Source of the DNA: Leisingera aquaemixtae
Lineage (GTDB): Bacteria; Pseudomonadota; Alphaproteobacteria; Rhodobacterales; Rhodobacteraceae
Direction of reading: 5' to 3'
Length of the DNA: 64,000 bases
Assembly: GCF_001458395.1 (NCBI RefSeq)
Contig: NZ_CYSR01000002.1
Location: 248,001 to 312,000, forward strand
Positions 1 through 64,000 of the stretch are shown one piece after another; positions within the stretch are counted from its first letter, which is position 1, and each line of letters begins with the position of its first letter. Position numbers and translations under genes: made by a program. A model generated the notes under the pieces. The model ran no database searches. It saw only the letters and a list, made by a program, of their open reading frames with translations, and was not told the DNA's origin.

Positions 1-136
1 TCCGCTGCTTTGGGCGATTGTCGATGGTGAGCTGTACTTGCTCAACAATCCGGACGCCCGGGATTTCTGGGCGGCCCGCCGCGGCGAGCTGATCGCCCGG
101 GCGCAGCTGCACTGGCCGGTGATTCTACAAAAATAG
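1..136 (+). CDS. YHS-domain protein, C-terminal fragment
   Basis: Only the last 44 codons lie in the window; the gene begins before base 1. The frame reads WAIVDGELYLLNN and then a helix-rich tail ending HWPVILQK before TAG at 134-136. The W-x-I-V-D-G-x-L-Y-L pattern followed by a W-P tail matches the end of the small exported YHS-domain proteins common in Rhodobacteraceae, where the domain is thought to bind metal or heme. The metal-binding part is outside the window, so the family call rests on the tail alone. A strong terminator follows six bases after the stop. Confidence 0.6.
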   Translation, partial: PLLWAIVDGELYLLNNPDARDFWAARRGELIARAQLHWPVILQK

Positions 137-141
137 CCCGT

Positions 142-176
142 CACCTCACGTTTTCGTGAGGTGGCCTTTTATTTTT
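142..176 (+). terminator. Rho-independent terminator of the YHS gene
   Basis: A perfect 9-bp stem (CACCTCACG / CGTGAGGTG, 142-150 and 155-163) with a TTTT loop is followed by GCCTTTTATTTTT. It closes the upstream partial gene. Confidence 0.9.
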
Positions 177-341
177 CCGACTGTGACCCATATTCAATAC
201 AGACTGCGGAATGGAACCACCGCAGATCTTTTTCACTGTCCCTCGTTCCATACCTCGCGCCCGGTTCGTCCGGGCGCATTTTTGTCTGCAGGCAGCAAAT
301 CGCGCTTTGCGCCCGCACGCAGCACGGCTAGGGTGCGCGGC

Positions 342-812
342 ATGACAGAGTACAGCGATGAGCATCTGAAAAAGGTCCTGCAGCGCACCAAGGTGGTGGC
401 TGTGGTCGGCGTTTCAATGAACCCGGTGCGGCCCAGCTATTACGTGGCGCGCTACCTGGGCCTCAAGGGCTACCGGGTAATCCCGGTGAACCCGGGCCAT
501 GCGGGCAAGATGCTGTTTGGCGAGACGGTGCGGGCCAGCCTGTCGGAGGTTGATGCGCCGGTGGACATGGTCGACATTTTCCGCCGGTCCGAAGCGGTGC
601 CGCCGATCGTGGATGAGGCGCTGGAGACGTTCCCGAAGCTGCAGACCATCTGGATGCAGATCGGGGTTGAGCACGCAGAAGCCGCCGCCAAGGCCGAGGC
701 GCGCGGCGTCACCGTGATCCAGAACCGCTGCCCCAAGATCGAATACCAGCGCCTGTTCGGAGAGCTGCGCATGGGCGGTTTTGCCACCGGGATCATTTCC
801 TCGAAACTTTGA
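342..812 (+). CDS. CoA-binding domain protein (YccU type)
   Basis: This 156-residue protein is a single Rossmann-like CoA-binding domain. The N-terminal VVAVVGVSMNPVRPSY loop fits the nucleotide-binding turn, and PVDMVDIFRRSEAVPPIVDEAL is typical of the family, as is the C-terminal VIQNRCPKIEY. The enzymatic role is unknown; relatives bind CoA and resemble the alpha subunit of succinyl-CoA ligase without catalytic parts. The frame is open upstream to 156, but the conserved domain begins right after the ATG at 342, so that start is preferred. The gene stands alone, with a palindrome-rich spacer before the convergent hisE. Confidence 0.85.
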   Translation: MTEYSDEHLKKVLQRTKVVAVVGVSMNPVRPSYYVARYLGLKGYRVIPVNPGHAGKMLFGETVRASLSEVDAPVDMVDIFRRSEAVPPIVDEALETFPKLQTIWMQIGVEHAEAAAKAEARGVTVIQNRCPKIEYQRLFGELRMGGFATGIISSKL

Positions 813-1044
813 CGCATGCGGCCGGGCAGGGCGCTCCCGCCTGCTCCAGCCGTCCTGCCGGACGGCCTGCACGGTTGGGCCCGGCGCCGCTGCGCGGCGC
901 AATCTTTATTGCTGAGACGCCCTTGAAGGGCAGGCGTGCCCTTCAAGGGCCTTGCCGATTGTAATGGTTCTTTGCGCGTCAAGGGCAAGCCGCGCGTGCC
1001 GCGCGGAGGCTGCGCCTCCCTTGACCCGCCGCCCGGCCTGGAAT
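813..1044. repeat. Palindrome-rich intergenic spacer between convergent genes
   Basis: Several self-complementary elements occur. GCGCCGC-tgc-GCGGCGC lies at 884-900. A 14-bp perfect inverted repeat lies at 919-932 and 937-950 (GCCCTTGAAGGGCA, loop ggcg). A larger stem GTCAAGGG/CCCTTGAC (978-985 and 1018-1025) encloses two small hairpins with TGC loops. No T-tract follows, so these are not ordinary terminators, although they sit between two convergent gene ends. Confidence 0.7.
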
Positions 1045-1362
1045 TCAGCCCTTGGGGCGGCCGGCCTTCTCCGCAATGCCGCTGAGGCCCTGGCGTTCGG
1101 CCAGCACTTGCAGCACATCGTCCAAAGCAACATCTCGGGCGGCCAGCATCACCAGGAAATGATAGAGCACGTCGGCCCCTTCGGAGGCGAGGCCCGCCTT
1201 GTCATCCTTCACCGCCTCGATGATGGCCTCAATCGCCTCCTCGCCGAATTTCTCGGCGCATTTCTCCGGCCCCTTGGCCAGCAGCTTGGCGGTCCAGCTG
1301 GTGTCCGGATCGGCCCCCTTGCGGGCCAGGATGGTGGCTTCGAGATCGTGCAGCAGGCTCAT
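1045..1362 (-). CDS. hisE: Phosphoribosyl-ATP pyrophosphatase
   Basis: HisE hydrolyses PR-ATP to PR-AMP, the second step of histidine synthesis, in the cytoplasm. The 105-residue protein is an all-helical MazG-like NTP pyrophosphatase: KCAEKFGEEAIEAIIEA followed by EGADVLYHFLVML carries the acidic metal-binding E-x-x-E and E-x-x-D residues. The ATG at 1362 begins the conserved MSLLHDLEATI. It lies 11 bases downstream of hisF on the same strand, so the two are probably co-transcribed. The HisI cyclohydrolase domain is not fused to it and is not in the window. Confidence 0.95.
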   Translation of the reverse strand: MSLLHDLEATILARKGADPDTSWTAKLLAKGPEKCAEKFGEEAIEAIIEAVKDDKAGLASEGADVLYHFLVMLAARDVALDDVLQVLAERQGLSGIAEKAGRPKG

Positions 1363-1373
1363 CACATGCCCCT

Positions 1374-2135
1374 TCAGTTCAGCCGCATCGGGATGCCGGC
1401 AGCAGCCATGTGTTCCTTGGCTTCCTGGATGGTGTATTCCCCGAAGTGGAAAATCGAGGCCGCCAGCACCGCGCTGGCGCCGCCCTTGGTGACACCTTCC
1501 ACGAGGTGATCCAGGGTGCCGACGCCGCCCGAGGCGATCACCGGCACGTCCACTGCATCGGAAATCGCCTTGGTCAGCGGCAGGTTGAAGCCCGACTTGG
1601 TGCCGTCCCGGTCCATCGAAGTGAGCAGGATCTCCCCCGCACCCTTGGCGGTCACCAGCTTGGCAAATTCCACCGCGTCGATGCCGGTCGGCTTGCGCCC
1701 GCCATGGGTGAAGATCTCCCAGCGGCCCGGCGACACCGTCTTGGCGTCGATGGCGCAGACGATGCACTGGCTGCCGAACTGATCCGCGGCCTCGGCGATC
1801 ACATCGGGATTGGCCACCGCAGCCGAATTGAAGGAGACCTTGTCGGCCCCGGCCAGCAAGAGCGCGCGCACATCTTCCTTGGTTCTGACCCCGCCGCCCA
1901 CGGTCAGCGGCACAAAACACTGCTCGGCTGTGCGCTGCACCACGTCGAACATGGTGCCGCGGTTTTCGTGTGTCGCGTGGATGTCGAGAAAGCAGATCTC
2001 ATCCGCGCCAGCCGCATCATAGGCCTTGGCCGATTCCACCGGATCGCCCGCATCGCGCAGGCCGACGAAGTTGACGCCCTTGACCACGCGCCCGTCGGCG
2101 ACGTCGAGACAGGGAATGATACGGGTCTTCAGCAT
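1374..2135 (-). CDS. hisF: Imidazole glycerol phosphate synthase, cyclase subunit
   Basis: HisF is the (beta/alpha)8 cyclase that uses ammonia from HisH to turn PRFAR into imidazole glycerol phosphate and AICAR. The 253-residue protein starts [20 protein letters not shown] with the catalytic Asp in CLDV and has the second catalytic Asp in [11 protein letters not shown]. The phosphate-binding VIASGGVG is present. Length and start match the family. hisE follows after 11 bases. Its glutaminase partner hisH lies about 4 kb away on the same strand. Confidence 0.97.
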
Positions 2136-2346
2136 CGATCGTGCCTTTCAAGCTGCTTGGCCCCGTGGGTACGCAATGCCTGCAGCAAGCGCAACAGATA
2201 TGGCAGTGGCTGCGCGTTTTGGTCCGGGCGGGCGGTTGCAGTCCGCGCGAAACCGCCGGAACCGTGCAGTCTCGCAGTTGTGAATTGCCTGGCCGGAGCA
2301 GTTGCCCCGATCATGATTGGACGTCCCTGAATTTGGAGCAGCTGTT

Positions 2347-2793
2347 ATGACAAAGAGCCTTTTCCTCGCCGGTGCCATCGCCCTCGCCGCCGCACTGCCC
2401 GCCGCCGCCGATCTGGTGACCGTGCAGAGCCAGAAATCCGTGGCCGAAACCATGGACGCGCTGCAAGCCGCGGTTGAGGACGCGGGCGCCACCGTCTTTG
2501 CCCGGGTGGACCATGCCGCAGGCGCGCAGACCGCGGCGCTGGAACTCAGGCCGTCCCAGTTGCTGATCTTCGGCAACCCCAAGCTCGGCACCCCGGCGAT
2601 GCAGGCCGACATGCGGGCAGGGCTTTACCTGCCGCTCAAGGTGCTGGCCTATGAGGATGCGGACGGCCAGGTCTGGCTGACCTATCAGGACCCGGCAGAG
2701 ATGCTGTCAGGCCTCGATATCCCCGCTGATGCGGGCTTCCTTGGCAAGATGCAGGGGGCCTTGGGCAAGCTGACGTCCAAGGCGGCCGAATAG
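2347..2793 (+). CDS. DUF302 family exported protein
   Basis: The 148-residue protein has a cleavable signal peptide (MTKSLFLAGAIALAAALPAAAD) and then one DUF302 domain: VAETMDALQAAVEDAGATVFARVDHAAGA, the FGNPKLGTP loop, and a C-terminal LPLKVLAYEDADGQVWLTYQDP. It is expected in the periplasm; the fold resembles a small ligand-binding domain but the function is unknown. The ATG at 2347 is preferred over an upstream in-frame codon at 2317 because it begins the signal peptide and has GGAG about 9 bases before it. It is divergent from hisF. Confidence 0.85.
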   Translation: MTKSLFLAGAIALAAALPAAADLVTVQSQKSVAETMDALQAAVEDAGATVFARVDHAAGAQTAALELRPSQLLIFGNPKLGTPAMQADMRAGLYLPLKVLAYEDADGQVWLTYQDPAEMLSGLDIPADAGFLGKMQGALGKLTSKAAE

Positions 2794-2795
2794 GC

Positions 2796-3083
2796 TCAGC
2801 GCCGCGAGGCCAGATAGCGCGACAGGGCATTGGCGATGCCCCACAGCAGCCCGGCCCCGAGGGAGACCGGGCCAAAGATCAGCGGCCCCCAGGCGGCCAG
2901 GACACCCGCTGTATAGGCGGTTTCACCCACGTCCTGGCCCAGCACCACGCAGGGATTGGCAAACCCCTCGTGGATTTCGCAGCCGAAGCCGAACCCAAGC
3001 AGCAGCACAAAGGCAATGCACATCAGCCACAGGATGATGGGCCCCAAGGTGAAGGTCGCAAGGATTCGGCGGACTAGGCGCAT
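2796..3083 (-). CDS. Small membrane protein of unknown function
   Basis: The 95-residue protein has two hydrophobic helices, about residues 8-34 and 58-82, separated by a short loop with two cysteines (CEIHEGFANPC) that could form a disulfide on the periplasmic side. The C-terminus is basic (SRYLASRR). I do not recognise the family. It follows hisA by 35 bases on the same strand, with AAGGAA before the ATG, so it may be read from the hisA message. Its stop is 2 bases from that of the convergent DUF302 gene. Confidence 0.6.
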   Translation of the reverse strand: MRLVRRILATFTLGPIILWLMCIAFVLLLGFGFGCEIHEGFANPCVVLGQDVGETAYTAGVLAAWGPLIFGPVSLGAGLLWGIANALSRYLASRR

Positions 3084-3118
3084 AAAGGGTTCCTTCGCCG
3101 GATCAGACCGGGGCGGCG

Positions 3119-3841
3119 TCAGGCTTTCAGAACCGCCAGCGCCTCTTTCAGGTCGATCGCGCCATCATAAAGCGCCCGGCCCGAAATCGCACCGTTCAAA
3201 GGCGCGCCGCAGGTTTTCAGCGCCCGCAGATCGTCCAGCGAGGACACACCGCCCGAGGCAATCACCGGGATGCTGACGGCGTTGGCCAGATCGGCGGTGG
3301 CCTCCACATTCGGACCCTTCATCGCGCCGTCGCGCAGGATGTCGGTGTAGATGATCGCGGCAACGCCCGCGTCCTCAAAGCTCTTGGCGAGGTCGGTGAC
3401 CATCACGTCGGTTTCCTCGGCCCAGCCTTTGGTCGCGACCTTGCCGTTGCGGGCGTCGATGCCGACCGCGACCTTGCCGGGGAATTCCCGCGCCGCCTCG
3501 CGCACCAGGCCGGGGTTTTCCACCGCTACGGTGCCCAGGATGACCCGCGCCAGGCCTTTATCAATCCAGCGCTCAATGGTGGCCATATCACGAATGCCGC
3601 CGCCCAGCTGCGCGGGCACCTTGGTCTGCTTCAGGATCTCCTCGACCGGGGCGGCATTTACCGGCTCGCCGGCAAAGGCGCCGTTGAGGTCCACCAGATG
3701 CAGCCACTCGCAGCCCGCTTCGACAAACTCCAGCGCCTGGGCGGCGGGGTTGTCGTTGAACACGGTGGTCTTGTCCATCTCGCCATGCAGCAGGCGCACG
3801 GCCTGGCCGTCTTTGAGGTCAATCGCGGGGTAGAGGATCAT
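3119..3841 (-). CDS. hisA: ProFAR isomerase (1-(5-phosphoribosyl)-5-[(phosphoribosylamino)methylideneamino]imidazole-4-carboxamide isomerase)
   Basis: HisA performs the Amadori rearrangement of ProFAR to PRFAR, just before the HisHF step. The 240-residue (beta/alpha)8 protein begins [17 protein letters not shown] with the catalytic Asp in AIDLKDG; the second Asp is in [10 protein letters not shown], and the phosphate loop VIASGGVSS is present. The frame stays open upstream to 4342 but that part is antisense to the DUF2147 gene, so the ATG at 3841 is the start. It is separated from hisF by unrelated genes on both strands. Confidence 0.96.
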
Positions 3842-3976
3842 CCGGTCGGTCCTTCGTGAAATCAAGCTGGCGGTGTTTTGCACAAGCGCGCCCTGAATTG
3901 CAACGCGACCCGAAGTCAACCTTGCCAGAAGGGCCGCATCAGGGACAGGCTGCCTGAAAAACAGGGAGGAAATGGA

Positions 3977-4363
3977 ATGAAACATCTTCTGGCAGGAATG
4001 GCTGTGGCCTTGGGGCTGGCGGGCGCCGCATCGGCGGACCCGGTTCTGGGCGTCTGGAAGACGCAGCCCGACGACGGCTCCTATGCCCATGTCCAGATGG
4101 CCAAATGCGGCGCCGCGGTCTGCGGCAAGATCGCCCGCACCTTCAACAGCGAGGGGGAGTACAAGTCCCCGAACCTCGGCAAGACGCTGGTGATCGACAT
4201 GGTGCCCAACGGCGACGGCTCCTACGAGGGGAAGGTCTGGCGGCCGTCCAACAACAAGATCTACATCGGCAAGATGGATCTGGCGGGCAGCTCGCTGGCC
4301 CTGCGCGGCTGCGTTGCGGGCGGTCTGATCTGCTCGAAACAAACCTGGACGCGGGTTCAGTAA
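3977..4363 (+). CDS. DUF2147 family exported protein
   Basis: The 128-residue protein has a signal peptide ([20 protein letters not shown]) and a mature DUF2147 domain: [14 protein letters not shown], a CGAAVCGKI pair of cysteines, [23 protein letters not shown], and [19 protein letters not shown] with a second cysteine pair. This beta-barrel-like fold is found in periplasmic proteins of unknown role. GGGAGGA ends six bases before the ATG at 3977 and decides the start. It is a single gene, divergent from hisA and convergent with the WGR gene. Confidence 0.9.
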
Positions 4364-4381
4364 GCCCCTGAGGGGCTGCGC

Positions 4382-4717
4382 CTACAGCAGCCCCAGCTGC
4401 ACCGGGATCGGCGCATAACCGCGTTTCAGCTGCCGGTCCCGGAACCCTTCGAAAATCGCCAGCGCCTCCGCATGACCGGCGAAATAGGTCCGCTTCTGCG
4501 CCCCGCCGGGCGCGTTCAGCGGCCCGGACACACGCTCGACACACCAGTCGCCGAACAGCGTCGGCGTCAGGCTCAGCAAGCAATAGCGGTGCTTGCCGTC
4601 GGCGTGGTCGTATTTCTCGAAACGGATGTGCAAGGGGGACCCGGGGCGCGAAAAAAGGTCCGCCCCGTATGCCTCGAAGCGGACCCCTTGTCTATTGCTC
4701 AATCCGGCGAATTGCAC
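4382..4717 (-). CDS. WGR domain protein
   Basis: The 111-residue protein contains a WGR domain from about residue 28 (LHIRFEKYDHADGKHRYCLL, then FGDWCVERVSGPLNAPGGAQKRTYFAGHAEALAIFEGFRDRQLKRGY). The WG-R signature is relaxed to GDW...R. WGR domains are believed to bind nucleic acids in PARP-like and stand-alone proteins. The start is GTG at 4717 with AGGGG just upstream; no better start is visible. It lies 24 bases downstream of the peroxiredoxin-like gene on the same strand, probably in one operon. Confidence 0.75.
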   Translation of the reverse strand: MQFAGLSNRQGVRFEAYGADLFSRPGSPLHIRFEKYDHADGKHRYCLLSLTPTLFGDWCVERVSGPLNAPGGAQKRTYFAGHAEALAIFEGFRDRQLKRGYAPIPVQLGLL

Positions 4718-4741
4718 CGGCCCCTGCGGCAGCTGTGACGC

Positions 4742-5278
4742 TTACACCTCACCGGTATACTCACCGCGCGCCGGGTAGTTATTGGGGATCGCATAATCCA
4801 GCGCCGCCACCAGCTCCGCGAAATGCGGGCGCACAAACGGCATGGTCTGGACCGAGCCATAGTACAGCGTCTGCTCCGGCGTCACCATGAACAGGCCGGG
4901 TTCCGAAAACAGCTCCGGCTCCTCGATCCCGATCGAGGTCTTGCCGCGCGAGGTGGAGATATAAAGCCCCCACTCCTTGGCCACGGACAGCGGCAGGTCA
5001 TAGCCGAACCGCAGTTCCTTCGCCTCGATCTTGTCCGCCATCGCGCGGGTGCGCTCCTCGCCGTCGGAGCTGATCGCGATGCAGTCGACGCCGCGCTCGG
5101 CAAAGGCCGCAACCTTTTTCTCGAATTCCTTCAGATAGGTCGCGCAGATCGGGCAGTGCAGGCCGCGGTAAAAGCATATCACGGTGCCGCGCTCGGCGTT
5201 TTCCACCGACAGGTCAAACTGGCCGTGGTCCAGCGTCGGCAGGGTCAGGTTCGGGGTCTTCTGGCGGGGGATCAGCAT
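4742..5278 (-). CDS. AhpC/TSA family peroxiredoxin-like protein
   Basis: The 178-residue thioredoxin-fold protein resembles the redoxin/AhpC family. TVICFYRGLHCPICATYL carries a C42-P-I-C45 pair where peroxiredoxins have the peroxidatic Cys, so a redox role is likely. A cis-Pro region (GLFMVTPEQT) and the YYGSVQTMPFVRPHF segment fit this clade, whose exact substrate is unknown. The ATG at 5278 begins MLIPRQKTP; the frame continues upstream only into the divergent AraC gene. It heads a two-gene operon with the WGR gene and is divergent from the AraC regulator, a plausible controller. Confidence 0.85.
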   Translation of the reverse strand: MLIPRQKTPNLTLPTLDHGQFDLSVENAERGTVICFYRGLHCPICATYLKEFEKKVAAFAERGVDCIAISSDGEERTRAMADKIEAKELRFGYDLPLSVAKEWGLYISTSRGKTSIGIEEPELFSEPGLFMVTPEQTLYYGSVQTMPFVRPHFAELVAALDYAIPNNYPARGEYTGEV

Positions 5279-5384
5279 AGTGACGCTCCATTTGTGTGAT
5301 GTGAGTGGTGGTGGTGCTTGCCCAAAGGTATCGCGCAGTTTACTGTCGCATAAATCCGAAAAACCTGACGGGAACCCCGAAATC

Positions 5385-6116
5385 GTGGACCGCCTCACCA
5401 CCTTGATGGACCGTTTCCAGCTGGCGGTGCAGGCCGCACAGCCGGGGCAGGCCAATCTGATCGCGCTTGCGGACAGCGGCGGCGTGCCGGTGCGTATCCG
5501 CTACTGCACCAAGGGCGCGGTGGAGCGGCTGGACCCGGGCGCGGTTATGTGGGCGGCACAAGTGGAATGGTCGGGCCAGAGCAACCCGTTTCTGGCCGCG
5601 CTGCCGCCGGTGGTGGACTATGACATCACCAGCAACGCCGAGGCGCAGGGGCTGGTGCGGCTGATGCAGGAGGAGGCCGAGGGCCAGCACTGCGGCGCGC
5701 AGTCGGTGATCAACCGGCTGGGCGAGGTGCTGATGGTGCGCCTCCTGCGCAACCAGATCCAAAAGGGCGCGACCGAACCGGGTCTCTTGGCGGGCCTTGC
5801 CGATCCGCGCCTCAGCCGCGCCATCGTGGCGATGCATGACCATCCGGGCAGGCTGTGGACCAATGCCGATCTGGCACAGCAGGCAGGACTGTCGCTGTCG
5901 CGCTTTGCTGAGCTGTTCGCTGCCGAAGTCGGGGAAACCCCGATCGGCTACCTGCGCCGCTGGCGGCTGATCCTGGCGCATCAAGACCTTATGCGCGGCG
6001 ACCGGGTGGAGGCGGTGGCGCGCCGCTACGCCTACGCCAGCCCCGAAGGCTTCACCCGCGCCTTCCGCAAGGCGTACGGCTTGGCGCCGGTTTCAGTGCG
6101 CACCGCGGCGGCCTGA
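5385..6116 (+). CDS. AraC family transcriptional regulator
   Basis: The product has an N-terminal cupin-type ligand-binding half (about residues 1-135, ending in EVLMVRLLRNQIQ) and a C-terminal double helix-turn-helix (LADPRLSRAIVAMHDHPGRLWTNADLAQQAGLSLSRFAELFAAEVGETPIGYLRRWRL, then AYASPEGFTRAFRKAYGLAPVSVR). This matches the AraC subgroup with a Cupin_6 sensor. The start is uncertain: GTG at 5385 (VDRLTTLMDRF) or ATG at 5406. It is divergent from the peroxiredoxin-like/WGR pair with about 100 bases between, so it may regulate that pair. Confidence 0.88.
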   Translation: MDRLTTLMDRFQLAVQAAQPGQANLIALADSGGVPVRIRYCTKGAVERLDPGAVMWAAQVEWSGQSNPFLAALPPVVDYDITSNAEAQGLVRLMQEEAEGQHCGAQSVINRLGEVLMVRLLRNQIQKGATEPGLLAGLADPRLSRAIVAMHDHPGRLWTNADLAQQAGLSLSRFAELFAAEVGETPIGYLRRWRLILAHQDLMRGDRVEAVARRYAYASPEGFTRAFRKAYGLAPVSVRTAAA

Positions 6117-6124
6117 ACACCGCA

Positions 6125-6158
6125 CTTTCATCTTTCCTGAAATACTCCCGCCGGAGGC
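6125..6158 (-). repeat. Dispersed intergenic motif, copy 1
   Basis: Read on the minus strand this is GCCTCCGGCGGGAGTATTTC followed by AGGAAAGATGAAAG. It aligns without gaps to 42952-42989 on the plus strand, with about 22 of 34 positions identical. It sits between the convergent ends of the AraC gene and hisH. Confidence 0.5.
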
Positions 6159-6181
6159 AACGGCGCGCCAGCGCCGTCCCC

Positions 6182-6820
6182 TTACGGTTTCCAGGTCAGG
6201 AAATTGCCGATCATCCGCAGGCCCGTCGCCTGGCTTTTCTCAGGGTGGAACTGCATGCCCACCATCGTGTCACGCCCGATAACAGCGGTCACGTCGCCGG
6301 CATAATCCACATGCGCCAGCCGTTCCGCCGGGTTGGCGACGCGGAAATGGTAGGAATGCACGAAATACACGTGGTCGCCGCTCTCGATCCCGTCAAACAC
6401 CGGGTGTGCCTGGTCGATCACTAGATCGTTCCAGCCCATATGCGGCACTTTCAGGGCGGGGTCCGCCGGCGTGATCTTCACCACATCGCCGCCAACCCAG
6501 CCGAGGCCCGGCGTCTCGGTGTATTCATGCCCTGTGGTTGCCATCAGCTGCATGCCGACACAGATGCCCAGGAAGGGGCGGCCCTTTTGCTCAACCGCTT
6601 CGACCATGGCGTCATAAATGCCCTTGTGGCCGCGCAGCTCTGCCGCGCAGGCGGGAAAGGCGCCGTCGCCGGGCAGCACCAGCCGGTCAGCGCGGGCCAC
6701 CACATCGGCGTCAGAAGTTACCACAACTTCACCCGCATCCATTTCCCGCGCCATGCGCTGGAACGCCTTCTCGGCGGAGTGCAGGTTGCCGGATTCGTAG
6801 TCGATGATTGCGGTCAGCAT
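6182..6820 (-). CDS. hisH: Imidazole glycerol phosphate synthase, glutamine amidotransferase subunit
   Basis: HisH is the class I glutaminase that feeds ammonia to HisF. The 212-residue protein starts MLTAIIDYESGNLHSAEKAF, has the nucleophilic Cys in FLGICVGMQLM and the His/Glu pair in VGMQFHPEKSQ. The ATG at 6820 is one base after the end of hisB, so the two are translationally linked. The open frame upstream of 6820 is antisense noise inside hisB. Confidence 0.97.
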   Translation of the reverse strand: MLTAIIDYESGNLHSAEKAFQRMAREMDAGEVVVTSDADVVARADRLVLPGDGAFPACAAELRGHKGIYDAMVEAVEQKGRPFLGICVGMQLMATTGHEYTETPGLGWVGGDVVKITPADPALKVPHMGWNDLVIDQAHPVFDGIESGDHVYFVHSYHFRVANPAERLAHVDYAGDVTAVIGRDTMVGMQFHPEKSQATGLRMIGNFLTWKP

Positions 6821-6821
6821 G

Positions 6822-7409
6822 TCAAAGCGCGCCCTTGGTCGAGGGAATCGCATCCGCCTTGCGCGGGTCGGTCTCCACCGCCAGCCGCAACGCGCGGGCG
6901 GCCGCCTTGAACGCCGCCTCGGCGATATGGTGGCTGTTGAACCCGTGCAGCTGGTCGATGTGCAGGGTGATGCCGCCATGGGTGCTCAAGGCTTGAAAGA
7001 ACTCCCGCACCAGTTCGGTGTCGAATGTGCCGATCTTCTGGGTTGGCAGTTCCAGGTTCCAGATCAGGAAGGGGCGTGCCGACAGGTCCAGCGCGCAGCG
7101 CACCTGGGCGTCATCCATCGGCAGGTGGCACTCGCCGTAGCGGCGGATGCCCTTCTTGTCCCCCAGCGCCTGCACCAGCGCCTGACCCAGCGCGATGCCG
7201 GTGTCCTCCACCGTGTGGTGGTCGTCGATGTGGTAATCGCCCTTGGCGCGGATGGTCATGTCGATCAGCGAATGGCGCGCCAACTGGTCCAGCATGTGGT
7301 CGAAAAAGCCGACGCCGGTCTGGTTGTCATAAACCCCGGTGCCGTCGAGGTTGATCTCAACCGAAATCTCGGTTTCCGCGGTCTTGCGGGTCACTTTGGC
7401 GGTACGCAT
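6822..7409 (-). CDS. hisB: Imidazoleglycerol-phosphate dehydratase
   Basis: HisB dehydrates IGP to imidazole acetol phosphate. The 195-residue monofunctional form shows the duplicated manganese-binding motifs: [13 protein letters not shown] with [12 protein letters not shown], and [15 protein letters not shown]-type (here [11 protein letters not shown]). Two ATGs are in frame; the one at 7409 ([13 protein letters not shown]) is preferred because GAAGGA lies 10 bases before it, while the ATG at 7430 has no Shine-Dalgarno. It heads a hisB-hisH operon. Confidence 0.96.
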
Positions 7410-7459
7410 CAGCGGCTTGTCCTTCGTCATGCTGCAAGAAATTTAATTCTGCCTGGGCG

Positions 7460-7489
7460 CTTATAGGGCGGGCAGGGGGGCTGGCTCAA
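7460..7489 (-). promoter_or_regulatory. Predicted promoter of hisBH
   Basis: On the minus strand TTGAGC (7484-7489) and TATAAG (7460-7465) are separated by 18 bases, about 50 bases before the hisB start. It resembles a sigma70 promoter and was called by eye. Confidence 0.4.
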
Positions 7490-7612
7490 GTGCGGCAATG
7501 TGTTGGCGGGGCAATCTGTTGCAGCAATCCCGGTCCCATCCCGGTCTCTTGCGCCCGGATGCGCCGCGTGCGAGCTTGGGCGCAAAATCCTGACCATCCA
7601 AAAGGGCCGCCC

Positions 7613-7852
7613 ATGTCCATCTGCGTTTTTGTCCAGATCCGCTGCAAACCCGGCACCACCTACAAGGTGGCCGAGGAGATTGCGCTGCGGGAAATCCACT
7701 CTGAGCTTTACTCCACCAGCGGCAATTTCGACCTGCTGATGAAGCTTTACATCCCGACCGGTGAGGATGTCGGCAAGTACATCAACGACCAGTTGTTGCA
7801 GATCGAAGGGATCGAGCGGTCGCTGACCACGATGACCTACAAGGTGTTCTGA
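7613..7852 (+). CDS. Lrp/AsnC ligand-binding domain protein (stand-alone RAM domain)
   Basis: The 79-residue protein consists only of the alpha-beta RAM/AsnC effector domain: MSICVFVQIRCKPGTTYKVAEEI, the GNFDLLMKLYIPTGEDVGKYI core and the terminal IEGIERSLTTMTYKVF, which is typical of the family's ITT-x-Y ending. It lacks the N-terminal helix-turn-helix, so it is not a DNA-binder by itself; such proteins form dimers or higher rings and may bind amino acids. The ATG at 7613 matches the family length. It is monocistronic, followed by a terminator. Confidence 0.88.
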   Translation: MSICVFVQIRCKPGTTYKVAEEIALREIHSELYSTSGNFDLLMKLYIPTGEDVGKYINDQLLQIEGIERSLTTMTYKVF

Positions 7853-7880
7853 AAGGCCCAAGGCAGAACCGGCAAACAGC

Positions 7881-7912
7881 AAAACGCCCCGCAGCGCGGG
7901 GCGTTTGGTGTT
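7881..7912. terminator. Bidirectional terminator
   Basis: AAACGCCCCGC (7882-7892) and its complement GCGGGGCGTTT (from 7896) form a strong stem flanked by A's on the left and by TTTGGTGTTT on the right. It can serve both the Lrp-like gene and the convergent aminotransferase. Confidence 0.85.
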
Positions 7913-7927
7913 TCGGGTGGAGAAAGA

Positions 7928-9280
7928 TCAGGCGGCAATCAGCCCCTTGTCCTGCAGTTCTGCATAGGCGGTATCGACGGCGGCTTTCATCCGGGCCAGC
8001 ATGTCGTCCACTTCCGCCTTGGTGATGATCAGCGGCGGGCACAGCGCCAGCGCATTGCCGGCCACCGCCCGCAGGATCAGCCCGTTGTCCTGGCAGGCTT
8101 TCTGCGCAGCCGCACCCGCGGCACCCTTGTCAAAGCTCGCGCCGGTGGTCTTGTTCGACACCAGCTCCAGCGCCGCAATCAGCCCCTTGCCGCGCACCTC
8201 GCCCACCAGCGGGTGACCGGTGAAGATCTCGCGCAGCTGCGCCTGCATATAGGCGCCCACCTCGGCGGCATGCTCGAACAGGTTGTCGCGCTCGTAGATT
8301 TCCAGCGTCTTCAGCGCCGCCGCACAGGCCGCCGGGTGGCCGGAGTAGGTGTAGCCGTGGCCGAACACGCCAACCTCATTGGTCTGCGCGATCATCGCCT
8401 CATACATCCAGCCGGGAATGACCGAGGCCGAGATCGGGAAATAGGCCGAGCTCAGCTGCTTGGCAAAAGTCATCAGGTCCGGCTTGATGCCCATGGTGGT
8501 GCAGCCAAAGTCCGCACCGGTGCGCCCGAAGCCGCAGATCACCTCATCGGCCCAGACCAGGATGCCATGCTTGCGCAGCACTGCCTGCAGCTTCTCGTAA
8601 TAGCCCTCCGGCGGCACGATCACGCCGGAGGCTCCGGTGATCGGCTCCACGATCATCGCGGCGATGGTGTCGGGGTCTTCCGCCAGGATCTGCTCTTCCA
8701 GGTTATTGATGATCCGGTCGACAAACTGCTCCTCGGTCTCATTGCCCCGGCGGCCGGTGTAATAATGCGGCGCGTCCGAGCGCAGGATGTGCAGCGCCTC
8801 CAGCGGCGCATCGAAATGCGCCAGATTCGCGGGCAGGGAGGTCAACGAGCCGGCAGCAACGGTCACCCCGTGATAACCGCGCTCGCGGGTGATGATCTTG
8901 CGCTTCTCCGGCTTGCCGATGGCGTTGAAGTAGTAGCGCAGCATTTTGTAGTGGGTGTCATTGGCGTCCGAGCCGGAGTTGCCGAAGAAGATATAGGCAT
9001 CCTCCACCGGCACCATCGCCTTCAGTTTTTCGGCCAGTTCCATGATCGGCTTGTGCGTCTTGCCGCCAAAGGTGTGGGTGAACGGCAGCTTGTGCAGCTG
9101 CTCGGTGATCGCGTCCATCACCTCGGTATTGCTGTAGCCCAGCGAGGTGCACCACAGGCCGGCCAGGCCTTCGATGTATTTGTTGCCGTCCGTATCATAG
9201 ACATAAATGCCTTCGCCGCGGTCCAGGCAAAGCTGTTCGGTCGCGGTGAAATTGGTAGTGGGATAGATGACTGGGGCCAT
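7928..9280 (-). CDS. Class III PLP-dependent aminotransferase
   Basis: The 450-residue cytoplasmic enzyme is a fold-type I omega-aminotransferase. FFGNSGSDANDTHYKMLRYY is the PLP phosphate region, VWADEVICGFGRTG holds the Asp that contacts the pyridine N, and LMTFAKQLSSAYFPIS carries the Schiff-base Lys near residue 274. Relatives move amino groups from putrescine, beta-alanine, taurine or similar amines to pyruvate; the substrate cannot be fixed from sequence. The ATG at 9280 follows AGGAG by 8 bases; the frame running further upstream crosses two tRNA genes and is not coding. Two palindromes upstream suggest control by a repressor. Confidence 0.9.
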   Translation of the reverse strand: MAPVIYPTTNFTATEQLCLDRGEGIYVYDTDGNKYIEGLAGLWCTSLGYSNTEVMDAITEQLHKLPFTHTFGGKTHKPIMELAEKLKAMVPVEDAYIFFGNSGSDANDTHYKMLRYYFNAIGKPEKRKIITRERGYHGVTVAAGSLTSLPANLAHFDAPLEALHILRSDAPHYYTGRRGNETEEQFVDRIINNLEEQILAEDPDTIAAMIVEPITGASGVIVPPEGYYEKLQAVLRKHGILVWADEVICGFGRTGADFGCTTMGIKPDLMTFAKQLSSAYFPISASVIPGWMYEAMIAQTNEVGVFGHGYTYSGHPAACAAALKTLEIYERDNLFEHAAEVGAYMQAQLREIFTGHPLVGEVRGKGLIAALELVSNKTTGASFDKGAAGAAAQKACQDNGLILRAVAGNALALCPPLIITKAEVDDMLARMKAAVDTAYAELQDKGLIAA

Positions 9281-9333
9281 GTCCAAACTCCTGTAATGAG
9301 CTGCCGCACGGGCTGTTTGGCAGTAGCTTTGGC

Positions 9334-9372
9334 GCGTTTTGCAACGCACGTCAAAAGGAATTTGATCAAATT
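9334..9372. promoter_or_regulatory. Two palindromes upstream of the aminotransferase gene
   Basis: GCGTTTTGCAACGC (9334-9347) is a 5-bp inverted repeat around four bases, and AATTTGATCAAATT (9359-9372) is a perfect 14-bp palindrome. Both lie 54-92 bases before the aminotransferase start and flank TTGACG on the minus strand. They look like operators; the regulator is not in the immediate neighbourhood unless it is the Lrp-like protein. Confidence 0.4.
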
Positions 9373-9396
9373 TACAAAGCGGCGTGGAAAAAGCGA

Positions 9397-9424
9397 AAAG
9401 CCGCCCCGGAGGGCGGCTTTTTCG
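9397..9424 (-). terminator. Terminator of tRNA-Gly copy 1
   Basis: AAGCCGCCC / GGGCGGCTT forms the stem. Read on the minus strand it follows the tRNA and runs into TTTTCGCTTTTT. Confidence 0.85.
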
Positions 9425-9432
9425 GTTCCGGA

Positions 9433-9507
9433 TGGAGCGGGCGATGAGATTCGAACTCACGACCCTTACCTTGGCAAGGTAATGCTCTACCCCTGAGCTA
9501 CGCCCGC
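9433..9507 (-). tRNA. tRNA-Gly (GCC), copy 1
   Basis: The minus strand reads GCGGGCGTAGCTCAGGGG at the 5' end, a TTGCCAA anticodon loop (anticodon GCC), a GGTCGTGAGTTCGAATCTC T-arm region and CGCCCGCTCCA at the 3' end, so the CCA is encoded. The acceptor stem GCGGGCG/CGCCCGC pairs perfectly. Length with CCA is 75. Copies 2 and 3 carry the same gene sequence. Confidence 0.97.
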
Positions 9508-9614
9508 GCTGCCATCTGGTGAAGCGGTGAATAGGAAATCCGGCGGACGGCTGCAAGCGGAAAATGACAGGGCGGGGAAAGAAAATCCGGCCCGTGCCGC
9601 AGCCCGGAAACGCG

Positions 9615-9641
9615 AAGGGCCGCCCCGAAGGGCGGCCTTTT
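9615..9641 (-). terminator. Terminator of tRNA-Gly copy 2
   Basis: GGGCCGCCCC-gaa-GGGCGGCC forms the hairpin downstream of the tRNA on the minus strand. Its T-tract is weaker than that of copy 1. Confidence 0.7.
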
Positions 9642-9651
9642 CGGCTTCGAA

Positions 9652-9726
9652 TGGAGCGGGCGATGAGATTCGAACTCACGACCCTTACCTTGGCAAGGTA
9701 ATGCTCTACCCCTGAGCTACGCCCGC
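9652..9726 (-). tRNA. tRNA-Gly (GCC), copy 2
   Basis: It is identical to copy 1 over the 75 bases, including the GCC anticodon and encoded CCA. About 20-30 bases beyond the 5' end are also conserved with copies 1 and 3 (GCTGCCAT-x-x-GGTGA), so the duplication included the promoter side. This copy borders the restriction-modification cassette. Confidence 0.97.
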
Positions 9727-9816
9727 GCTGCCATTCGGTGAGGCGGTGTTTAGGGATTTCCAAAACGGGCCGCAAGAGGAAATTTGAAAAACCGCGCAAG
9801 TATCTGTGGATAAGCG

Positions 9817-10230
9817 TTATTCTCCGGTTCTGAGGAAATCCGCGAGGCGATTTTTCAGGGCTTCAAGGTCCTTGGTTTCGCATTCCCAGACTGTCAGCAC
9901 CTGCCAGCCTGCCGCCTGCAAAGCCGCCGCGTGCTCCGCGTCGCGTTCGGCATTGCGCAACAGTTTCGGCTCCCAGTAATCGCGGCGGGAGGCGGGAATG
10001 CGCCCGTCGCGGCAGTCATGCAGATGCCAGAAGCAGCCATGCACAAAGATCACCTTGCGGCGCGGCCCGAACACCAGGTCGGGCTTGCCGGGCAGGTCCT
10101 TGCGGTGCAGCCGGTAGCGGATCCCCATCCCGTGCACCATCCGCCGCACCAGCAGTTCCGGCTTGGTATGCTTGGTGCGGATCTTCGCCATATTGGCGCT
10201 GCGCCGTTCGGGTGTCAGCTTGTCGGCCAT
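9817..10230 (-). CDS. vsr: Very short patch repair endonuclease
   Basis: Vsr nicks 5' of the T in T:G mismatches made when 5-methylcytosine deaminates in a methylase target. The 137-residue protein has the family core: RSANMAKIRTKHTKPELLVRR, GKPDLVFGPRRKVIFVHGCFWHLHDC and RDYWEPKLLRN. Asp51, His64 and His69 fall at the positions of catalytic Asp51 and His69 of E. coli Vsr, and the FW intercalating pair is present. It overlaps the 3' end of the NaeI-like gene by 16 bases, so it is probably translated from the same message. Confidence 0.96.
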   Translation of the reverse strand: MADKLTPERRSANMAKIRTKHTKPELLVRRMVHGMGIRYRLHRKDLPGKPDLVFGPRRKVIFVHGCFWHLHDCRDGRIPASRRDYWEPKLLRNAERDAEHAAALQAAGWQVLTVWECETKDLEALKNRLADFLRTGE

Positions 10231-11117
10231 TTCACGGCATGTCCGGATTGTGCGGCCATGCGGGAATGATACTCGTTTTCGATCCGGCAGGAAATGAACT
10301 CGCCGCCGGCACAGGGCGGCAGATCCAGCGCCTTGATCAGCTGGCTGTCGTACTGGCCCGACAGCAGCAGGATGCCGTCCCGGGCCAGCAGGTCCCGCGT
10401 GCCGCGCCCCTTGTCCGAGCGGATCCGGCGCATGAAGTCCTTCTGCTGCGCCACCGCCTCCACCACATCGCGCGGAACCGGGCGGCGCTGGATCAGCCGG
10501 AACAGCTGCGCCATGCGCTCATTTCCGGTGTCGCCCGCAAAGATCTGCTGGACTGCCGCCTCATCCGCGGTGCGCCAGAAGTTGGCGGGGTAGGGTTGAT
10601 CCTTGAACAGCCACAGGATATGGCGGAAGCCCTCGGCAGAGATGCTGCGCTTGGCGTCCTTATTCTGGCCGTGAGTCAGGTATGCGGGCCGGGCGACGAT
10701 CAGGCCCAGGTAACAGCGCGCCCGCACCTCATCGGCGGCGACCAGCAGGCAGGTGCAATCAATTGCCTCGGTCGGGATCATCCAGTTGCCGCCCATCGTG
10801 TGCTTGATGTCGACATCCTGGCCCAGGATCTCGGTATCCAGCCGCCCCTTGCGCAAGCGCAAGAGCGCCCTCAGTTCGATCTCCACCCGGGTGCCGATAT
10901 AGGTCTTCTCGGTTTTCTCCAGCTCTTCATACGCGCGCCGTCCGGTCTTGGGCGTCATGATCACATCGTCAATGCACTGGCGCAGCCTCTGCGGCACGTC
11001 ATGTTCCAGCGCCAGCGCGCCGCCGGCACGGGTCGTGATCTCCTCTGCCAGCGGGGAGAGGGTGCCGAAATCCGGATGGCCGGGACACACAAGGCTGTCG
11101 GGAAGTTTCAGTTTCAT
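10215..11117 (-). CDS. NaeI-type type II restriction endonuclease
   Basis: The 300-residue protein resembles NaeI, the type IIE endonuclease for GCCGGC. The segment TYIGTRVEIELRALLRL, then LDTEILGQDVDIKHT and GNWMIPTEA, provides an Endo-domain active site: Asp94, Asp103 and Lys105 have the same 9- and 2-residue spacing as NaeI Asp86/Asp95/Lys97, with a Glu (79 or 81) in place of Glu70. The C-terminal half would be the second DNA-binding (Topo) domain. The start is ATG at 11117 after a GGTGG; a GTG at 11129 is also in frame. It lies between the C5 methyltransferase and vsr. Specificity is inferred from homology. Confidence 0.85.
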   Translation of the reverse strand: MKLKLPDSLVCPGHPDFGTLSPLAEEITTRAGGALALEHDVPQRLRQCIDDVIMTPKTGRRAYEELEKTEKTYIGTRVEIELRALLRLRKGRLDTEILGQDVDIKHTMGGNWMIPTEAIDCTCLLVAADEVRARCYLGLIVARPAYLTHGQNKDAKRSISAEGFRHILWLFKDQPYPANFWRTADEAAVQQIFAGDTGNERMAQLFRLIQRRPVPRDVVEAVAQQKDFMRRIRSDKGRGTRDLLARDGILLLSGQYDSQLIKALDLPPCAGGEFISCRIENEYHSRMAAQSGHAVKWPTS

Positions 11118-11130
11118 ATCGTGTTCCACC

Positions 11131-11184
11131 CGGCGGTACGCCGGGCAGCGCCCGGCCCGCCCCCCACGGGGCGGGCGCTGCCCT
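11131..11184. repeat. REP-like palindromic element, copy A
   Basis: CGGCGGTACGCCGGGCAGCG, CCCGGCCCGCC and CCCACGGGGCGGGCGCTGCCC form nested inverted repeats with the outer stem GGGCAGCGC/GCGCTGCCC. It matches copy B at about 33796-33880. It fills the gap between the methyltransferase and endonuclease genes and could cap the methylase transcript. Confidence 0.65.
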
Positions 11185-11209
11185 CAGGTCTATAATCGCT
11201 TTGGTGCCT

Positions 11210-12169
11210 TCACGCCCGCACGGCATGAAGCTTCGGCTTGGCAATTGCCGCCCTCAGCTCCCGCGCCACCGCCTCGGCCACCGGCGGCGGGAAGGCATTG
11301 CCGACCTGGCGGTAGGCGTTGGTCTTGGCGCCGGTGAAATGCCAGGCATCCGGGAACCCCTGAATGCGCGCCACCATCCGCACCGTCAGGCGCGGCATGT
11401 CGTTGTGGAACGGGTCCGGCGCCTCATTGGCGATGGTACGCCCCTCAACCCCCAGCGCCGCCCAGGCGCGCCGCGCGCGGGTCGGACCCAAATCGGGACC
11501 GCCGTGTTTCTTGGAGCCGCCCACAATCGTTGGCGCAATCTCATCGGCCTTGGCGGCCCAGTCTTCTGCCCCGCGCCAGCCGCGTTCCTTCATCAGGTCG
11601 ATCAGGGTCGCGCCCACGGTCGGCGGATTGTGCGGCAGCGGCTCGGGCCAGTTGAACTGGCCGGAAAACTCCTTGCGCAGCGCAACAATCGCCACCCGCG
11701 GCCGCAGCTGCGGCACCCCGAAATCGGAGGCATTCAGCAGCCGCCAGTCGGTCTCATACCCCAGCTTCGACAGCTGCTTCTTCAGCTTCTCGCGGTAGTC
11801 ATGGAACACCGCATCCAGAAAGCCGCGCACGTTCTCGATCATCACGGCGCGGGGGCGGGTCGCGTCGACGATCTCGATCGCATCGTCGAACAGGTTGCGC
11901 TCGTCCTTCTCGCCCAGCTGTTTGCCCGCCACCGAAAACGGCGGGCAGGGCAGGCCGCCTGCCAAGAGGTCGATGCCCTTGTAGTCGCCCGCAACCTCCT
12001 TGAACTTGCGCACGTCCTCTTCCAGCACGTTCCACGCCGGGCGGTTGTGGCGCAGGGTGGCGCAGCAATGCTTGTCGATCTCAACCAGCGCGGTGTGATC
12101 AAAGCCCGCCGCCTCGAGACCGAGGGCCTGGCCGCCCGCACCTGCGCATAGTTCTACCGATGTTAGCAT
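11210..12169 (-). CDS. DNA (cytosine-5-)-methyltransferase, probably GCCGGC-specific
   Basis: The 319-residue enzyme has the ordered C5-methyltransferase motifs: motif I LCAGAGGQALGLEAAGF (AdoMet), motif IV GGLPCPPFSVAGKQ with catalytic Cys75, motif VI MIENVRGF, motif VIII PQLRPRVAIVAL and motifs IX-X RMVARIQGFPD...AYRQVGNAFPPPVAEAV. The target-recognition region (about 190-260) is short. Specificity for GCCGGC is inferred from the adjacent NaeI-like endonuclease, and the Vsr gene confirms m5C chemistry. The ATG at 12169 begins MLTSVELC; the longer frame to 12244 would cross the promoter. It is first in the cassette and likely regulated through the operator-rich promoter at 12192-12232. Confidence 0.95.
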   Translation of the reverse strand: MLTSVELCAGAGGQALGLEAAGFDHTALVEIDKHCCATLRHNRPAWNVLEEDVRKFKEVAGDYKGIDLLAGGLPCPPFSVAGKQLGEKDERNLFDDAIEIVDATRPRAVMIENVRGFLDAVFHDYREKLKKQLSKLGYETDWRLLNASDFGVPQLRPRVAIVALRKEFSGQFNWPEPLPHNPPTVGATLIDLMKERGWRGAEDWAAKADEIAPTIVGGSKKHGGPDLGPTRARRAWAALGVEGRTIANEAPDPFHNDMPRLTVRMVARIQGFPDAWHFTGAKTNAYRQVGNAFPPPVAEAVARELRAAIAKPKLHAVRA

Positions 12170-12191
12170 TCTGCTCTGCCCGCCCGTTTCT

Positions 12192-12206
12192 GTTCTTGCT
12201 CTGTTC
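12192..12206. promoter_or_regulatory. LexA-type SOS box at the methyltransferase promoter
   Basis: GTTC-ttgctct-GTTC matches the alphaproteobacterial LexA consensus GTTC-N7-GTTC exactly. It is centred about 30 bases before the methyltransferase ATG and overlaps the predicted -10 region. It resembles the box before uvrD (GAACagagtgtGAAC versus GAACagagcaaGAAC on the minus strand). Confidence 0.55.
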
Positions 12207-12232
12207 CTATGCGGAATCGTGATTCCGCACAA
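12204..12232 (-). promoter_or_regulatory. Predicted promoter of the R-M cassette with a palindromic operator in the spacer
   Basis: On the minus strand TTGTGC (12227-12232) and TAGGAA (12204-12209) are 17 bases apart. The perfect palindrome TGCGGAATC-N2-GATTCCGCA (12210-12229) fills the spacer, and a related half site TGCGGAAATC lies at 12257-12266. The layout is that of a repressor or controller-protein operator, but no controller gene is in the cassette. Confidence 0.55.
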
Positions 12233-12276
12233 GGTTTTCTGCACCCGGGCAGACTATGCGGAAATCCTCAAAAGCG

Positions 12277-12301
12277 AAAGGCCGCCCCGGAGGGCGGCCT
12301 G
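12277..12301 (-). terminator. Terminator of tRNA-Gly copy 3
   Basis: GGCCGCCC / GGGCGGCC stem, followed on the minus strand by TTTCGCTTTT. Confidence 0.75.
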
Positions 12302-12313
12302 TCCGTTTCCCGA

Positions 12314-12388
12314 TGGAGCGGGCGATGAGATTCGAACTCACGACCCTTACCTTGGCAAGGTAATGCTCTACCCCTGAGCTACGCCCGC
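12314..12388 (-). tRNA. tRNA-Gly (GCC), copy 3
   Basis: The 75-base sequence is identical to copies 1 and 2, again with encoded CCA. It lies on the other side of the restriction-modification cassette, so the cassette is bracketed by two identical tRNA genes in direct orientation 2.66 kb apart. Confidence 0.97.
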
Positions 12389-12546
12389 GCTGCCATCCGG
12401 TGAGCGGTGAAATAGGGGCTCTCCCTGCCGGCTGCAAGAGGAAAATCGGTGCAAGGCGAAAAAAATCCGCCCCGGAAGCGACGGAAGGGCGGGCGATGCG
12501 CGTGCCACTTTTCAAACATCCGGCTTTTTCAGGGGAGGTTGAGGCC

Positions 12547-12738
12547 ATGAATTGGAAAGACTGCCTGCGGATCGCCTGCCTGAGCGCGGCGATTGCGATG
12601 GGGCTGCTGGTGCATGGCGCGCAGCATACCGCTGCGCCGCAGACAGACAGCTGGTCCGGGCAGATCAAAGGGCTGACGCCGGTGCCGGTCGAGACTGTGA
12701 CCCTGGCGCACCCGCCGGATCAGAGCGCCCGGTCTTAA
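12547..12738 (+). CDS. Small single-span protein, hypothetical
   Basis: The 63-residue frame starts at ATG 12547 with GGGGAGG about 10 bases upstream. It has a hydrophobic N-terminus (CLRIACLSAAIAMGLLVHG), which may be a signal anchor, and a short Pro/Thr-rich tail (GLTPVPVETVTLAHPPDQSARS). No family is recognised. The frame stays open upstream to 12400, across sequence beside the tRNA. It is followed directly by the array of four hairpins. Confidence 0.45.
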   Translation: MNWKDCLRIACLSAAIAMGLLVHGAQHTAAPQTDSWSGQIKGLTPVPVETVTLAHPPDQSARS

Positions 12739-12744
12739 GGCAAA

Positions 12745-12859
12745 CCGTTTCCCGGCGCGGGAAACGGCCAAAAATCCTGCGAGGATTTTTGGTGCCAAGC
12801 ATCAGCGCAGCCCCCGTTTTCCGCGCCGGAAAACGGGCCGGAATTCTCGTAGAATTCCG
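12745..12859. repeat. Array of four perfect hairpins with three-base loops
   Basis: Stems and loops are: CCGTTTCCCG (12745-12754) loop gcg, complement 12758-12767; CCAAAAATCCT (12768-12778) loop gcg, 12782-12792; CCCGTTTTCCG (12813-12823) loop cgc, 12827-12837; and CGGAATTCT (12839-12847) loop cgt, 12851-12859. All stems are perfect and unrelated in sequence. No coding content is seen. Confidence 0.85.
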
Positions 12860-12889
12860 CCTTCCCCGCGCCCCGACCTTGCGAAACTG

Positions 12890-12927
12890 AAAAGGGCGCC
12901 CCGCCACCCGGCAGGACGCCCCTTTCC
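12890..12927 (-). terminator. Terminator of pyc
   Basis: Read on the minus strand, AAAGGGGCGTCC and GGGGCGCCCTTT form an imperfect stem with a T run, 20 bases after the pyc stop. Confidence 0.6.
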
Positions 12928-12946
12928 TTGAAATCAGCCCTGAGGC

Positions 12947-15900
12947 TTATTCCAGCTCGATCAGCAGATCCTTGGCGTCGATCTGGCCGCCGGCCTGAAC
13001 ATGCACCGCCTTCACCACCGCGTCGCGCTCGGCGTGAATGCCGGTCTCCATCTTCATCGCTTCGATGGTCAGCAGCATATCGCCCTCGTGCACCTGCTGG
13101 CCCACCTGCACCGCGACAGAGGCGACAACACCCGGCATCGGCGCGCCGACGTGGTTCGGGTTGCCGGCCTGTGCCTTCGGACGCGCTTCGGTCGAGGCCT
13201 TGACCAGGCGGTTCGGCACCCGGATCACGCGGGGCTGGCCGTTGAGTTCAAAGAAGACCTTCACCTCGCCCTTCTCGTCGGTCTCGGAGATTGCCTGCAG
13301 GCGGATCTCCAGCGTCTTGCCCGGGTCGATCTCGGCAGTGATCTCTTCACCCGGCTCCATGCCATAGAAGAAGGTGCGGGTCGGCAGGGTGCGCACCGGG
13401 CCGTACTGGCGGTGGCGGCCCATGTAGTCCAGGAACACCTTGGGATACATCAGGTAGCCGTTCAGGTCCTCGTCATCGACACTGAAACCTTCCAGCTCCT
13501 TCGACAGTTCGGCACGAACCGCTTCCAGATCCACCGGCTCCAGATGCGCGCCCGGGCGTTCGGTGTTCGGCGCTTCGCCTTTCAGCACCTTGCTGACGAT
13601 GCCTTCCGGGAAGCCGCCCGGAGGCTGGCCCAGGTTGCCGCGCATCATGTCGATAACCGAGTCGGGGAAGGCCACGTCGGTTTTCGGGTCCTCGACCTGT
13701 GTGCGGGTCAGGCCCTGGCTCACCATCATCAGCGCCATATCGCCAACCACCTTGGACGACGGCGTCACCTTCACGATATCGCCGAACATCTGGTTCACGT
13801 CCGCATAGGTCTGCGCCACATCGGCCCATTTCTCTTCCAGCCCCAGGGAGCGCGCCTGCGCCTTCAGGTTGGTGAACTGGCCGCCCGGCATCTCGTGCAG
13901 GTAGACTTCCGAGGCGGGGGCCTGCAGGCCGCTCTCAAACGCCGCATACTGCGCCCGCACCTGCTCCCAGTAGCCGGAGATCTCGCGCACCTTGGCGATG
14001 TCGATGCCGGTGTCGCGGTCGGTGTTGCGCAGCGCCTCGACGATGGAGCCCAGGCAGGGCTGCGAGGTGCCGCCGGAGAAGGCGTCCATGGCCGCATCCA
14101 CCGCATCCACACCGGCATCCGCCGCCGCCAGGATGGTGGCCCCGGCCACGCCGGAGGTGTCATGGGTGTGGAAGTGGACCGGCAGGCCGACCTCTTCCTT
14201 CAGCGCCTTGACCAGCTGGCGGGCGGCGGCGGGCTTCAACAGGCCTGCCATGTCCTTCAGGCCCAGGATGTGGGCGCCGGCCGCTTCCAGCTCCTTCGCC
14301 ATGCCGACGTAATACTTGAGGTCGTACTTGGCGCGGTTCGGGTCCAGGATATCGCCGGTATAGCAGATGGTGCCTTCGCAGACCTTGCCGCTCTCGACCA
14401 CCGCATCCATGGCGACGCGCATGTTCTCGACCCAGTTCAGCGAGTCGAAGACACGGAACACGTCGACGCCGGTCTTCGCCGCCTGGCGCACGAACTCCTG
14501 CACCACGTTGTCCGGATAGTTGGTGTAGCCGACGCCGTTGGAGGCGCGCAGCAGCATCTGGGTCATCAGGTTCGGCATCCGTTCGCGCAGGTCGCGCAGG
14601 CGCTGCCAGGGGCATTCCTGCAGGAAGCGGTAGGCCACGTCAAAGGTCGCACCGCCCCAGCACTCGACAGAGAACAGCTGGCTCAGGTTCTGGGCATAGG
14701 CCGGTGCCACCTTGATCATGTCGATCGAGCGCATCCGGGTCGCCAGCAGCGACTGGTGGCCGTCGCGCATGGTGGTGTCGGTCAGGAGCAGCTGCGGCTG
14801 CGCCTTCATCCAGTCGGCCACCGCCTGCGCGCCCTTTTCCTCCAGCAGGTTGCGGGTGCCCTTGGGCAGGCCGCCCGGCTCGACCCGCGGCGCGCGCGGC
14901 TCTTTCAGGTCGGCGGCGGGGGCCGGACGGCCTTCGGTCTCCGGATGGCCATTCACGGTGATGTCCGCGATATAGGTCAGCACCTTGGTGCCGCGGTCGC
15001 GGCGTTTCTTGAACTGGAACAGCTCCGGCGTCTCGTCGATGAATTTAGTGGTGTATTGATTCGACAGGAAGGTCGGGTGTTTCAGCAGGTTCTCGACAAA
15101 GGCGATGTTGGTGCTGACGCCGCGCACCCGGAACTCGCGCAGGGCGCGGTCCATGCGGGCAATCGCCTTCTCGGGCGTCGGCGCCCAGGCAGTCACCTTG
15201 GTCAAGAGCGAGTCGTAATAGCGGGTGATCACGCCGCCCGCGTATGCGGTGCCGCCGTCCAGGCGGATGCCCATGCCGGTGGCGGAGCGGTAGGCGGTGA
15301 TGCGGCCGTAGTCCGGGATGAAGTTGTTCAGCGGATCCTCGGTGGTCACCCGGGTCTGCAGCGCGTGGCCATTGAGGCGGATATCGTCCTGCGACGCCTT
15401 GCCGGTGGCTTCCGCAATGCTCTTGCCCTCAGCGATCAGGATCTGCGCTTGCACGATGTCGATGCCGGTGACCTCTTCGGTCACGGTATGCTCCACCTGC
15501 ACCCGCGGGTTCACTTCGATGAAGTAGAACTTGCCGTCGTTCATATCCATCAGGAATTCGACGGTGCCCGCGCATTCATAGTTCACATGTTGGCAGATCC
15601 TGCGGCCCAGGTCGCAGATCTCGGCGCGCTGCTCTTCGGTCAAATAGGGGGCAGGCGCGCGCTCGACCACTTTCTGGTTGCGGCGCTGGACCGAGCAGTC
15701 GCGCTCGTAAAGGTGATAGATGTTGCCGTCCTTGTCGCCCAGGATCTGCACCTCGACGTGGCGGGCGCGGGTGATCATCTTTTCCAGATACCCTTCACCG
15801 TTGCCAAAGGCGGCTTCCGCCTCGCGGCGGCCTTCCAGCACCTTTTCTTCCAGTTCCTTCTCGGCGTGGATCGGGCGCATGCCGCGGCCGCCGCCGCCCC

Positions 15901-16390
15901 AGGAGGCCTTCAGCATCAGCGGATAGCCGATCTCGGCCGCTTCCTTGCGGATCGCGTCCATGTCGTCGCCCAGCACTTCGGTCGCCGGGATGACCGGCAC
16001 GCCGGCCTCGATCGCCACCTTGCGGGCCGAGGCCTTGTCGCCCAGGGCGCGCATGGTTTCCGCCTTGGGGCCGATGAAGGTGATGCCGTTGCGGGCGCAG
16101 GCGTCCACGAAATCCGGGTTCTCGGACAAGAGGCCGTAGCCGGGGTGAATCGCATCGGCACCGCATTCCTTGGCGACGCGGATGATCTCGTCGATCGACA
16201 GATAGGCCGCAACCGGCCCCATGCCTTCGCCGATCCGGTAGGCTTCGTCCGCCTTGAACCGGTGCAGGCCGAGTTTGTCCTCCTCGGCATAGACGGCGAC
16301 GGTGCGCTTGCCCATCTCGTTGGCGGCGCGCATCACGCGGATCGCGATCTCGCCACGGTTGGCAATCAGGATCTTTTTGAAGTCGGTCAT
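12947..16390 (-). CDS. pyc: Pyruvate carboxylase
   Basis: This 1147-residue biotin enzyme carboxylates pyruvate to oxaloacetate to replenish the TCA cycle. Domains in order: biotin carboxylase/ATP-grasp (about 1-460: ILIANRGEIAIRVMRA, SWGGGGRGMRPI, FIEVNPRVQVEHTVTE); carboxyltransferase TIM barrel (about 540-810: LLTDTTMRDGHQSLLATRMR, VFDSLNWVENM, HFHTHDTSG); a PYC/OADA linker domain; and the biotinyl domain with EAMKMETGI, biotin Lys near 1113. Length fits the single-chain alpha4 form. It is monocistronic, with a terminator downstream. Confidence 0.98.
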   Translation of the reverse strand: MTDFKKILIANRGEIAIRVMRAANEMGKRTVAVYAEEDKLGLHRFKADEAYRIGEGMGPVAAYLSIDEIIRVAKECGADAIHPGYGLLSENPDFVDACARNGITFIGPKAETMRALGDKASARKVAIEAGVPVIPATEVLGDDMDAIRKEAAEIGYPLMLKASWGGGGRGMRPIHAEKELEEKVLEGRREAEAAFGNGEGYLEKMITRARHVEVQILGDKDGNIYHLYERDCSVQRRNQKVVERAPAPYLTEEQRAEICDLGRRICQHVNYECAGTVEFLMDMNDGKFYFIEVNPRVQVEHTVTEEVTGIDIVQAQILIAEGKSIAEATGKASQDDIRLNGHALQTRVTTEDPLNNFIPDYGRITAYRSATGMGIRLDGGTAYAGGVITRYYDSLLTKVTAWAPTPEKAIARMDRALREFRVRGVSTNIAFVENLLKHPTFLSNQYTTKFIDETPELFQFKKRRDRGTKVLTYIADITVNGHPETEGRPAPAADLKEPRAPRVEPGGLPKGTRNLLEEKGAQAVADWMKAQPQLLLTDTTMRDGHQSLLATRMRSIDMIKVAPAYAQNLSQLFSVECWGGATFDVAYRFLQECPWQRLRDLRERMPNLMTQMLLRASNGVGYTNYPDNVVQEFVRQAAKTGVDVFRVFDSLNWVENMRVAMDAVVESGKVCEGTICYTGDILDPNRAKYDLKYYVGMAKELEAAGAHILGLKDMAGLLKPAAARQLVKALKEEVGLPVHFHTHDTSGVAGATILAAADAGVDAVDAAMDAFSGGTSQPCLGSIVEALRNTDRDTGIDIAKVREISGYWEQVRAQYAAFESGLQAPASEVYLHEMPGGQFTNLKAQARSLGLEEKWADVAQTYADVNQMFGDIVKVTPSSKVVGDMALMMVSQGLTRTQVEDPKTDVAFPDSVIDMMRGNLGQPPGGFPEGIVSKVLKGEAPNTERPGAHLEPVDLEAVRAELSKELEGFSVDDEDLNGYLMYPKVFLDYMGRHRQYGPVRTLPTRTFFYGMEPGEEITAEIDPGKTLEIRLQAISETDEKGEVKVFFELNGQPRVIRVPNRLVKASTEARPKAQAGNPNHVGAPMPGVVASVAVQVGQQVHEGDMLLTIEAMKMETGIHAERDAVVKAVHVQAGGQIDAKDLLIELE

Positions 16391-16798
16391 TTCACCCTCG
16401 GGGTCCGTGCAAGTTGGTGCAGTGTTAGGCGGATATTAGCGATCCGCACAACCGTAGTTCTGGGTATTTCCGGCATGATTGCGCTCTCAAGCGGCCTGTT
16501 TTTGGATTTTTGTTACATTCCGGATGGCGGTTTGTTGCGCCTTGTAACCGGCCTGGCCCCCGAAGGGGTTTGGCAGGGCGCCGGACCCCGGAGGCCGGCA
16601 CCGGCCGCTTTCGGTCAGCACGCTCAACTTCGGGTCAGGAATGCGCCGGTCCGCGCAACCAAAGAGGCCCGGTCCTGACCTTCCGCAACAGCCGCTGCCA
16701 GGGGTGTTGCGGTAGACTGAAAACAGACTTGGGTTCAAATGCTTGCCCTCAAGATACCAGCCGCGCTCCGGCGCTGGCTGCTGCCAAGGAGAGTGATC
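16391..16798. other. Divergent spacer between pyc and the BLUF gene
   Basis: No gene is seen in these 408 bases. It holds the promoters of both genes, which I cannot place with confidence, and GC-rich inverted repeats around 16550-16625. AAGGAG lies just before the BLUF start. Confidence 0.5.
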
Positions 16799-17254
16799 AT
16801 GCACCGTATCATTTACGTCAGCCAGGCCGTGCGCGGCATGTCCAGCAAGGAGCTGGCCGTGATCGTCGGCAAGGCGCAGAAATCCAACGCCGCTGCCGGT
16901 GTGACCGGTATGCTGGTCGGCCACATGGGGTGGTTCCTGCAGGTGATCGAAGGCCCGGCGGAGGCGCTGGCTGCGCTGTTTCACCGCATCAGTGCCGACC
17001 CGCGCCACGGCAACATCCGGGTGCTGGTCAGCGAGGCGGCCCCGGCCCGGGCGTTCCCGGAGTGGCGGATGGCGTTTTCGGAACCGCACGCGCTGCCTCC
17101 GTCCGTGCAAAAGCACGTGTTTGCGCTGCAGAACCTGATCCCGATCAACAGCCCTGACCGCGGCAGCGAAACCGCGGTGCGGCAGGTTGTGCGCGACTTT
17201 CTGGCCGCCTTCGAGCGGCTTGAAAAACCCGCCGGAGCGGCCCCGCCGAGCGGG
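16799..17254 (+). CDS. BLUF-domain blue-light photoreceptor (no stop codon where the domain ends)
   Basis: BLUF proteins bind FAD and sense blue light. The domain starts at ATG 16799, preceded by AAGGAG. Tyr6, Asn30 and Gln48 have the same spacing as AppA Tyr21, Asn45 and Gln63, with TGMLVGHMGWFLQVIEGP around the Gln, so it should be photoactive. The domain and its C-terminal helices (VVRDFLAAFERLEKP) end near 17230. No in-frame stop follows until 18493, because the frame continues codon-for-codon antisense to the whole hydroxy-acid dehydrogenase gene. The end given is the point where that gene's stop begins; the true end is uncertain. A one-base shift would stop it at TGA 17221. Confidence 0.75.
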
Positions 17255-18406
17255 TCATCCCGCCGCTGGCGGCCAGGGCTTCAGCGTCTTCAGGGCCGCC
17301 AGGTCCGGTGTTCCCAGCTGGCTCATGTTCGCCTGCATGTCCTTGGCCAGAATGTCCGTCAGATGCGCCGGGCCGTCCGCGCCAAGTGCGGCCAGCGCAT
17401 AGTGGCAGGCGCGGCCCAGCATGACGAAATCCGCACCCAGGGCCAGCGCCCGGATGATGTCCAGCCCGCCTTCGATGCCGCTGTCGAAAACCAGCGGAAT
17501 GCGCACCGCTTCCCGGATCTCCGGCAGCACCTCTATTGCGGCGGGGCAGCCGTCGAACTGGCGGCCGCCGTGGTTGGAGATCCAGACCGCATCGGCGCCG
17601 GCCTCTTCCAGCCGCTTGGCATCCTGCGCCCGCAGCACCCCTTTGACGACGAACGGGCCGTCCCAGTTGCGCCGCAGCCAATCCACATAGTCCCAGTCGG
17701 GCGAGGTCCGCAGCAAATAGCCGACATGGGCGGTCGGCGGCAGGTTTTTCTGCGCACCGGAGATATATCTGTCCAGCGTCCGCATATGCGGCATCCCGTG
17801 CCGTGCCATCCCCAGCGCCCAGGCGGGGCGCATGGCGATCTGCGCCAGCAGCCGCGGGGTCAGCCGCGGCGGCTGGGTCAGGCCGGACCGGGTCTGCCGC
17901 TCCCGGCGCGAGGCGGCGGGCACGTCCACCGTCAGCACCAGCGTCCTGAACCCCGCATCCCGGGCCCGCGCCAGCAGGTCGGCGCGGATGCCCTCGTCCT
18001 TGGGCGGATAAAGCTGGAACCAGGCGTCCTGCCCCAGATGCGGCGCCAGGTCCTCGGGCGAGCGGCTGGCCACGGTGGACAGGCAAAAGGGAATGCCCGC
18101 CGCGGCGGCGCTGCGGGCCAGGATGGCCTCGGCATCCGGCCAGATCAGACCCGACATGCCGACGGGCGCGATGCCAATCGGCAGGGCCTGCGGCTTGCCC
18201 AGGAACTCAGTCCTCAGGTCCGGCTCCATCGGTCCGTGCAGGATGGACGGAAGAAACCGCACCCGGTCCAGCCCGGTGCGGTTGCGCGCCTTGGCGGCCT
18301 CGTCGCCGGTGCCGCTGTCCAGATAGTCCCAGACGAAACGCGGCAGCCGGGCCCGGGCGCGGTCTCTCAGATCGCTAAGGCCCGGGTATCTTTGATGCAA
18401 ATCCAT
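17255..18406 (-). CDS. lldD: FMN-dependent alpha-hydroxy-acid dehydrogenase (L-lactate dehydrogenase type)
   Basis: The 383-residue (beta/alpha)8 flavoprotein of the LldD/glycolate oxidase family oxidises an L-2-hydroxy acid, probably L-lactate, feeding electrons to quinone or O2. Landmarks are RLPRFVWDYLDSGTGDE at the N-terminus, PIGIAPVGMSGLIWPDAE, the FQLYPPKDEG loop, VVKGVLRAQDA with the FMN Lys, SNHGGRQFDG with catalytic His (about 278) and Arg, and VFDSGIEGGLDIIRALALGADFVMLGRA. Substrate assignment within the family is uncertain. It converges on the BLUF gene with no spacer. Confidence 0.9.
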   Translation of the reverse strand: MDLHQRYPGLSDLRDRARARLPRFVWDYLDSGTGDEAAKARNRTGLDRVRFLPSILHGPMEPDLRTEFLGKPQALPIGIAPVGMSGLIWPDAEAILARSAAAAGIPFCLSTVASRSPEDLAPHLGQDAWFQLYPPKDEGIRADLLARARDAGFRTLVLTVDVPAASRRERQTRSGLTQPPRLTPRLLAQIAMRPAWALGMARHGMPHMRTLDRYISGAQKNLPPTAHVGYLLRTSPDWDYVDWLRRNWDGPFVVKGVLRAQDAKRLEEAGADAVWISNHGGRQFDGCPAAIEVLPEIREAVRIPLVFDSGIEGGLDIIRALALGADFVMLGRACHYALAALGADGPAHLTDILAKDMQANMSQLGTPDLAALKTLKPWPPAAG

Positions 18407-18489
18407 GCACGCATTGGTACGCGGCGGGCGGTAGAGTGCAAGAAAAAGCGCCCGGTGCCTGTCACGGCTTCCGGGCGCCCGCCAGCGGC

Positions 18490-20280
18490 CTAGGCCGCGG
18501 CATCCTTGTCCTGCGGTTCCAGGGCGCCAGCGGCCTGCACCGCCGGATTGCGCGGGGCGGGGATTGCGCCATCCGCAACGCAGACCTGATTGCGGCCCTT
18601 GGCCTTGGCATCATACAGCGCATCGTCAGAGGCGCGCAGCAGATCCTGCGGCATGGTGCCATGCGCCGGGTAATGCGCCACGCCCAGCGAAATGGTGATC
18701 CGCGGCAGCGCCTTTTCACCATAGCGGACGACCACATCCTCAACCCCTTGGCGCAGCAGTTCAGCCTTGGTCATCACATCCTCCTGGCTCAGGCCAGGCA
18801 GAATCAGGGTGAACTCCTCGCCGCCGGGACGGCAGGCGATCTCGTCGCCGTCGCAGGCCTGTTCCAGCACCGAGCCGACCGCACGCAGCACCATATCGCC
18901 CGCATCATGGCCATGGTTGTCGTTGAATTTCTTGAAGTGGTCGACGTCGATCGACACCACGCTGAGCCGCCGTCCGCTGTTCTGGCTGGCGCCGATGAGC
19001 TTGCGCAGGCTTTCCGTCATGTGACGGCGGTTGAACAGTCCGGTCAGCGGATCGCGCACCGACTGGTCGTGCAGCTGGTCGCGCATCCGCACGTTTGCGA
19101 TTGCCATTGAAATCTGCTCCGCGCACATCTGCGCCAGTTTCTTGGTGCCGACAAACTCCGGGCATTCGTCCTTGATCGCCCGCAGATGCATCAGGCCAAC
19201 GGTTTCACCATGCGCCAGGATCGGAAAGCAGTAATAGCTCCGGCCGTCATGCGGCTCCGCGTGCTCGCAGACGAAATCAATCTCAGATGTGCCGAACTCA
19301 TAGGTGCGGCCCCGGCGCAGGCCCCAGCATTCCTCAGGGTGGATGTGATCCTTGTGGCTGCCGCCGTTCCAGCTGGCACAGCCGTCCAGCACATCGCGGG
19401 AGTTGGAGTAGACATAGATGCTGCCCTCGGCGGTCGGCAGGATGTGGGTCATGAAACGGGCAACCATGTCGAACAGCTCATCCAGGGAGCGGCTCGACTG
19501 AAGCCATTCGTTCAGCTCCCCCAGCAGCTGCACCTCGCGCGCCAGCCGCAGCTGCTCATCCAGGATGCCGCGCTCTTTCTTGTTCTGCTGCTGCATCTGG
19601 TTCATGCTGAACCGGTTGGTCCTGAACACCACATAGACTGCGATGGTCATGGCCAAGAGCGCAATGGAGGTCAGCACCATCAGCGACAACTGGGCGCGGC
19701 GGACAAACGTCGTCCTCAGGTCGGTGATATCGGTGTAGAAATCAATCGCACCGTCGAATTGACCATTGTGAATCAGCGGCACATAGACCTGCGCAACCTC
19801 CCGCGTGATGCTGCTGTCAAAACCGTTGGACTGCAGCGGGAACCCATCCACCTCATAGGCGGGCAGCGGCTCGTGCATGTAATAGACCTCGCCGCGCGCC
19901 ACCTGTGTGCTGAAGAAGGCGTTGGTCTCATACTCGCCGATTTCATCGCTGCGGGTGGACCAGAAAATCTCCCCGTCGCTGGTTAGCAGGCGGAACCGGA
20001 ATACATCCGTCTCCTCTGGCAGCAGCAGCAGATCCTGCGCGTCCTCGGGCCGGATCCGCCCCTCTTCAAAGGAGTCCCCGACATCTGTCATGTGCAGCAC
20101 CACCCTGCGCTGCCAATGCTGCGACTGTTTGCGCAGGTCGTTTTCGATCATCCGGTCCACGATGGGCGTGGGGACCGCAAACACAGCCCAGGCCGAAGCG
20201 CCCGCGGCTGCGACAAGGACTAGGATCAGCGACAAGCTGCGGATCTTTTCAGCAAGGCTGGATCTCAAGTTTTTATTCAT
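18490..20280 (-). CDS. Membrane-bound GAF-GGDEF diguanylate cyclase
   Basis: The 596-residue protein makes the second messenger c-di-GMP. One transmembrane helix (about 12-35), a periplasmic sensor region (about 36-200) and a second helix (about 205-225) precede a short coiled coil (NQMQQQNKKERGILDEQLRLAREV), a GAF domain (about 260-410, with Cys and His residues) and a GGDEF domain (about 425-580). The active site is intact (CRPGGEEF) and SIDVDHFKKFNDNHGHDAGD provides metal and guanine contacts. The RxxD inhibitory site is replaced by DGDE, so product inhibition is probably lost. Confidence 0.93.
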   Translation of the reverse strand: MNKNLRSSLAEKIRSLSLILVLVAAAGASAWAVFAVPTPIVDRMIENDLRKQSQHWQRRVVLHMTDVGDSFEEGRIRPEDAQDLLLLPEETDVFRFRLLTSDGEIFWSTRSDEIGEYETNAFFSTQVARGEVYYMHEPLPAYEVDGFPLQSNGFDSSITREVAQVYVPLIHNGQFDGAIDFYTDITDLRTTFVRRAQLSLMVLTSIALLAMTIAVYVVFRTNRFSMNQMQQQNKKERGILDEQLRLAREVQLLGELNEWLQSSRSLDELFDMVARFMTHILPTAEGSIYVYSNSRDVLDGCASWNGGSHKDHIHPEECWGLRRGRTYEFGTSEIDFVCEHAEPHDGRSYYCFPILAHGETVGLMHLRAIKDECPEFVGTKKLAQMCAEQISMAIANVRMRDQLHDQSVRDPLTGLFNRRHMTESLRKLIGASQNSGRRLSVVSIDVDHFKKFNDNHGHDAGDMVLRAVGSVLEQACDGDEIACRPGGEEFTLILPGLSQEDVMTKAELLRQGVEDVVVRYGEKALPRITISLGVAHYPAHGTMPQDLLRASDDALYDAKAKGRNQVCVADGAIPAPRNPAVQAAGALEPQDKDAAA

Positions 20281-20449
20281 TTTTCTGCGCCTGAAGTGCT
20301 GTAAAATTAATTGGCGGTGTGCAGCCGCGACGCTAGCCGGGATTGCTTTCAGTCCCGTTAATCTCCCGTAAGATTCCTGAAATCATTCTTTCCGATGAGC
20401 AGTTTACAGCCGCCTGCAACGGGTCCCCGAGAGGTGGCGGAAGGCAGGT

Positions 20450-20464
20450 GAACAGAGTGTGAAC
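20450..20464. promoter_or_regulatory. LexA-type SOS box upstream of uvrD
   Basis: GAAC-agagtgt-GAAC matches the alphaproteobacterial consensus GAAC-N7-GAAC exactly and ends 41 bases before the uvrD ATG. uvrD is an established SOS gene, so the context supports it. Confidence 0.75.
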
Positions 20465-20505
20465 GTCCTCTTTCCGCCAAGCTTGAATCAGGTTAGGATC
20501 GCGCC

Positions 20506-22875
20506 ATGAGCAGTTTTGACGAAATGGACGCCTTTGAGGGCGCATCGCTGTCGGCACGCGCCATGCAGGCGCGGCCGATGCCGTATCTGGACAGCCTCAA
20601 CCCCGCCCAGCGGGAAGCGGTTGAATGCCTCGACGGTCCGGTCCTGATGCTGGCGGGCGCGGGTACCGGCAAGACCAAGGCGCTGACCACCCGCATCGTG
20701 CACCTTCTCAGCACCGGCCGGGCGCGCCCGAATGAGATTCTGTCGGTGACTTTCACCAACAAGGCCGCCCGCGAGATGAAGGAGCGGGTCGGGGCGATGC
20801 TGGGCCAGGCGGTCGAGGGCATGCCGTGGCTCGGCACCTTCCACTCGATCTGCGTCAAGCTGCTGCGCCGCCACGCTGAACTGGCGGGGCTGAAATCCAA
20901 TTTCACCATTCTCGACACCGATGACCAGATCCGCCTGCTGAAACAGCTGATCCAGGCCGCGGGCATCGACGACAAGCGCTGGCCCGCGCGGATGCTGGCC
21001 GGCATCATCGACGACTGGAAAAACCGCGCCCTGACACCGGAGAAGGTGCCCGCAGGCGACGCCAGCGCCTATAACAGCCGCGGCACCGAATTCTATGCCC
21101 AGTACCAAACCCGCCTGCGCGAGCTGAACGCGGTCGATTTCGGCGACCTGCTCTTGCACATGGTCACGATCTTCCAGAACCACCCCGACGTGCTGGAGCA
21201 GTACCAGCGCTGGTTCCGCTACATCATGGTGGACGAATACCAGGATACCAACGTCGCCCAGTACCTGTGGCTGCGGCTCTTGGCGGGCAAGCACAAGAAC
21301 GTCTGCTGCGTCGGCGACGACGACCAGTCGATCTATGGCTGGCGCGGTGCCGAGGTCGGCAACATCCTGCGGTTTGAGAAGGATTTTCCCGGTGCCATGG
21401 TAGTCCGGCTGGAGCAGAACTACCGCTCCACCGGCCATATCCTTGCCGCCGCCGCGGGCGTCATCCGCGGCAATCAGGGCCGCCTGGGCAAGGAGCTTTG
21501 GACCGATGCCGGCGACGGCGAAAAGGTCCGCCTGATCGGCCATTGGGACGGCGAGGAAGAGGCCCGCTGGATCGGCGAAGAGATTGAATCGATGCAGCGC
21601 GGCACCCGCGGCCAGGCGCCGCTGGGGCTGGACCAGATGGCGATTCTGGTGCGCGCCTCCCACCAGATGCGCGCGTTCGAGGACCGGTTCCTGACCATCG
21701 GCCTGCCGTACCGGGTGATCGGCGGCCCGCGCTTCTATGAGCGGATGGAGATCCGCGATGCGATGGCCTATTTCCGCGTCGTGGTGTCTCCGGATGACGA
21801 CCTGGCGTTCGAGCGCATCGTCAACACCCCCAAGCGCGGCCTTGGCGACAAGGCGCAGCAGACCATCCAGGGCCTCGCCCGCGAAAACGGTGTTTCGCTG
21901 GTGGAGGGCGCCCGTCTGGCGGTGGAGAGCGGCCAGATCAAGGGCAAGGGCGGCGGCGCCCTGCGCCAGCTGGTCGAGGGCATCGCCCGCTGGGGCCGCA
22001 TGGCCGGCGACGCCGACACGACACATATGGAGCTGGCAGAGATCATCCTGGATGAGTCGGGCTACACCGGCATGTGGCAGAACGACAAGACGCCGGAGGC
22101 GCCGGGCCGCCTGGAAAACCTCAAGGAATTGGTGAAGGCGCTGGAGTCTTTCGAGAACCTGCAGGGCTTCCTCGAACACGTCAGCCTGGTGATGGACAAC
22201 GACAAGCAGGACGCGGACGAAAAGGTCTCGATCATGACCCTGCATGCTGCCAAGGGCCTGGAATTCCCCGCCGTCTTCCTGCCGGGCTGGGAAGACGGGT
22301 TGTTTCCCTCGCAGCGCTCAATGGATGAAAGCGGCCTGAAAGGCTTGGAGGAAGAGCGCCGCCTTGCCTATGTCGGCATCACCCGCGCCGAACAGATCTG
22401 CACCATCTCCTTCGCCGGCAACCGCCGGGTGTTCGGCCAGTGGCAATCGCAGCTGCCCTCGCGGTTCATTGACGAACTGCCGGAGGAGCATGTCGAGGTG
22501 CTGACCCCGCCGGGCCTTTATGGCGGCGGCTACGGCGCGGCGGCGCCCGGGGCCTCGATGGGGGCAGGGCAGGTGCGCTCGACGATCGAGGAAAAGATGG
22601 CGCAGGCGGATGGCTACAACTCGCCCGGCTGGAAACGGATGCAGGCCCGCGCCGGCCAGCGCGGCCTGTCGCAGCCCAAGGAAAGCAAGCACCAGGTGAT
22701 CGACCTGACCGCCACCTCCAGCTTCACCCTGGGAGAGCGCGTGTTCCACCAGAAATTCGGCTACGGCGCCATCACCGGGATCGAGGGCGACAAGCTGGAA
22801 GTGGATTTCGAAAAGGCCGGTACCAAGAAAGTGGTTGCCCGCTTCGTCTCCACCCCGGACGACGTTCCGTTCTGA
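20506..22875 (+). CDS. uvrD: DNA helicase II, UvrD/PcrA type
   Basis: UvrD is the 3'-5' superfamily 1 helicase of nucleotide excision and mismatch repair. The 789-residue protein has motif I LMLAGAGTGKTKAL (about 46-59), motif Ia SVTFTNKAAREMKERV, motif II VDEYQDTN, motif III VGDDDQSIYGWRGAE, motif IV LEQNYRST, motif V MTLHAAKGLEFPAVF and motif VI YVGITRAEQ. The C-terminus ends in a Tudor-like RNA-polymerase-interaction module (GERVFHQKFGYGAITGIEGDKLEVDFEKAGTKKVV). It is divergent from the cyclase gene and carries a LexA box in its promoter. Confidence 0.97.
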   Translation: MSSFDEMDAFEGASLSARAMQARPMPYLDSLNPAQREAVECLDGPVLMLAGAGTGKTKALTTRIVHLLSTGRARPNEILSVTFTNKAAREMKERVGAMLGQAVEGMPWLGTFHSICVKLLRRHAELAGLKSNFTILDTDDQIRLLKQLIQAAGIDDKRWPARMLAGIIDDWKNRALTPEKVPAGDASAYNSRGTEFYAQYQTRLRELNAVDFGDLLLHMVTIFQNHPDVLEQYQRWFRYIMVDEYQDTNVAQYLWLRLLAGKHKNVCCVGDDDQSIYGWRGAEVGNILRFEKDFPGAMVVRLEQNYRSTGHILAAAAGVIRGNQGRLGKELWTDAGDGEKVRLIGHWDGEEEARWIGEEIESMQRGTRGQAPLGLDQMAILVRASHQMRAFEDRFLTIGLPYRVIGGPRFYERMEIRDAMAYFRVVVSPDDDLAFERIVNTPKRGLGDKAQQTIQGLARENGVSLVEGARLAVESGQIKGKGGGALRQLVEGIARWGRMAGDADTTHMELAEIILDESGYTGMWQNDKTPEAPGRLENLKELVKALESFENLQGFLEHVSLVMDNDKQDADEKVSIMTLHAAKGLEFPAVFLPGWEDGLFPSQRSMDESGLKGLEEERRLAYVGITRAEQICTISFAGNRRVFGQWQSQLPSRFIDELPEEHVEVLTPPGLYGGGYGAAAPGASMGAGQVRSTIEEKMAQADGYNSPGWKRMQARAGQRGLSQPKESKHQVIDLTATSSFTLGERVFHQKFGYGAITGIEGDKLEVDFEKAGTKKVVARFVSTPDDVPF

Positions 22876-22902
22876 TCAGCGCTCTGGCGCCGGCTGTGCC
22901 GG

Positions 22903-22976
22903 CGGATCGGATCGCGCAGCGATCCGATCCGGGCGCGGGGGCGGCGGGCAGCACAGCTGCCCGCCGCCCCCGCGCC
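22903..22976. repeat. Two perfect three-base-loop hairpins after uvrD
   Basis: CGGATCGGATCGC (22903-22915) loop gca, complement 22919-22931; and a 21-bp stem (22932-22952) loop aca, complement 22956-22976. Both are perfect. No T-tract follows, so an ordinary terminator is unlikely. They sit 27 bases after the uvrD stop. Confidence 0.85.
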
Positions 22977-23118
22977 ACCCCCATCCTCTGACAAAGACGT
23001 GACAGCGGCAGGCCTTTTGCCTGGCTGCAGCCGCTTGCCTGCACCATGACCACAGGAGGCCTGCAAGGCGCAGGCTTTCATGTGATGTTCTGAAAAATGA
23101 GGTCCTGAAAAACAAGAA

Positions 23119-23154
23119 ACGGCGGCGCCCAGGGAGGAGGAGGGGTACCGCCGT
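23119..23154 (-). ncRNA. CcsR/cuckoo-type small RNA hairpin 4, also the locus terminator
   Basis: Stem ACGGCGG/CCGCCGT (23119-23125 and 23148-23154), with TCCTCCTCCC in the loop on the minus strand. TTTCTTGTTTTT follows, so the last hairpin probably terminates transcription. Confidence 0.8.
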
Positions 23155-23163
23155 TCTGTCAAA

Positions 23164-23195
23164 CACCGGGGAAAAGGGAGGAGGAGACCCCGGTG
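23164..23195 (-). ncRNA. CcsR/cuckoo-type small RNA hairpin 3
   Basis: Stem CACCGGGG/CCCCGGTG (23164-23171 and 23188-23195) with TCCTCCTCCC in the minus-strand loop. Confidence 0.85.
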
Positions 23196-23226
23196 ATTCA
23201 AGCCCGGCTTGTGACCGGTATAGGGT

Positions 23227-23260
23227 GCGGCGGCATCAGGGAGGAGGAGGATGCCGCCGC
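23227..23260 (-). ncRNA. CcsR/cuckoo-type small RNA hairpin 2
   Basis: An 11-bp stem GCGGCGGCATC/GATGCCGCCGC (23227-23237 and 23250-23260) presents CTCCTCCTCCCT in the minus-strand loop. Confidence 0.85.
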
Positions 23261-23266
23261 GTAGCA

Positions 23267-23300
23267 CAGGCTCTTCAAAGGGAGGAGGAGGAAGAGCCTG
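23267..23300 (-). ncRNA. CcsR/cuckoo-type small RNA hairpin 1
   Basis: A 10-bp stem CAGGCTCTTC/GAAGAGCCTG (23267-23276 and 23291-23300) with TCCTCCTCCC in the minus-strand loop, 7 bases after the DUF1127 stop. In Rhodobacter sphaeroides four such RNAs (CcsR1-4) are co-transcribed with and processed from a DUF1127 mRNA and act in stress adaptation. Confidence 0.88.
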
Positions 23301-23307
23301 ATCTCTA

Positions 23308-23517
23308 TCAGTTGTTCTCGTATGCGGCCTGGTAGGCGACGCGCTTGATTTCGCAGCGGCTCAGGCCCAGGTCCGCCAGCTCGCGGCCCGACAGCGCCGA
23401 CAGCTCATTGACGGTCTGGCGGTACAGGCGGTAGCGGGTGACCTTCACCAGCATCGCATTCAGGAAGCCTGCCGGGGATGCCACGCTCACTGCGGAGATT
23501 TGATGTGCTGCAGCCAT
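23308..23517 (-). CDS. DUF1127 protein (CcaF1-like RNA-associated small protein)
   Basis: The 69-residue basic protein has the DUF1127 core TRYRLYRQTVNELSALSGRELADLGLSRCEIKRVAYQAAY. In R. sphaeroides the equivalent protein (CcaF1) is encoded directly upstream of the CcsR RNAs and binds RNA, influencing their maturation; here the same order holds, with four hairpin RNAs downstream. The ATG at 23517 begins MAAAHQISAVS. Expression is expected to be stress-induced (RpoH-type in Rhodobacter), but no clear alternative-sigma promoter is visible. Confidence 0.92.
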   Translation of the reverse strand: MAAAHQISAVSVASPAGFLNAMLVKVTRYRLYRQTVNELSALSGRELADLGLSRCEIKRVAYQAAYENN

Positions 23518-23585
23518 GGTTCCGTTCCTTCATCCAGCCGTTTCGTCATTTGCGTCTTGCGCCTCAGTGGCGCCGCTTGAGCCAT

Positions 23586-23613
23586 AATTTAGGGATCTCC
23601 CCGGAAGTCGCAA
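23586..23613 (-). promoter_or_regulatory. Possible promoter of the DUF1127/CcsR transcript
   Basis: On the minus strand TTGCGA (23608-23613) and TAAATT (23586-23591) are 16 bases apart, about 70 bases before the DUF1127 ATG. The rest of the 364-base spacer up to mrp shows no other gene. Confidence 0.3.
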
Positions 23614-23881
23614 TCCCGTGCTTCGTCAATGCTGCTATGCAGCATCTGCATGGGTGATGTATGGGTATGTAACTGGAATATGACAATAATTTCGGCAACG
23701 GCTTACGCATCTGTATAATTATGCGGCACCGTGCGGCGGTTTTTGCATGGCGCGCAGTCCCGTCTGTTGACAAGCGCCGCCGCCGGTCCCCGCGGCCCGC
23801 GTGCGGCAATCGGGCCCGGCGGGTTTCACGCGCCGCCGCCGCCGCATATATAAGGCGCGAAGAACACGCAGGAGAGCAGTC

Positions 23882-24946
23882 ATGCCGGTCACCCAGGATC
23901 AGATTCACGCAGTGCTGGAGCGGCTGGCCCTGCCGGACGGCGGCACGCTGGTGTCGCGCGACATGCTGCGGGCGCTGCGCATCGAAGGCAGCAGGGTCAG
24001 CTTCGTGATCGAGGCCCCGAGCCTTGAGATCGCCAAGCTGATGGAGCCGCTGCGCAAGGCGGCCGAGGCGGCGGTGCTCTCGCTTGACGGTGTCGAAGCC
24101 GTCTCCGCCGCGCTGACCGCCCACGCCCCGCAGCAGCCCGCGCCCAGCCTCAAGGTCGGCGGCCACCCGAAACCGCAGGCGGAGCCGCTGAAGCCCGCAG
24201 GTGTCAAGCGCATCCTGGCCATTGCCTCCGGCAAGGGCGGGGTGGGGAAGTCCACCATTTCGTCGAACCTGGCCGTAGCGCTGGCCCGGCAGGGCCGCAA
24301 GGTGGGCCTCCTGGATGCCGATATCTACGGCCCCTCCCAGCCCCGGATGATGGGCGCCGCGGGCCGTCCCGCCAGCCCCGACGGCAAGACCATCGAGCCG
24401 CTGCACGCGCATGGGGTCACGCTGATGTCGATCGGCTTCATGCTGGAGGAGGGCAAGGCGGTGGTCTGGCGCGGCCCGATGCTGATGGGCGCGCTGCAGC
24501 AGATGCTGGGCCAGGTGAACTGGGGCGAGCTGGACGTGCTGATCGTCGACCTGCCGCCCGGCACCGGCGATGTGCAGCTGACGCTCTGCACCAAGGCGGA
24601 GCTGTCCGGCGCCATCGTTGTTTCCACCCCGCAGGACGTGGCGCTGCTGGACGCGCGCAAGGCGCTGGACATGTTCAACACGCTGAAGACCCCGGTGCTG
24701 GGGCTGATCGAGAACATGTCTTTCTTCACCTGCCCGGACTGCGGCGGCGAGCATCACATCTTCGGCCACGGCGGCGTCGCGGCTGAGGCCGAGACTCTGG
24801 GCCTGCCGCTCCTGGGCGCGCTGCCGATAGATCTGGAAACCCGGCTGGCGGGCGACAGCGGCACGCCCGTCGCGGCGGGGGGGGGGGCAATGGCCCAGGC
24901 CTATGCCCGGATCGCGGAAGGTCTGGTCCGGGGCGGCATGGCCTGA
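23882..24946 (+). CDS. mrp: Mrp/ApbC/NBP35 family Fe-S cluster carrier ATPase
   Basis: The 354-residue P-loop protein carries or inserts [4Fe-4S] clusters in the cytoplasm. An N-terminal MIP18/DUF59-like domain (about 1-90) precedes the ParA-type ATPase: deviant Walker [48 protein letters not shown] and the cluster-binding [16 protein letters not shown] (CxxC). The ATG at 23882 matches the family start; GGAG lies upstream. An 11-G homopolymer (24877-24887) lies inside the last 20 codons. It is monocistronic. Confidence 0.95.
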
Positions 24947-25002
24947 GGCCCCGCGGGCACGCACAAATTCTCTCTAGTATATGATGGCGCCTTGCGCCGG
25001 AT

Positions 25003-25035
25003 GGCCCGCCCCCTGTGGCGGGCCTTCTGCTGTTT
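25003..25035 (+). terminator. Terminator of mrp
   Basis: GGCCCGCC / GGCGGGCC (25003-25010 and 25017-25024) followed by TTCTGCTGTTT. Confidence 0.7.
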
Positions 25036-25056
25036 GCGGCCCTTATGGGCGCTGAT

Positions 25057-25187
25057 GGGACAGGCTGCCGGTTCTGGGACCGCATGGGACAGGCCGCCCG
25101 GGACTAAGGCGCGTTGGGCGGGCGGGATCCCATGGGATCGCTGGGAATTCACGGGATCTGCGGGAAATCATGGGCGCCATGGGAAAT
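25057..25187. promoter_or_regulatory. GGGA repeat array upstream of the dcw cluster, probable MraZ sites
   Basis: GGGA (or GGGC once) begins at 25057, 25076, 25086, 25100, 25124, 25134, 25143, 25153, 25162, 25172 and 25181. From 25124 on the spacing alternates 10 and 9 bases, i.e. a 19-bp unit repeated more than three times. MraZ of E. coli binds TGGGN repeats spaced 10 bp upstream of its own gene; a second pair (25340 and 25350) lies nearer the promoter. Confidence 0.6.
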
Positions 25188-25289
25188 CATGGCCCTTTTC
25201 ACCGTCCATTCCCTCTTGCCAGCACGAATCATCCCGTGCTGAAACGCTGGCAAAGCGATTTTCTGGTGCAAAGGCGCAGGCTGATTTGC

Positions 25290-25304
25290 GAACGTTAAGC
25301 GAAC
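25290..25304. promoter_or_regulatory. LexA-type box in the dcw leader region
   Basis: GAAC-gttaagc-GAAC matches GAAC-N7-GAAC exactly. It lies between the two GGGA clusters, about 500 bases before mraZ and about 230 before the likely start of the leader RNA. Confidence 0.45.
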
Positions 25305-25339
25305 ATCGGTGGAATCTGCGAGTCTCCCGCCGGAATCGC

Positions 25340-25353
25340 GGGAAACTATGGGA
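25340..25353. promoter_or_regulatory. Promoter-proximal GGGA pair, probable MraZ site
   Basis: CGGGAAACTATGGGA places two GGGA motifs 10 bp apart, and a related CGGAA lies 9 bp earlier. TTGTAG and TATATG follow at 25360 and 25380, though their 14-bp spacing is short for a sigma70 promoter. Confidence 0.55.
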
Positions 25354-25504
25354 AAAAAATTGTAGCTGCAACTCCCCTCTATATGTTGTGTTTGCGCTGG
25401 CTTTTCTTACAACAAATTCCGAATTTGGCCCCAAATGGGCCGCGAATCTGGGCCGAATCTTCGGATTCACTGTCAAGAGCTTGGCGGTTTTGGGCAGAAA
25501 ACAG

Positions 25505-25531
25505 TTGCAGGGCCATCAATTCCCATAGTAT
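25505..25531 (+). promoter_or_regulatory. Possible promoter of the mraZ leader RNA
   Basis: TTGCAG (25505-25510) and TAGTAT (25526-25531) are 15 bases apart and would start RNA near 25538, giving about 215 bases to the terminator. The spacing is below optimum. Confidence 0.3.
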
Positions 25532-25537
25532 CCCTGT

Positions 25538-25752
25538 TTTATCAGATGAGACGAGGGACGGGGCGCCAAACGACCCCAAGCCAAAAAAACAAAACAAGCA
25601 GGTTTCATACAGGCCTTCGCTTTCATCGAACCAAGAGATCCGGCGCGCGAGCGAGCAGACATCCCCCCAGGTGGCGCGCGCAGTCGGACATCCCGCAAAG
25701 CGGGCCAGGGCGGCGGGTTGATCAGTGGCAGCAGATCAACCCGCCCCTTTTC
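25538..25752 (+). ncRNA. mraZ leader RNA, UpsM-like
   Basis: No protein is recognisable between mrp and mraZ, but a strong terminator at 25713-25752 ends a transcript that begins after the dcw promoter region. In Rhodobacter sphaeroides the abundant sRNA UpsM (about 200 bases) arises from the 5' UTR of mraZ in this way. Position, terminator and approximate length agree; the primary sequence was not compared and the 5' end is estimated. Confidence 0.6.
25713..25752 (+). terminator. Terminator within the mraZ 5' leader
   Basis: A perfect 11-bp stem GCGGGTTGATC/GATCAACCCGC (25713-25723 and 25734-25744) is followed by CCCTTTTCATT. Because the dcw genes start 50 bases downstream, read-through must occur or a second promoter must exist. 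Confidence 0.9.
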
Positions 25753-25800
25753 ATTCTGGGGGACGGATTAACGCGAGGGACGCGCGAAAAGGACGGGAAA

Positions 25801-26304
25801 TTGGGCCGCAGGTTCAGAGGCGAAAGCCACCACAAGGTGGACAGCAAGGGGCGGGTGTCAATCCCCGCCTCCTTTCGCCGTGTGCTGGAGGCCGCCGATC
25901 CGAGCTGGCAGCCGGGCCAGAACCCCGAACTGGTGATCGTTTACGGCGACCATCGCCGCAATTTCCTGGAATGCTATACTATCGAGGCGATCGAAGAGGT
26001 TGACGCCAAGATCGACCAGCTGCCGCGCGGCTCAATGCAGCGCAAGATGCTGCAGCGCATGTTCCACGGCCAGTCCTTCCCGACCAATGTGGATGAGACC
26101 GGCCGCCTGGTGCTGCCCGCCAAGCTGCGCCAGAAGATTGATCTGGAGGCCGAGGCCTTTTTCATCGCCGCGGGCGACACCTTCCAGATCTGGAAGCCGG
26201 AGACCTACGAGGAAGAGGAACTGGCCCAGGCTGAAGAATGGATGGACGAGCTGCCCGAGGGCTTCGATCCGATGGAATTCCTAGATGGCGCCGGGAGCGC
26301 TTGA
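25801..26304 (+). CDS. mraZ: Transcriptional regulator MraZ
   Basis: MraZ is a ring-forming AbrB-like DNA-binding protein that represses the dcw operon. The 167-residue protein carries two MraZ repeats: FRGESHHKVDSKGRVSIPASFRRVL and, about 75 residues later, GQSFPTNVDETGRLVLPAKLRQKI, each with the DxxGR signature. The acidic tail EEEELAQAEEWMDELPEGFD is long. The likely start is TTG at 25801 (LGRRFRGESHH) because AAGGA ends 7 bases before it; no ATG is near. It is 3 bases upstream of rsmH. Confidence 0.93.
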   Translation: MGRRFRGESHHKVDSKGRVSIPASFRRVLEAADPSWQPGQNPELVIVYGDHRRNFLECYTIEAIEEVDAKIDQLPRGSMQRKMLQRMFHGQSFPTNVDETGRLVLPAKLRQKIDLEAEAFFIAAGDTFQIWKPETYEEEELAQAEEWMDELPEGFDPMEFLDGAGSA

Positions 26305-26307
26305 GAC

Positions 26308-27300
26308 ATGACCCAGGACCAGAACGCTGCCAATGGTCCCCACATCCCCGTTCTTCTGCGGCCGCTCCTGCAGGCGGTTGCCCCTGTCACCGGCCGCTGG
26401 CTGGATGGCACCTTCGGCGCCGGCGGCTACACCCGGGGCCTGCTGGAGGCCGGGGCGGAGCAGGTGATCGGCGTCGACCGCGACCCGCTGGCCTTTGAAC
26501 TCGCAAAACCCTGGGCAGGAGAGTACGGCGACCGCCTGATCCTGCAGCCCGGCGTGTTCTCCCGCATGGATGAATACGCCCAGGACCTCGACGGCGTGGT
26601 GCTGGACCTTGGCGTCTCCTCAATGCAGCTGGACCTGGCCGAACGCGGCTTCTCCTTCATGAAGGACGGCCCCCTGGACATGCGGATGTCGCAGTCCGGC
26701 CCCTCCGCCGCCGACCTGATCGCGGAGCTGACCGAAGCTCAGATCGCCGATATCCTGTTCCACTACGGCGAGGAGCGCGCCAGCCGCCGCATCGCCAAAG
26801 CCATCGTCCGCGAGCGCGAGATCGAGCCGATCACCACCACCCTGCGCCTTGCGGGCATCATCGAGAGCTGCCTGCCGCGCCCCAAGCCCGGCCAGTCGCA
26901 CCCCGCGACCCGCAGCTTCCAGGGCCTGCGCATCGCGGTGAACGCCGAATATGAGGAGCTGTTCGAGGGCCTCCTGGCCGCCGAACGGGCGCTGAAACCC
27001 GGTGGTCTGCTGGCGGTCGTGACCTTCCACTCGGTCGAGGACCGCATGGTCAAACGCTTCTTCCAGCACCGCGCAGGCAAGACCGGCCGCGCCAACCGCT
27101 ATGCGCCGGAGCAGGAAGAAACCCCCGCCCAGTTCGAGCTGGTCACCCGCAAGGCGGTGGGGCCGGACGATCAGGAGCTGGCCGAGAACCCGCGCTCCCG
27201 TTCCGCCCGCCTGCGGGTCGGGCGCCGCACCGATGCCGCACCGGGGCCGATCTCGGCCAAGGAGCTTGGAATGCCGCAGCTGAAAGAGACGCGTAAATGA
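26308..27300 (+). CDS. rsmH: 16S rRNA (cytosine(1402)-N(4))-methyltransferase
   Basis: RsmH methylates C1402 in the ribosomal P site using AdoMet. The 330-residue protein starts with [13 protein letters not shown], has the AdoMet loop [54 protein letters not shown] and the C-terminal [16 protein letters not shown] and [12 protein letters not shown]. It is second in the dcw cluster and its stop overlaps the ftsL start (ATGA). Confidence 0.97.
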
Positions 27301-27647
27301 AGACCCTGCTGTATGCCGCAACTTGTCTGGCTGTGTTTGGCCTTGCCTTTTGGGCCTACCGCGAAAATTACGCCACCCAGCAAGTGCTGAAGGAAACCCG
27401 CGCCCTGCAGCAGCAGATCGGCGCGGCGCAGGTCCGGCTCAGCGTGCTGCGCGCCGAATGGGCCTACTTGAACCGCCCGCAGCGGCTGCGCGATCTGGCG
27501 GATATCAACTTCGACCGCCTTGGCCTCCTGCCGCTGCGCCCGGATCAGTTCGGGCGGGTGGATGAGGTCTCCTACCCGGTGCTGCCGGATCTGGAGATCA
27601 CCAACGAGGTCGAAGTTTCCGGCCTGAATGTGAGGACGCAGCCATGA
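27297..27647 (+). CDS. ftsL: Cell division protein FtsL
   Basis: The 116-residue bitopic protein links FtsQ/FtsB to FtsW/FtsI. A transmembrane helix (about 4-21) is followed by a coiled coil ([35 protein letters not shown]) and the conserved short [14 protein letters not shown] segment, then a divergent tail. Identification rests on position between rsmH and ftsI plus this layout. It overlaps both neighbours by 4 bases. Confidence 0.9.
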
Positions 27648-29428
27648 TCCGCACACCGCTCCGCCCGCTGGCCCGTGTCCTGCACGCCCGCGCAACCGGC
27701 GCGAACCCGGACGCGATCGAACGCGAAAACCTCAGCCTGCGCCACCAGGAGATGCAGGTGCAGGCCCGCCAGCGCGCCGAGGGGCGGCTCCTGGTGCTGG
27801 GCCTGTTCTTTGTCTGCGCCTTCGGGGCGATCATTGCCCGCATGGCGATGACCGCGGTGTCCGAACCGGCCGAGCCTGTGGCAAGCGTGCCGGGCAGCGC
27901 CATCGCCATGCAGCGCGCCGATATCGTCGACCGCGAAGGGCGCCTGCTGGCCACCAATTTCGAAACCCATTCCCTTTATGCTCAGCCGCCGCAGATGATC
28001 GACCCCATTGGGGCGGCGGAAAAGCTGGTGGAGATCTTCCCCGACCTCGACCGCGAGCGGCTGATCAAGGATTTCACCGGCAAGCGCAAGTTTTTGTGGG
28101 TAAAGAAGAAAATCAGCCCCGAACAGCTTCAGGCGGTGCATGACATCGGCGATCCCGGCCTGATGTTCGGCCCGCGCGAAATGCGGCTTTACCCGAACGG
28201 CAGCCTCGCCGCGCATGTGCTGGGCGGCGCCGGTTTCGGCAAGGAGGGTGTGAACGCCGCCGAGGTGATCGGCGTTGCCGGCGTGGAGCGCCAGTTCGAC
28301 GACTACCTGCGCGACCCGGCCAACGCGGGCAAGCCGCTGCAACTGTCGCTGGACCTCACCGTGCAGGCGGCAGCCGAGCAGGTGCTTTACGGCGGCATGA
28401 AGCTGATGAACGCCAAGGGCGCCACCTCGATCCTGATGGACACTCATACGGGCGAGGTGATCTCGGTGGTCTCCTTCCCGGACTTCGATCCCAACGACCG
28501 GCCGCGCCCGCCGACCTCCGGGTTCGACCCCTCCGACAGCCCGCTGTTCAACCGCGCGGTGCAGGGCGTGTATGAGCTTGGCTCCACCTTCAAGATCTTC
28601 ACCGCCGCGCAGGCGATGGATCTGGGGCTGGTGGGTGCCGACACCGTGATCGACACCCGCGGGCCGCTGCGCTGGGGCCGCTTTGCGATCCGCGATTTCC
28701 GCAACTACGGCAACGAGATGTCGGTGACCAAGATCATCGTCAAATCCTCCAACATCGGCACCGCGCGGCTGGCGCAGCAAATCGGGGTGGAGCGGCAGAA
28801 GAGTTTCCTCCAGACGATGGGTATGCTGGACCCGACCCCGTTTGAAATCTCCGAAGCAGCAGGCGGAAAACCCCTCCTGCCGGCCAACTGGTCGGAGCTG
28901 TCGGCGATGACCATTTCCTACGGCCACGGCATCTCCACCACGCCGATGCATCTGGCGGCGGGCTATGCCGCGGTGGCCAACGGCGGCCGCTACGTGGCGC
29001 CGACGATTCTGAAGCGGAACGGCGCGCAGCTGGGCCAGCGGGTGATGAGCGAGGCCTCCGCCGCCGCCGCGCGCAAGATGTTGCGCAAGGTGGTCAGCGA
29101 AGGCACCGCATCTTTTGCCGAGGTCGAGGGCTATCAGGTGGGCGGCAAAACCGGCACCGCCGACAAGCCCAAGCCCCGCGGCGGCTATTACGAGGACAAG
29201 GTGATCGCCACTTTTGCCTCTATTTTCCCGGCACATGACCCCAAATACGTGCTGATCGTGACGCTGGACGAACCCTCCATCATCGCCCACGGCGAGGAGC
29301 GCCGCACAGCCGGCTGGACTGCCACCCCGGTGGCGGCGGAGATGATCGGCCGCGTCGCGCCGCTCTTGGGCCTGCGTCCGCAAGTTGAACCCGCAGAGGT
29401 GACTGGTATAACCCTCACCTCGAACTAA
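27644..29428 (+). CDS. ftsI: Septal peptidoglycan transpeptidase, penicillin-binding protein FtsI/PBP3
   Basis: FtsI crosslinks septal peptidoglycan with FtsW. The 594-residue protein has one transmembrane segment (about 46-66), a PBP dimerisation domain with DIVDREGRLLATN, and a transpeptidase domain with GSTFKIF (active-site Ser about 314), KSSN (about 367) and GGKTGTAD (about 501). The C-terminus lacks obvious PASTA repeats, as in other proteobacteria. It is 19 bases upstream of murE. Confidence 0.97.
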   Translation: MIRTPLRPLARVLHARATGANPDAIERENLSLRHQEMQVQARQRAEGRLLVLGLFFVCAFGAIIARMAMTAVSEPAEPVASVPGSAIAMQRADIVDREGRLLATNFETHSLYAQPPQMIDPIGAAEKLVEIFPDLDRERLIKDFTGKRKFLWVKKKISPEQLQAVHDIGDPGLMFGPREMRLYPNGSLAAHVLGGAGFGKEGVNAAEVIGVAGVERQFDDYLRDPANAGKPLQLSLDLTVQAAAEQVLYGGMKLMNAKGATSILMDTHTGEVISVVSFPDFDPNDRPRPPTSGFDPSDSPLFNRAVQGVYELGSTFKIFTAAQAMDLGLVGADTVIDTRGPLRWGRFAIRDFRNYGNEMSVTKIIVKSSNIGTARLAQQIGVERQKSFLQTMGMLDPTPFEISEAAGGKPLLPANWSELSAMTISYGHGISTTPMHLAAGYAAVANGGRYVAPTILKRNGAQLGQRVMSEASAAAARKMLRKVVSEGTASFAEVEGYQVGGKTGTADKPKPRGGYYEDKVIATFASIFPAHDPKYVLIVTLDEPSIIAHGEERRTAGWTATPVAAEMIGRVAPLLGLRPQVEPAEVTGITLTSN

Positions 29429-29447
29429 TCCAGGGTAGAGGGCCGCC

Positions 29448-30935
29448 ATGAGCAGCAGCAGACCAGACCAGCCTCTCAGCCAATTGGGGCTGACCGCCCG
29501 CGGCGGCGCCGACCCGCAGATCCGCGGGCTGGCGGTGGACAGCCGCGAGGTGCGCGACGGGTACCTTTTTGCGGCCCTTCCGGGCAGCCAGGTGCATGGC
29601 GCCAAATTCATCCCTGCCGCGCTGGAAAAGGGCGCCTCTGCGATCCTGACCGACGCCGCGGGCGCAGGCATCGCCGCCAAGGTGCTGGACGAAAGCCACG
29701 CCGCTTTGGTGGTGGTCGAAGACCCGCGCCAGACGCTGGCCTATGCCGCCGCGCTGTGGTTCGGCGGCCAGCCGCAGACCGTGGTGGCGGTGACCGGCAC
29801 CAACGGCAAGACCTCGGTCGCGACCTTCGTGCGCCAGATCTGGACCGAGCTGGGCCATGAGGCCGTCAACATGGGCACCACCGGCATCGAAGGCGCCTGG
29901 AGCTATCCGCTGGCCCACACCACGCCGGAACCCATCACGCTTCACCGCGCATTGGCCGCTGCGGCAGATGCGGGTGTCACCCATGCGGCGATGGAGGCGT
30001 CCTCGCACGGGCTGGATCAGCGCCGCCTGGACGGGGTGCAGCTGGCCGCTGCGGGCTTCACCAATTTCACCCAGGACCATCTGGACTATCACGAGACGTT
30101 TGAGGCCTATTTTGCCGCCAAGGCGGGCCTGTTCCGCCGGGTGCTGCCGGACGAGGGTGTCGCAGTCATCAACATGAACGACCCCCGCGGGGCGGAAATG
30201 CGCGCTGTGGCCGCCGCCCGCGGGCAGGAGGTGATCAGCGTGGGCCGGGGGCTGGGCGACCTCAGCCTGCTGGGCCTGCGCTATGACGGCACCGGCCAGG
30301 ACATGCGCTTTGCCTGGCATGACAAGCCGTTTCAGGTGCGCCTCAACCTCATCGGCGGCTTCCAGGCGGAAAACGTGCTGCTCGCTTGCGGGCTGGTGAT
30401 CGCCGGCGGCGAGGACCCGGAGCGGGTGTTTGAGACCCTGCAGCATCTGACCACCGTGCGCGGCCGGATGCAGCTGGCGGCGGAGCGCGACAATGGCTCT
30501 GCCGTGTTTGTCGACTATGCCCACACACCCGACGCGGTCGCCAGCGCCATCAAGGCGCTGCGCCCGCATGTGCTGGGCCGGCTGATCGCCATCGTCGGCG
30601 CCGGCGGCGACCGGGACACCACCAAGCGGCCCCTGATGGGGCAGGCGGCGCATGAGAACGCCGATGTGGTGATCGTCACCGACGACAACCCCCGCAGCGA
30701 GGATCCGGCAGTGATCCGTGCCGCAGTGAAGGGCGGCGCGCCGGACTGTATCGAGATTGGCGACCGCGCCGAGGCGATCCTGCGCGGCGCCGACATGCTG
30801 GGGCCGGGCGATGCGCTGATCATCTGCGGCAAGGGGCATGAGACCGGCCAGACCGTGGGCGACACGGTGCTGCCCTTTAACGATGTGGAGCAGGCCAGCA
30901 TTGCCGTGGCCGCGCTGGACGGGAGGATGGCATGA
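29448..30935 (+). CDS. murE: UDP-MurNAc-L-Ala-D-Glu:meso-diaminopimelate ligase
   Basis: MurE adds the third stem-peptide residue. The 495-residue protein has the Mur ligase ATP loop AVTGTNGKTSVATF (about 112-125), the central GTTGIEGAW and MEASSHGLDQRRLDG motifs, and DYAHTPDAV. VTDDNPRSEDP (about 408-418) carries the DNPR motif that selects meso-diaminopimelate. Its stop overlaps the murF start by 4 bases. Confidence 0.97.
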   Translation: MSSSRPDQPLSQLGLTARGGADPQIRGLAVDSREVRDGYLFAALPGSQVHGAKFIPAALEKGASAILTDAAGAGIAAKVLDESHAALVVVEDPRQTLAYAAALWFGGQPQTVVAVTGTNGKTSVATFVRQIWTELGHEAVNMGTTGIEGAWSYPLAHTTPEPITLHRALAAAADAGVTHAAMEASSHGLDQRRLDGVQLAAAGFTNFTQDHLDYHETFEAYFAAKAGLFRRVLPDEGVAVINMNDPRGAEMRAVAAARGQEVISVGRGLGDLSLLGLRYDGTGQDMRFAWHDKPFQVRLNLIGGFQAENVLLACGLVIAGGEDPERVFETLQHLTTVRGRMQLAAERDNGSAVFVDYAHTPDAVASAIKALRPHVLGRLIAIVGAGGDRDTTKRPLMGQAAHENADVVIVTDDNPRSEDPAVIRAAVKGGAPDCIEIGDRAEAILRGADMLGPGDALIICGKGHETGQTVGDTVLPFNDVEQASIAVAALDGRMA

Positions 30936-32332
30936 CGCTCTGGACCGCAAATGAGGCCGCCGCTGCCACCGGCGGGCGGGCGCAGGGGGACTGGGCTGTC
31001 TCCGGCCTGTCGATCGACACCCGGACCATCGCGCCCGGCGATCTGTTCGTGGCCCTGAAAGCCGCGCGCGACGGCCATGACTTCGTGGCGCAGGCGCTGG
31101 AGAAGGGCGCAGGCGCGGCGCTGGTTTCCCGTGTGCCTGAGGGTGTTCCAGCGGATGCGCCGCTTCTGATCGTGGACGATGTGCAGGCGGGGCTGGAGGC
31201 CTTGGGCAAGGCCTCGCGCGCCCGCACGGACGCCAAGGTCGTGGCCGTCACCGGCTCGGTCGGCAAGACCTCGACCAAGGAAATGCTGGCGCGGATGCTG
31301 TCGGATCAGGGCCGCACCCATGCCGCGGTCGCCAGCTACAACAACCACTGGGGCGTGCCGCTGACTTTGGCGCGGATGCCGCGCGATGCCGAATATGCGG
31401 TGATCGAGATCGGCATGAACCACCCGGGCGAGATCGCGCCGCTCGCAATACAGGCGCGCCCGCATGTGGCGATGGTGACCACTGTCGCCGCGGTGCATCT
31501 GGAGGCGTTTGAAAACGTCGAGGGCATCGCCCGCGAGAAAGCCGCGATCATGGAAGGGCTGGAGCCCGGCGGCGTGGCGGTGCTGAACGCTGATGTCGCC
31601 GAAGCGCATGTGCTGCGCGATGTGGCCTCAGATCTGGGCGTCTCTGCCCGCTGGTTCGGCGAGAGCGCTTCTGACTACACCCTGCACTCTGCCGGGATCG
31701 AAGGCGAGGAGACCGTCGCCCGCGCCACCGCAAACGGACGGGAAGTAGAGCTGCATATTCAATCGCTTGGCGCGCATTTTGCGATGAACGCCTTGGGCGC
31801 GCTGGCCTGTGTCGAGGCGCTGGGGGCTGATCCGGTCAAAGCAGCCGGAAGCCTCGCCCTGTGGTCGCCGGTCAAGGGCCGCGGCGTGCGCGAGGCGGTC
31901 CGGCTGGCGGGCGGCGAGATCACCCTGCTGGACGACAGCTACAACGCCAATCCGACCTCGATGGCGGCGGCGCTGGCGGTGCTGGCGGCCACGCCGGGGC
32001 AGGGCCGCAGGGTCGCCTATGTCGGCGACATGAAGGAGCTTGGCCCGCAGGAAGTGGAACAGCACGCCGGGCTGGCGGATCTGGACGCGGTCAAAGGTAT
32101 CGACAAGATCCACTGCATCGGCCCGCTGATGCGGGCGCTGCACAAGGCCCTGCCGGAAGGCAAACGCGGCGGCTGGTATCAGACCAGCGACGAGGCGGTG
32201 CCCGGGCTGGCAGGCGAAATCCAAGGCGGCGATATCGTGCTGGCCAAGGGCTCTTTGAGCATGGCGCTGGCCAAGATCGTTGACGGCATCCGCGAAATGG
32301 GTCAATCCGGCCCCAACTCAGAAAACGCTTAA
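30932..32332 (+). CDS. murF: UDP-MurNAc-tripeptide:D-Ala-D-Ala ligase
   Basis: MurF completes the cytoplasmic pentapeptide precursor. The 466-residue protein shows the N-terminal substrate domain with [25 protein letters not shown], the ATP loop [15 protein letters not shown] (about 104-118), [21 protein letters not shown] and the C-terminal [12 protein letters not shown]. It is translationally coupled to murE and followed by mraY after 22 bases. Confidence 0.97.
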
Positions 32333-32354
32333 GAAAAACGAGGGAAGGGCCAGG

Positions 32355-33437
32355 ATGCTCTATTGGCTGACCGCTTTGTCGGACGGGGGGGATTTTTACA
32401 ACCTGTTCCGCTATATCACATTCCGCGCAGGCGGCGCCTTTTTGACCGCGCTGGTCTTCGGCTTCCTGTTCGGCAAGCCGCTGATCAACGTGCTGCGCAA
32501 GCGGCAGGGCAAGGGCCAGCCGATCCGCAACGACGGGCCGGAGGGGCATTTCTCCAAGGCGGGCACCCCGACCATGGGGGGCTTGCTGATCGTCGGCGCG
32601 CTGCTGACCGCGACGCTGATGTGGGCGCGCTGGGATAACCCCTTTGTCTGGCTGGTTCTGTTTGTGACCATGGCCTATGGCCTCATCGGCTTTGCCGATG
32701 ACTATGCCAAGGTCTCCAAGCAGAACACCAAGGGCGTGCCGGGTAAGGTGCGGCTGCTGCTGGGGGTACTGATCGCGGTGACCGCCTCGCTGTGGGCCGC
32801 GGCCTATCACCCGGAGCCGCTGCAGAACCAGCTGGCGCTGCCGGTGTTCAAGGACACGCTGATCAATCTCGGGATCTTCTACGTGCCGTTTTCGATCTGC
32901 GTCATCGTCGGCGCTGCCAATGCGGTAAACCTGACCGATGGCCTGGACGGGCTGGCGATCATGCCGTCGATGATTGCGGCCGGCACGCTGGGCGTCATCG
33001 CCTATGCGGTGGGGCGGGTCGACTTTACCGAATATCTGGACGTGCACTACGTGCCCGGCACCGGCGAGATCCTGATCTTCACCGCGGCACTGTTCGGCGC
33101 GGGCCTCGGCTTCCTGTGGTACAACGCGCCGCCGGCGGCGGTGTTCATGGGCGACACCGGCTCGCTGGCGCTGGGCGGTGCCCTGGGCGCCATCGCGGTC
33201 GCCACCAAGCATGAGCTGGTTCTGGCCATCGTCGGCGGCCTGTTCGTGGTCGAAGCGCTGTCGGTGATCATCCAGGTGCTCTACTTCAAGCGCACCGGAC
33301 GGCGGGTGTTCCTGATGGCGCCGATCCATCACCACTATGAGAAAAAGGGCTGGGCGGAACCGACCATCGTGATCCGCTTCTGGATCATCTCGCTGATCCT
33401 GGCGATGATCGGCCTGGCAACGCTGAAGGTGCGCTGA
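32355..33437 (+). CDS. mraY: Phospho-MurNAc-pentapeptide transferase (lipid I synthase)
   Basis: MraY transfers phospho-MurNAc-pentapeptide to undecaprenyl phosphate. The 360-residue, ten-helix membrane protein has [12 protein letters not shown], the metal-binding [44 protein letters not shown] and [16 protein letters not shown]. The start is ATG 32355 ([10 protein letters not shown]); an open frame from 32280 overlaps murF. A hairpin 13 bases after the stop and the reversed glsA gene suggest the first dcw transcript may end here. Confidence 0.97.
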
Positions 33438-33449
33438 CGGCAGCGCAGC

Positions 33450-33469
33450 GGTGGGCGGAATCGCCCACC
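33450..33469 (+). terminator. Hairpin after mraY
   Basis: An 8-bp perfect stem GGTGGGCG/CGCCCACC with loop gaat, 13 bases beyond the stop. No T-tract follows, so termination is uncertain. Confidence 0.4.
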
Positions 33470-33795
33470 CTACGGCTCTTGGCCGCCGCGCTGTTTCTTT
33501 GGCGGGGCGGTTTGAACTCTCTGATCTCTGGAACCGCTCGGGGCTGACGCTTCGGGCGGTTTGTCTTTCAAGAAGAAGGCGGCGCCGCCGGAGGGGCGGA
33601 GCATCGGATGGCCCCTGCCACGGGGCCATGTCCGTCTATCGGCCTGTGCGGACCCGCCCTGCACCCAATGAGGAGGTGGTCTGAGGGGGCCGGTCTCCTG
33701 GTCTTCTCGTTGCAACGGTTCGAACGTAGCGCAGGCGAGTGAAGGTCCGGTGAGAGCACCGGTCGCTGGTTGCGCAACACCTGCTGCAAGACACC

Positions 33796-33880
33796 CGCCC
33801 GGCGGCACGCCGGGCAGCGCCCGGACCGACCCCACGGGGAGGGCGCTTTACGCCCACCCCTCGGTCCGGGCGCTGCCCAT
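33796..33880. repeat. REP-like palindromic element, copy B
   Basis: GCGGCACGCCGGGCAGCGCC matches copy A at 11131-11184. Here GGGCAGCGCCCGGACCGA and its complement TCGGTCCGGGCGCTGCCC (ending near 33878) form an 18-bp perfect stem around a loop of about 31 bases. Confidence 0.7.
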
Positions 33881-33982
33881 GGTGGCGAATTCGGGATTTC
33901 AACTTAAATGCGATTTGATAGGTGTGGATTCAGCTGAGGTTGATGCCCTGCTGTAAGGTGGGCGGGTGGCTTGGGAGTTGAT

Positions 33983-34096
33983 ATGTTGGATTTCTTTGTG
34001 GCATCGGAGTACCAAACCCAATTTTGGGCTTTATCGTCCGCTATAGCTGGCTGCGTGGCTTGGTTCCTGCTGACCCGAGGAAGGGACGGAAGTTAA
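33983..34096 (+). CDS. Possible small membrane protein (37 residues)
   Basis: ATG 33983, preceded by GGGAG, opens a 37-codon frame ending TAA at 34094-34096. It reads MLDFFVASEYQTQFW and then a hydrophobic helix ALSSAIAGCVAWFLL with a short charged tail TRGRDGS. Base composition is clearly less GC-rich than its neighbours. No family is recognised. It could be a small single-span protein or chance. Confidence 0.3.
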   Translation: MLDFFVASEYQTQFWALSSAIAGCVAWFLLTRGRDGS

Positions 34097-34284
34097 CCGT
34101 GCGGGCCAAGGTCAGGCTTCGGAGACGACGTCATCAAGACCTTGCCTAACTCTGCTTGCGTTTCCGTTGTCTCTCTGTGCTGGGTGCGGCGAAAACCAAG
34201 GATGTGCGGAGGGCAGGCGATGATCCACTTCAAGGATTATGAGCGTGCAAAGGTGGTAGTACCGGGGCGCTCGGTGCAACCGGT

Positions 34285-35199
34285 TCAGAACACCGACCAA
34301 TCCATCTCGCGGGCCAGCCGCTCCATCGCTTCGGTGCCCAGCTTGGAATTGCCGTTGTGGTCCAGGCCCGGGGACCACACCGCAACGCTGGCCTTGCCGG
34401 GCACGATGGCCAGGATGCCGCCGCCGACACCGCTTTTGGCGGGCAGGCCGACGCGGTAGGCAAACTCGCCCGACCCGTCGTAATGGCCGCAGGTCAGCAT
34501 CAAGGCGCTCAGGCGCCGGACCCGGCCCTGCGACACCAGGCTTGGCCCCTTGTCGGCCCCGATCAGGAAACGCCCCGCCTTGGCCAGCTGCACCGTCGTC
34601 ATTTCGGTGGCGCATTGGTGGAAATAGGTGCCGAGCGTCTTTTCCGGCGTGTTCTTGAGGTTGCCGAAGGACGCCAGGAAGTTGGCAAGGGCAAAGTTCC
34701 GGTGGCCGTGGCGGGTTTCCGAACTGGCCACGGCCTTGTTGATGTGGATGTCGTCGTCACCCGCCGCGGCGCGGATGAAGCCGAGGATTTCCGCCAGCGC
34801 CTCCTTTGGCTCGCGGCCCGCCAGCAGCTCATCCGTGGTGACGATGGCGCCTGCGTTGACAAAAGGGTTGCGGGGGCGGCCGCGCTCATGCTCCAGCTGG
34901 ACGATGGAATTGAAGGCGGTGCCCGAGGGCTCGCGCCCGACACGGTTCCACAGCTGGTCGCCTGCACGCCCCAGCGCGATGGCGAGGGTGAACACCTTGG
35001 TGATGCTTTGCGCCGAAAACCGGGTCAGCGCATCGCCTGCGTGAAACAGCTTGCCATCGGCGGTGGCGACCGCAATGGCGAACTGGTCCGGGTCGACCTG
35101 CCCGAGTTCGGGAATATAGCTGGCGACCGCGCCGCGGTCGGTGCGGCGTTGCATGCCCGCGCTGATCCGGTCGAGCAAGGTTTGCATATCCGGTGCCAC
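34285..35199 (-). CDS. glsA: Glutaminase A
   Basis: GlsA hydrolyses L-glutamine to glutamate and ammonia. The 304-residue protein belongs to the beta-lactamase-like glutaminase family: [17 protein letters not shown] holds the catalytic Ser65-x-x-Lys68, with [18 protein letters not shown] and the C-terminal [19 protein letters not shown]. The GTG at 35199 is chosen because AGGAGG lies 9 bases upstream; ATG at 35187 is the alternative. It is transcribed against the dcw genes, between mraY and murD, where most alphaproteobacteria have no gene. Confidence 0.95.
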
Positions 35200-35341
35200 G
35201 CGCCGCGTCCTCCTGTTTCTTCAGGGCGAATTTCGGGCATGGGCCGGGGCTTGTCAATCTGACGGCCCTGGCTGAGGGCACTGGCAAAGCCTGAAGGGAT
35301 CGGGTAGCGGTTTCTGCACGGATTTCGAGGGAGTGCAGGCG

Positions 35342-36739
35342 ATGATCCCGGTCAAAGGATATGAGGGCGCGAAACTGGCGGTTCTGGGGCTGGGACGGTC
35401 CGGCCTGGCCACCGCCCGCGCGGTGCGGGCAGGCGGCGCCGAGGCGCTGTGCTGGGATGACAACCCCGCAGCGCGGGAGGCGGCGGAGGCGGAAGGCTTC
35501 ACCTGCCGCGATCTGCATAAACCGGGCGCCTTTGACGATGTGGCGGCGCTGATCACCTCGCCCGGCATTCCGCATCTTTACCCGAAACCCAATCCGGTGA
35601 TCCGCGCCGCGATGGAGGCGGGGGTGCCGGTGGACAATGACATCGGGCTGTTCTTCCGCTCCTTCGCGGATGCCGACTGGCAGATGCACGACCAGCCGCC
35701 GCGGGTGGTGGCGGTCACCGGCTCCAACGGCAAATCCACCACGGTGGCGCTGCTGCACCACATCCTGCAGGAGGCGGGCCGCGAGAGCCAGCTGGCGGGC
35801 AACATCGGCCGCGGCGTCTTGGACATCGACCCGCCGGGCGAGGGCGGCGTGGTGGTTCTGGAGCTGTCGAGCTATCAGACCGAACTGGCCCGCGCGCTGA
35901 CCCCGGATGTGGCGGTCTTCACCAACCTGTCGCCGGACCACCTGGACCGGCATGGCGGCATGGGCGGCTATTTCGCCGCTAAGCGGCGGCTGTTCGCCGA
36001 AGGCGGGCCGGACCGCGCCGTCATCGGCATCGACGAGGACGAGGGGCTGTTTCTGGCAGGCCAGCTGTCCGAGGGCGCCAGCGACGACCGGGTGATCCGC
36101 ATTTCCGCCGCGCGCAAGCTGACGGGGCCGGGCTGGCAGGTCTTTGCCCGCAAGGGGTTCCTGTCTGAGTACCGCAAGGGGCGGCAGGCGGCCTCGATCG
36201 GCCTGCGGGAGATGACCGGCCTGCCGGGCGCGCACAACCACCAGAACGCCTGCGCGGCCTATGCGGCGGCACGCACGCTGGGTCTGGCACCGCGGGTGAT
36301 CGGCGACGCGATGGCGACTTTCCCGGGTCTGCCGCATCGCAGCCAGACCATCGCTGAGGCGGCGGGCGTGCGCTATGTGAATGACAGCAAGGCCACCAAT
36401 CTGGACAGTGCAGTGAAGGCCTTGAGTGCGTTCAAGAACATCCGCTGGATCTGCGGCGGCTTGGAGAAGGACGGCGGGCTGGAAGCGCTGAAGGGGCAGA
36501 CCGGCAATGTGCAAAAGGCCTATGTGATCGGCCGCGAGGCGGCCGGTTTTGCCCTGCAGCTGGATGTGGAGGCGGAGGTCTGCACCACGATGGATGCTGC
36601 GGTGGAACGTGCGATGGCGGAGGCGCAGGCGGGCGACACCGTGCTGCTGGCACCGGCGGCGGCGAGTTTCGACCAGTACGACAACTTCGAGCAGCGCGGC
36701 GAGGATTTCATCGCTGAGGTGAAGAAGCGGCTGGGGTAG
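35342..36739 (+). CDS. murD: UDP-MurNAc-L-alanine:D-glutamate ligase
   Basis: MurD adds D-Glu to UDP-MurNAc-L-Ala. The 465-residue protein begins [25 protein letters not shown], has VDNDIGLFF, the ATP loop [15 protein letters not shown] (about 125-139), [28 protein letters not shown] and [17 protein letters not shown]. The ATG at 35342 is 9 bases inside an earlier in-frame ATG at 35333; GAGGGAG upstream suits both. A new promoter is needed here because the gene follows the reversed glsA. Confidence 0.96.
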
Positions 36740-36799
36740 GCTGTCAGCGGGGAGGGGGCTTCAGGCTCACCCAAGCGGAATACCCGCTTCGCACCCGCC

Positions 36800-36905
36800 T
36801 TCACTTGTCCTGTGCCTGCCAGAGCTGCCGCGCGCGCCCAAGGGAAATAGCGGTATCCGCCTGCGGCGGAGCCTCCGCGATTTCCCTTGACCCCGCCCGT
36901 CATCC
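36800..36905. repeat. Palindromic intergenic element after murD
   Basis: CAAGGGAAAT-a-GCGG and its near-complement CCGCGATTTCCCTTG flank a nested CCGCC-tgc-GGCGG hairpin. It resembles the TTGACC-ending element at 978-1030. It lies between the convergent murD and marR genes. Confidence 0.5.
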
Positions 36906-36993
36906 CTGGCCGCCCGTGCCCAAGCGAAGGCGGCTCCGAAGCGGAAAGCTCCAAACGGTCCGGTGCCGGACGGCCCGTGGCGGCGGCTGAGCG

Positions 36994-37437
36994 TCAGTCA
37001 GGGGCGGGCCCTGCCGTCTCCTCTGACAGGATGCCGAAATAGCCGGGCAGGAGATCATTCAGGCGCTGGCGGCCTTCTGCCGTCAGGAAGACTTCTTTGG
37101 AGCGCCCGTCCGTCCGGCTTGCAGCGAGCGTTATCAGGCAGTCCTGCTCCAGCCCCTGCAAGGTTCTGCTGAGCACTGGCTTGGAGATATCTATCCGCTG
37201 CGCGATGTCATTCGGGGTCAGCGACCGGCGCTCCGGCTCCCGGTCGATCACGATCAGCACCAGGAACCGCAGCTGCGACAGCCCATGGGCGGCGAAATAG
37301 CTGTCGAGCCTGCGGATGAGAAGGCTGGCGCGCCGCATCATCACCAGGGCGCCGGTGATGCGCACAGGGTCCGCGCCGCAGGGGGCGGCGTAAGCTTCGA
37401 CCATCTGCTGCGACGGGAGATCCTTGAGGAAGAACAC
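36994..37437 (-). CDS. MarR family transcriptional regulator
   Basis: The 147-residue winged-helix protein has the MarR core: ALVMMRRASLLIRRLDSYFAAHGLSQLRFLVLI, the recognition segment LTPNDIAQRIDISKPVLSRTLQGLEQDCLI and the wing AASRTDGRSKEVFLTAEGRQRL. The DxRSKxVxLT wing is diagnostic. It follows the monooxygenase gene by 6 bases and probably binds the AGTTATC-N2-GATAACT palindrome before that gene, giving autoregulation. Confidence 0.92.
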   Translation of the reverse strand: MFFLKDLPSQQMVEAYAAPCGADPVRITGALVMMRRASLLIRRLDSYFAAHGLSQLRFLVLIVIDREPERRSLTPNDIAQRIDISKPVLSRTLQGLEQDCLITLAASRTDGRSKEVFLTAEGRQRLNDLLPGYFGILSEETAGPAPD

Positions 37438-37443
37438 CGGCGT

Positions 37444-37737
37444 TCAGGCCAGCGGCGTCATCTTGTGGATTTCGACCGGTGCCGCCAGCCAATCCTCGTA
37501 TTTGGCAAAGATCGGGGCGATGTAGGGGGCGGCGTAATGCTGTGCCAGCGCGCCGTCGCTGGCCCATTCCTCGTCCAGATAAAAACAGGTGCCGTCACGG
37601 CCTTCGAGCAGGTTGAACTTGAGGCAGCCCGGCTCGGCGCGTGTCTGGGCGAGAATGCTGAGCAGGCTGTCCCGGACGGCGTCCTGGTGTTCCGGCTTGG
37701 GCGTGATTTTGGCAAACAATTGAAAAGGGGCGGTCAT
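37444..37737 (-). CDS. Antibiotic biosynthesis monooxygenase (ABM) domain protein
   Basis: The 97-residue protein is a dimeric ferredoxin-like ABM domain: FQLFAKITPKPEHQDAVRDSLLSILAQTRAEPGCLKFNLLEGRDG and the WASDGALAQHYAAPYIAPIFAKYEDWL segment. Relatives oxidise aromatic or quinone-like compounds without cofactor, or detoxify electrophiles; the substrate is unknown. The ATG at 37737 has GGAG 6 bases upstream; an earlier ATG at 37749 sits almost on the operator and has no Shine-Dalgarno. It is the first gene of an abm-marR operon. Confidence 0.88.
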   Translation of the reverse strand: MTAPFQLFAKITPKPEHQDAVRDSLLSILAQTRAEPGCLKFNLLEGRDGTCFYLDEEWASDGALAQHYAAPYIAPIFAKYEDWLAAPVEIHKMTPLA

Positions 37738-37752
37738 GGGAAACTCCATTTA

Positions 37753-37768
37753 AGTTATCACGATAACT
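37753..37768. promoter_or_regulatory. MarR-type operator of the abm-marR operon
   Basis: AGTTATC-ac-GATAACT is a perfect 7-bp inverted repeat, the usual form of a MarR site, in an AT-rich island 16 bases before the ABM start. Confidence 0.75.
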
Positions 37769-37803
37769 AAATAGCCGGCGGGCGGCTTGGAGTAAAGCCG
37801 CGC

Positions 37804-38985
37804 TTAGCCCTTGGCGGCGATGGCGGCGCCCGCGGCATGGCCTGACGACCAGGCCCATTGGAAGTTGTAGCCGCCGAGCCAGCCGGTCACGTCCACCGCC
37901 TCGCCGATGGCGTAGAGGCCGGGGGCGGCTTTGGCCTCCATCGTCTTGGAGGAGAGGCCATCGGTGCTGATGCCGCCCAGGGTGACCTCCGCCGTGCGGT
38001 AGCCTTCGGTGCCCGCGGGCAGCAGGCGCCAGTTCTGCAAGGCCTCGCACAGCGCGGCGAGCGCGGCGTCGGACTGGTCGGCCAGACGGCCCTTGAGGGC
38101 AAGCTGGGGCGCGAGGAACTCCACCAGTTTTCCGGGCAGGTGGCGGGACAGCTCGGTGGTCAGGTCGCGGCGGCCCCCGGCCTGGCGCTGGTCGCGCAGC
38201 AGGTCGTAAAGCGGCGTCCCGGGGATCAGGTTGGCCGTGATCTCCTCCCCCTCGCGCCAATAGGAGGAGAGCTGCAGCACCGACGGGCCGGAGAGGCCGC
38301 GGTGGGTGAACAGCAGCGCTTCGTCAAAGGAGGTGCGGTGGTTGCTGAGGCGTGCAGGCAGGGAGACGCCGGCCAGCGGCTGGAAGCGCCCGTCGGGGAA
38401 GGTGAAGGGCACCAGCGCCGGACGGGTGTCCGTGATCTCCAGCCCGAACTGGCGGGCGAGGTCATAGGCGAGGCCGGTGGCGCCCATCTTGGGGATCGAC
38501 TTGCCGCCGGTGGCCAGCACCAGGTTGCGGCAGGTGACGGTCTGCGCCTTGCCCTCGCGCAGGAGTTTGACCGCGTAGCCCTCCGCGGTCTGCTCCACGG
38601 CCTCGACCGAGGTCTGCAGCCACAGGTCCGCGCCGGCCTGCGCCATCTCCTGCGTCAGCATGGCGATGATCTGCTTGGCGGAGCCGTCGCAGAACAGCTG
38701 GCCCAGGGTCTTCTCATGCCAGGCGATGCCATGGCGGTCGACCAGACCGATGAAGTCCCACTGGGTGTAACGGGCCAGCGCCGACTTGCAGAAATGCGGG
38801 TTGGCGGAGAGGTAGTTCTTCGCCTCCGCATACATGTTGGTGAAGTTGCAGCGGCCGCCGCCGGAGATGCGGATCTTCTCGCCCGGCGCCTTGGCGTGGT
38901 CGATCACCAGGGTGCTGCCGCCGCAATGGCGCGCGCACATCATGCCGGCCGCGCCGGCGCCGAGAATCATGGTGTTTATCCGCAT
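37804..38985 (-). CDS. HI0933/YhiN-type FAD-dependent oxidoreductase
   Basis: The 393-residue flavoprotein has the dinucleotide fold MILGAGAAGMMCARHC, the family signature KIRISGGGRCNFTN, a second GG doublet LVLATGGKSIPKMGATG and the C-terminal GLYAIGEAVDVTGWLGGYNFQWAWSSGHAAG. The cellular substrate of this widespread family is unknown. The start at ATG 38985 (MRINTMILG) is set by the nucleotide-binding strand; ATG 38994 is also possible. It is divergent from ftsW, with about 236 bases between. Confidence 0.92.
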   Translation of the reverse strand: MRINTMILGAGAAGMMCARHCGGSTLVIDHAKAPGEKIRISGGGRCNFTNMYAEAKNYLSANPHFCKSALARYTQWDFIGLVDRHGIAWHEKTLGQLFCDGSAKQIIAMLTQEMAQAGADLWLQTSVEAVEQTAEGYAVKLLREGKAQTVTCRNLVLATGGKSIPKMGATGLAYDLARQFGLEITDTRPALVPFTFPDGRFQPLAGVSLPARLSNHRTSFDEALLFTHRGLSGPSVLQLSSYWREGEEITANLIPGTPLYDLLRDQRQAGGRRDLTTELSRHLPGKLVEFLAPQLALKGRLADQSDAALAALCEALQNWRLLPAGTEGYRTAEVTLGGISTDGLSSKTMEAKAAPGLYAIGEAVDVTGWLGGYNFQWAWSSGHAAGAAIAAKG

Positions 38986-39221
38986 GGCGCGCATCGACCA
39001 CGGAATCGGCGCCGGCGCAAGAGGGAGGTCCCGGCGGCGGCTGTTTGCGCATCGCCGGCGGCAAGCGGGCGGCTTCTTGCCTGTCAAGGCAGGCCTGCGG
39101 CGGGGCGGTGGGATTCCGCCGAGGGGTGTTCTTTTTCTGGCGCCAGCGCTCACGAATCGTTACAGTTTAAGTGAGACCCCGAAAAATGGGGCGGAGCGAG
39201 GCAATTAGTGGCGGTATTCCC

Positions 39222-40388
39222 ATGACTGAGATGGTCTATGGCGCGGTTCCTGTGCGGGCAGGCGAGCCGATCCTTCCGAAATGGTGGCGGACGCTGGATA
39301 AATGGACGATGTCCTGCATCCTGATGCTGTTCGTGATCGGCCTGCTGCTGGGGCTTGCGGCTTCGGTGCCGCTGGCGGAGCGCAACGGCTTCGGCAATTT
39401 CCACTACGTGCAGCGGCAGGCGGTGTTCGGCCTGACGGCGCTCGCGGCGATGCTGGTGACTTCGGTGATGTCGCCGGTGCTGGTGCGGCGGCTGGCGGTG
39501 GTCGGCTTTGCCGTGGCCTTTGTGGCACTGGCGTTCCTGCCCATTTTCGGCACCGACTTCGGCAAGGGTGCGGTGCGCTGGTATTCGCTGGGCTTTGCCT
39601 CGCTGCAGCCGTCGGAGTTCCTGAAGCCCGGCTTCATCGTGGTCGCCGCCTGGATGATTGCCGCCAGCCAGCAGATCAACGGCCCGCCGGGCACGCTGAT
39701 GTCCTTCGCGCTGTGCATGATGGTGGTGATGATGCTGGTTCTGCAGCCTGATTTCGGCCAGGCAAGCCTGATCCTGTTCGGCTGGGGCGTGATGTATTTC
39801 GTGGCGGGCGCGCCGATGCTGCTGCTGGTGTGCATGGCTGCCGTGGTCGTGATGGGCGGTATCTTTGCCTATAACAGCTCGGAACACTTTGCCCGCCGCA
39901 TCGACGGCTTCCTGAACCCGGATGTCGATCCGACCACCCAGCTGGGCTATGCCACCAACGCGATCCGCGAGGGCGGTTTGTTCGGCGTCGGCGTCGGCGA
40001 GGGGCAGGTGAAATGGTCGCTGCCCGATGCCCACACCGATTTCATCGTCGCCGTCGCGGCAGAGGAATACGGGCTGGTGCTGGTGGCGGTGCTGATCGCG
40101 CTTTACGCGCTGATCGTGGTGCGCTCGCTGTTCCGGCTGATGCGCGAGCGCGATACTTTCATCCGTCTCGCCGGCACCGGCCTCGTGTGCATGTTTGGCG
40201 TTCAGGCGATGATCAACATGGGGGTGGCGGTGCGGCTTTTGCCCGCCAAAGGCATGACCTTGCCGTTTGTCAGCTACGGCGGATCCTCGCTGATTGCCAC
40301 CGGGATCGCAGTGGGTATGCTGCTGGCCTTTACCCGGACGCGCCCGCAGGGCGGGATTGCCGATTACCTGAACGGCCGCGGCCGCTGA
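39222..40388 (+). CDS. ftsW: Septal peptidoglycan glycosyltransferase FtsW
   Basis: FtsW is the SEDS-family polymerase that works with FtsI at the septum. The 388-residue multi-span protein has [11 protein letters not shown], the conserved [32 protein letters not shown], the [19 protein letters not shown] loop with catalytic Asp, and the SEDS signature [22 protein letters not shown]. The start ATG 39222 begins [10 protein letters not shown]. murG follows after 26 bases. Confidence 0.97.
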
Positions 40389-40414
40389 CGAGATTTGGAA
40401 AGAGACCACCTGGG

Positions 40415-41506
40415 ATGGCACAGAAACTGCTTTTGATGGCTGCCGGCGGAACCGGCGGCCATATGTTTCCTGCACAGGCGCTGGCCGAGGCGATGCTGGC
40501 GCGCGGCTGGCGGGTGAAGCTGTCGACGGATGCGCGCGGCGCGCGCTACACCGCCGCCTTTCCAAGCGCGGTGGAGATTTCCGAGGTGTCCTCTGCCACC
40601 TTTGCCCAGGGCGGGCTGCTGGCCAAGGCGCTGGCGGGACCGAAGATCGCGGCCGGCGTTCTGTCGATGGCCGCGCAGATGCGGCGGGAGCGGCCTGATG
40701 CGGTGATCGGGTTCGGCGGCTACCCGTCGATCCCGGCGCTGGGAGCGGCCACGCTGCTGAAGCTGCCGCGGATGATCCATGAGCAGAACGGCGTGCTGGG
40801 CCGGGTGAACCAGCTGTTTGCCAAGCGGGTGGCGGGTGTGGCCTGCGGCACCTGGCCGACAGCTTTGCCCGATGGGGTGCCGCATGAACACGCGGGCAAC
40901 CCGGTGCGGGCCGCGGTGAGGGAGCGGGCCGGTGCCGCCTATATCCCGCCGGGGGACTATCCGATGTCGCTCCTGGTGATGGGCGGCAGCCAGGGCGCGC
41001 GGATCCTGAGCGATGTGGTGCCCGCTGCGGTGGCCGCGCTGCCGGAGGAGCTCCGCCGGCATCTGCGCGTCTCGCATCAGGCGCGGGAAGAAGACCTGGA
41101 GCGGGTCAATGCGTATTATGCCGAACATGGCATCAACGCTGACGTGCAGACCTTTTTCACCGACGTGCCCGCCCGCATGTCGGAGGCGCAGTTGGTGATC
41201 TCGCGTTCGGGGGCGTCTTCGGTCGCGGATATCTCGATCATCGGGCGGCCCTCGATCCTGATCCCCTTTGCCGCCGCGGCAGGCGATCATCAGACCGCGA
41301 ACGCCCGCGGGCTGGTGAATGCCAATGCCGCCGTGATGATCCCGGAAAGCGCCCTTGATATCCCGGTGCTGGCGGAGCATATGGGCGCAATTCTGAGTAA
41401 CCCGCGGGCCGCCACGCAGATGGCGGCGGCTGCACTAGGCGCCGGGGTTCCCGATGCCACCGAACGCCTGGCGGCCTTGGTGGAACAGCTGGCCGAAGAA
41501 GGATAA
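40415..41506 (+). CDS. murG: UDP-GlcNAc:lipid I transferase (lipid II synthase)
   Basis: MurG adds GlcNAc to lipid I on the inner face of the membrane. The 363-residue GT-B protein has [69 protein letters not shown], and the C-terminal [24 protein letters not shown] with DHQTANAR. The ATG at 40415 follows the ftsW stop by 26 bases; the upstream frame is inside ftsW. murC starts 5 bases downstream. Confidence 0.97.
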
Positions 41507-41511
41507 ACGTT

Positions 41512-42909
41512 ATGAACCCTGCAACCAAACTGCCCGGTGACGTCGGCCCCATCCACTTTGTCGGCATCGGGGGCATCGGCATGTCGGGCATCGCCGAGGT
41601 GCTGTTGAACCTCGGCTATATGGTGCAGGGGTCGGACCTGAAATCCTCCAAGATCACCAGCCGGCTGCAAGAGCTGGGCGCGCGCATCTTCGTGGGCCAG
41701 AAGGCGGAGAACCTGGAGGAGGCCGCGGTTGTGGTGATCTCCTCGGCGATCAAGCCGGGCAATCCGGAGCTGGACGAGGCCCGGCTGCGCGGCCTGCCGG
41801 TGGTGCGCCGCGCCGACATGCTGGCCGAGCTGATGCGGCTGAAATCGAACGTCGCCATTGGCGGCACCCATGGCAAGACCACAACTACCACCATGATGGC
41901 AGAGCTGATGGTGGCGGGCGGTTTCGACCCCACGATCGTCAACGGCGGCATTATTCACGCCTATGGCTCGAACGCGCGGATGGGGCAGGGTGAATGGATG
42001 GTGGTCGAGGCGGATGAAAGCGACGGCTCCTTCAACCGGCTGCCCGCGACCATCGCCGTGGTGACCAATATCGACCCGGAGCATATGGAGCACTGGGGCG
42101 ATTTCGATCGCTTGCGCGACGGGTTTCTGGAGTTTGTCTCCAACATCCCGTTCTACGGCATCGCGGTCTGCTGCACCGACCATGCGGAGGTGCAGGCGCT
42201 GGTGGGCCGGATTTCCGACCGCCGGGTGGTGACCTATGGCTTCAACGCGCAGGCCGATGTACGCGCTGTCAATCTGACCTACAAGGCGGGCGTTGCGCAT
42301 TTCGACGTGGTGCTGCAGGCCGAGGAGCGGGTGATCGAAGGCTGCACCCTGCCGATGCCGGGGGACCACAATGTCTCCAACGCGCTGTCGGCGGTTGCGG
42401 TGGCGCGGCATCTGGGTATGAACAGCACCGAGATCCGCGAGGCGCTGGCCGCCTTCGGCGGCGTCAACCGGCGCTTCACCAAGGTGGGTGAAGTGAACGG
42501 CGTCACCATCATCGACGATTACGGCCACCACCCGGTGGAAATCGCCGCGGTGCTGAAGGCGGCGCGCCAGGCCTGCGACGGCCGGGTGATCGCGGTGCAT
42601 CAGCCGCACCGCTATTCGCGGCTGTCGAATCTGTTCGAAGATTTCTGCGCCTGTTTCAACGAGGCCGATGTGGTGGCAATCGCCGAGGTCTTTGCCGCGG
42701 GCGAAGACCCGATCGAGGGCGCCAGCCGCGATGACCTGGTGGCGGGCCTGATCCGCCACGGCCACCGCCACGCCCGTGCCCTGCTGAACGAGGAAGACCT
42801 GGAGCGCCTGGTGCGCGAGCAGGCCCGTCCCGGCGACATGGTTGTCTGCCTGGGCGCGGGCACCATCAGCACTTGGGCCAACGGCCTGCCTGAAAGGCTG
42901 GAACGCTGA
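41512..42909 (+). CDS. murC: UDP-MurNAc:L-alanine ligase
   Basis: MurC starts the stem peptide. The 465-residue protein has [17 protein letters not shown] at the UDP-binding domain, the ATP loop [18 protein letters not shown] (about 115-132), [32 protein letters not shown] and [12 protein letters not shown], followed by HQPHRYSRL. It continues the ftsW-murG-murC run. Confidence 0.98.
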
Positions 42910-42951
42910 GGGGTGCGGCAGCCGAAGCGGGCTCTGCCCCCCGCCGCCGGT

Positions 42952-42989
42952 GGCGGCTCCCCCCGGGATATTTCCGGCCAGAAGAAGCT
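42952..42989 (+). repeat. Dispersed intergenic motif, copy 2
   Basis: GGCGGCTCCCCCCGGGATAT then TTCCGGCCAGAAGAAGC, aligned without gaps to copy 1 (6125-6158). It lies just after murC and ends 20 bases before the DUF2484 start. Confidence 0.5.
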
Positions 42990-43009
42990 GGCAGGGTGAG
43001 GAGCGCGGT

Positions 43010-43258
43010 GTGACGCTGTCGCTGACCCTTGCTGCCGTCTGGGCGCTGGCCGCCAATATCCTGGCGATGATTCCCAGCCGCGACGGCCATTGGACCCGGG
43101 CCTATGTGCTGATTGGGCTGTGGATTCCGCTGCTGGGCTATGTGACCTGGGAGAACGGCCCCTGGTGGGGGCTAGCGGTGCTGCTGGCAGGGATGTCGGT
43201 GCTGCGCTGGCCGGTCATTTACCTGGGCCGCTATATCCGGCGCTCGCTGCGGCGCTGA
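43010..43258 (+). CDS. DUF2484 family membrane protein
   Basis: The 82-residue protein has three hydrophobic segments (about 4-20, 28-43 and 48-66) and the sequence MIPSRDGHWTRAYVLIGLWIPLLGYVTWENGPWWGL that marks DUF2484, a family found between murC and murB in Rhodobacteraceae. Its function is unknown, but the conserved place suggests a role in envelope biogenesis. The start is GTG at 43010, chosen because GAGGAG ends 7 bases before it and no ATG fits. Confidence 0.85.
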   Translation: MTLSLTLAAVWALAANILAMIPSRDGHWTRAYVLIGLWIPLLGYVTWENGPWWGLAVLLAGMSVLRWPVIYLGRYIRRSLRR

Positions 43259-43395
43259 CAGGCGCACCCCGGGCGGTGCGCTTAACGAAATTTTTCCAGT
43301 CCGCCAGTATTACTGCCTGAGAAATACGACTGCCCTAGGAATATTCGGTTCTGTTTTTGAGTGCCGGCATGTGTCTGCCGGCGGGGGAGGCTTGT

Positions 43396-43707
43396 ATGGC
43401 CGCTGTGATTGCAATCTGGCTGGCGTTCGGCGCCGCTTGGCTGATCGGATTTTATATTCTCGCCCGCCACCGGTGGCACCGGCTGGCCAAGGGTCTGGTG
43501 CTGGTTTGGGTGGCCATTCTGATCTGGCTGGCGGTCAGCCGGTTTGAGCAGAATCATGAACACGACGTCCGCCAGGTCGTGTTGTCCCTTTATTTCAACG
43601 GCCATCTTGTTTACGGACTGTGCGCGTTCATAGGCTGGAAACTGGGGCAGAAAAGACGATGGCGGCGCGTTCTGAAATCATACTTCCGGCGGCTCGCGGG
43701 CGGCTGA
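43396..43707 (+). CDS. Small membrane protein overlapping murB
   Basis: The 103-residue protein has three predicted helices ([37 protein letters not shown], and [17 protein letters not shown]) and a basic C-terminus ([18 protein letters not shown]). The ATG at 43396 has GGGGGAGG 5 bases upstream; 43357 is an earlier in-frame codon. Its last 49 bases overlap the murB start in another frame, which points to translational coupling. No family is recognised. Confidence 0.6.
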
Positions 43708-44600
43708 CCCGGCAAAAGCTGCTGGCGGAGCTGACCTGGCTGCGGGTGGGCGGCCCGGCCGACCACCTGTTTCAGCCTGCGGATACTGAGGATCTGGCGG
43801 ACTTCCTGCGCCAGCTGGACCCGGGCGTGCAGGTGTTCCCGATGGGGGTCGGCTCCAACCTGATCGTGCGCGACGGCGGATTGCGCGCCGTGGTGATCCG
43901 GCTGGGCCGCGGCTTTAACGCCATTGAAACAGACGGCGATACCGTGACCGCCGGGGCCGCGGCGCTGGATTCGCATGTGGCGAAAAAAGCGGCGGATGCG
44001 GGCATCGACCTCACCTTCCTGCGCACCATTCCCGGCTCGATCGGCGGTGCAGTGCGGATGAACGCGGGCTGCTATGGCAGCTATACCGCGGATGTTTTTG
44101 TCTCTGCCACTATCGTGACCCGCCAGGGGGAGATCCGGGAGATCACCGCTGATGAGCTCGGCTTCCAGTACCGCCAGACCGACTTTCCCGAAGGTGCGGT
44201 TCTGGTTTCGGCCAAGCTGCGCGGCCCCAAGGGCGACCCGGCGGAGCTGCACGCGCGGATGGAAGCGCAGCTGCACAAGCGGGATGAGACCCAGCCGGTC
44301 AAGGACCGTTCGGCCGGGTCCACCTTCCGCAACCCGGCAGGATTCTCTTCGACCGGGCAGGCGGATGATGTGCATGACCTGAAGGCCTGGAAAGTGATCG
44401 ACGACGCCGGTATGCGCGGCGCCCGGCGCGGGGCTGCGCAGATGAGCGAAAAGCATTCCAACTTCCTGATCAACACCGGTGGCGCCACTGCCGCAGATCT
44501 GGAAGGCCTGGGCGAAGACGTGCGGAAAAAGGTTTACGAGAATTCCGGCATCAGGCTAGAGTGGGAAATCATGCGGATAGGTGATCCGCTTCCCGAATAG
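43659..44600 (+). CDS. murB: UDP-N-acetylenolpyruvoylglucosamine reductase
   Basis: MurB reduces the enolpyruvyl group to make UDP-MurNAc, with FAD and NADPH. The 313-residue protein has [36 protein letters not shown] (FAD), [27 protein letters not shown] with the proton-donor Ser, [18 protein letters not shown] and the final Glu in [12 protein letters not shown]. The ATG at 43659 lies inside the upstream membrane-protein gene. About 310 bases without a gene follow before ddl. Confidence 0.96.
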
Positions 44601-44917
44601 CTTGAAAACCTGAATGCTGACAAAGGCTTCTGTTGCCGCAGCTTGAGGTCACCATGTGGTCCCGGCGGGACCCGGGCAGCGGCAATTGTTAAACGTGGTA
44701 AAGGCAGTGTTAACGCGCCGGTAAGGATTTGGGCGTTAGGGTGCCGAAGAGGCGGCAATGGCATGCCGGTTGAAGGGGCTGCAGCCCCGCCAGACACTGG
44801 GGCGCGCGGCCCCGCAAGAACCGGCCGGGGGAACCCCGGCACCAAGGCATAAGGCGGGCCCGTTCAGGGCTCCAAGAACCAGGGGCAGAAAAGCCCCGCA
44901 TATTGAGGCGCTTCGTG
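44601..44917. other. Spacer between murB and ddl
   Basis: It holds two TTAA-containing words (GTTAAACGTGGTAAAG and GTGTTAACG near 44687-44715) that resemble CtrA half sites but lack the N7 spacing, and GC-rich hairpins such as GGGGCTGCAGCCCC and GCCGGGG-gaa-CCCCGGC (44770-44845). The ddl promoter is probably here. No gene is seen. Confidence 0.4.
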
Positions 44918-45838
44918 GTGAGTAAGTCGAGCAGGGCACTCCCGAAAGTCGCGGTGCTGATGGGCGGACCGTCAGCCGAACGCGAGGTATCGCTGTCCAG
45001 CGGCCGTGAATGCGCGGCCGCTTTGCGCGGTGAGGGGTTCGAGGTTGTTGAGGTGGACGCAGGCCGGGACCTGCATGCGCGCCTGGCAGAGGCAAAGCCG
45101 GATGTGGTGTTCAACGCGCTGCACGGGCGCTGGGGCGAGGACGGCTGCGTCCAGGGCCTGCTGGAGTGGCTGGGCCTGCCCTATACCCATTCCGGGGTGC
45201 TGGCCTCGGCGCTGGCGATGGATAAGCAGCGCTCCAAGGAAGTCTACCGTTCTGCCGGGCTGCCGGTGGTGGACAGCGGGCTTTATGCCAAGGATGAGGT
45301 TACGGCCGGCCACGTGATGGCGCCGCCCTATGTGGTGAAGCCCAACAACGAGGGTTCCAGCGTCGGCATCTACATCGTGCATGAGGCCGCCAACGGCCCG
45401 CCGCAGCTGTCGGAGGAGATGCCGCAGCAGGTGATGGTGGAAACCTACGCGCCGGGGCGCGAGCTGACCACCACCGTGATCGGGGACCGGGCGCTGACGG
45501 TGACCGACATCCTGACCGACGGCTGGTATGACTATGACGCCAAGTACAAGCCGGGGGGCTCGCGCCATGTCCTGCCTGCGGACCTGCCGCGGGAAATCCA
45601 CGACCTGTGCCTGGAATATGCGCTGAAGGCGCATGAGGCTTTGGGCTGCCGAGGTGTCAGCCGCACCGATTTTCGCTGGGATGAGACCCGCGGCGCCAGC
45701 GGCCTGGTGCTCTTGGAGACCAACACCCAGCCCGGCATGACGCCGACCTCGCTGGTGCCGGAGCAGGCGGCTTTCTGCGGCATGAGCTTCGGCCAGCTTT
45801 GCGCCTGGATGGTGGAGGATGCCTCATGCAATCGCTGA
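44918..45838 (+). CDS. ddl: D-alanine--D-alanine ligase
   Basis: Ddl makes the D-Ala-D-Ala dipeptide for MurF. The 306-residue ATP-grasp enzyme has [83 protein letters not shown] and [20 protein letters not shown]. No ATG is available; GTG at 44918 ([14 protein letters not shown]) fits the family length, with TTG 44903 and GTG 44915 as alternatives. Its 3' end overlaps the ftsQ start by 13 bases. Confidence 0.94.
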
Positions 45839-46719
45839 AGGGGCGGTTCCGCCGCAGCGCAGAGGGGCGGGCGGACCCGGCGCCGTCGCGGCTGAAGTAC
45901 CGGCTGCAGCGCTGGATGCTGACGCCGGGCATCCGCTTCGGGCTGCGGTTCGGGGTGCCGCTGTGCCTGGTCCTGGCGGCCGGCAGCGCCTATCTGGCGG
46001 ATGAGGGGCGCCGCGACACGCTGCAGGGGCTGGTCAACGATGCCCGCGCCGCCATTCAGGAGCGGCCCGAGTTCATGGTCAAGGTGATGGCGGTGGACGG
46101 GGCAGGCACCAGCGTGGCACAGGATATCCGCGAGGTGGTGCCGCTGGATTTCCCGGTCAGCTCCTTCGATCTGGATCTGGAGCAGATCCGCGACGTGATC
46201 ACCGGGCTGGATCCGGTGAAATCCGCAAGTGTCAGGATCCGCCCGGGCGGCATCCTGCAGGTGGATGTCGAGGAGCGCCAGCCGGCGCTGATCTGGCGCA
46301 GCCGCGAGGGGCTGGCGCTGCTGGATGAGACCGGCACCCATGTCGCCGAGCTGGGCCGCCGCAGCCTGCATCCCGACTTGCCGCTGATCGCGGGTAAGGG
46401 GGCGGCCGGGCACGCGGCGCAGGCGCTGCGGCTGTTTGCGGCGGCAAAACCCCTGGGGCCGCGGCTGCGCGGCCTGGTGCGTATCGGCGAACGGCGCTGG
46501 GACTTGGTGCTGGACCGCAAGCAGCGCATTATGCTGCCGGCGGAAAATCCGGTGCGCGCTTTGGAGCGGGTGCTGGCGGTGAGTGAAGTTCAGGATTTGC
46601 TGGAGCGCGATGTGGCAGCGGTGGATATGCGTCTGGCTGGGCGTCCGACCATCCGCATGTCCGAAAACGCAGTGGAAAACTGGTGGCGCATCCGGCAGTT
46701 GAATGGGGGCGGGCAGTAA
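45826..46719 (+). CDS. ftsQ: Cell division protein FtsQ
   Basis: FtsQ is a bitopic scaffold of the divisome. The 297-residue protein has a basic cytoplasmic N-terminus, one transmembrane helix (about 40-58, [18 protein letters not shown]), a POTRA domain (about 78-148, with [12 protein letters not shown] and [12 protein letters not shown]) and the FtsQ beta domain. The start ATG 45826 lies inside the end of ddl; ftsA begins one base after the stop. Confidence 0.94.
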
Positions 46720-46720
46720 C

Positions 46721-48055
46721 ATGACAGATCTCTATCAGTCGCAGCGGGCAATGCGGCAGATGCGCCGTCAGGCGATGCAGCGCGGCGTGGTTGCGATTCT
46801 GGACGTGGGCAGCTCCAAGATCGCCTGCCTGGTGCTGCGGTTCGACGGCACCGGCCGCCTCAGCGAGGACGGCTCGATCGGGGCGCTGGCCGGGCAGTCG
46901 GGCTTCCGGGTGATCGGCGCTGCCACCACGCGGTCGCGCGGGGTGCAGTTCGGCGAGATCACCGCCATGCAGGAGACCGAGCGCGCCATCCGCACCGCCG
47001 TGCAGGCAGCGCAGAAGATGGCCGAAGTGCGGGTCGACCACGTGATCGCCTGTTTCTCCGGCGCAAATCCGCGCTCTTACGGGCTGGACGCGGCGCTGGA
47101 TCTTGAGGGCCAGGTGGTGTCGGAGCATGAGGTCGCCCAGGTGCTGGCCGCCTGCGAGGTGCCGGAATACGGCGCGGGCCGCGAAGTGCTGCATGCGCAG
47201 CCGGTGAATTTCGCGCTCGACAACCGCTCCGGCCTGGCCGATCCGCGCGGCCAGATGGGGCAGACCCTGGCGGTCGACATGCACATGCTGACGGTCGATG
47301 CCATCGCGGTGCAGAACCTGGTGCGCTGCATTCAGCGCTGCGATCTGGAACTGGCGGGGATTGCCTCGTCGGCCTATGTGTCCGGCTTTTCGGCACTGGT
47401 CGAGGATGAGCAGGAGCTGGGCGCGGCCTGCATCGACATGGGCGGCGGCTCTACCTCGATCTCGATCTTCATGAAGAAACACATGATCTATGCCGACGCA
47501 GTGCGTCTGGGCGGCGATCACATCACCAGCGACATCTCGATGGGGCTGGGGGTGCCGCTGTCCAATGCGGAGCGGATCAAGACCTTTTGCGGCGGCGTCC
47601 ATGCCACCGGTGCCGACGACCGCGACATGATCGACATCGGTGGCGATACCGGCGACTGGGAGCATGACCGCCGCACCGTCAGCCGGGCGGAGCTGATCGG
47701 CATCATGCGCCCCCGCGTCGAGGAGATCCTGGAGGAAGTGCGGGCGCGGCTGGATGCGGCCGGGTTCGAATACCTGTCCAGCCAGCAGATCGTGCTGACC
47801 GGCGGCTCCAGCCAGATCATGGGGTTGGACGGGCTGGCGAGCCGGATCCTGGGCCAGCAAGTGCGCCTGGGCCGGCCCTTGCGGGTGCACGGCCTGCCGC
47901 AATCGGCAACCGGGCCGGGCTTTGCCTCTGCTGTGGGCTTGTGCCTGTTTGCGGCCCATCCGCAGGACGAATGGTGGGACTTCGACATGCCCGCCAGCCG
48001 CCATCCGGCCGGCACCCTGGGCCGCGCCGTGCGCTGGTTCCGCGAAAACTGGTAA
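46721..48055 (+). CDS. ftsA: Cell division protein FtsA
   Basis: FtsA is the actin-like protein that tethers FtsZ to the membrane. The 444-residue protein has the phosphate-1 motif VAILDVGSSKIACLV, the 1C/SHS2 subdomain (about 95-180), AACIDMGGGSTSISIF (phosphate 2) and VLTGGSSQIMGLDGLA (adenosine motif). The C-terminal RAVRWFRENW is the amphipathic membrane-binding helix. Start ATG 46721. It is followed by the 371-base ftsZ leader. Confidence 0.97.
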   Translation: MTDLYQSQRAMRQMRRQAMQRGVVAILDVGSSKIACLVLRFDGTGRLSEDGSIGALAGQSGFRVIGAATTRSRGVQFGEITAMQETERAIRTAVQAAQKMAEVRVDHVIACFSGANPRSYGLDAALDLEGQVVSEHEVAQVLAACEVPEYGAGREVLHAQPVNFALDNRSGLADPRGQMGQTLAVDMHMLTVDAIAVQNLVRCIQRCDLELAGIASSAYVSGFSALVEDEQELGAACIDMGGGSTSISIFMKKHMIYADAVRLGGDHITSDISMGLGVPLSNAERIKTFCGGVHATGADDRDMIDIGGDTGDWEHDRRTVSRAELIGIMRPRVEEILEEVRARLDAAGFEYLSSQQIVLTGGSSQIMGLDGLASRILGQQVRLGRPLRVHGLPQSATGPGFASAVGLCLFAAHPQDEWWDFDMPASRHPAGTLGRAVRWFRENW

Positions 48056-48426
48056 TCCGGGACTCAATTCCACAGTCATGGTCAAAGAGGGCGTGACAGC
48101 GCCGGAGGGACCCGTTAAGTTGTGCTTAACGTCCGCGAAAAGCGGCGAGTCAGCAGGCCGGGCAGTGGCCAGCCAGATACCAGTCAGACCTTCTCCCGCA
48201 CTCGGCGATGTGCGGGTGCTGCTGTTGTGTTGTGTGTGGCTTGTGCTTGAACCGCAATATCTGCTAGGGACGGCGAAATACCGCGATTTGGTCTTAGAAT
48301 GAGACCTTATTTTGTGGCACAAAGTGCTTTTTGGGATGACGAAACATCCCCTCCGCGGTAAGATTATGGTGAATAGGACAGGAATAAGCCCTTTGCGGGA
48401 GGGCGGGTAACACAGGCGGTAAGAGC
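48056..48426 (+). promoter_or_regulatory. ftsA-ftsZ spacer, ftsZ promoter and leader
   Basis: No gene is seen in these 371 bases. It contains a CtrA-type box at 48115-48129; a possible promoter TTGTGC (48241-48246) / TAGGGA (48265-48270), 18 bases apart; a palindrome TTTGTGGCACAAA near 48311; and an AT-richer leader before ftsZ. ftsZ can therefore be expressed independently of ftsQA. Confidence 0.45.
48115..48129. promoter_or_regulatory. CtrA-type box upstream of ftsZ
   Basis: TTAA-gttgtgc-TTAA is an exact match to the CtrA consensus TTAA-N7-TTAA. It is about 110-125 bases upstream of the possible ftsZ promoter elements. In Caulobacter CtrA represses ftsZ; in Rhodobacteraceae its known targets are mainly motility and gene-transfer-agent genes. 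Confidence 0.55.
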
Positions 48427-50130
48427 ATGACGTTGAATCTTTCGATGCCCGGGCAGGAAGAGTTGAAGCCGAAGATCACGGTATTTGGTGTCGGCGGGGC
48501 CGGCGGCAACGCCGTCAACAACATGATCGAGAAAGAATTGGACGGCGTTGAATTCGTCGTGGCCAATACCGACGCGCAGGCGCTGCAGCAGAGCGCGGCC
48601 AAGGCCCGCATCCAGCTGGGTGTGAAAGTGACCGAAGGTCTGGGTGCAGGCGCCCGCCCGCAGGTCGGCTCTGCCGCGGCTGAGGAAAGCATCGAGCAGA
48701 TCGTCGACCACCTGGCCGGCGCGCATATGTGCTTCATCACCGCGGGTATGGGCGGCGGCACCGGCACCGGTGCGGCGCCGATCATCGCGCAGGCCGCGCG
48801 GGAACTGGGTGTGCTGACCGTTGGCGTCGTGACCAAGCCGTTCCAGTTCGAGGGCCTGAAGCGGATGCGCCAGGCTGAGGCCGGCGTCGAGAGCCTGCAG
48901 AAGGTGGTCGACACGCTGATCATCATCCCGAACCAGAACCTGTTCCGCCTCGCCAACGAGAAGACCACCTTCACCGAGGCGTTCTCGATGGCGGATGACG
49001 TGCTGTACCAGGGCGTCAAGGGCGTGACCGACCTGATGGTCCGTCCGGGCCTGATCAACCTCGACTTTGCCGACGTCCGCGCGGTGATGGACGAGATGGG
49101 CAAGGCAATGATGGGCACCGGCGAGGGCGAAGGTGAAGACCGCGCCGTGCAGGCCGCCGAGAAGGCGATCGCCAACCCGCTGCTGGACGAGATCAGCCTC
49201 AAGGGCGCCAAGGGCGTGCTGATCAACATCACCGGCAGCCACGACCTGACCCTGTTCGAACTGGACGAGGCCGCCAACCGCATCCGCGAGGAAGTGGACC
49301 CGGATGCCAACATCATCGTCGGCTCTACCCTGGACACCGGCATGGAAGGCCGGATGCGGGTCTCCGTCGTGGCCACCGGCATCGACGCCACCGACGTGAA
49401 CACCGATATGCCGGTGCCGCGCCGCCCGATGTCGGCACCGCTGCGCCAGACCGTTACCGTCGAGGAAACCCGCGCCGCGCCGCTGGAACTGCAAACCCCG
49501 GTTGAAGCGCCGCGGGCCGCCGAGCCCGCGCCGGCGCCGCAAGCCGCAGAGGCCGCCGCCACCCTGGAAGAGCCGTCGCTGTTTGAAGAACTGAACGTGC
49601 AGCAGGCCGCCGCGCAAGAGCAGTCCGACGATGTTTTCGAAGAGCCGGAGCAGATGGGCGATGACGGCCTGCCGCCGCCGGCCTATCGGCCGCAGGTGCC
49701 GGAATTCCGCCCGCAGGCGGATACCGCCACCCAGCAGCCCGACGTCTTTGTCGCGCCCAAGGCGCCCGCACCGGGCACCCCGTCGCCGCAGGCGCTGGAG
49801 CGGCTGCAGGCGGCTGCCCAGCGGGTTCAGCAGCCGCACGCCCAGCAGCCGCGCCCGGTGGCGCCGGTTGCGCCGGCACCGCAGCACCAGCACCAGCAGC
49901 AGCAGCAGCCCGAGGGCCAGCGCCGCTTTGGCCTCAATTCGCTGATCCACCGGATGACCGGAACAGCCGAAGCTCCGGCCGCGAAGCATCAGCCGCAGGC
50001 CGTGCGCCAGCAGCCCGCGATGCAGGCGCCGGCCCCCTCGGCACAGCCGCAGCAGGCCCAGACACAGCAGCCCGATCCCGACCAGGAACGCATCGAAATC
50101 CCCGCTTTCCTGCGCCGCCAGGCAAACTGA
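48427..50130 (+). CDS. ftsZ: Cell division protein FtsZ
   Basis: FtsZ is the tubulin-like GTPase of the division ring. The 567-residue protein has [16 protein letters not shown], the tubulin signature [12 protein letters not shown] (about 108-119), [15 protein letters not shown] and the GTPase-activating [11 protein letters not shown]. After about residue 320 comes an unusually long Gln/Pro/Ala-rich linker (about 220 residues with QHQHQQQQQ), then the C-terminal peptide [13 protein letters not shown] that binds FtsA. The long linker is typical of alphaproteobacteria. A terminator follows. Confidence 0.98.
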
Positions 50131-50149
50131 CGCATCACTTATCACGCTG

Positions 50150-50187
50150 AAGAAAGCCGCCTTGGGGCGGCTTTCTTTGGTTTTTAT
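50150..50187 (+). terminator. Terminator of ftsZ
   Basis: AAGAAAGCCGCC-ttgg-GGCGGCTTTCTT (50150-50176), a 12-bp perfect stem, followed by TGGTTTTTATC. Confidence 0.92.
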
Positions 50188-50341
50188 CAAGGTCTTGAGC
50201 AGATCTAAGCGGTGTTTTGCCTATCTGTTACAGCCATGTTTCAAACCGTTACAAAGATTGAGTTGTAGGATTTTTTCCAAAACCTTAACTCTCTTTCGCA
50301 ACACGGCCCGTGAGGCCGGACATGGTGAAAAGAGGCACAAC

Positions 50342-51277
50342 GTGCAGAATACGCTCAAGGCATCGGTGGCATTTGAAGGGGTCGGCCTGCATTCCGGCAA
50401 GCCCGCCCGCATGGTCCTGAACCCGGCTCCGGCGGGGCATGGGATCGTGTTCAAACGCACCGACATTGCATTGGGCAACACCGTGGTTCCGGCGCGCTGG
50501 GACCTGGTGGAGCGCAGCCCGCTCTGCACCCGGCTGGTCAACACCTCCGGCGTCAGCGTTTCCACCGTTGAGCATGTCATGGCGGCCCTGGCCGGCTGCG
50601 GCGTGCATAATGCGCTGATCGAGATCGACGGCCCGGAAGTGCCGATCGTGGATGGCTCCTCAGCGCCGTTTGTGCGCGGCATCATGAAGTATGGCGTGCA
50701 GCGCCAGGGCGTCCCGGCCACTGCTTTTGAGGTGCTGAAGCCGGTGACTGTCGAAAAGGACGGCGCCCGCGCCACCCTGCTGCCGTCGGACCGGCTGACC
50801 ATCGAATTCCACATCGACTTTGCCGAGGCCGGCATCGGCCGCCAGAGCAAGGTTCTGGACATGCGCAACGGCAGCTTTGCGCGCGAGCTGTGCGACAGCC
50901 GCACCTTCTGCCGCCAGGCGGATGTCGAATCCATGCAGGCCAACGGTCTGGCCCTGGGCGGTGTGCCGGGCGAGAACGCGGTTGTGTTTGACGGGGACCG
51001 TGTCGAGAGCGGCGCGGGCCTGCGCCACTCGGATGAGCCTGTACGCCACAAGATGCTGGACGCCCTGGGCGATCTGGCACTGGCCGGGGGGCCGATCTTG
51101 GGGCGCTACGTTGGCGAGCGCGCGGGGCACGCGCTGACCAACACCTTGCTGCGCGCCCTGTTTGCGGAGCCCGGCGCGGTCCGGGCCGTCGCCTGTGATG
51201 CGGCGATGACCGCACGGCTTCCCGGGCAGGGGCTGATCTGGTCGGAAATCCCGTCGGAACAACGCCGCGTGGCATAA
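50342..51277 (+). CDS. lpxC: UDP-3-O-acyl-N-acetylglucosamine deacetylase
   Basis: LpxC is the zinc amidase that commits to lipid A synthesis. The 311-residue protein has FEGVGLHSGKPARM, SVSTVEHVMAALAGCGVHNALIEIDGPEVPIVDGS (zinc His), SRTFCRQADVESMQANGLALGG and HKMLDALGDLALAGGPI (second zinc His and Asp). The start is GTG at 50342 with AAGAGG 6 bases upstream; no in-frame ATG is near. It has its own leader after the ftsZ terminator. Confidence 0.97.
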   Translation: MQNTLKASVAFEGVGLHSGKPARMVLNPAPAGHGIVFKRTDIALGNTVVPARWDLVERSPLCTRLVNTSGVSVSTVEHVMAALAGCGVHNALIEIDGPEVPIVDGSSAPFVRGIMKYGVQRQGVPATAFEVLKPVTVEKDGARATLLPSDRLTIEFHIDFAEAGIGRQSKVLDMRNGSFARELCDSRTFCRQADVESMQANGLALGGVPGENAVVFDGDRVESGAGLRHSDEPVRHKMLDALGDLALAGGPILGRYVGERAGHALTNTLLRALFAEPGAVRAVACDAAMTARLPGQGLIWSEIPSEQRRVA

Positions 51278-51306
51278 GGCAGAAAACCAGGAACGAGCGG
51301 ACAACT

Positions 51307-51336
51307 GGCCCGGGACCCCCTTGTCCCGGGTCTTTT
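51307..51336 (+). terminator. Terminator of lpxC
   Basis: CCCGGGAC-cccctt-GTCCCGGG (51309-51330) followed by TCTTTTCC. Confidence 0.88.
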
Positions 51337-51516
51337 CCTGCGGCCGGCAGGGCGGCGCCGGGGGCGTGCCTTCCCGTACAGCCTTGACCGCAGGCCGCTT
51401 TCTCTGCCAAGTGAGCGCGGAAGTGGCGAAAGGCGTTTTGCGCGCCATTCGAATGTGCTAGAGACGGCATAACCGGGGCGGACACCCGTAAGTCAATGAC
51501 GGTGAGGTTAGGCACT

Positions 51517-52365
51517 ATGAACGGCATCAGGGCAGGAGCCAGAACCCTCGGCGCGGTCGTTCTGATGGCGGCGCTAGCGGCCTGCGGCGGCGACGGCGGC
51601 GCGGTCAAGCGCGGCGACTCGGTCGAGGCCTATTCCCCCGATCAGATCTATGAGCGCGGCGAGTTCGAGCTGGCCAACCGGCGGCCCAAGGATGCGGTTT
51701 ATTATTTCGCCGAGATCGAGCGCCTGTACCCCTATTCCGAATGGGCGAAACAGGCGGTGATCATGCAGGCGTTTGCCTATCACTCCACCCGGGATTACGA
51801 GAACAGCCGCGCCGCCGCGCAGCGGTTCATCGACTTTTACCCGGCGGACGAGGATGCGGCCTATGCCCAGTACCTGCTGGCGCTGAGCTATTACGACCAG
51901 ATCGACGAAGTGGGCCGCGACCAGGGCCTGACCTTCCAGGCGCTGCAGGCGCTGCGCACGGTGATCGAGGTTTATCCGGACAGCCAGTATGCCACCTCTG
52001 CGATCCTGAAATTCGACCTGGCCTTCGACCATCTGGCGGGCAAGGAGATGGAGATCGGGCGCTACTACCTGCGCCGCGGCCACTATACCTCTGCGATCAA
52101 CCGCTTCCGGGTGGTGGTGGAGGAGTTCCAGACCACCAGCCACACGCCGGAGGCGCTGCACCGGCTGGTCGAGGCCTATCTGTCGCTGGGCCTGACCGCT
52201 GAGGCGCAGACCGCCGCGGCGATCCTGGGGCACAACTTCCAGTCAACCGAATGGTATGAGGACAGCTTCAGGTTGCTGACCGCGCAAGGGCTCAAGCCCA
52301 AGGACCGCGGCAATAACTGGCTGAGCCAGATCTACCGGCAGACGGTGAAAGGGCAGTGGCTGTAA
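51517..52365 (+). CDS. bamD: Outer membrane assembly lipoprotein BamD
   Basis: BamD is the essential lipoprotein of the beta-barrel assembly machine. The 282-residue precursor has a lipobox (VLMAALAAC, Cys23) after a short signal peptide, and about five TPR repeats: SPDQIYERGEFELANRRPKDAVYYFAEIERLYPYSEWAKQA, then RDYENSRAAAQRFIDFYP, and later IGRYYLRRGHYTSAINRFRVVVEEFQTTSHTPEALHRLVEAYLSLG. ATG 51517 is preferred over 51496 because of the signal peptide. recN follows after 27 bases, a common pairing. Confidence 0.94.
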   Translation: MNGIRAGARTLGAVVLMAALAACGGDGGAVKRGDSVEAYSPDQIYERGEFELANRRPKDAVYYFAEIERLYPYSEWAKQAVIMQAFAYHSTRDYENSRAAAQRFIDFYPADEDAAYAQYLLALSYYDQIDEVGRDQGLTFQALQALRTVIEVYPDSQYATSAILKFDLAFDHLAGKEMEIGRYYLRRGHYTSAINRFRVVVEEFQTTSHTPEALHRLVEAYLSLGLTAEAQTAAAILGHNFQSTEWYEDSFRLLTAQGLKPKDRGNNWLSQIYRQTVKGQWL

Positions 52366-52392
52366 CGGCTGCTGCGGTAATGGGGCGGGGCA

Positions 52393-54042
52393 ATGCTGCG
52401 CGCGCTTGATATCCGGGATATCCTGATCATTGACCATCTGGAGCTGAACTTTCAGCCCGGGCTCAATGTGCTGACCGGCGAGACCGGGGCAGGCAAATCC
52501 ATCCTTTTGGACAGCCTGGGCTTTGTGCTGGGCTGGCGCGGCCGCGCCGAGCTGGTGCGCCAGGGGGCCAGGCAGGGCGAGGTGCTGGCGGAGTTTGAGC
52601 TGGGCGAGGATCATCCGGCCCATGCGATCCTGGAAGAAGCCGGGCTGCCGGGCGGCGACAGCCTGATCCTGCGCCGGGTGAACACCGCCGACGGGCGCAA
52701 GACCGCCTGGGTCAACGACCGCCGCTGCTCGGGCGAGGTGCTGCGGGCGCTGTCGGAAACCCTGGTGGAGCTGCACGGCCAGCATGACGACCGCGGCCTG
52801 CTGAACCCGCGCGGCCATATGGCGCTGCTGGATCAGTATGCGGGCACCCAGCAACTGCTGGCCTCGGTGCGGGCGGCCTGGGCTGCGGCGGCCAAGGCGC
52901 GCAAGACGGTGGCGGCCACCCGTGCCGCACTGGACGCCGTGCGGGCCGAGGAAGAGTTCCTGCGCCATGCGGTTGCGGAGCTGGACAAGCTGGATCCGCA
53001 GCCGGGCGAGGACGAAACACTGGATGTCCGCCGCCGCCAGATGCAGGCGGCTGAGCGCATCCGCGGCGATATTGCCCGCGCCCATGCGCTTCTCAGCGAG
53101 GGCGCCGAGGCCGCCATGGGTGAGGCGCAGCGCTGGCTGGAGGGTGTCTCTGGCCGGGAAGACGATACCGGCCTGGACGAGCCGCTGGCGGCGCTGAGCC
53201 GCGCGATGATCGAGCTGGGCGATGCCCAGGACGGGGTCGAGCGGGTGCTGGACAACCTGGACTTCAACCCGGGCGAGCTGGAAGACTGCGAGGAGCGGCT
53301 GTTCGCGATCCGCGCGCTGGCACGCAAGCACGGGGTGCAGGCGGATGAGCTGGGAGACTATGCCGAAACCCTGCGGGCCAAACTGGCGGCGCTGGATGCG
53401 GGCGATCAGAACCTGGCCGACCAGGAAGCCGCGCTGAAGGCAGCGGATGACGCCTATGCGCAAGCCGCCAAGCAGCTGGGCGCCGTGCGCCGGCAGGGGG
53501 CGGCGGCGCTGGACAAGGCGGTGATGGCGGAGCTGGCCCCGCTGAAGATGGAGCGGGCGGTGTTTGAGACCCGCATCACCACGGCAGAGCCGGGGCCGGA
53601 TGGCACCGACGCGGTGGCCTTTACCGTTGCCACCAACCCCGGCGCGCCCGCGGGGCCGCTGAACAAGATCGCCTCGGGCGGGGAGCTGAGCCGCTTCCTG
53701 CTGGCGCTCAAGGTCTGCCTGCGCGGCGAGGACGCCAGCAAGACGCTGATCTTCGACGAGATCGACCGCGGTGTCGGCGGCGCCACGGCGGATGCGGTGG
53801 GGCGCCGCCTGCGCAGCCTGGCCAGCGCGGGCCAAGTGCTGGTGGTCACCCACTCGCCGCAGGTGGCAGCCCTTGGCGGCCATCACTGGCAGGTGCGCAA
53901 GCAGGTTGTCGACGGCATGACAGTGTCACAGGTGGTGCCGCTGGATGGCACCGAGCGGGTGGATGAGCTTGCCCGCATGGTATCCGGTGATACCATCACC
54001 AACGAGGCCCGCGCCGCGGCCCGCGCGTTGCTGGCCGGATAA
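52393..54042 (+). CDS. recN: DNA repair protein RecN
   Basis: RecN is an SMC-like ATPase for double-strand break repair. The 549-residue protein has the Walker A LTGETGAGKSILLDSL (about 27-42), the FVLGWRGRAELVRQG segment, a central coiled coil (about 160-360), the ABC signature ASGGELSRFLLALK and Walker B TLIFDEIDRGVGG with VTHSPQVAA. In other bacteria recN is SOS-regulated, but no LexA box is visible just upstream here. Confidence 0.95.
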   Translation: MLRALDIRDILIIDHLELNFQPGLNVLTGETGAGKSILLDSLGFVLGWRGRAELVRQGARQGEVLAEFELGEDHPAHAILEEAGLPGGDSLILRRVNTADGRKTAWVNDRRCSGEVLRALSETLVELHGQHDDRGLLNPRGHMALLDQYAGTQQLLASVRAAWAAAAKARKTVAATRAALDAVRAEEEFLRHAVAELDKLDPQPGEDETLDVRRRQMQAAERIRGDIARAHALLSEGAEAAMGEAQRWLEGVSGREDDTGLDEPLAALSRAMIELGDAQDGVERVLDNLDFNPGELEDCEERLFAIRALARKHGVQADELGDYAETLRAKLAALDAGDQNLADQEAALKAADDAYAQAAKQLGAVRRQGAAALDKAVMAELAPLKMERAVFETRITTAEPGPDGTDAVAFTVATNPGAPAGPLNKIASGGELSRFLLALKVCLRGEDASKTLIFDEIDRGVGGATADAVGRRLRSLASAGQVLVVTHSPQVAALGGHHWQVRKQVVDGMTVSQVVPLDGTERVDELARMVSGDTITNEARAAARALLAG

Positions 54043-54133
54043 CCTGCCGGAACACCTGGCGGGGTGAGGGTTCTTTAACCGGCTTCATGGCAGTTGTAGG
54101 CCATTGAAAACAAAAAAGACCCGCTGACAGGTT

Positions 54134-55816
54134 ATGGTGCAAGAAATACGTTCGTCCCTTTCCGCAATCTCCCTGCAATGGCTGGCCGGCCTGAAAGACA
54201 TCTGGCGGGTGCTGCGCCATCGCGGCCCCAGCCAGTTTCAGTTCTGGCTGATCGCGCTGTTGATCGGCATTGCCGCGGGCTTTGCCGCGCTGTTCTTCCG
54301 CAAGGGGATCGCGGCGCTGCAGGCCTGGGTCTATGGCGCGCCCGATGTGGATTATCTGCACAGTTTTGCGCAGGGTCTGCCGTGGTATGTGCTGGTGACG
54401 ATTGCGGCGGGCGGCGGGCTGGTGGTCGGCCTGATCCTTGACCGCTTCACCCCGGACGGGCGGGTGCGCTCGGTCGCGGATGTGATCGAGGGCGCGGCGC
54501 TGCATGACGGGCGCGTCGAGCACAAGGAGGGGCTGGCCTCGGCGCTGGCCTCCTTCATCACCCTGTCGACCGGCGGCTCCTCGGGGCGCGAGGGGCCCGT
54601 CGTGCATATGGCGGGGGTGATCTCCAGCTGGGTCAGCAACCGGATCAATGCCGACGGCATCACCGGGCGCGACCTGTTGGGCTGTGCGGTGGCGGCGGCG
54701 GTGTCTGCCAGCTTCAACGCGCCGATTGCCGGCGCCCTGTTCGCGCTGGAGGTGGTGCTGCGCCACTTCGCGGTCAACGCCTTTGCGCCGATCGTCATCG
54801 CCTCGGTTGCGGGCACCGTGATCAACCGGCTGGAATACGGCGATGTCACCGAATTCACCCTGGTCACACCCGGCGCGCTGCAGTTTTATGTGGAGCTGCC
54901 GGCCTTCCTGATTCTGGGACTGATCTGCGGCCTTGTGGCGGTGGTTGAGATGCGGGCGATCTTCTTTGCCGACAAGGTGGGCAGCAAGGTGCAGGCGCGC
55001 CTGTGCCTGCCGCGCTGGCTGCGCCCGGCGGTCTCGGGCGCCATGCTGGGGGGGATTGCGGTCTGGTATCCGCATATCATCGGTGTCGGCTATGAGACCA
55101 CGGTGCTGGCGCTGACCGGCGGGCTGCTGCTGGGGGAGGCGGTGATTTTCACTGTGGTCAAGACCGCCGCCGTGGCGATCACCATGGGCGGGCGCATGGG
55201 CGGCGGTGTGTTTTCGCCGTCGCTGATGATCGGCGCGCTCACCGGGCTGGCCTTTGGCCTCATTGCGACCTCGGTGCTGCCGGACGTGTCGGGCACCCAT
55301 ACGCTTTATGCCTTTGCCGGCATGGGGGCGGTGGCCGCCGCGGTGCTGGGCGCGCCGATTTCTACCACGCTGATCGTGTTCGAGCTGACCGGCGACTGGC
55401 AGATCGGCCTGGCTGTGATGGTCTCTGTCTCCATGTCCACCGCGCTGGCGTCGCGGCTGGTGGACCGGTCCTTCTTCCTGACCCAGCTTGAACGGCGCGA
55501 TATCCACTGCGCGGCAGGCCCGCAGGCCTATCTGCTGGCGCTGATCCGCGCGGGTGCCGTGATGCGGCCGATGGGCGACAGCCGCTGCGCCAGCCTGGAG
55601 GACTGCCAGAAGCTGGCGGAGGAAGGGCTTTGCATCCGCGCCTCCGCCTCGCTGGAGGCCGTGATGCCGGTGTTCGACCGCGCCGACGTGCCCTATCTCC
55701 CTGTGATGATGGCGGAAAACGGCACCGAGGAGATCATCGGCGCGCTTTACCACGTGGATGCGCTGAAGGCCTATAACCGCGCCCTTGCCGCCACGGCTGC
55801 CGAGGAGCACAGGTAA
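54134..55816 (+). CDS. CLC-type chloride channel/antiporter
   Basis: The 560-residue protein has 10-12 membrane helices and the CLC filter motifs: GGSSGREGPVVHMAG (GREGP with the gating Glu), GGRMGGGVFSPSLMIGA (GxFxP) and the NAPIAGALFALE segment. The C-terminal 110 residues (MGDSRCASLEDCQKL...VPYLPVMMAENGTEEIIG) look like a degenerate CBS domain. It would exchange chloride for protons or conduct chloride across the inner membrane. It is 91 bases after recN and probably a separate unit. Confidence 0.9.
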   Translation: MVQEIRSSLSAISLQWLAGLKDIWRVLRHRGPSQFQFWLIALLIGIAAGFAALFFRKGIAALQAWVYGAPDVDYLHSFAQGLPWYVLVTIAAGGGLVVGLILDRFTPDGRVRSVADVIEGAALHDGRVEHKEGLASALASFITLSTGGSSGREGPVVHMAGVISSWVSNRINADGITGRDLLGCAVAAAVSASFNAPIAGALFALEVVLRHFAVNAFAPIVIASVAGTVINRLEYGDVTEFTLVTPGALQFYVELPAFLILGLICGLVAVVEMRAIFFADKVGSKVQARLCLPRWLRPAVSGAMLGGIAVWYPHIIGVGYETTVLALTGGLLLGEAVIFTVVKTAAVAITMGGRMGGGVFSPSLMIGALTGLAFGLIATSVLPDVSGTHTLYAFAGMGAVAAAVLGAPISTTLIVFELTGDWQIGLAVMVSVSMSTALASRLVDRSFFLTQLERRDIHCAAGPQAYLLALIRAGAVMRPMGDSRCASLEDCQKLAEEGLCIRASASLEAVMPVFDRADVPYLPVMMAENGTEEIIGALYHVDALKAYNRALAATAAEEHR

Positions 55817-56050
55817 GACGCAAGAAAGACCAGCCAGCGCCTGCGGCCCCGGGGCTTCACCCGCAGGGCAGGGTGCTGCACCCTTTGGTCCGGAATGCGC
55901 CAGGGGGAAATTGGCCCGGATCTTCCCCGCATCTGTGAGAAATCCGCTACAGGTAAATAGAAAGTTAAGATTTGCATTGCCCAGCGGCTGAGCCTTCTAC
56001 AACACTGCAACCATAACATAGCAAGACTTACTCACTTCGGTAGGAAACTC
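55817..56050. other. Spacer between the CLC gene and the small hypothetical gene
   Basis: GC-rich inverted repeats, including AGGGTG-ctg-CACCCT near 55870, are followed by an AT-richer stretch (55945-56050) that probably holds the promoter of the downstream small gene. No gene is seen. Confidence 0.4.
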
Positions 56051-56242
56051 ATGCGCAACTTCGAAATCGGCCCGCAAGAGGCTGGTGCGAAAAATAAGGC
56101 GAGCGAGCGGGAAAATGAACGGGCGGCCCTGGAGGCGGTGATCAACTATGCGATCCAGTGTGCCCGGGAAACGGATATCCTTGGCGCAGGCGATGCGCTG
56201 GAGGAAGCCAGGCTGAATCTGAGCCGCGCCATTCTCACCTAG
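56051..56242 (+). CDS. Small acidic helical protein, hypothetical
   Basis: The 63-residue protein (ATG 56051, TAGGAA 7 bases upstream) is predicted mostly helical: NKASERENERAALEAVINYAIQCARETDILGAGDALEEARLNLSRAIL. It is soluble, with one Cys. No family is recognised. The preceding AT-rich promoter-like region and a clear Shine-Dalgarno support it as a real gene. Confidence 0.6.
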   Translation: MRNFEIGPQEAGAKNKASERENERAALEAVINYAIQCARETDILGAGDALEEARLNLSRAILT

Positions 56243-56310
56243 CCCTTATCTTTCGCAACCCCGCCGTATTGGCCTCCGCCCCCAGGGGGTAGAGGCGCTG
56301 CTGTGCTGCT

Positions 56311-56469
56311 GCGGCCGCCGCCGGCTTGCCGCAGGGCGTGCGGCAAGCCGGCGGCGGCCGCAGGCCGGCTTGCCGCAGGGCGTGCGGCACCAGGCTCTGC
56401 CGCCTCCGCACCGCTATCAAGCCCCTGGCGGAGCGCCGGCACCAAAACACCGGCGCCAGGGCGCCGGTG
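56311..56469. repeat. 23-bp perfect inverted repeat, 26-bp direct repeat and a further hairpin
   Basis: 56311-56333 pairs perfectly with 56339-56361 around a five-base loop. GCCGGCTTGCCGCAGGGCGT (plus GCGGCA) at 56320-56345 is repeated directly at 56364-56389. CACCGGCGCC-ag-GGCGCCGGTG lies at 56448-56469. These make up most of the 315-base spacer between the small gene and the DUF427 gene. Confidence 0.85.
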
Positions 56470-56557
56470 CGAGCCGGATTGCAATCTGCATCCTGAAACC
56501 TGAAACCGGACCCGCGCGCTGGCGGCGGCGCAGGGCCGCCGCAGCCGGGCAGGCGGG

Positions 56558-56899
56558 TCAGACCTGTTCGACCTTGACGGAGTCGCTCAGCACAAACGCC
56601 AGATGGCCCTTGATCTCTGCTGCATCCTCCTTGGGGTTCTCATAGCTCCAGGCCGCGTTTTCGGTGACCGAGGATTTGTTGGCGATCGAGAAGTAGCTGG
56701 CCTCGCCCTTGTGCTCGCACCGGGTGGTTTTGCTGGTGCGGTCCAGGAACGCCATGGCAATGTCGCCGCGCGGGAAATAGATGACCGGATCCAGACCGCC
56801 CTCCGACAGCTCCAGCGCATTGGAAGTTTCGCCCAATACGGCGCCGCCGGAACGGACGACCCAGGTGCCTTCGGCCTTGCGGATACGGATATTTGTCAT
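56558..56899 (-). CDS. DUF427 domain protein
   Basis: The 113-residue protein is a single DUF427 domain: IRIRKAEGTWVVRSGGAVLGETSNALEL, PVIYFPRGDIAMAFLDRTSKTTRCEHKGEASYF and NAAWSYENPKEDAAEIKGHLAFVLSDSVKVE. The conserved YFPRxD, CxxKG and WxYxxP elements are all present. The fold is a small beta-sheet domain; its function is unknown. The ATG at 56899 is used. Confidence 0.92.
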   Translation of the reverse strand: MTNIRIRKAEGTWVVRSGGAVLGETSNALELSEGGLDPVIYFPRGDIAMAFLDRTSKTTRCEHKGEASYFSIANKSSVTENAAWSYENPKEDAAEIKGHLAFVLSDSVKVEQV

Positions 56900-56972
56900 G
56901 CGTGATTTCCCATTTTCTTCATTCGTGTCATCTTTTGTTCAGTCTATGTAACAGCCGGGTGTCAGACCCGGG

Positions 56973-58763
56973 TCACAAAGGCGCGGTTGCGGCATCAAGC
57001 CACGCCTGCGCGGCGGGGCTGAGCTGCGGTCCGATCTTTGCTGCAACCTCCCGGTGATAGCTGTCGAGCCAGTCTTTCTCGTCCGCTGTCAGCAGGGAGG
57101 CATCCACCAGCCGCCGGTCTACCGGGGCAAAGGTGAGCGTGCGCCAGCACAGCATGTCGCGCTCCGGGTCGCTGGTGTCAAGGGCCGGGGCCTGCTCAGC
57201 CACCAGAAGGTTCTCGATGCGGATGCCAAAGGCGCCTTCGCGGTAGTATCCCGGCTCGTTGGACAGGATCATGCCCGGTTCCAGCGGCACATGGCTGGTG
57301 CGGGCCAGCCGCTGCGGCCCTTCGTGGACGCTCAGATAGGCGCCGACGCCGTGGCCGAGGCCGTGGTTGAAGTCCTGCCCGGCCAGCCACAGCGGCATCC
57401 GCCCGATGCACTCGATATCGCGGCCCGCCAGCCCCTTGGGCCAGCGCAGCCGGGACATCGCGATCATGCCTTGCAGCACGCGGGTATAGGCGGCGCGCTC
57501 TTCCCCGCCGGGGGTGCCGATGGCGATGGTTCGGGTGATGTCAGTGGTGCCGTCCAGATACTGGCCGCCGCTGTCCAGTACCAAGAGGTGGCCGTCTTCC
57601 AGCCGGGCGTTGGTCTCTTCGGTCACGCGGTAATGCATGACGGCGCCGTTTTCGCCGGTGCCTGCGATGGTTTCAAAGCTGATGTCGCGCAGGGCGGGGT
57701 CCTCGCGGCGCAAGCTTTCCAGCTTCTTCACCACGTCAATCTCGGTGAGGGTGCCGGGTGCCTGCGCGTCGAGCCAGGCCAGCATCTCCACAATCGCGGC
57801 GCCGTCGCGCAGGTGGGCTGCGGCGCTGCCTGCGATCTCGGCGGCGTTCTTGCGCGCCTTGGGCAGGGCGCAGGGGTCGCCCGCCGCCACCAGCCGCTCG
57901 CCAAGCGCATCGGCCACGATCTGCGGCAGGGTGCCAGTGTCTGCGGCGGCAGAGCCGTTGAGGGAGGACGCGGCCGTGAGGAAGTCCTCGGGCGGATGCA
58001 CGGTGACGGAGCTGTCGAAATGGCCCTGAAAGCCGTCCAGCTTCTCTGCCGCCATGAACAGGTCCACCCGCGCGTCGCTGTGCAGGATGGCAAACCCATG
58101 CGCCACCGGGTTGCGCGCCACATCGCTGCCGCGGATGTTCAGCAGCCACATGATGCTGTCGGGCAGGGTGATCACCGCCGCTGCCTGGCCGGCCGCGCGC
58201 AGGTCCTTGGCGAGGCGCGCGCATTTGTCTGCGCTGCTTTCGCCTGCATAATCCAGCGGGTGCGCGGCCACCGGGTTCATCGGCGGCGCGGGCTGGTCCT
58301 GCCATATCCGGTCCACCAGGTTTTCGCTTTGCGCCAGGGTGATGCCGCTGCCCTTCAGCTCTTTCTTGAGGGATGTGATCTGCCCCGCTGCATGCAGCCA
58401 GGGGTCGAAACCGACCTTGCCGCCATTGGGGAGCTGTTTCTTCAGCCAGTCCGCCAGCTGCACCTCGGGCCAGGGCACTGGGGTGTAGTCCGCCGCCACC
58501 TGGCGTTTCACCTGGGTGCGGTAGCGCCCGTCGATGAAGACGCCGGCACTGTCCTGCAGCACGGCGCAAAACCCGGCCGAGCCGGTGAAACCGGTGAGCC
58601 AGCTGAGGCGCTCATCATGGGGCGCCACATATTCGCCCTGATGGGCATCGGCGCGGGGCACCAGGAAGCCGTCCAGGCCTTCCGCCGCCAGTTCCTTGCG
58701 CAGGGCGGCCAGCCGGGGCGGGCCCTGTTCCGGGCGGGCGGTCACATCGAAGGTCTGATACAT
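56973..58763 (-). CDS. pepP: Xaa-Pro aminopeptidase (aminopeptidase P family)
   Basis: The 596-residue enzyme is the large three-domain form of aminopeptidase P, releasing residues N-terminal to Pro. Two creatinase-like N-terminal domains (about 10-300) precede the pita-bread domain: HLLVLDSGGQYLDGTTDITRTI (two metal Asp), GLGHGVGAYLSVHEGP (metal His), MILSNEPGYYREGAFGIRIENLL (two metal Glu). The ATG at 58763 has GGAGAG upstream; the longer frame to 58988 is not conserved-looking. Confidence 0.93.
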   Translation of the reverse strand: MYQTFDVTARPEQGPPRLAALRKELAAEGLDGFLVPRADAHQGEYVAPHDERLSWLTGFTGSAGFCAVLQDSAGVFIDGRYRTQVKRQVAADYTPVPWPEVQLADWLKKQLPNGGKVGFDPWLHAAGQITSLKKELKGSGITLAQSENLVDRIWQDQPAPPMNPVAAHPLDYAGESSADKCARLAKDLRAAGQAAAVITLPDSIMWLLNIRGSDVARNPVAHGFAILHSDARVDLFMAAEKLDGFQGHFDSSVTVHPPEDFLTAASSLNGSAAADTGTLPQIVADALGERLVAAGDPCALPKARKNAAEIAGSAAAHLRDGAAIVEMLAWLDAQAPGTLTEIDVVKKLESLRREDPALRDISFETIAGTGENGAVMHYRVTEETNARLEDGHLLVLDSGGQYLDGTTDITRTIAIGTPGGEERAAYTRVLQGMIAMSRLRWPKGLAGRDIECIGRMPLWLAGQDFNHGLGHGVGAYLSVHEGPQRLARTSHVPLEPGMILSNEPGYYREGAFGIRIENLLVAEQAPALDTSDPERDMLCWRTLTFAPVDRRLVDASLLTADEKDWLDSYHREVAAKIGPQLSPAAQAWLDAATAPL

Positions 58764-58953
58764 CGGCGTCTCTCCAGCTGAAGGGCAGGGCGGCACGCGG
58801 CAGGGGATCCCGGCCGCCGTGATAGGGAAAAAGCGCGGCCAGGGCGCGCGCCTTTGTTGTCCCAGATCACCTCTGTGCTGGCAAGGGCAGCGGCGGCGGG
58901 AAACCACCGGATCTGACGGAACAGGACCGGCGGCGGCTCCCGCCCGGCCATGA

Positions 58954-59040
58954 GGGCATCCAGAATGCCCTTTGGCCCGTTGGGCCAAGCGCCGGATGCC
59001 AGCGGCATCCGGCGCCGCCGCGCGCGTCAGCGCGCGGCCG
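58954..59040. repeat. Cluster of small perfect hairpins between cobT and pepP
   Basis: In order: AGGGCAT-ccaga-ATGCCCT (from about 58954), TTGGCCC-gtt-GGGCCAA (58973-58989), GCGCCGGATGCC-agc-GGCATCCGGCGC (58990-59016, 12-bp stem) and CCGCGCGC-gtca-GCGCGCGG. The flanking parts of this 353-base spacer show nothing else. Confidence 0.8.
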
Positions 59041-59116
59041 TGCCCAAGGCTGAGGACGGCATCTTTGATGCAGACCGACGGCGCGGGAGTGCCCCCTCGC
59101 CGGTTGCGCTGCGAGG

Positions 59117-60994
59117 TTAGCTGGCGCGCTTGATGCCCATCACCCGGGCGCGGGCGCGCGGGTCGCTGTCGAACAGGGCGGCCAATTGCTCGGTCATCGC
59201 ACCGGCCAGCTGCTCCACATCGGTGATCGTCACCGCGCGCTCGTAATAGCGGGTCACGTCGTGGCCGATGCCGATCGCCAGCAGCTCCACCTGTTTTTTC
59301 TTCTCCACCATGGCAATTACGTCGCGCAGGTGTTTCTCCAGGTAGTTCGCCGGGTTCACCGACAGCGTCGAATCGTCAACCGGGGCACCGTCGGAGATCA
59401 CCATCAGGATCTTGCGCGCTTCGGGCCGGTGCATCATCCGCCGGTGCGCCCATTCCAGCGCCTCGCCGTCGATGTTTTCCTTCAAGAGGCCCTCTTTCAT
59501 CATCAGGCCGAGATTGGTGCGGGTGCGGCGCATCGGGGCATCTGCGCCCTTGTAGATGATGTGGCGCAGGTCGTTGAGGCGCCCCGGCTGCTGCGGGCGG
59601 CCGTCGTTCAGCCAGGCCTCACGGGCCAGACCGCCCTTCCAGGCGCGGGTGGTGAAGCCGAGGATCTCGACCTTTACGTTGCAGCGCTCCAGGGTGCGGG
59701 CCAGCACGTCGGCGCAGATTGCGGCAATCGAGATCGGGCGGCCGCGCATCGAGCCGGAGTTGTCGAGGAGCAGCGTCACAACGGTGTCGCGGAACTCGGT
59801 GTCCTTTTCGACCTTGAACGACAGCGGCGTGGTCGGGTTGGCAACCACCCGCGCCAGGCGGCCGGCATCCAGGATGCCTTCCTCGCGGTCGAATTCCCAG
59901 GACCGGTTTTGCTGCGCCTGCAGGCGGCGCTGCAGCTTGTTGGCCAGCCGGCTCACCGCGCCCTTCAAGGGCTCCAGCTGCTGGTCGAGATAGGCGCGCA
60001 GGCGCTCCAGCTCGGCCGGTTCTGCCAGATCTTCAGCGTTGATTTCCTCGTCATGGGCGTCCTGGAACACCTTGTAGTCCGGATCGGCCTCGGAGACCGG
60101 CGGCGGGGCAGGCGGCTCCAGCGGCGCCTCGCCGTCGGGCATCTCGGTGTCCTCGGCCAGTTCCTCGTCGGCCATCTCGTCCATCGAGACCTGGGCCTGG
60201 CTCTCGTCCTGCTGCTGCTCCTGGCTTTGCTCGGGGGACGCGTCGGCCTGTTCCTCGTCGGAGTCATCCTGGCCGGTGCTGTCCGGATCCTGCTGCTCCT
60301 CGGCGTTCTCCTCGGCCTCGTCGCCCGCGTCGTCGTCCATATCGTCCGGGTCATCGCCGAGCTGGTCGCCATAGCCGAGGTCAGAGATCACCTGCCGGGC
60401 CAGTTTCGCAAAGGCAGCCTGATCCGCGATGGTTTCGTCCAGGTTCTCCAGTGTGCCGCCGGCCTGGGATTCGATGAACCCGCGCCACAGCTCCATGATG
60501 TTGGCAGCGCCTTCGGGCAGCGGGCGGCCGGTGGCCAGATGCCGGATCAGATAGCCGGCAGAGGCGGCCAGCGGCGCCTCGGAGGAGGATTTCATCTGGT
60601 CATAGCCGCGCCGGATCGATTCGTTGCGGATCTTGACGTCGATGTTCGACGCGGTGCCGGGCATATGCCGCGCGCCCATCGCCTCGCAGCGGGCGGTTTC
60701 CATTGCCTCATAGAGATCGCGGGCCATTTCGCCCTGCGGCACGTATTTCGCGTGGGTGGCGTCGTCGTGGAACTTGTGGCGCAGCGCCAGTGCATCCGCG
60801 GTGCCGCGGGCCAGCAGCACCTCCTCGCGGCTCATCCGGCGGGAGACCTGCGGCAGCCGCATCGAGTCGCCCGACAGCCCCGAGGGGTCGACCGTGTAGG
60901 TGACGGTCAGCTCCGGGTCGTTGGCCATGACCTTGGTGGCCTCAGTCAGCGCCTTCTTGAACGGATCAGCTGGGTTGTCGTTGGGCTTTTTCAT
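59117..60994 (-). CDS. cobT: Cobaltochelatase subunit CobT
   Basis: CobT with CobS forms the chaperone part of the aerobic cobaltochelatase (CobNST) that inserts cobalt into hydrogenobyrinic acid diamide. The 625-residue protein has an N-terminal CobT domain, a long Asp/Glu/Gln-rich linker (about 205-310) and a C-terminal VWA domain with the MIDAS motif [13 protein letters not shown] (about 405-417), plus [16 protein letters not shown]. CobN is not in the window. It overlaps the racemase-like gene by 4 bases. Confidence 0.96.
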
Positions 60995-61692
60995 TTCGTC
61001 ATCGCCACTTCATCAAGGCTGCAGCGTCCGGCCGCGAGATCGGCCAGGACCGACACATGCACATCCAGCGCGTCAATTACGGTATAACCTGGGTCCTGAT
61101 TGTCAAAGGCCAGGTTCAGGTCGGTGCCCGCAAGGACAATTGCCTCCGCACCCAATTCGTCAACCATCCGCCGCCCGGCATCGAGCATCTGGCTCCGCTG
61201 GCCGGCGGTGCAGCTGCCGGAGACCGCCATGTCCTGGTAGGTCTGCCCCAGGGTGTCGATCTCTTCGTCCAGCGCGACGGCGCTGGTCTGGTGCAGCTGG
61301 CCGTAAAGACGGGTCCGCATCACCACGCGGGTGCCCAGCAGGCCAACCCGGCGGATCCGTTGCGCCGCGAAATAGTCATCCAGCGGCGCAACGCCTGAAA
61401 TCACCGGCAGGGACGAGAGCGCATTCATCTCTTCAACGCAGTAATGCGCCCCCAGCGAGGTCAGCGCCACGCAATCGCAGCCGGCGCCTTTCAGGCTGTC
61501 GATCTGGCGGGCAAATATCTCTGCCTGCGGGGCACGGTCATCGGCCAGGTTGTTGCGGATCAGGGTCTGTATGTCACCGTGGCTGATGGTGAGATCCAGC
61601 TTGCCGCCCAGCCGGTCCACCGCAGCGGTCAGCCGCTGGTAGTAGACGATGGTGGCCGCAACGCCGATCCCGCCAATCAAGCCAATGTGCAT
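60991..61692 (-). CDS. Aspartate/glutamate racemase-family protein without catalytic cysteines
   Basis: The 233-residue protein has the racemase fold: [19 protein letters not shown] at the N-terminus, [20 protein letters not shown] and [17 protein letters not shown]. The two catalytic Cys of the family are missing: the CNTAH site reads SLGAH (Ser79) and the GCTE site reads AGTD (Gly189). It may be a racemase variant with other chemistry, or a non-enzymatic member. It sits inside the cobS-cobT operon, overlapping cobT by 4 bases (ATGA). Confidence 0.82.
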
Positions 61693-61710
61693 ACGGTTCG
61701 TCCTGTCTGC

Positions 61711-62697
61711 TTACCCCAGGCTCACGCTTGCGGCGCTTTCCGGCAGCTCTTCGTCAAAGCAGCGCTGGTAGAACTCGGCCACGGTCTGGCGCTCCAGCTC
61801 GTCGCATTTGTTCAGGAAAGACAGGCGGAAGGCATAGCCCACATCGCGGAAGATCTCAGCGTTCTGGGCCCAGTTGATCACCGTCCGCGGCGACATCACG
61901 GTGCTGAGGTCGCCGTTCATGAAGGCGGTGCGGGTCAGGTCGGCAACGGTCACCATCTGGCTGATCGTCTTGCGGCCCTTCTCGGTGTTGTAATGCGGCG
62001 CCTTGGACAGAACGATGGCGCTTTCGGCGTCATGGCTCAGGTAGTTCAGCGTCGAGACCAGCGACCAGCGGTCCATCTGGGCCTGGTTGATCTGCTGGGT
62101 ACCGTGGTACAGCCCGGTGGTGTCGCCCAGGCCAACGGTGTTGGCGGTGGCAAACAGGCGGAAGAACGGGTTCGGGGTGATGATCTCGTTCTGGTCCAGG
62201 AGCGTCAGCTTGCCGTCATGCTCCAGAACGCGCTGGATCACGAACATCACGTCGGCGCGGCCCGCGTCGTATTCGTCGAACACGATGGCAACCGGGTTGC
62301 GCAGCGCCCAGGGCAGGATGCCCTCGTGGAACTCGGTCACCTGCTTGCCGTCGCGCAGCTTGATCGCGTCCTTGCCGATCAGGTCAATCCGGGAGATGTG
62401 GCTGTCGAGGTTCACACGCACCGAGGGCCAGTTGAGGCGGGCGGCGACCTGTTCGATGTGGGTCGATTTGCCTGTGCCGTGGTAGCCCTGGATCATCACC
62501 CGGCGGTTGTGGCTGAAGCCCGCCAGAATGGCCAGCGTGGTTTCCGGGTCGAACTTGTAGGTCGGGTCCAGCGCCGGCACCCGGTCGGAGCCGTCGGCAA
62601 AGCCCTTGACCGTCATATCCGTGTCGATCCCGAACACATCGCGCACCGAAATTGCTTCGGTCGGTTTCGCATTCATGTCCACAAAGCCGTCGGTCAT
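61711..62697 (-). CDS. cobS: Cobaltochelatase subunit CobS
   Basis: CobS is the AAA+ ATPase of the cobaltochelatase. The 328-residue protein has Walker [19 protein letters not shown] (about 68-85), Walker [17 protein letters not shown] (about 136-151), the sensor region [19 protein letters not shown] and the terminal [23 protein letters not shown]. It is first of cobS, racemase-like and cobT, with 18 bases to the second gene. No cobalamin riboswitch was recognised upstream. Confidence 0.97.
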
Positions 62698-63076
62698 CCC
62701 AGTCGATCCTTATCTCGCTTCCCTGCCATCAGGGTCCAATCCGCGGGATTGGTGCCCGATCTGGCGCGCGAGGGCAAGGGGAACTATGGCAGGAAGCCAG
62801 CTGACGCCGCGATTGCAGCGGAACTGGACGGACGATTGAGGCGGCCTCACGCACAGCGCCCCCGGCCGGGCAGCAGGGGGCGCGTTTTGCCGGCGACCGC
62901 GACGCTTGGGGGGATAGGCTGCGGCCGGCACATCTTTGCCTAACCGGTGACGGCGGGCCGGGTCAAAGAAATAAAAAGTCTATCAATAAGTTTCGGCAAA
63001 AGACCGCCCATCGCCTGCGGCGCCGGGCGGCCTGCGCTGCCGGCGGCGGCAGGCCCGGGACAGGATCCGGGCGGGA
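62698..63076. other. Spacer between cobS and the BLUF-like gene
   Basis: No gene is seen in these 379 bases. It contains GCGCCCCC / GGGGGCGC (about 62858-62882) and GC-rich repeats around 63000-63055, plus a short AT-rich patch at 62965-62995 that may be the cobS promoter. Confidence 0.45.
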
Positions 63077-63445
63077 TCAGGCAGCCAGGGGCTGCTGCGG
63101 CAGCTCCAGACCGGTCAGAAGGCCGATCTCGCGGCGCAGGCTGCCGCCCAGATGCTCCGGCTTGGCATAGGCCAGGCAGATCTTGTCAAAGGCGCGAAAA
63201 CGGATCGGCACCGCCCCCGCGGCTTTCGCCGACGTAAACAGACCGCTCGACCGGGCCGCGCTGGCGGTGGCCTGGGTCACCGCTTCGGGTCCTTCCAGAA
63301 TAATCTGCAGGGTGCCGCCGCAGCGGATCATCATGCCGGTGGCCCCGCCCTTTTGCATCGCCGGGCGGTTCTGGCTGATGAACCGGGCGATCTGCTGATG
63401 GGTGGTGCCGGGGGCGAGCTTGGCGGTGATGACAAGGCGGTGCAT
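63077..63445 (-). CDS. BLUF-fold protein lacking the flavin-binding residues
   Basis: The 122-residue protein aligns to the BLUF protein at 16799 from its first residue: MHRLVITAKL with MHRIIYVSQA, GGATGMMIRCGG with AGVTGMLVGHMG, and LQIILEGPEAV with LQVIEGPAEAL. The flavin contacts Tyr6, Asn30 and Gln48 are Ile, Met and Ile here, so light sensing is unlikely. The C-terminal half (about 70-122) differs. The ATG at 63445 has GGAG 8 bases upstream; the longer frame to 63511 is not supported. Confidence 0.65.
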   Translation of the reverse strand: MHRLVITAKLAPGTTHQQIARFISQNRPAMQKGGATGMMIRCGGTLQIILEGPEAVTQATASAARSSGLFTSAKAAGAVPIRFRAFDKICLAYAKPEHLGGSLRREIGLLTGLELPQQPLAA

Positions 63446-63696
63446 GGGCGGTCTCCTGTAAATTGGCGGCAGCTGTGAGGGCCGGGTGCGCTGAGGTTTC
63501 GATAAATTCAATCTAAACGAGAGCGTCGGAATTTGCGCGCCAGCAAAGGTGTAGAATTGCCGCCCGGCAGGCGGCAGAAGCGCGCCCGCCTATCCTTTGG
63601 GATACCCGCCTGGACCTTGTAGGGGGGACGAGGGCTGCACCGGGCGCTGGACACCGGCCCCAGGACAATCGGCCCCGGGAGAATCTCTGCCGGGAC
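63446..63696. other. Spacer upstream of the BLUF-like gene
   Basis: An AT-richer stretch near 63498-63530 probably contains its promoter. GC-rich inverted repeats fill 63560-63690. No gene is recognised. Confidence 0.4.
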
Positions 63697-63729
63697 AAAA
63701 TAAAAGAGCGGCCCCAGGCCGCCCTTTGC
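63697..63729 (-). terminator. Terminator of the J-domain gene
   Basis: On the minus strand GGGCGGCC-tgg-GGCCGCTC is followed by TTTTATTTTG, 20 bases after the stop. Confidence 0.88.
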
Positions 63730-63749
63730 GCATCGATGCTTTGCCGGGC

Positions 63750-64000
63750 TTACTTGAAGCTGCGGCTGTCCTTGATCTGATCCCAGGCCCACATGACCTC
63801 CTGCAGCTGCTCCTCCTGGCTGCGGTCGCCGCCGTTGATGTCCGGGTGCAGCACCTTGATCAGCTTCTTGTAGGCCTTGCGGATATCGGCCTTGGTCCAG
63901 TCGTCCTTGGCCTCCAGGATCTCGATGGCGCGGCGCTCGGTGGGCGGCAGGCGGCGGCCCGTCTTGGCGCCGCGGCCCGGGTTCTGGGTGGCATTGGCCC
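63750..64000 (-). CDS. J-domain (DnaJ-like) protein, C-terminal part
   Basis: The gene runs out of the window; the last 83 codons are present. The frame reads GAKTGRRLPPTERRAIEIL, then DDWTKADIRKAYKKLIKVLHPD with the HPD motif that stimulates Hsp70 ATPase, and ends WAWDQIKDSRSFK. The J-domain is at the C-terminus, so this is a J-domain-only co-chaperone rather than full DnaJ. In Rhodobacteraceae such a gene is commonly found beside cobS. Confidence 0.92.
   Translation of the reverse strand, partial: ANATQNPGRGAKTGRRLPPTERRAIEILEAKDDWTKADIRKAYKKLIKVLHPDINGGDRSQEEQLQEVMWAWDQIKDSRSFK

What the first reader, a model, noticed from the sequence alone, without database searches (positions are those of the whole stretch)
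9652..12388. NaeI-type R-M-Vsr cassette inserted between two identical tRNA-Gly genes
A C5 methyltransferase, a NaeI-like endonuclease and Vsr, all on one strand, fill exactly the gap between tRNA-Gly copies 2 and 3, and a third identical tRNA-Gly lies 150 bases away. Directly repeated tRNA genes on both sides allow gain or loss of the whole cassette by homologous recombination without harming tRNA function. No integrase is present, so the repeats themselves may be the mobility mechanism.
Basis: partly seen in the sequence, partly recalled or inferred. Interest (0 to 1): 0.7.

Follow-up and report, generated by a model that had tools for sequence, protein, structure and literature searches.

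The report
Restriction genes with likely SOS switch
A DNA-cutting and DNA-marking defence operon of marine Leisingera-type bacteria, lodged in a row of glycine-tRNA genes, looks like a long-settled part of the genus rather than a recent mobile insert, and its promoter carries what looks like the binding site of the DNA-damage repressor LexA, which suggests that restriction here is wired to the cell's damage response.

Summary
In detail: MTase, NaeI-type endonuclease and Vsr genes lie on the minus strand between two identical tRNA-Gly(GCC) genes, with a third 144 bases on; these are the genome's only full copies. The mobility reading is partly supported. The cassette sits at this site in 21 of 21 genus genomes and, without Vsr, in 7 of 7 of a neighbouring genus, with synonymous divergence similar to or somewhat above its neighbours: old, mainly vertical. 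In 53 of 61 cassette-free pyc loci 1-3 tRNA-Gly already stand there. Yet tRNA-Gly repeats at this site do recombine: another cargo plus one tRNA-Gly is precisely present or absent among five genomes of a related genus. Elsewhere the cassette often lies 3' of other tRNA genes. Main new point: the MTase upstream region carries GAAC-N7-GAAC, the alphaproteobacterial LexA operator, also found upstream of this genome's lexA and recA. It is exact in 78 of 80 loci and 50 of 51 non-redundant regions, against at most 2 of 51 for other spacings. SOS control is inferred; binding and induction are untested.

The parts
12314..12388 (-). tRNA-Gly(GCC) copy 3 (pyc side)
   Evidence: ARAGORN; identical to copies 1 and 2
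12279..12300 (-). terminator-like hairpin behind tRNA copy 3, between the tRNA and the MTase
   Evidence: consensus scan only; 8 found in the region against a mean of 4.3 in shuffles
12228..12233 (-). -35-like CTTGTG of the MTase promoter
   Evidence: CTTG at this distance from the box is the consensus (at least 60% of rows) over the 50 box-bearing of 51 non-redundant loci; coordinates; promoter itself inferred
12204..12209 (-). -10-like TAGGAA overlapping the LexA-type box
   Evidence: inferred
12192..12206 (-). LexA-type operator GAACAGAGCAAGAAC (GAAC-N7-GAAC)
   Evidence: same motif upstream of own lexA and recA
11210..12169 (-). C5-cytosine DNA methyltransferase (319 aa), first gene of the presumed operon
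   Evidence: PF00145, TIGR00675; dN/dS 0.028 in the genus
11143..11183 (-). strong hairpin between MTase and NaeI genes
   Evidence: z -2.5 for the 131-nt stretch; its conservation was not tested
10215..11117 (-). NaeI-family type II restriction endonuclease (300 aa)
   Evidence: PF09126; aligned to solved NaeI 1ev7, E 2.2e-30
9817..10230 (-). Vsr mismatch endonuclease (137 aa), overlaps NaeI by 16 nt
   Evidence: PF03852/TIGR00632; Vsr structure 1cw0, E 9.5e-30
9652..9726 (-). tRNA-Gly(GCC) copy 2
9433..9507 (-). tRNA-Gly(GCC) copy 1 (aminotransferase side)
12947..16390 (-). pyruvate carboxylase (pyc), flank used as anchor for the site
   Evidence: NF009554/TIGR01235; orthologues
7928..9280 (-). 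class-III aminotransferase, other flank of the site
   Evidence: PF00202, NF004767; orthologues

Best explanation
This is an old, mainly vertically inherited type II restriction-modification operon (MTase, NaeI-type endonuclease, later Vsr) that entered an already existing tandem array of tRNA-Gly(GCC) genes before Leisingera, Phaeobacter and related genera split, and is now a core locus of the genus. It is probably transcribed from its own promoter, not from the tRNA: a terminator-like hairpin separates them, and a conserved CTTG...TAAGAAC promoter-like element lies upstream of the MTase with a LexA operator (GAAC-N7-GAAC) over its -10. I infer that LexA holds the operon down in healthy cells and that DNA damage, including cuts by NaeI itself when methylation falls behind, raises it, the MTase first. 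The tRNA repeats do recombine (in-step change of copies, and presence/absence of another cargo in a related genus), but the R-M cassette is retained, most simply because cells that lose the MTase are cut by leftover endonuclease. Shown: place, conservation, operator sequence, repeat recombination. Inferred: promoter, LexA binding, induction, GCCGGC specificity, retention by addiction.
For: Same place and order in the genus (21 of 21 with NaeI; 20 loci and the window) and in 7 of 7 of a neighbouring genus. Median dS MTase 0.49, NaeI 0.55, Vsr 0.51 against pyc 0.40 and aminotransferase 0.42; dN/dS 0.028, 0.18, 0.16. One supported 37-row clade of MTases (98/90), all at the pyc tRNA-Gly site. It is the top pattern among all 4+4 gapped words; the other 11 listed are parts of the same element. 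It lies upstream of own lexA and recA and of an imuB-like and a radical-SAM gene. A Caulobacter paper states GTTC(N7)GTTC as the LexA consensus (PMC12907096, passages).
Against: No expression, footprint or methylation data. GAAC-N7-GAAC occurs four times in this window against 1.17 expected (5 of 100 shuffles reach 4), so a single site means little; the weight is on conservation. Of the 29 GAAC-N7-GAACA sites of the genome I tied five to a gene (this MTase, lexA, recA, imuB-like, radical SAM); the others were not assigned. The box lies 21-40 bp from the MTase start in the flanked clade but about 70-77 bp in most others, so its place relative to the start is not uniform, and a second promoter downstream of the box is possible in the latter. 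The consensus sigma-70 scan found no promoter. GCCGGC is not specially depleted in genus DNA (0.69 of expectation; six GC palindromes 0.48-0.85); it is lower in other NaeI-bearing loci (0.48) than in NaeI-free pyc loci (0.74).
Confidence: 0.66

Rival explanations
1. One reading: the cassette is a mobile unit that is gained and lost by recombination between the flanking tRNA-Gly genes.
For: Exactly this kind of event is seen with another cargo at the orthologous site in a related genus; tRNA copies around the cassette differ in step between clades; the minimal unit is just two or three genes.
Against: Cassette present in 21 of 21 genus genomes and 7 of 7 of a neighbouring genus; dS similar to neighbours; array older than the cassette. 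Only one genome per species was examined, so loss within species could be missed.
Confidence: 0.2
2. Long-past integrase-borne insertion: an element that used tRNA 3' ends brought the cassette in several times and later lost its integrase and att repeats.
For: The cassette is found 3' of seven tRNA kinds; where a tRNA lies within 900 bp upstream in the 80 loci it is on the same strand, with the MTase end towards it; tRNA 3' ends are classical integration sites (established knowledge).
Against: Outside the tRNA-flanked clade no exact repeat of the tRNA 3' part longer than 11 nt within 6 kb downstream; none of 17 neighbouring ORFs in ten non-pyc loci matched an integrase (6 of the 17 had no Pfam match).
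Confidence: 0.35
3. The conserved GAAC-N7-GAAC is the operator of some other regulator, or a promoter feature, not of LexA.
For: LexA binding was not tested; the first GAAC overlaps the -10-like element, so part of the conservation could be promoter sequence.
Against: The second GAAC at exactly 7 bp is as conserved as the first (other spacings at most 2 of 51), and the same motif lies upstream of own lexA and recA. No regulator gene is in the cassette.
Confidence: 0.1
4. Cassette genes are expressed by read-through from the tRNA promoter, which is why they so often follow tRNA genes.
For: Same-strand position behind a tRNA gene within 450 bp in 60 of 80 loci, against 39 of 1223 other ORFs in the same loci.
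Against: A terminator-like hairpin stands between tRNA and MTase here, a conserved promoter-like element with the box follows, and 14 of the 16 loci without a tRNA within 900 bp keep an exact box.
Confidence: 0.08

Closest known systems
NaeI restriction-modification (type IIE, GCCGGC; properties recalled)
   Same: C5 MTase beside a NaeI-family endonuclease; PF09126 match over cut-off; the residues aligned with E70, D86, D95, K97 of NaeI are E, D, D, K (alignment; which residues are catalytic is recalled)
   Different: Distant from NaeI itself (108.6 bits); recognition site untested; here with Vsr and a conserved LexA-type operator
ScmA and VsrA of Caulobacter crescentus (PMC12907096; abstract, introduction, one results section, part 1 of the discussion and passages seen)
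   Same: Alphaproteobacterial C5 MTase for YGCCGGCR with a Vsr-like partner; loss of methylation triggers SOS; a GTTC(N7)GTTC LexA site lies inside vsrA
   Different: ScmA is solitary, not linked to vsrA or an endonuclease; no LexA box for scmA is mentioned in the parts seen; sequence kinship to our MTase was not tested
E. coli dcm-vsr
   Same: C5 MTase with Vsr in one operon (stated in PMC12907096, introduction)
   Different: No endonuclease in that operon; no LexA operator known to me (recalled)
SOS-regulated toxin-antitoxin genes such as symE (PMC3874152, passages)
   Same: LexA site overlapping the promoter of an addiction-type module
   Different: Here the toxin is a type II endonuclease that could itself cause the SOS signal
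R-M insertion with long target duplication (Nobusato et al. 2000, not seen itself; cited in PMC3031569 and PMC3874152, passages)
   Same: R-M genes flanked by direct repeats of the order of 100 bp
   Different: Here the repeats are tRNA genes that stood there before the cassette, not a duplication made by insertion

Membership tests
Type II restriction-modification system | adjacent genes for a DNA MTase and an endonuclease | tested here: met
   MTase before NaeI on the same strand in 80 of 80 genome-contig loci
NaeI family | NaeI domain over the curated cut-off and conserved active-site residues | tested here: met
   205.6 bits against cut-off 25; E, D, D, K aligned (residues recalled)
NaeI family | recognises and cuts GCC^GGC, type IIE two-site activity | not testable with these tools
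   needs enzyme or methylome data; composition gives no clear sign
Vsr mismatch endonuclease | Vsr subfamily model over cut-off | tested here: met
   TIGR00632 157 bits against 97.85
LexA (SOS) regulon of Alphaproteobacteria | GAAC-N7-GAAC operator near the promoter, conserved among relatives | tested here: met
LexA (SOS) regulon of Alphaproteobacteria | LexA binding and induction by DNA damage | not testable with these tools
   no binding or expression data available here
Integrative element in a tRNA gene | integrase and repeat of the tRNA 3' end at the far side | tested here: not met
   no PF00589 match in the window; no attR-like repeat outside the tRNA-flanked clade; inside that clade the repeats are whole tRNA genes
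Insertion with long target duplication | flanking repeat created by the insertion, single copy at the empty site | tested here: not met
   cassette-free pyc loci: 23 with one, 21 with two, 9 with three, 8 with no tRNA-Gly in the stretch; G051 has 3 without a cassette
Recently mobile cassette | patchy presence among close relatives | tested here: not met
   21 of 21 in the genus; patchy at family level, 23 of 394 genomes

The most novel reading that the evidence does not exclude
The operon is a self-correcting addiction circuit: when methylation falls behind, NaeI (or Vsr) nicks or cuts the chromosome, RecA is activated, LexA is cleaved, and the MTase at the head of the operon is derepressed before further damage, a built-in counterpart for type II systems of the restriction alleviation known for type I enzymes. 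The same circuit lets the cassette survive between recombining tRNA repeats and move as a naked two- or three-gene unit from one tRNA 3' flank to another, possibly in DNA packets such as gene transfer agents.
Probability: 0.3. Interest if true: 0.78.

Novelty: new variant of a known kind. Interest (0 to 1): 0.6.

Why it matters
Regulation of type II R-M systems is usually explained by C proteins, MTase autoregulation or antisense RNA (recalled). A LexA operator kept across dozens of R-M loci in many genera would make DNA damage an input to restriction, directly testable in culturable Leisingera or Phaeobacter. It would also link two facts known apart: loss of methylation triggers SOS, and SOS controls addiction modules. 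The tRNA-Gly array is a natural experiment in how a cassette between recombining repeats escapes deletion.

Tried and rejected
Recent mobility of the cassette in the genus: rejected by 21 of 21 presence and neighbour-like dS. Flanking tRNA made by the insertion: rejected, most cassette-free relatives have the array. att-type repeats: none found outside the tRNA-flanked clade. Site avoidance as a sign of activity: GCCGGC not informative. Other RNA genes at 16 loci without a near tRNA: Rfam gave only tRNAs farther off and one FMN riboswitch. Vehicle: no NaeI relative in 50,697 phage records at E 1e-10; 2 of 72,556 plasmids at E 1e-20, both under 50% identity, one of them (Loktanella) with an annotated cytosine MTase under the match. 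Remnants in the G051 site: no MTase or NaeI match even at E 1. Read-through from the tRNA promoter: set aside because of the terminator-like hairpin and the conserved promoter-like element. Literature: LexA was sought together with R-M, alphaproteobacterial or Rhodobacter terms (R-M with tRNA or NaeI in 22, 70; Leisingera in 63; target duplication in 23). No title or abstract start in those listings named a LexA-controlled type II R-M operon, but only four papers were opened, in parts (PMC12907096, PMC6473078, PMC3031569, PMC3874152), and subscription journals are missing. The sigma-70 scan found no promoter; the promoter claim rests on cross-locus conservation. Not done: structure prediction, viral-contig scans, a Vsr tree, a test of kinship to ScmA, conservation of the MTase-NaeI hairpin.
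Full report
Observation. Three tRNA-Gly(GCC) genes lie on the minus strand at 9433-9507, 9652-9726 and 12314-12388. They are identical over 75 nt within a repeated unit of about 196 nt. A C5 MTase, a NaeI-family endonuclease and Vsr fill the space between copies 2 and 3. These are the only full copies of this tRNA gene in the 4.6-Mb assembly; a fourth hit covers 27 nt only. The window holds no PF00589 integrase match. The flanks are pyruvate carboxylase and a class-III aminotransferase, with hisB farther on.

Is it mobile? A search of the 21 genomes held of the genus found NaeI in 21 of 21. In the 20 loci fetched, pyc, tRNA-Gly, MTase and NaeI come in this order in all 20. Right of NaeI, 18 have two tRNA-Gly and the aminotransferase, L059 ends with its contig after one tRNA, and L052 (contig of a Bugula symbiont) is rearranged. 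Vsr is full length in 19 of 21, window included; G008 lacks it and G009 keeps a piece. Median dS over 171 pairs is 0.40 for pyc (C-terminal part), 0.42 for the aminotransferase, 0.49 for MTase, 0.55 for NaeI and 0.51 for Vsr (the last over its own 19 sequences). dN/dS is 0.096, 0.076, 0.028, 0.18 and 0.16 in that order. The MTase is thus the most constrained of the five genes, and the cassette has about the age of its neighbours. Its dS is a little higher than theirs, and NaeI dS correlates only weakly with pyc dS (0.32), so exchange of alleles among species is not excluded.

Wider survey. In the family, 23 of 394 genomes (394 genomes, 393 genera) have NaeI at E 1e-10 and 42 of 394 an MTase at E 1e-90. 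All 7 genomes held of the genus of G152 have MTase-NaeI at the site. Of 101 pyc loci placed on a tree (one genome, G087, twice), 40 have the cassette at the site and 61 do not; of the 61, 23 have one, 21 two, 9 three and 8 no tRNA-Gly in the stretch scored. That pyc tree is weak (7 of 97 inner branches starred). The array is therefore older than the cassette.

Repeat recombination. In the genus of G051, 0 of 5 genomes have the cassette at the site. Three carry [cargo ORF + third tRNA-Gly] and two lack exactly that unit; the junction tRNA joins the upstream flank of copy 2 to the downstream flank of copy 3. Around the R-M cassette, tRNA copies on the two sides are identical in 33 of 35 loci while differing between clades; in L119 one of three copies is of the other type. 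Strong selection on tRNA could add to this identity.

Other tRNA sites. A scan of named species contigs with a 15-row NaeI alignment gave 80 loci (99 matched, the best 80 kept). In 60 of 80 the MTase starts within 450 bp of a same-strand tRNA 3' end. Of the 25 loci with neither pyc nor hisB in the stretch, 14 have a same-strand tRNA within 900 bp upstream (10 within 450 bp) and 11 do not; none of the 25 has a tRNA within 900 bp downstream of NaeI, and in none of the 80 does one lie within 900 bp upstream on the opposite strand. In all, 16 of 80 have no tRNA within 900 bp upstream. The kinds are Gly-GCC, Gly-CCC, Thr-TGT, Thr-CGT, Thr-GGT, Arg-TCT and, in the family genomes L080 and L221, Asn-GTT. 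Other ORFs of the same loci: 39 of 1223 (raised by the aminotransferase behind tRNA-Gly). More distant MTases (70% identity or less): 0 of 15 within 450 bp, two at 0.66 and 0.82 kb. The MTase tree of 86 rows needs 23 changes of site label (shuffled mean 34.7); strongly supported branches alone force at least 4 changes of the pyc-site label. So the link to tRNA genes is strong but not absolute; no att-like repeats and no integrase were found beside the loci tested.

The LexA-type operator. GAAC-N7-GAAC within 200 bp upstream of the MTase is exact in 78 of 80 loci (one mismatch in L165; in L162 the start I used is displaced or truncated); control genes NaeI 0 of 79, pyc 3 of 45, aminotransferase 0 of 32, hisB 0 of 10. 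In 51 non-redundant upstream regions (L162 dropped before) it is found in 50, the top pattern of all 4+4 gapped words with gaps of 0-15; the other 11 listed are parts of the same element. Other spacings give at most 2 of 51, and 500 shuffles a mean of 0.19 and a maximum of 2. It is exact in 5 of 5 family MTases at 71% identity or more without a close NaeI, and in 0 of 15 at 70% or less. A consensus CTTG lies so that a 17-bp spacer leads to a -10-like element that overlaps the first GAAC. In the window: -35 12228-12233, -10 12204-12209, box 12192-12206, ATG 12169.

Why LexA. The Caulobacter paper PMC12907096 (passages) gives GTTC(N7)GTTC as the LexA consensus, and PMC6473078 (passages) sorts Dinoroseobacter LexA sites into GTTC and GAAC motifs. 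In this genome the word lies about 40 bp upstream of lexA and about 100 bp upstream of the RecA domain match, and upstream of an imuB-like and a radical-SAM gene. GAAC-N7-GAACA occurs 29 times against 8 for the reversed control; most of the 29 I did not assign to genes.

How it probably works. Low LexA-held expression keeps the genome methylated; under-methylation leads to NaeI cuts, RecA activation, LexA cleavage and more MTase. That R-M imbalance or loss induces SOS is in print for E. coli (PMC3031569 and PMC3874152, passages), and that loss of YGCCGGCR methylation induces SOS through a Vsr-like enzyme is in print for Caulobacter (PMC12907096). The feedback itself is my inference. NaeI follows in the same presumed operon, so SOS might raise both; a hairpin between them could damp NaeI, untested.

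Verdict. Observation confirmed; mobility reading partly supported; the main new element is the conserved LexA-type operator of an R-M operon. I file it as a new variant of a known kind.

Noticed in passing
L081, L250, L252 (present) against L249, L251 (absent): In the genus of G051 a small ORF of about 170 aa plus one tRNA-Gly is precisely present or absent at the orthologous site, with a hybrid tRNA junction: recombination between tRNA repeats caught in nature.
   Followed up: yes
L101 / L052: In the Bugula neritina symbiont contig the right end of the cassette is rearranged: only 40 aa of Vsr match and a 17-nt piece of tRNA-Gly remains, and the aminotransferase was not found in the stretch.
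   Followed up: partly
L076 (NaeI) and L221 (MTase): The NaeI of G462 and the MTase of G293 each carry an in-frame stop, so some copies seem to be decaying; the MTase of the bin contig L123 is split between two frames.
   Followed up: no
L176 and L180: Two alphaproteobacterial bins far from Leisingera carry the three-gene form with Vsr overlapping NaeI, at tRNA-Thr(GGT); Vsr may have been gained or lost more than once.
   Followed up: no
L178, just after tRNA-Arg(TCT) at 6757-6833: About 11 nt from the tRNA 3' end are repeated directly behind it, as an old integration scar might look.
   Followed up: no
window 11143-11183: A GC-rich hairpin (12 + 5 pairs) between MTase and NaeI could act on the relative output of the two genes.
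   Followed up: partly
L106: A contig labelled Nocardioides marinus is clearly from this Leisingera-type genus (pyc 95%, MTase 96%): probably a mislabelled record.
   Followed up: no
L171:9642-10310: An SRAP (SOS-associated peptidase) gene lies about 0.75 kb downstream of the cassette in this genome.
   Followed up: no
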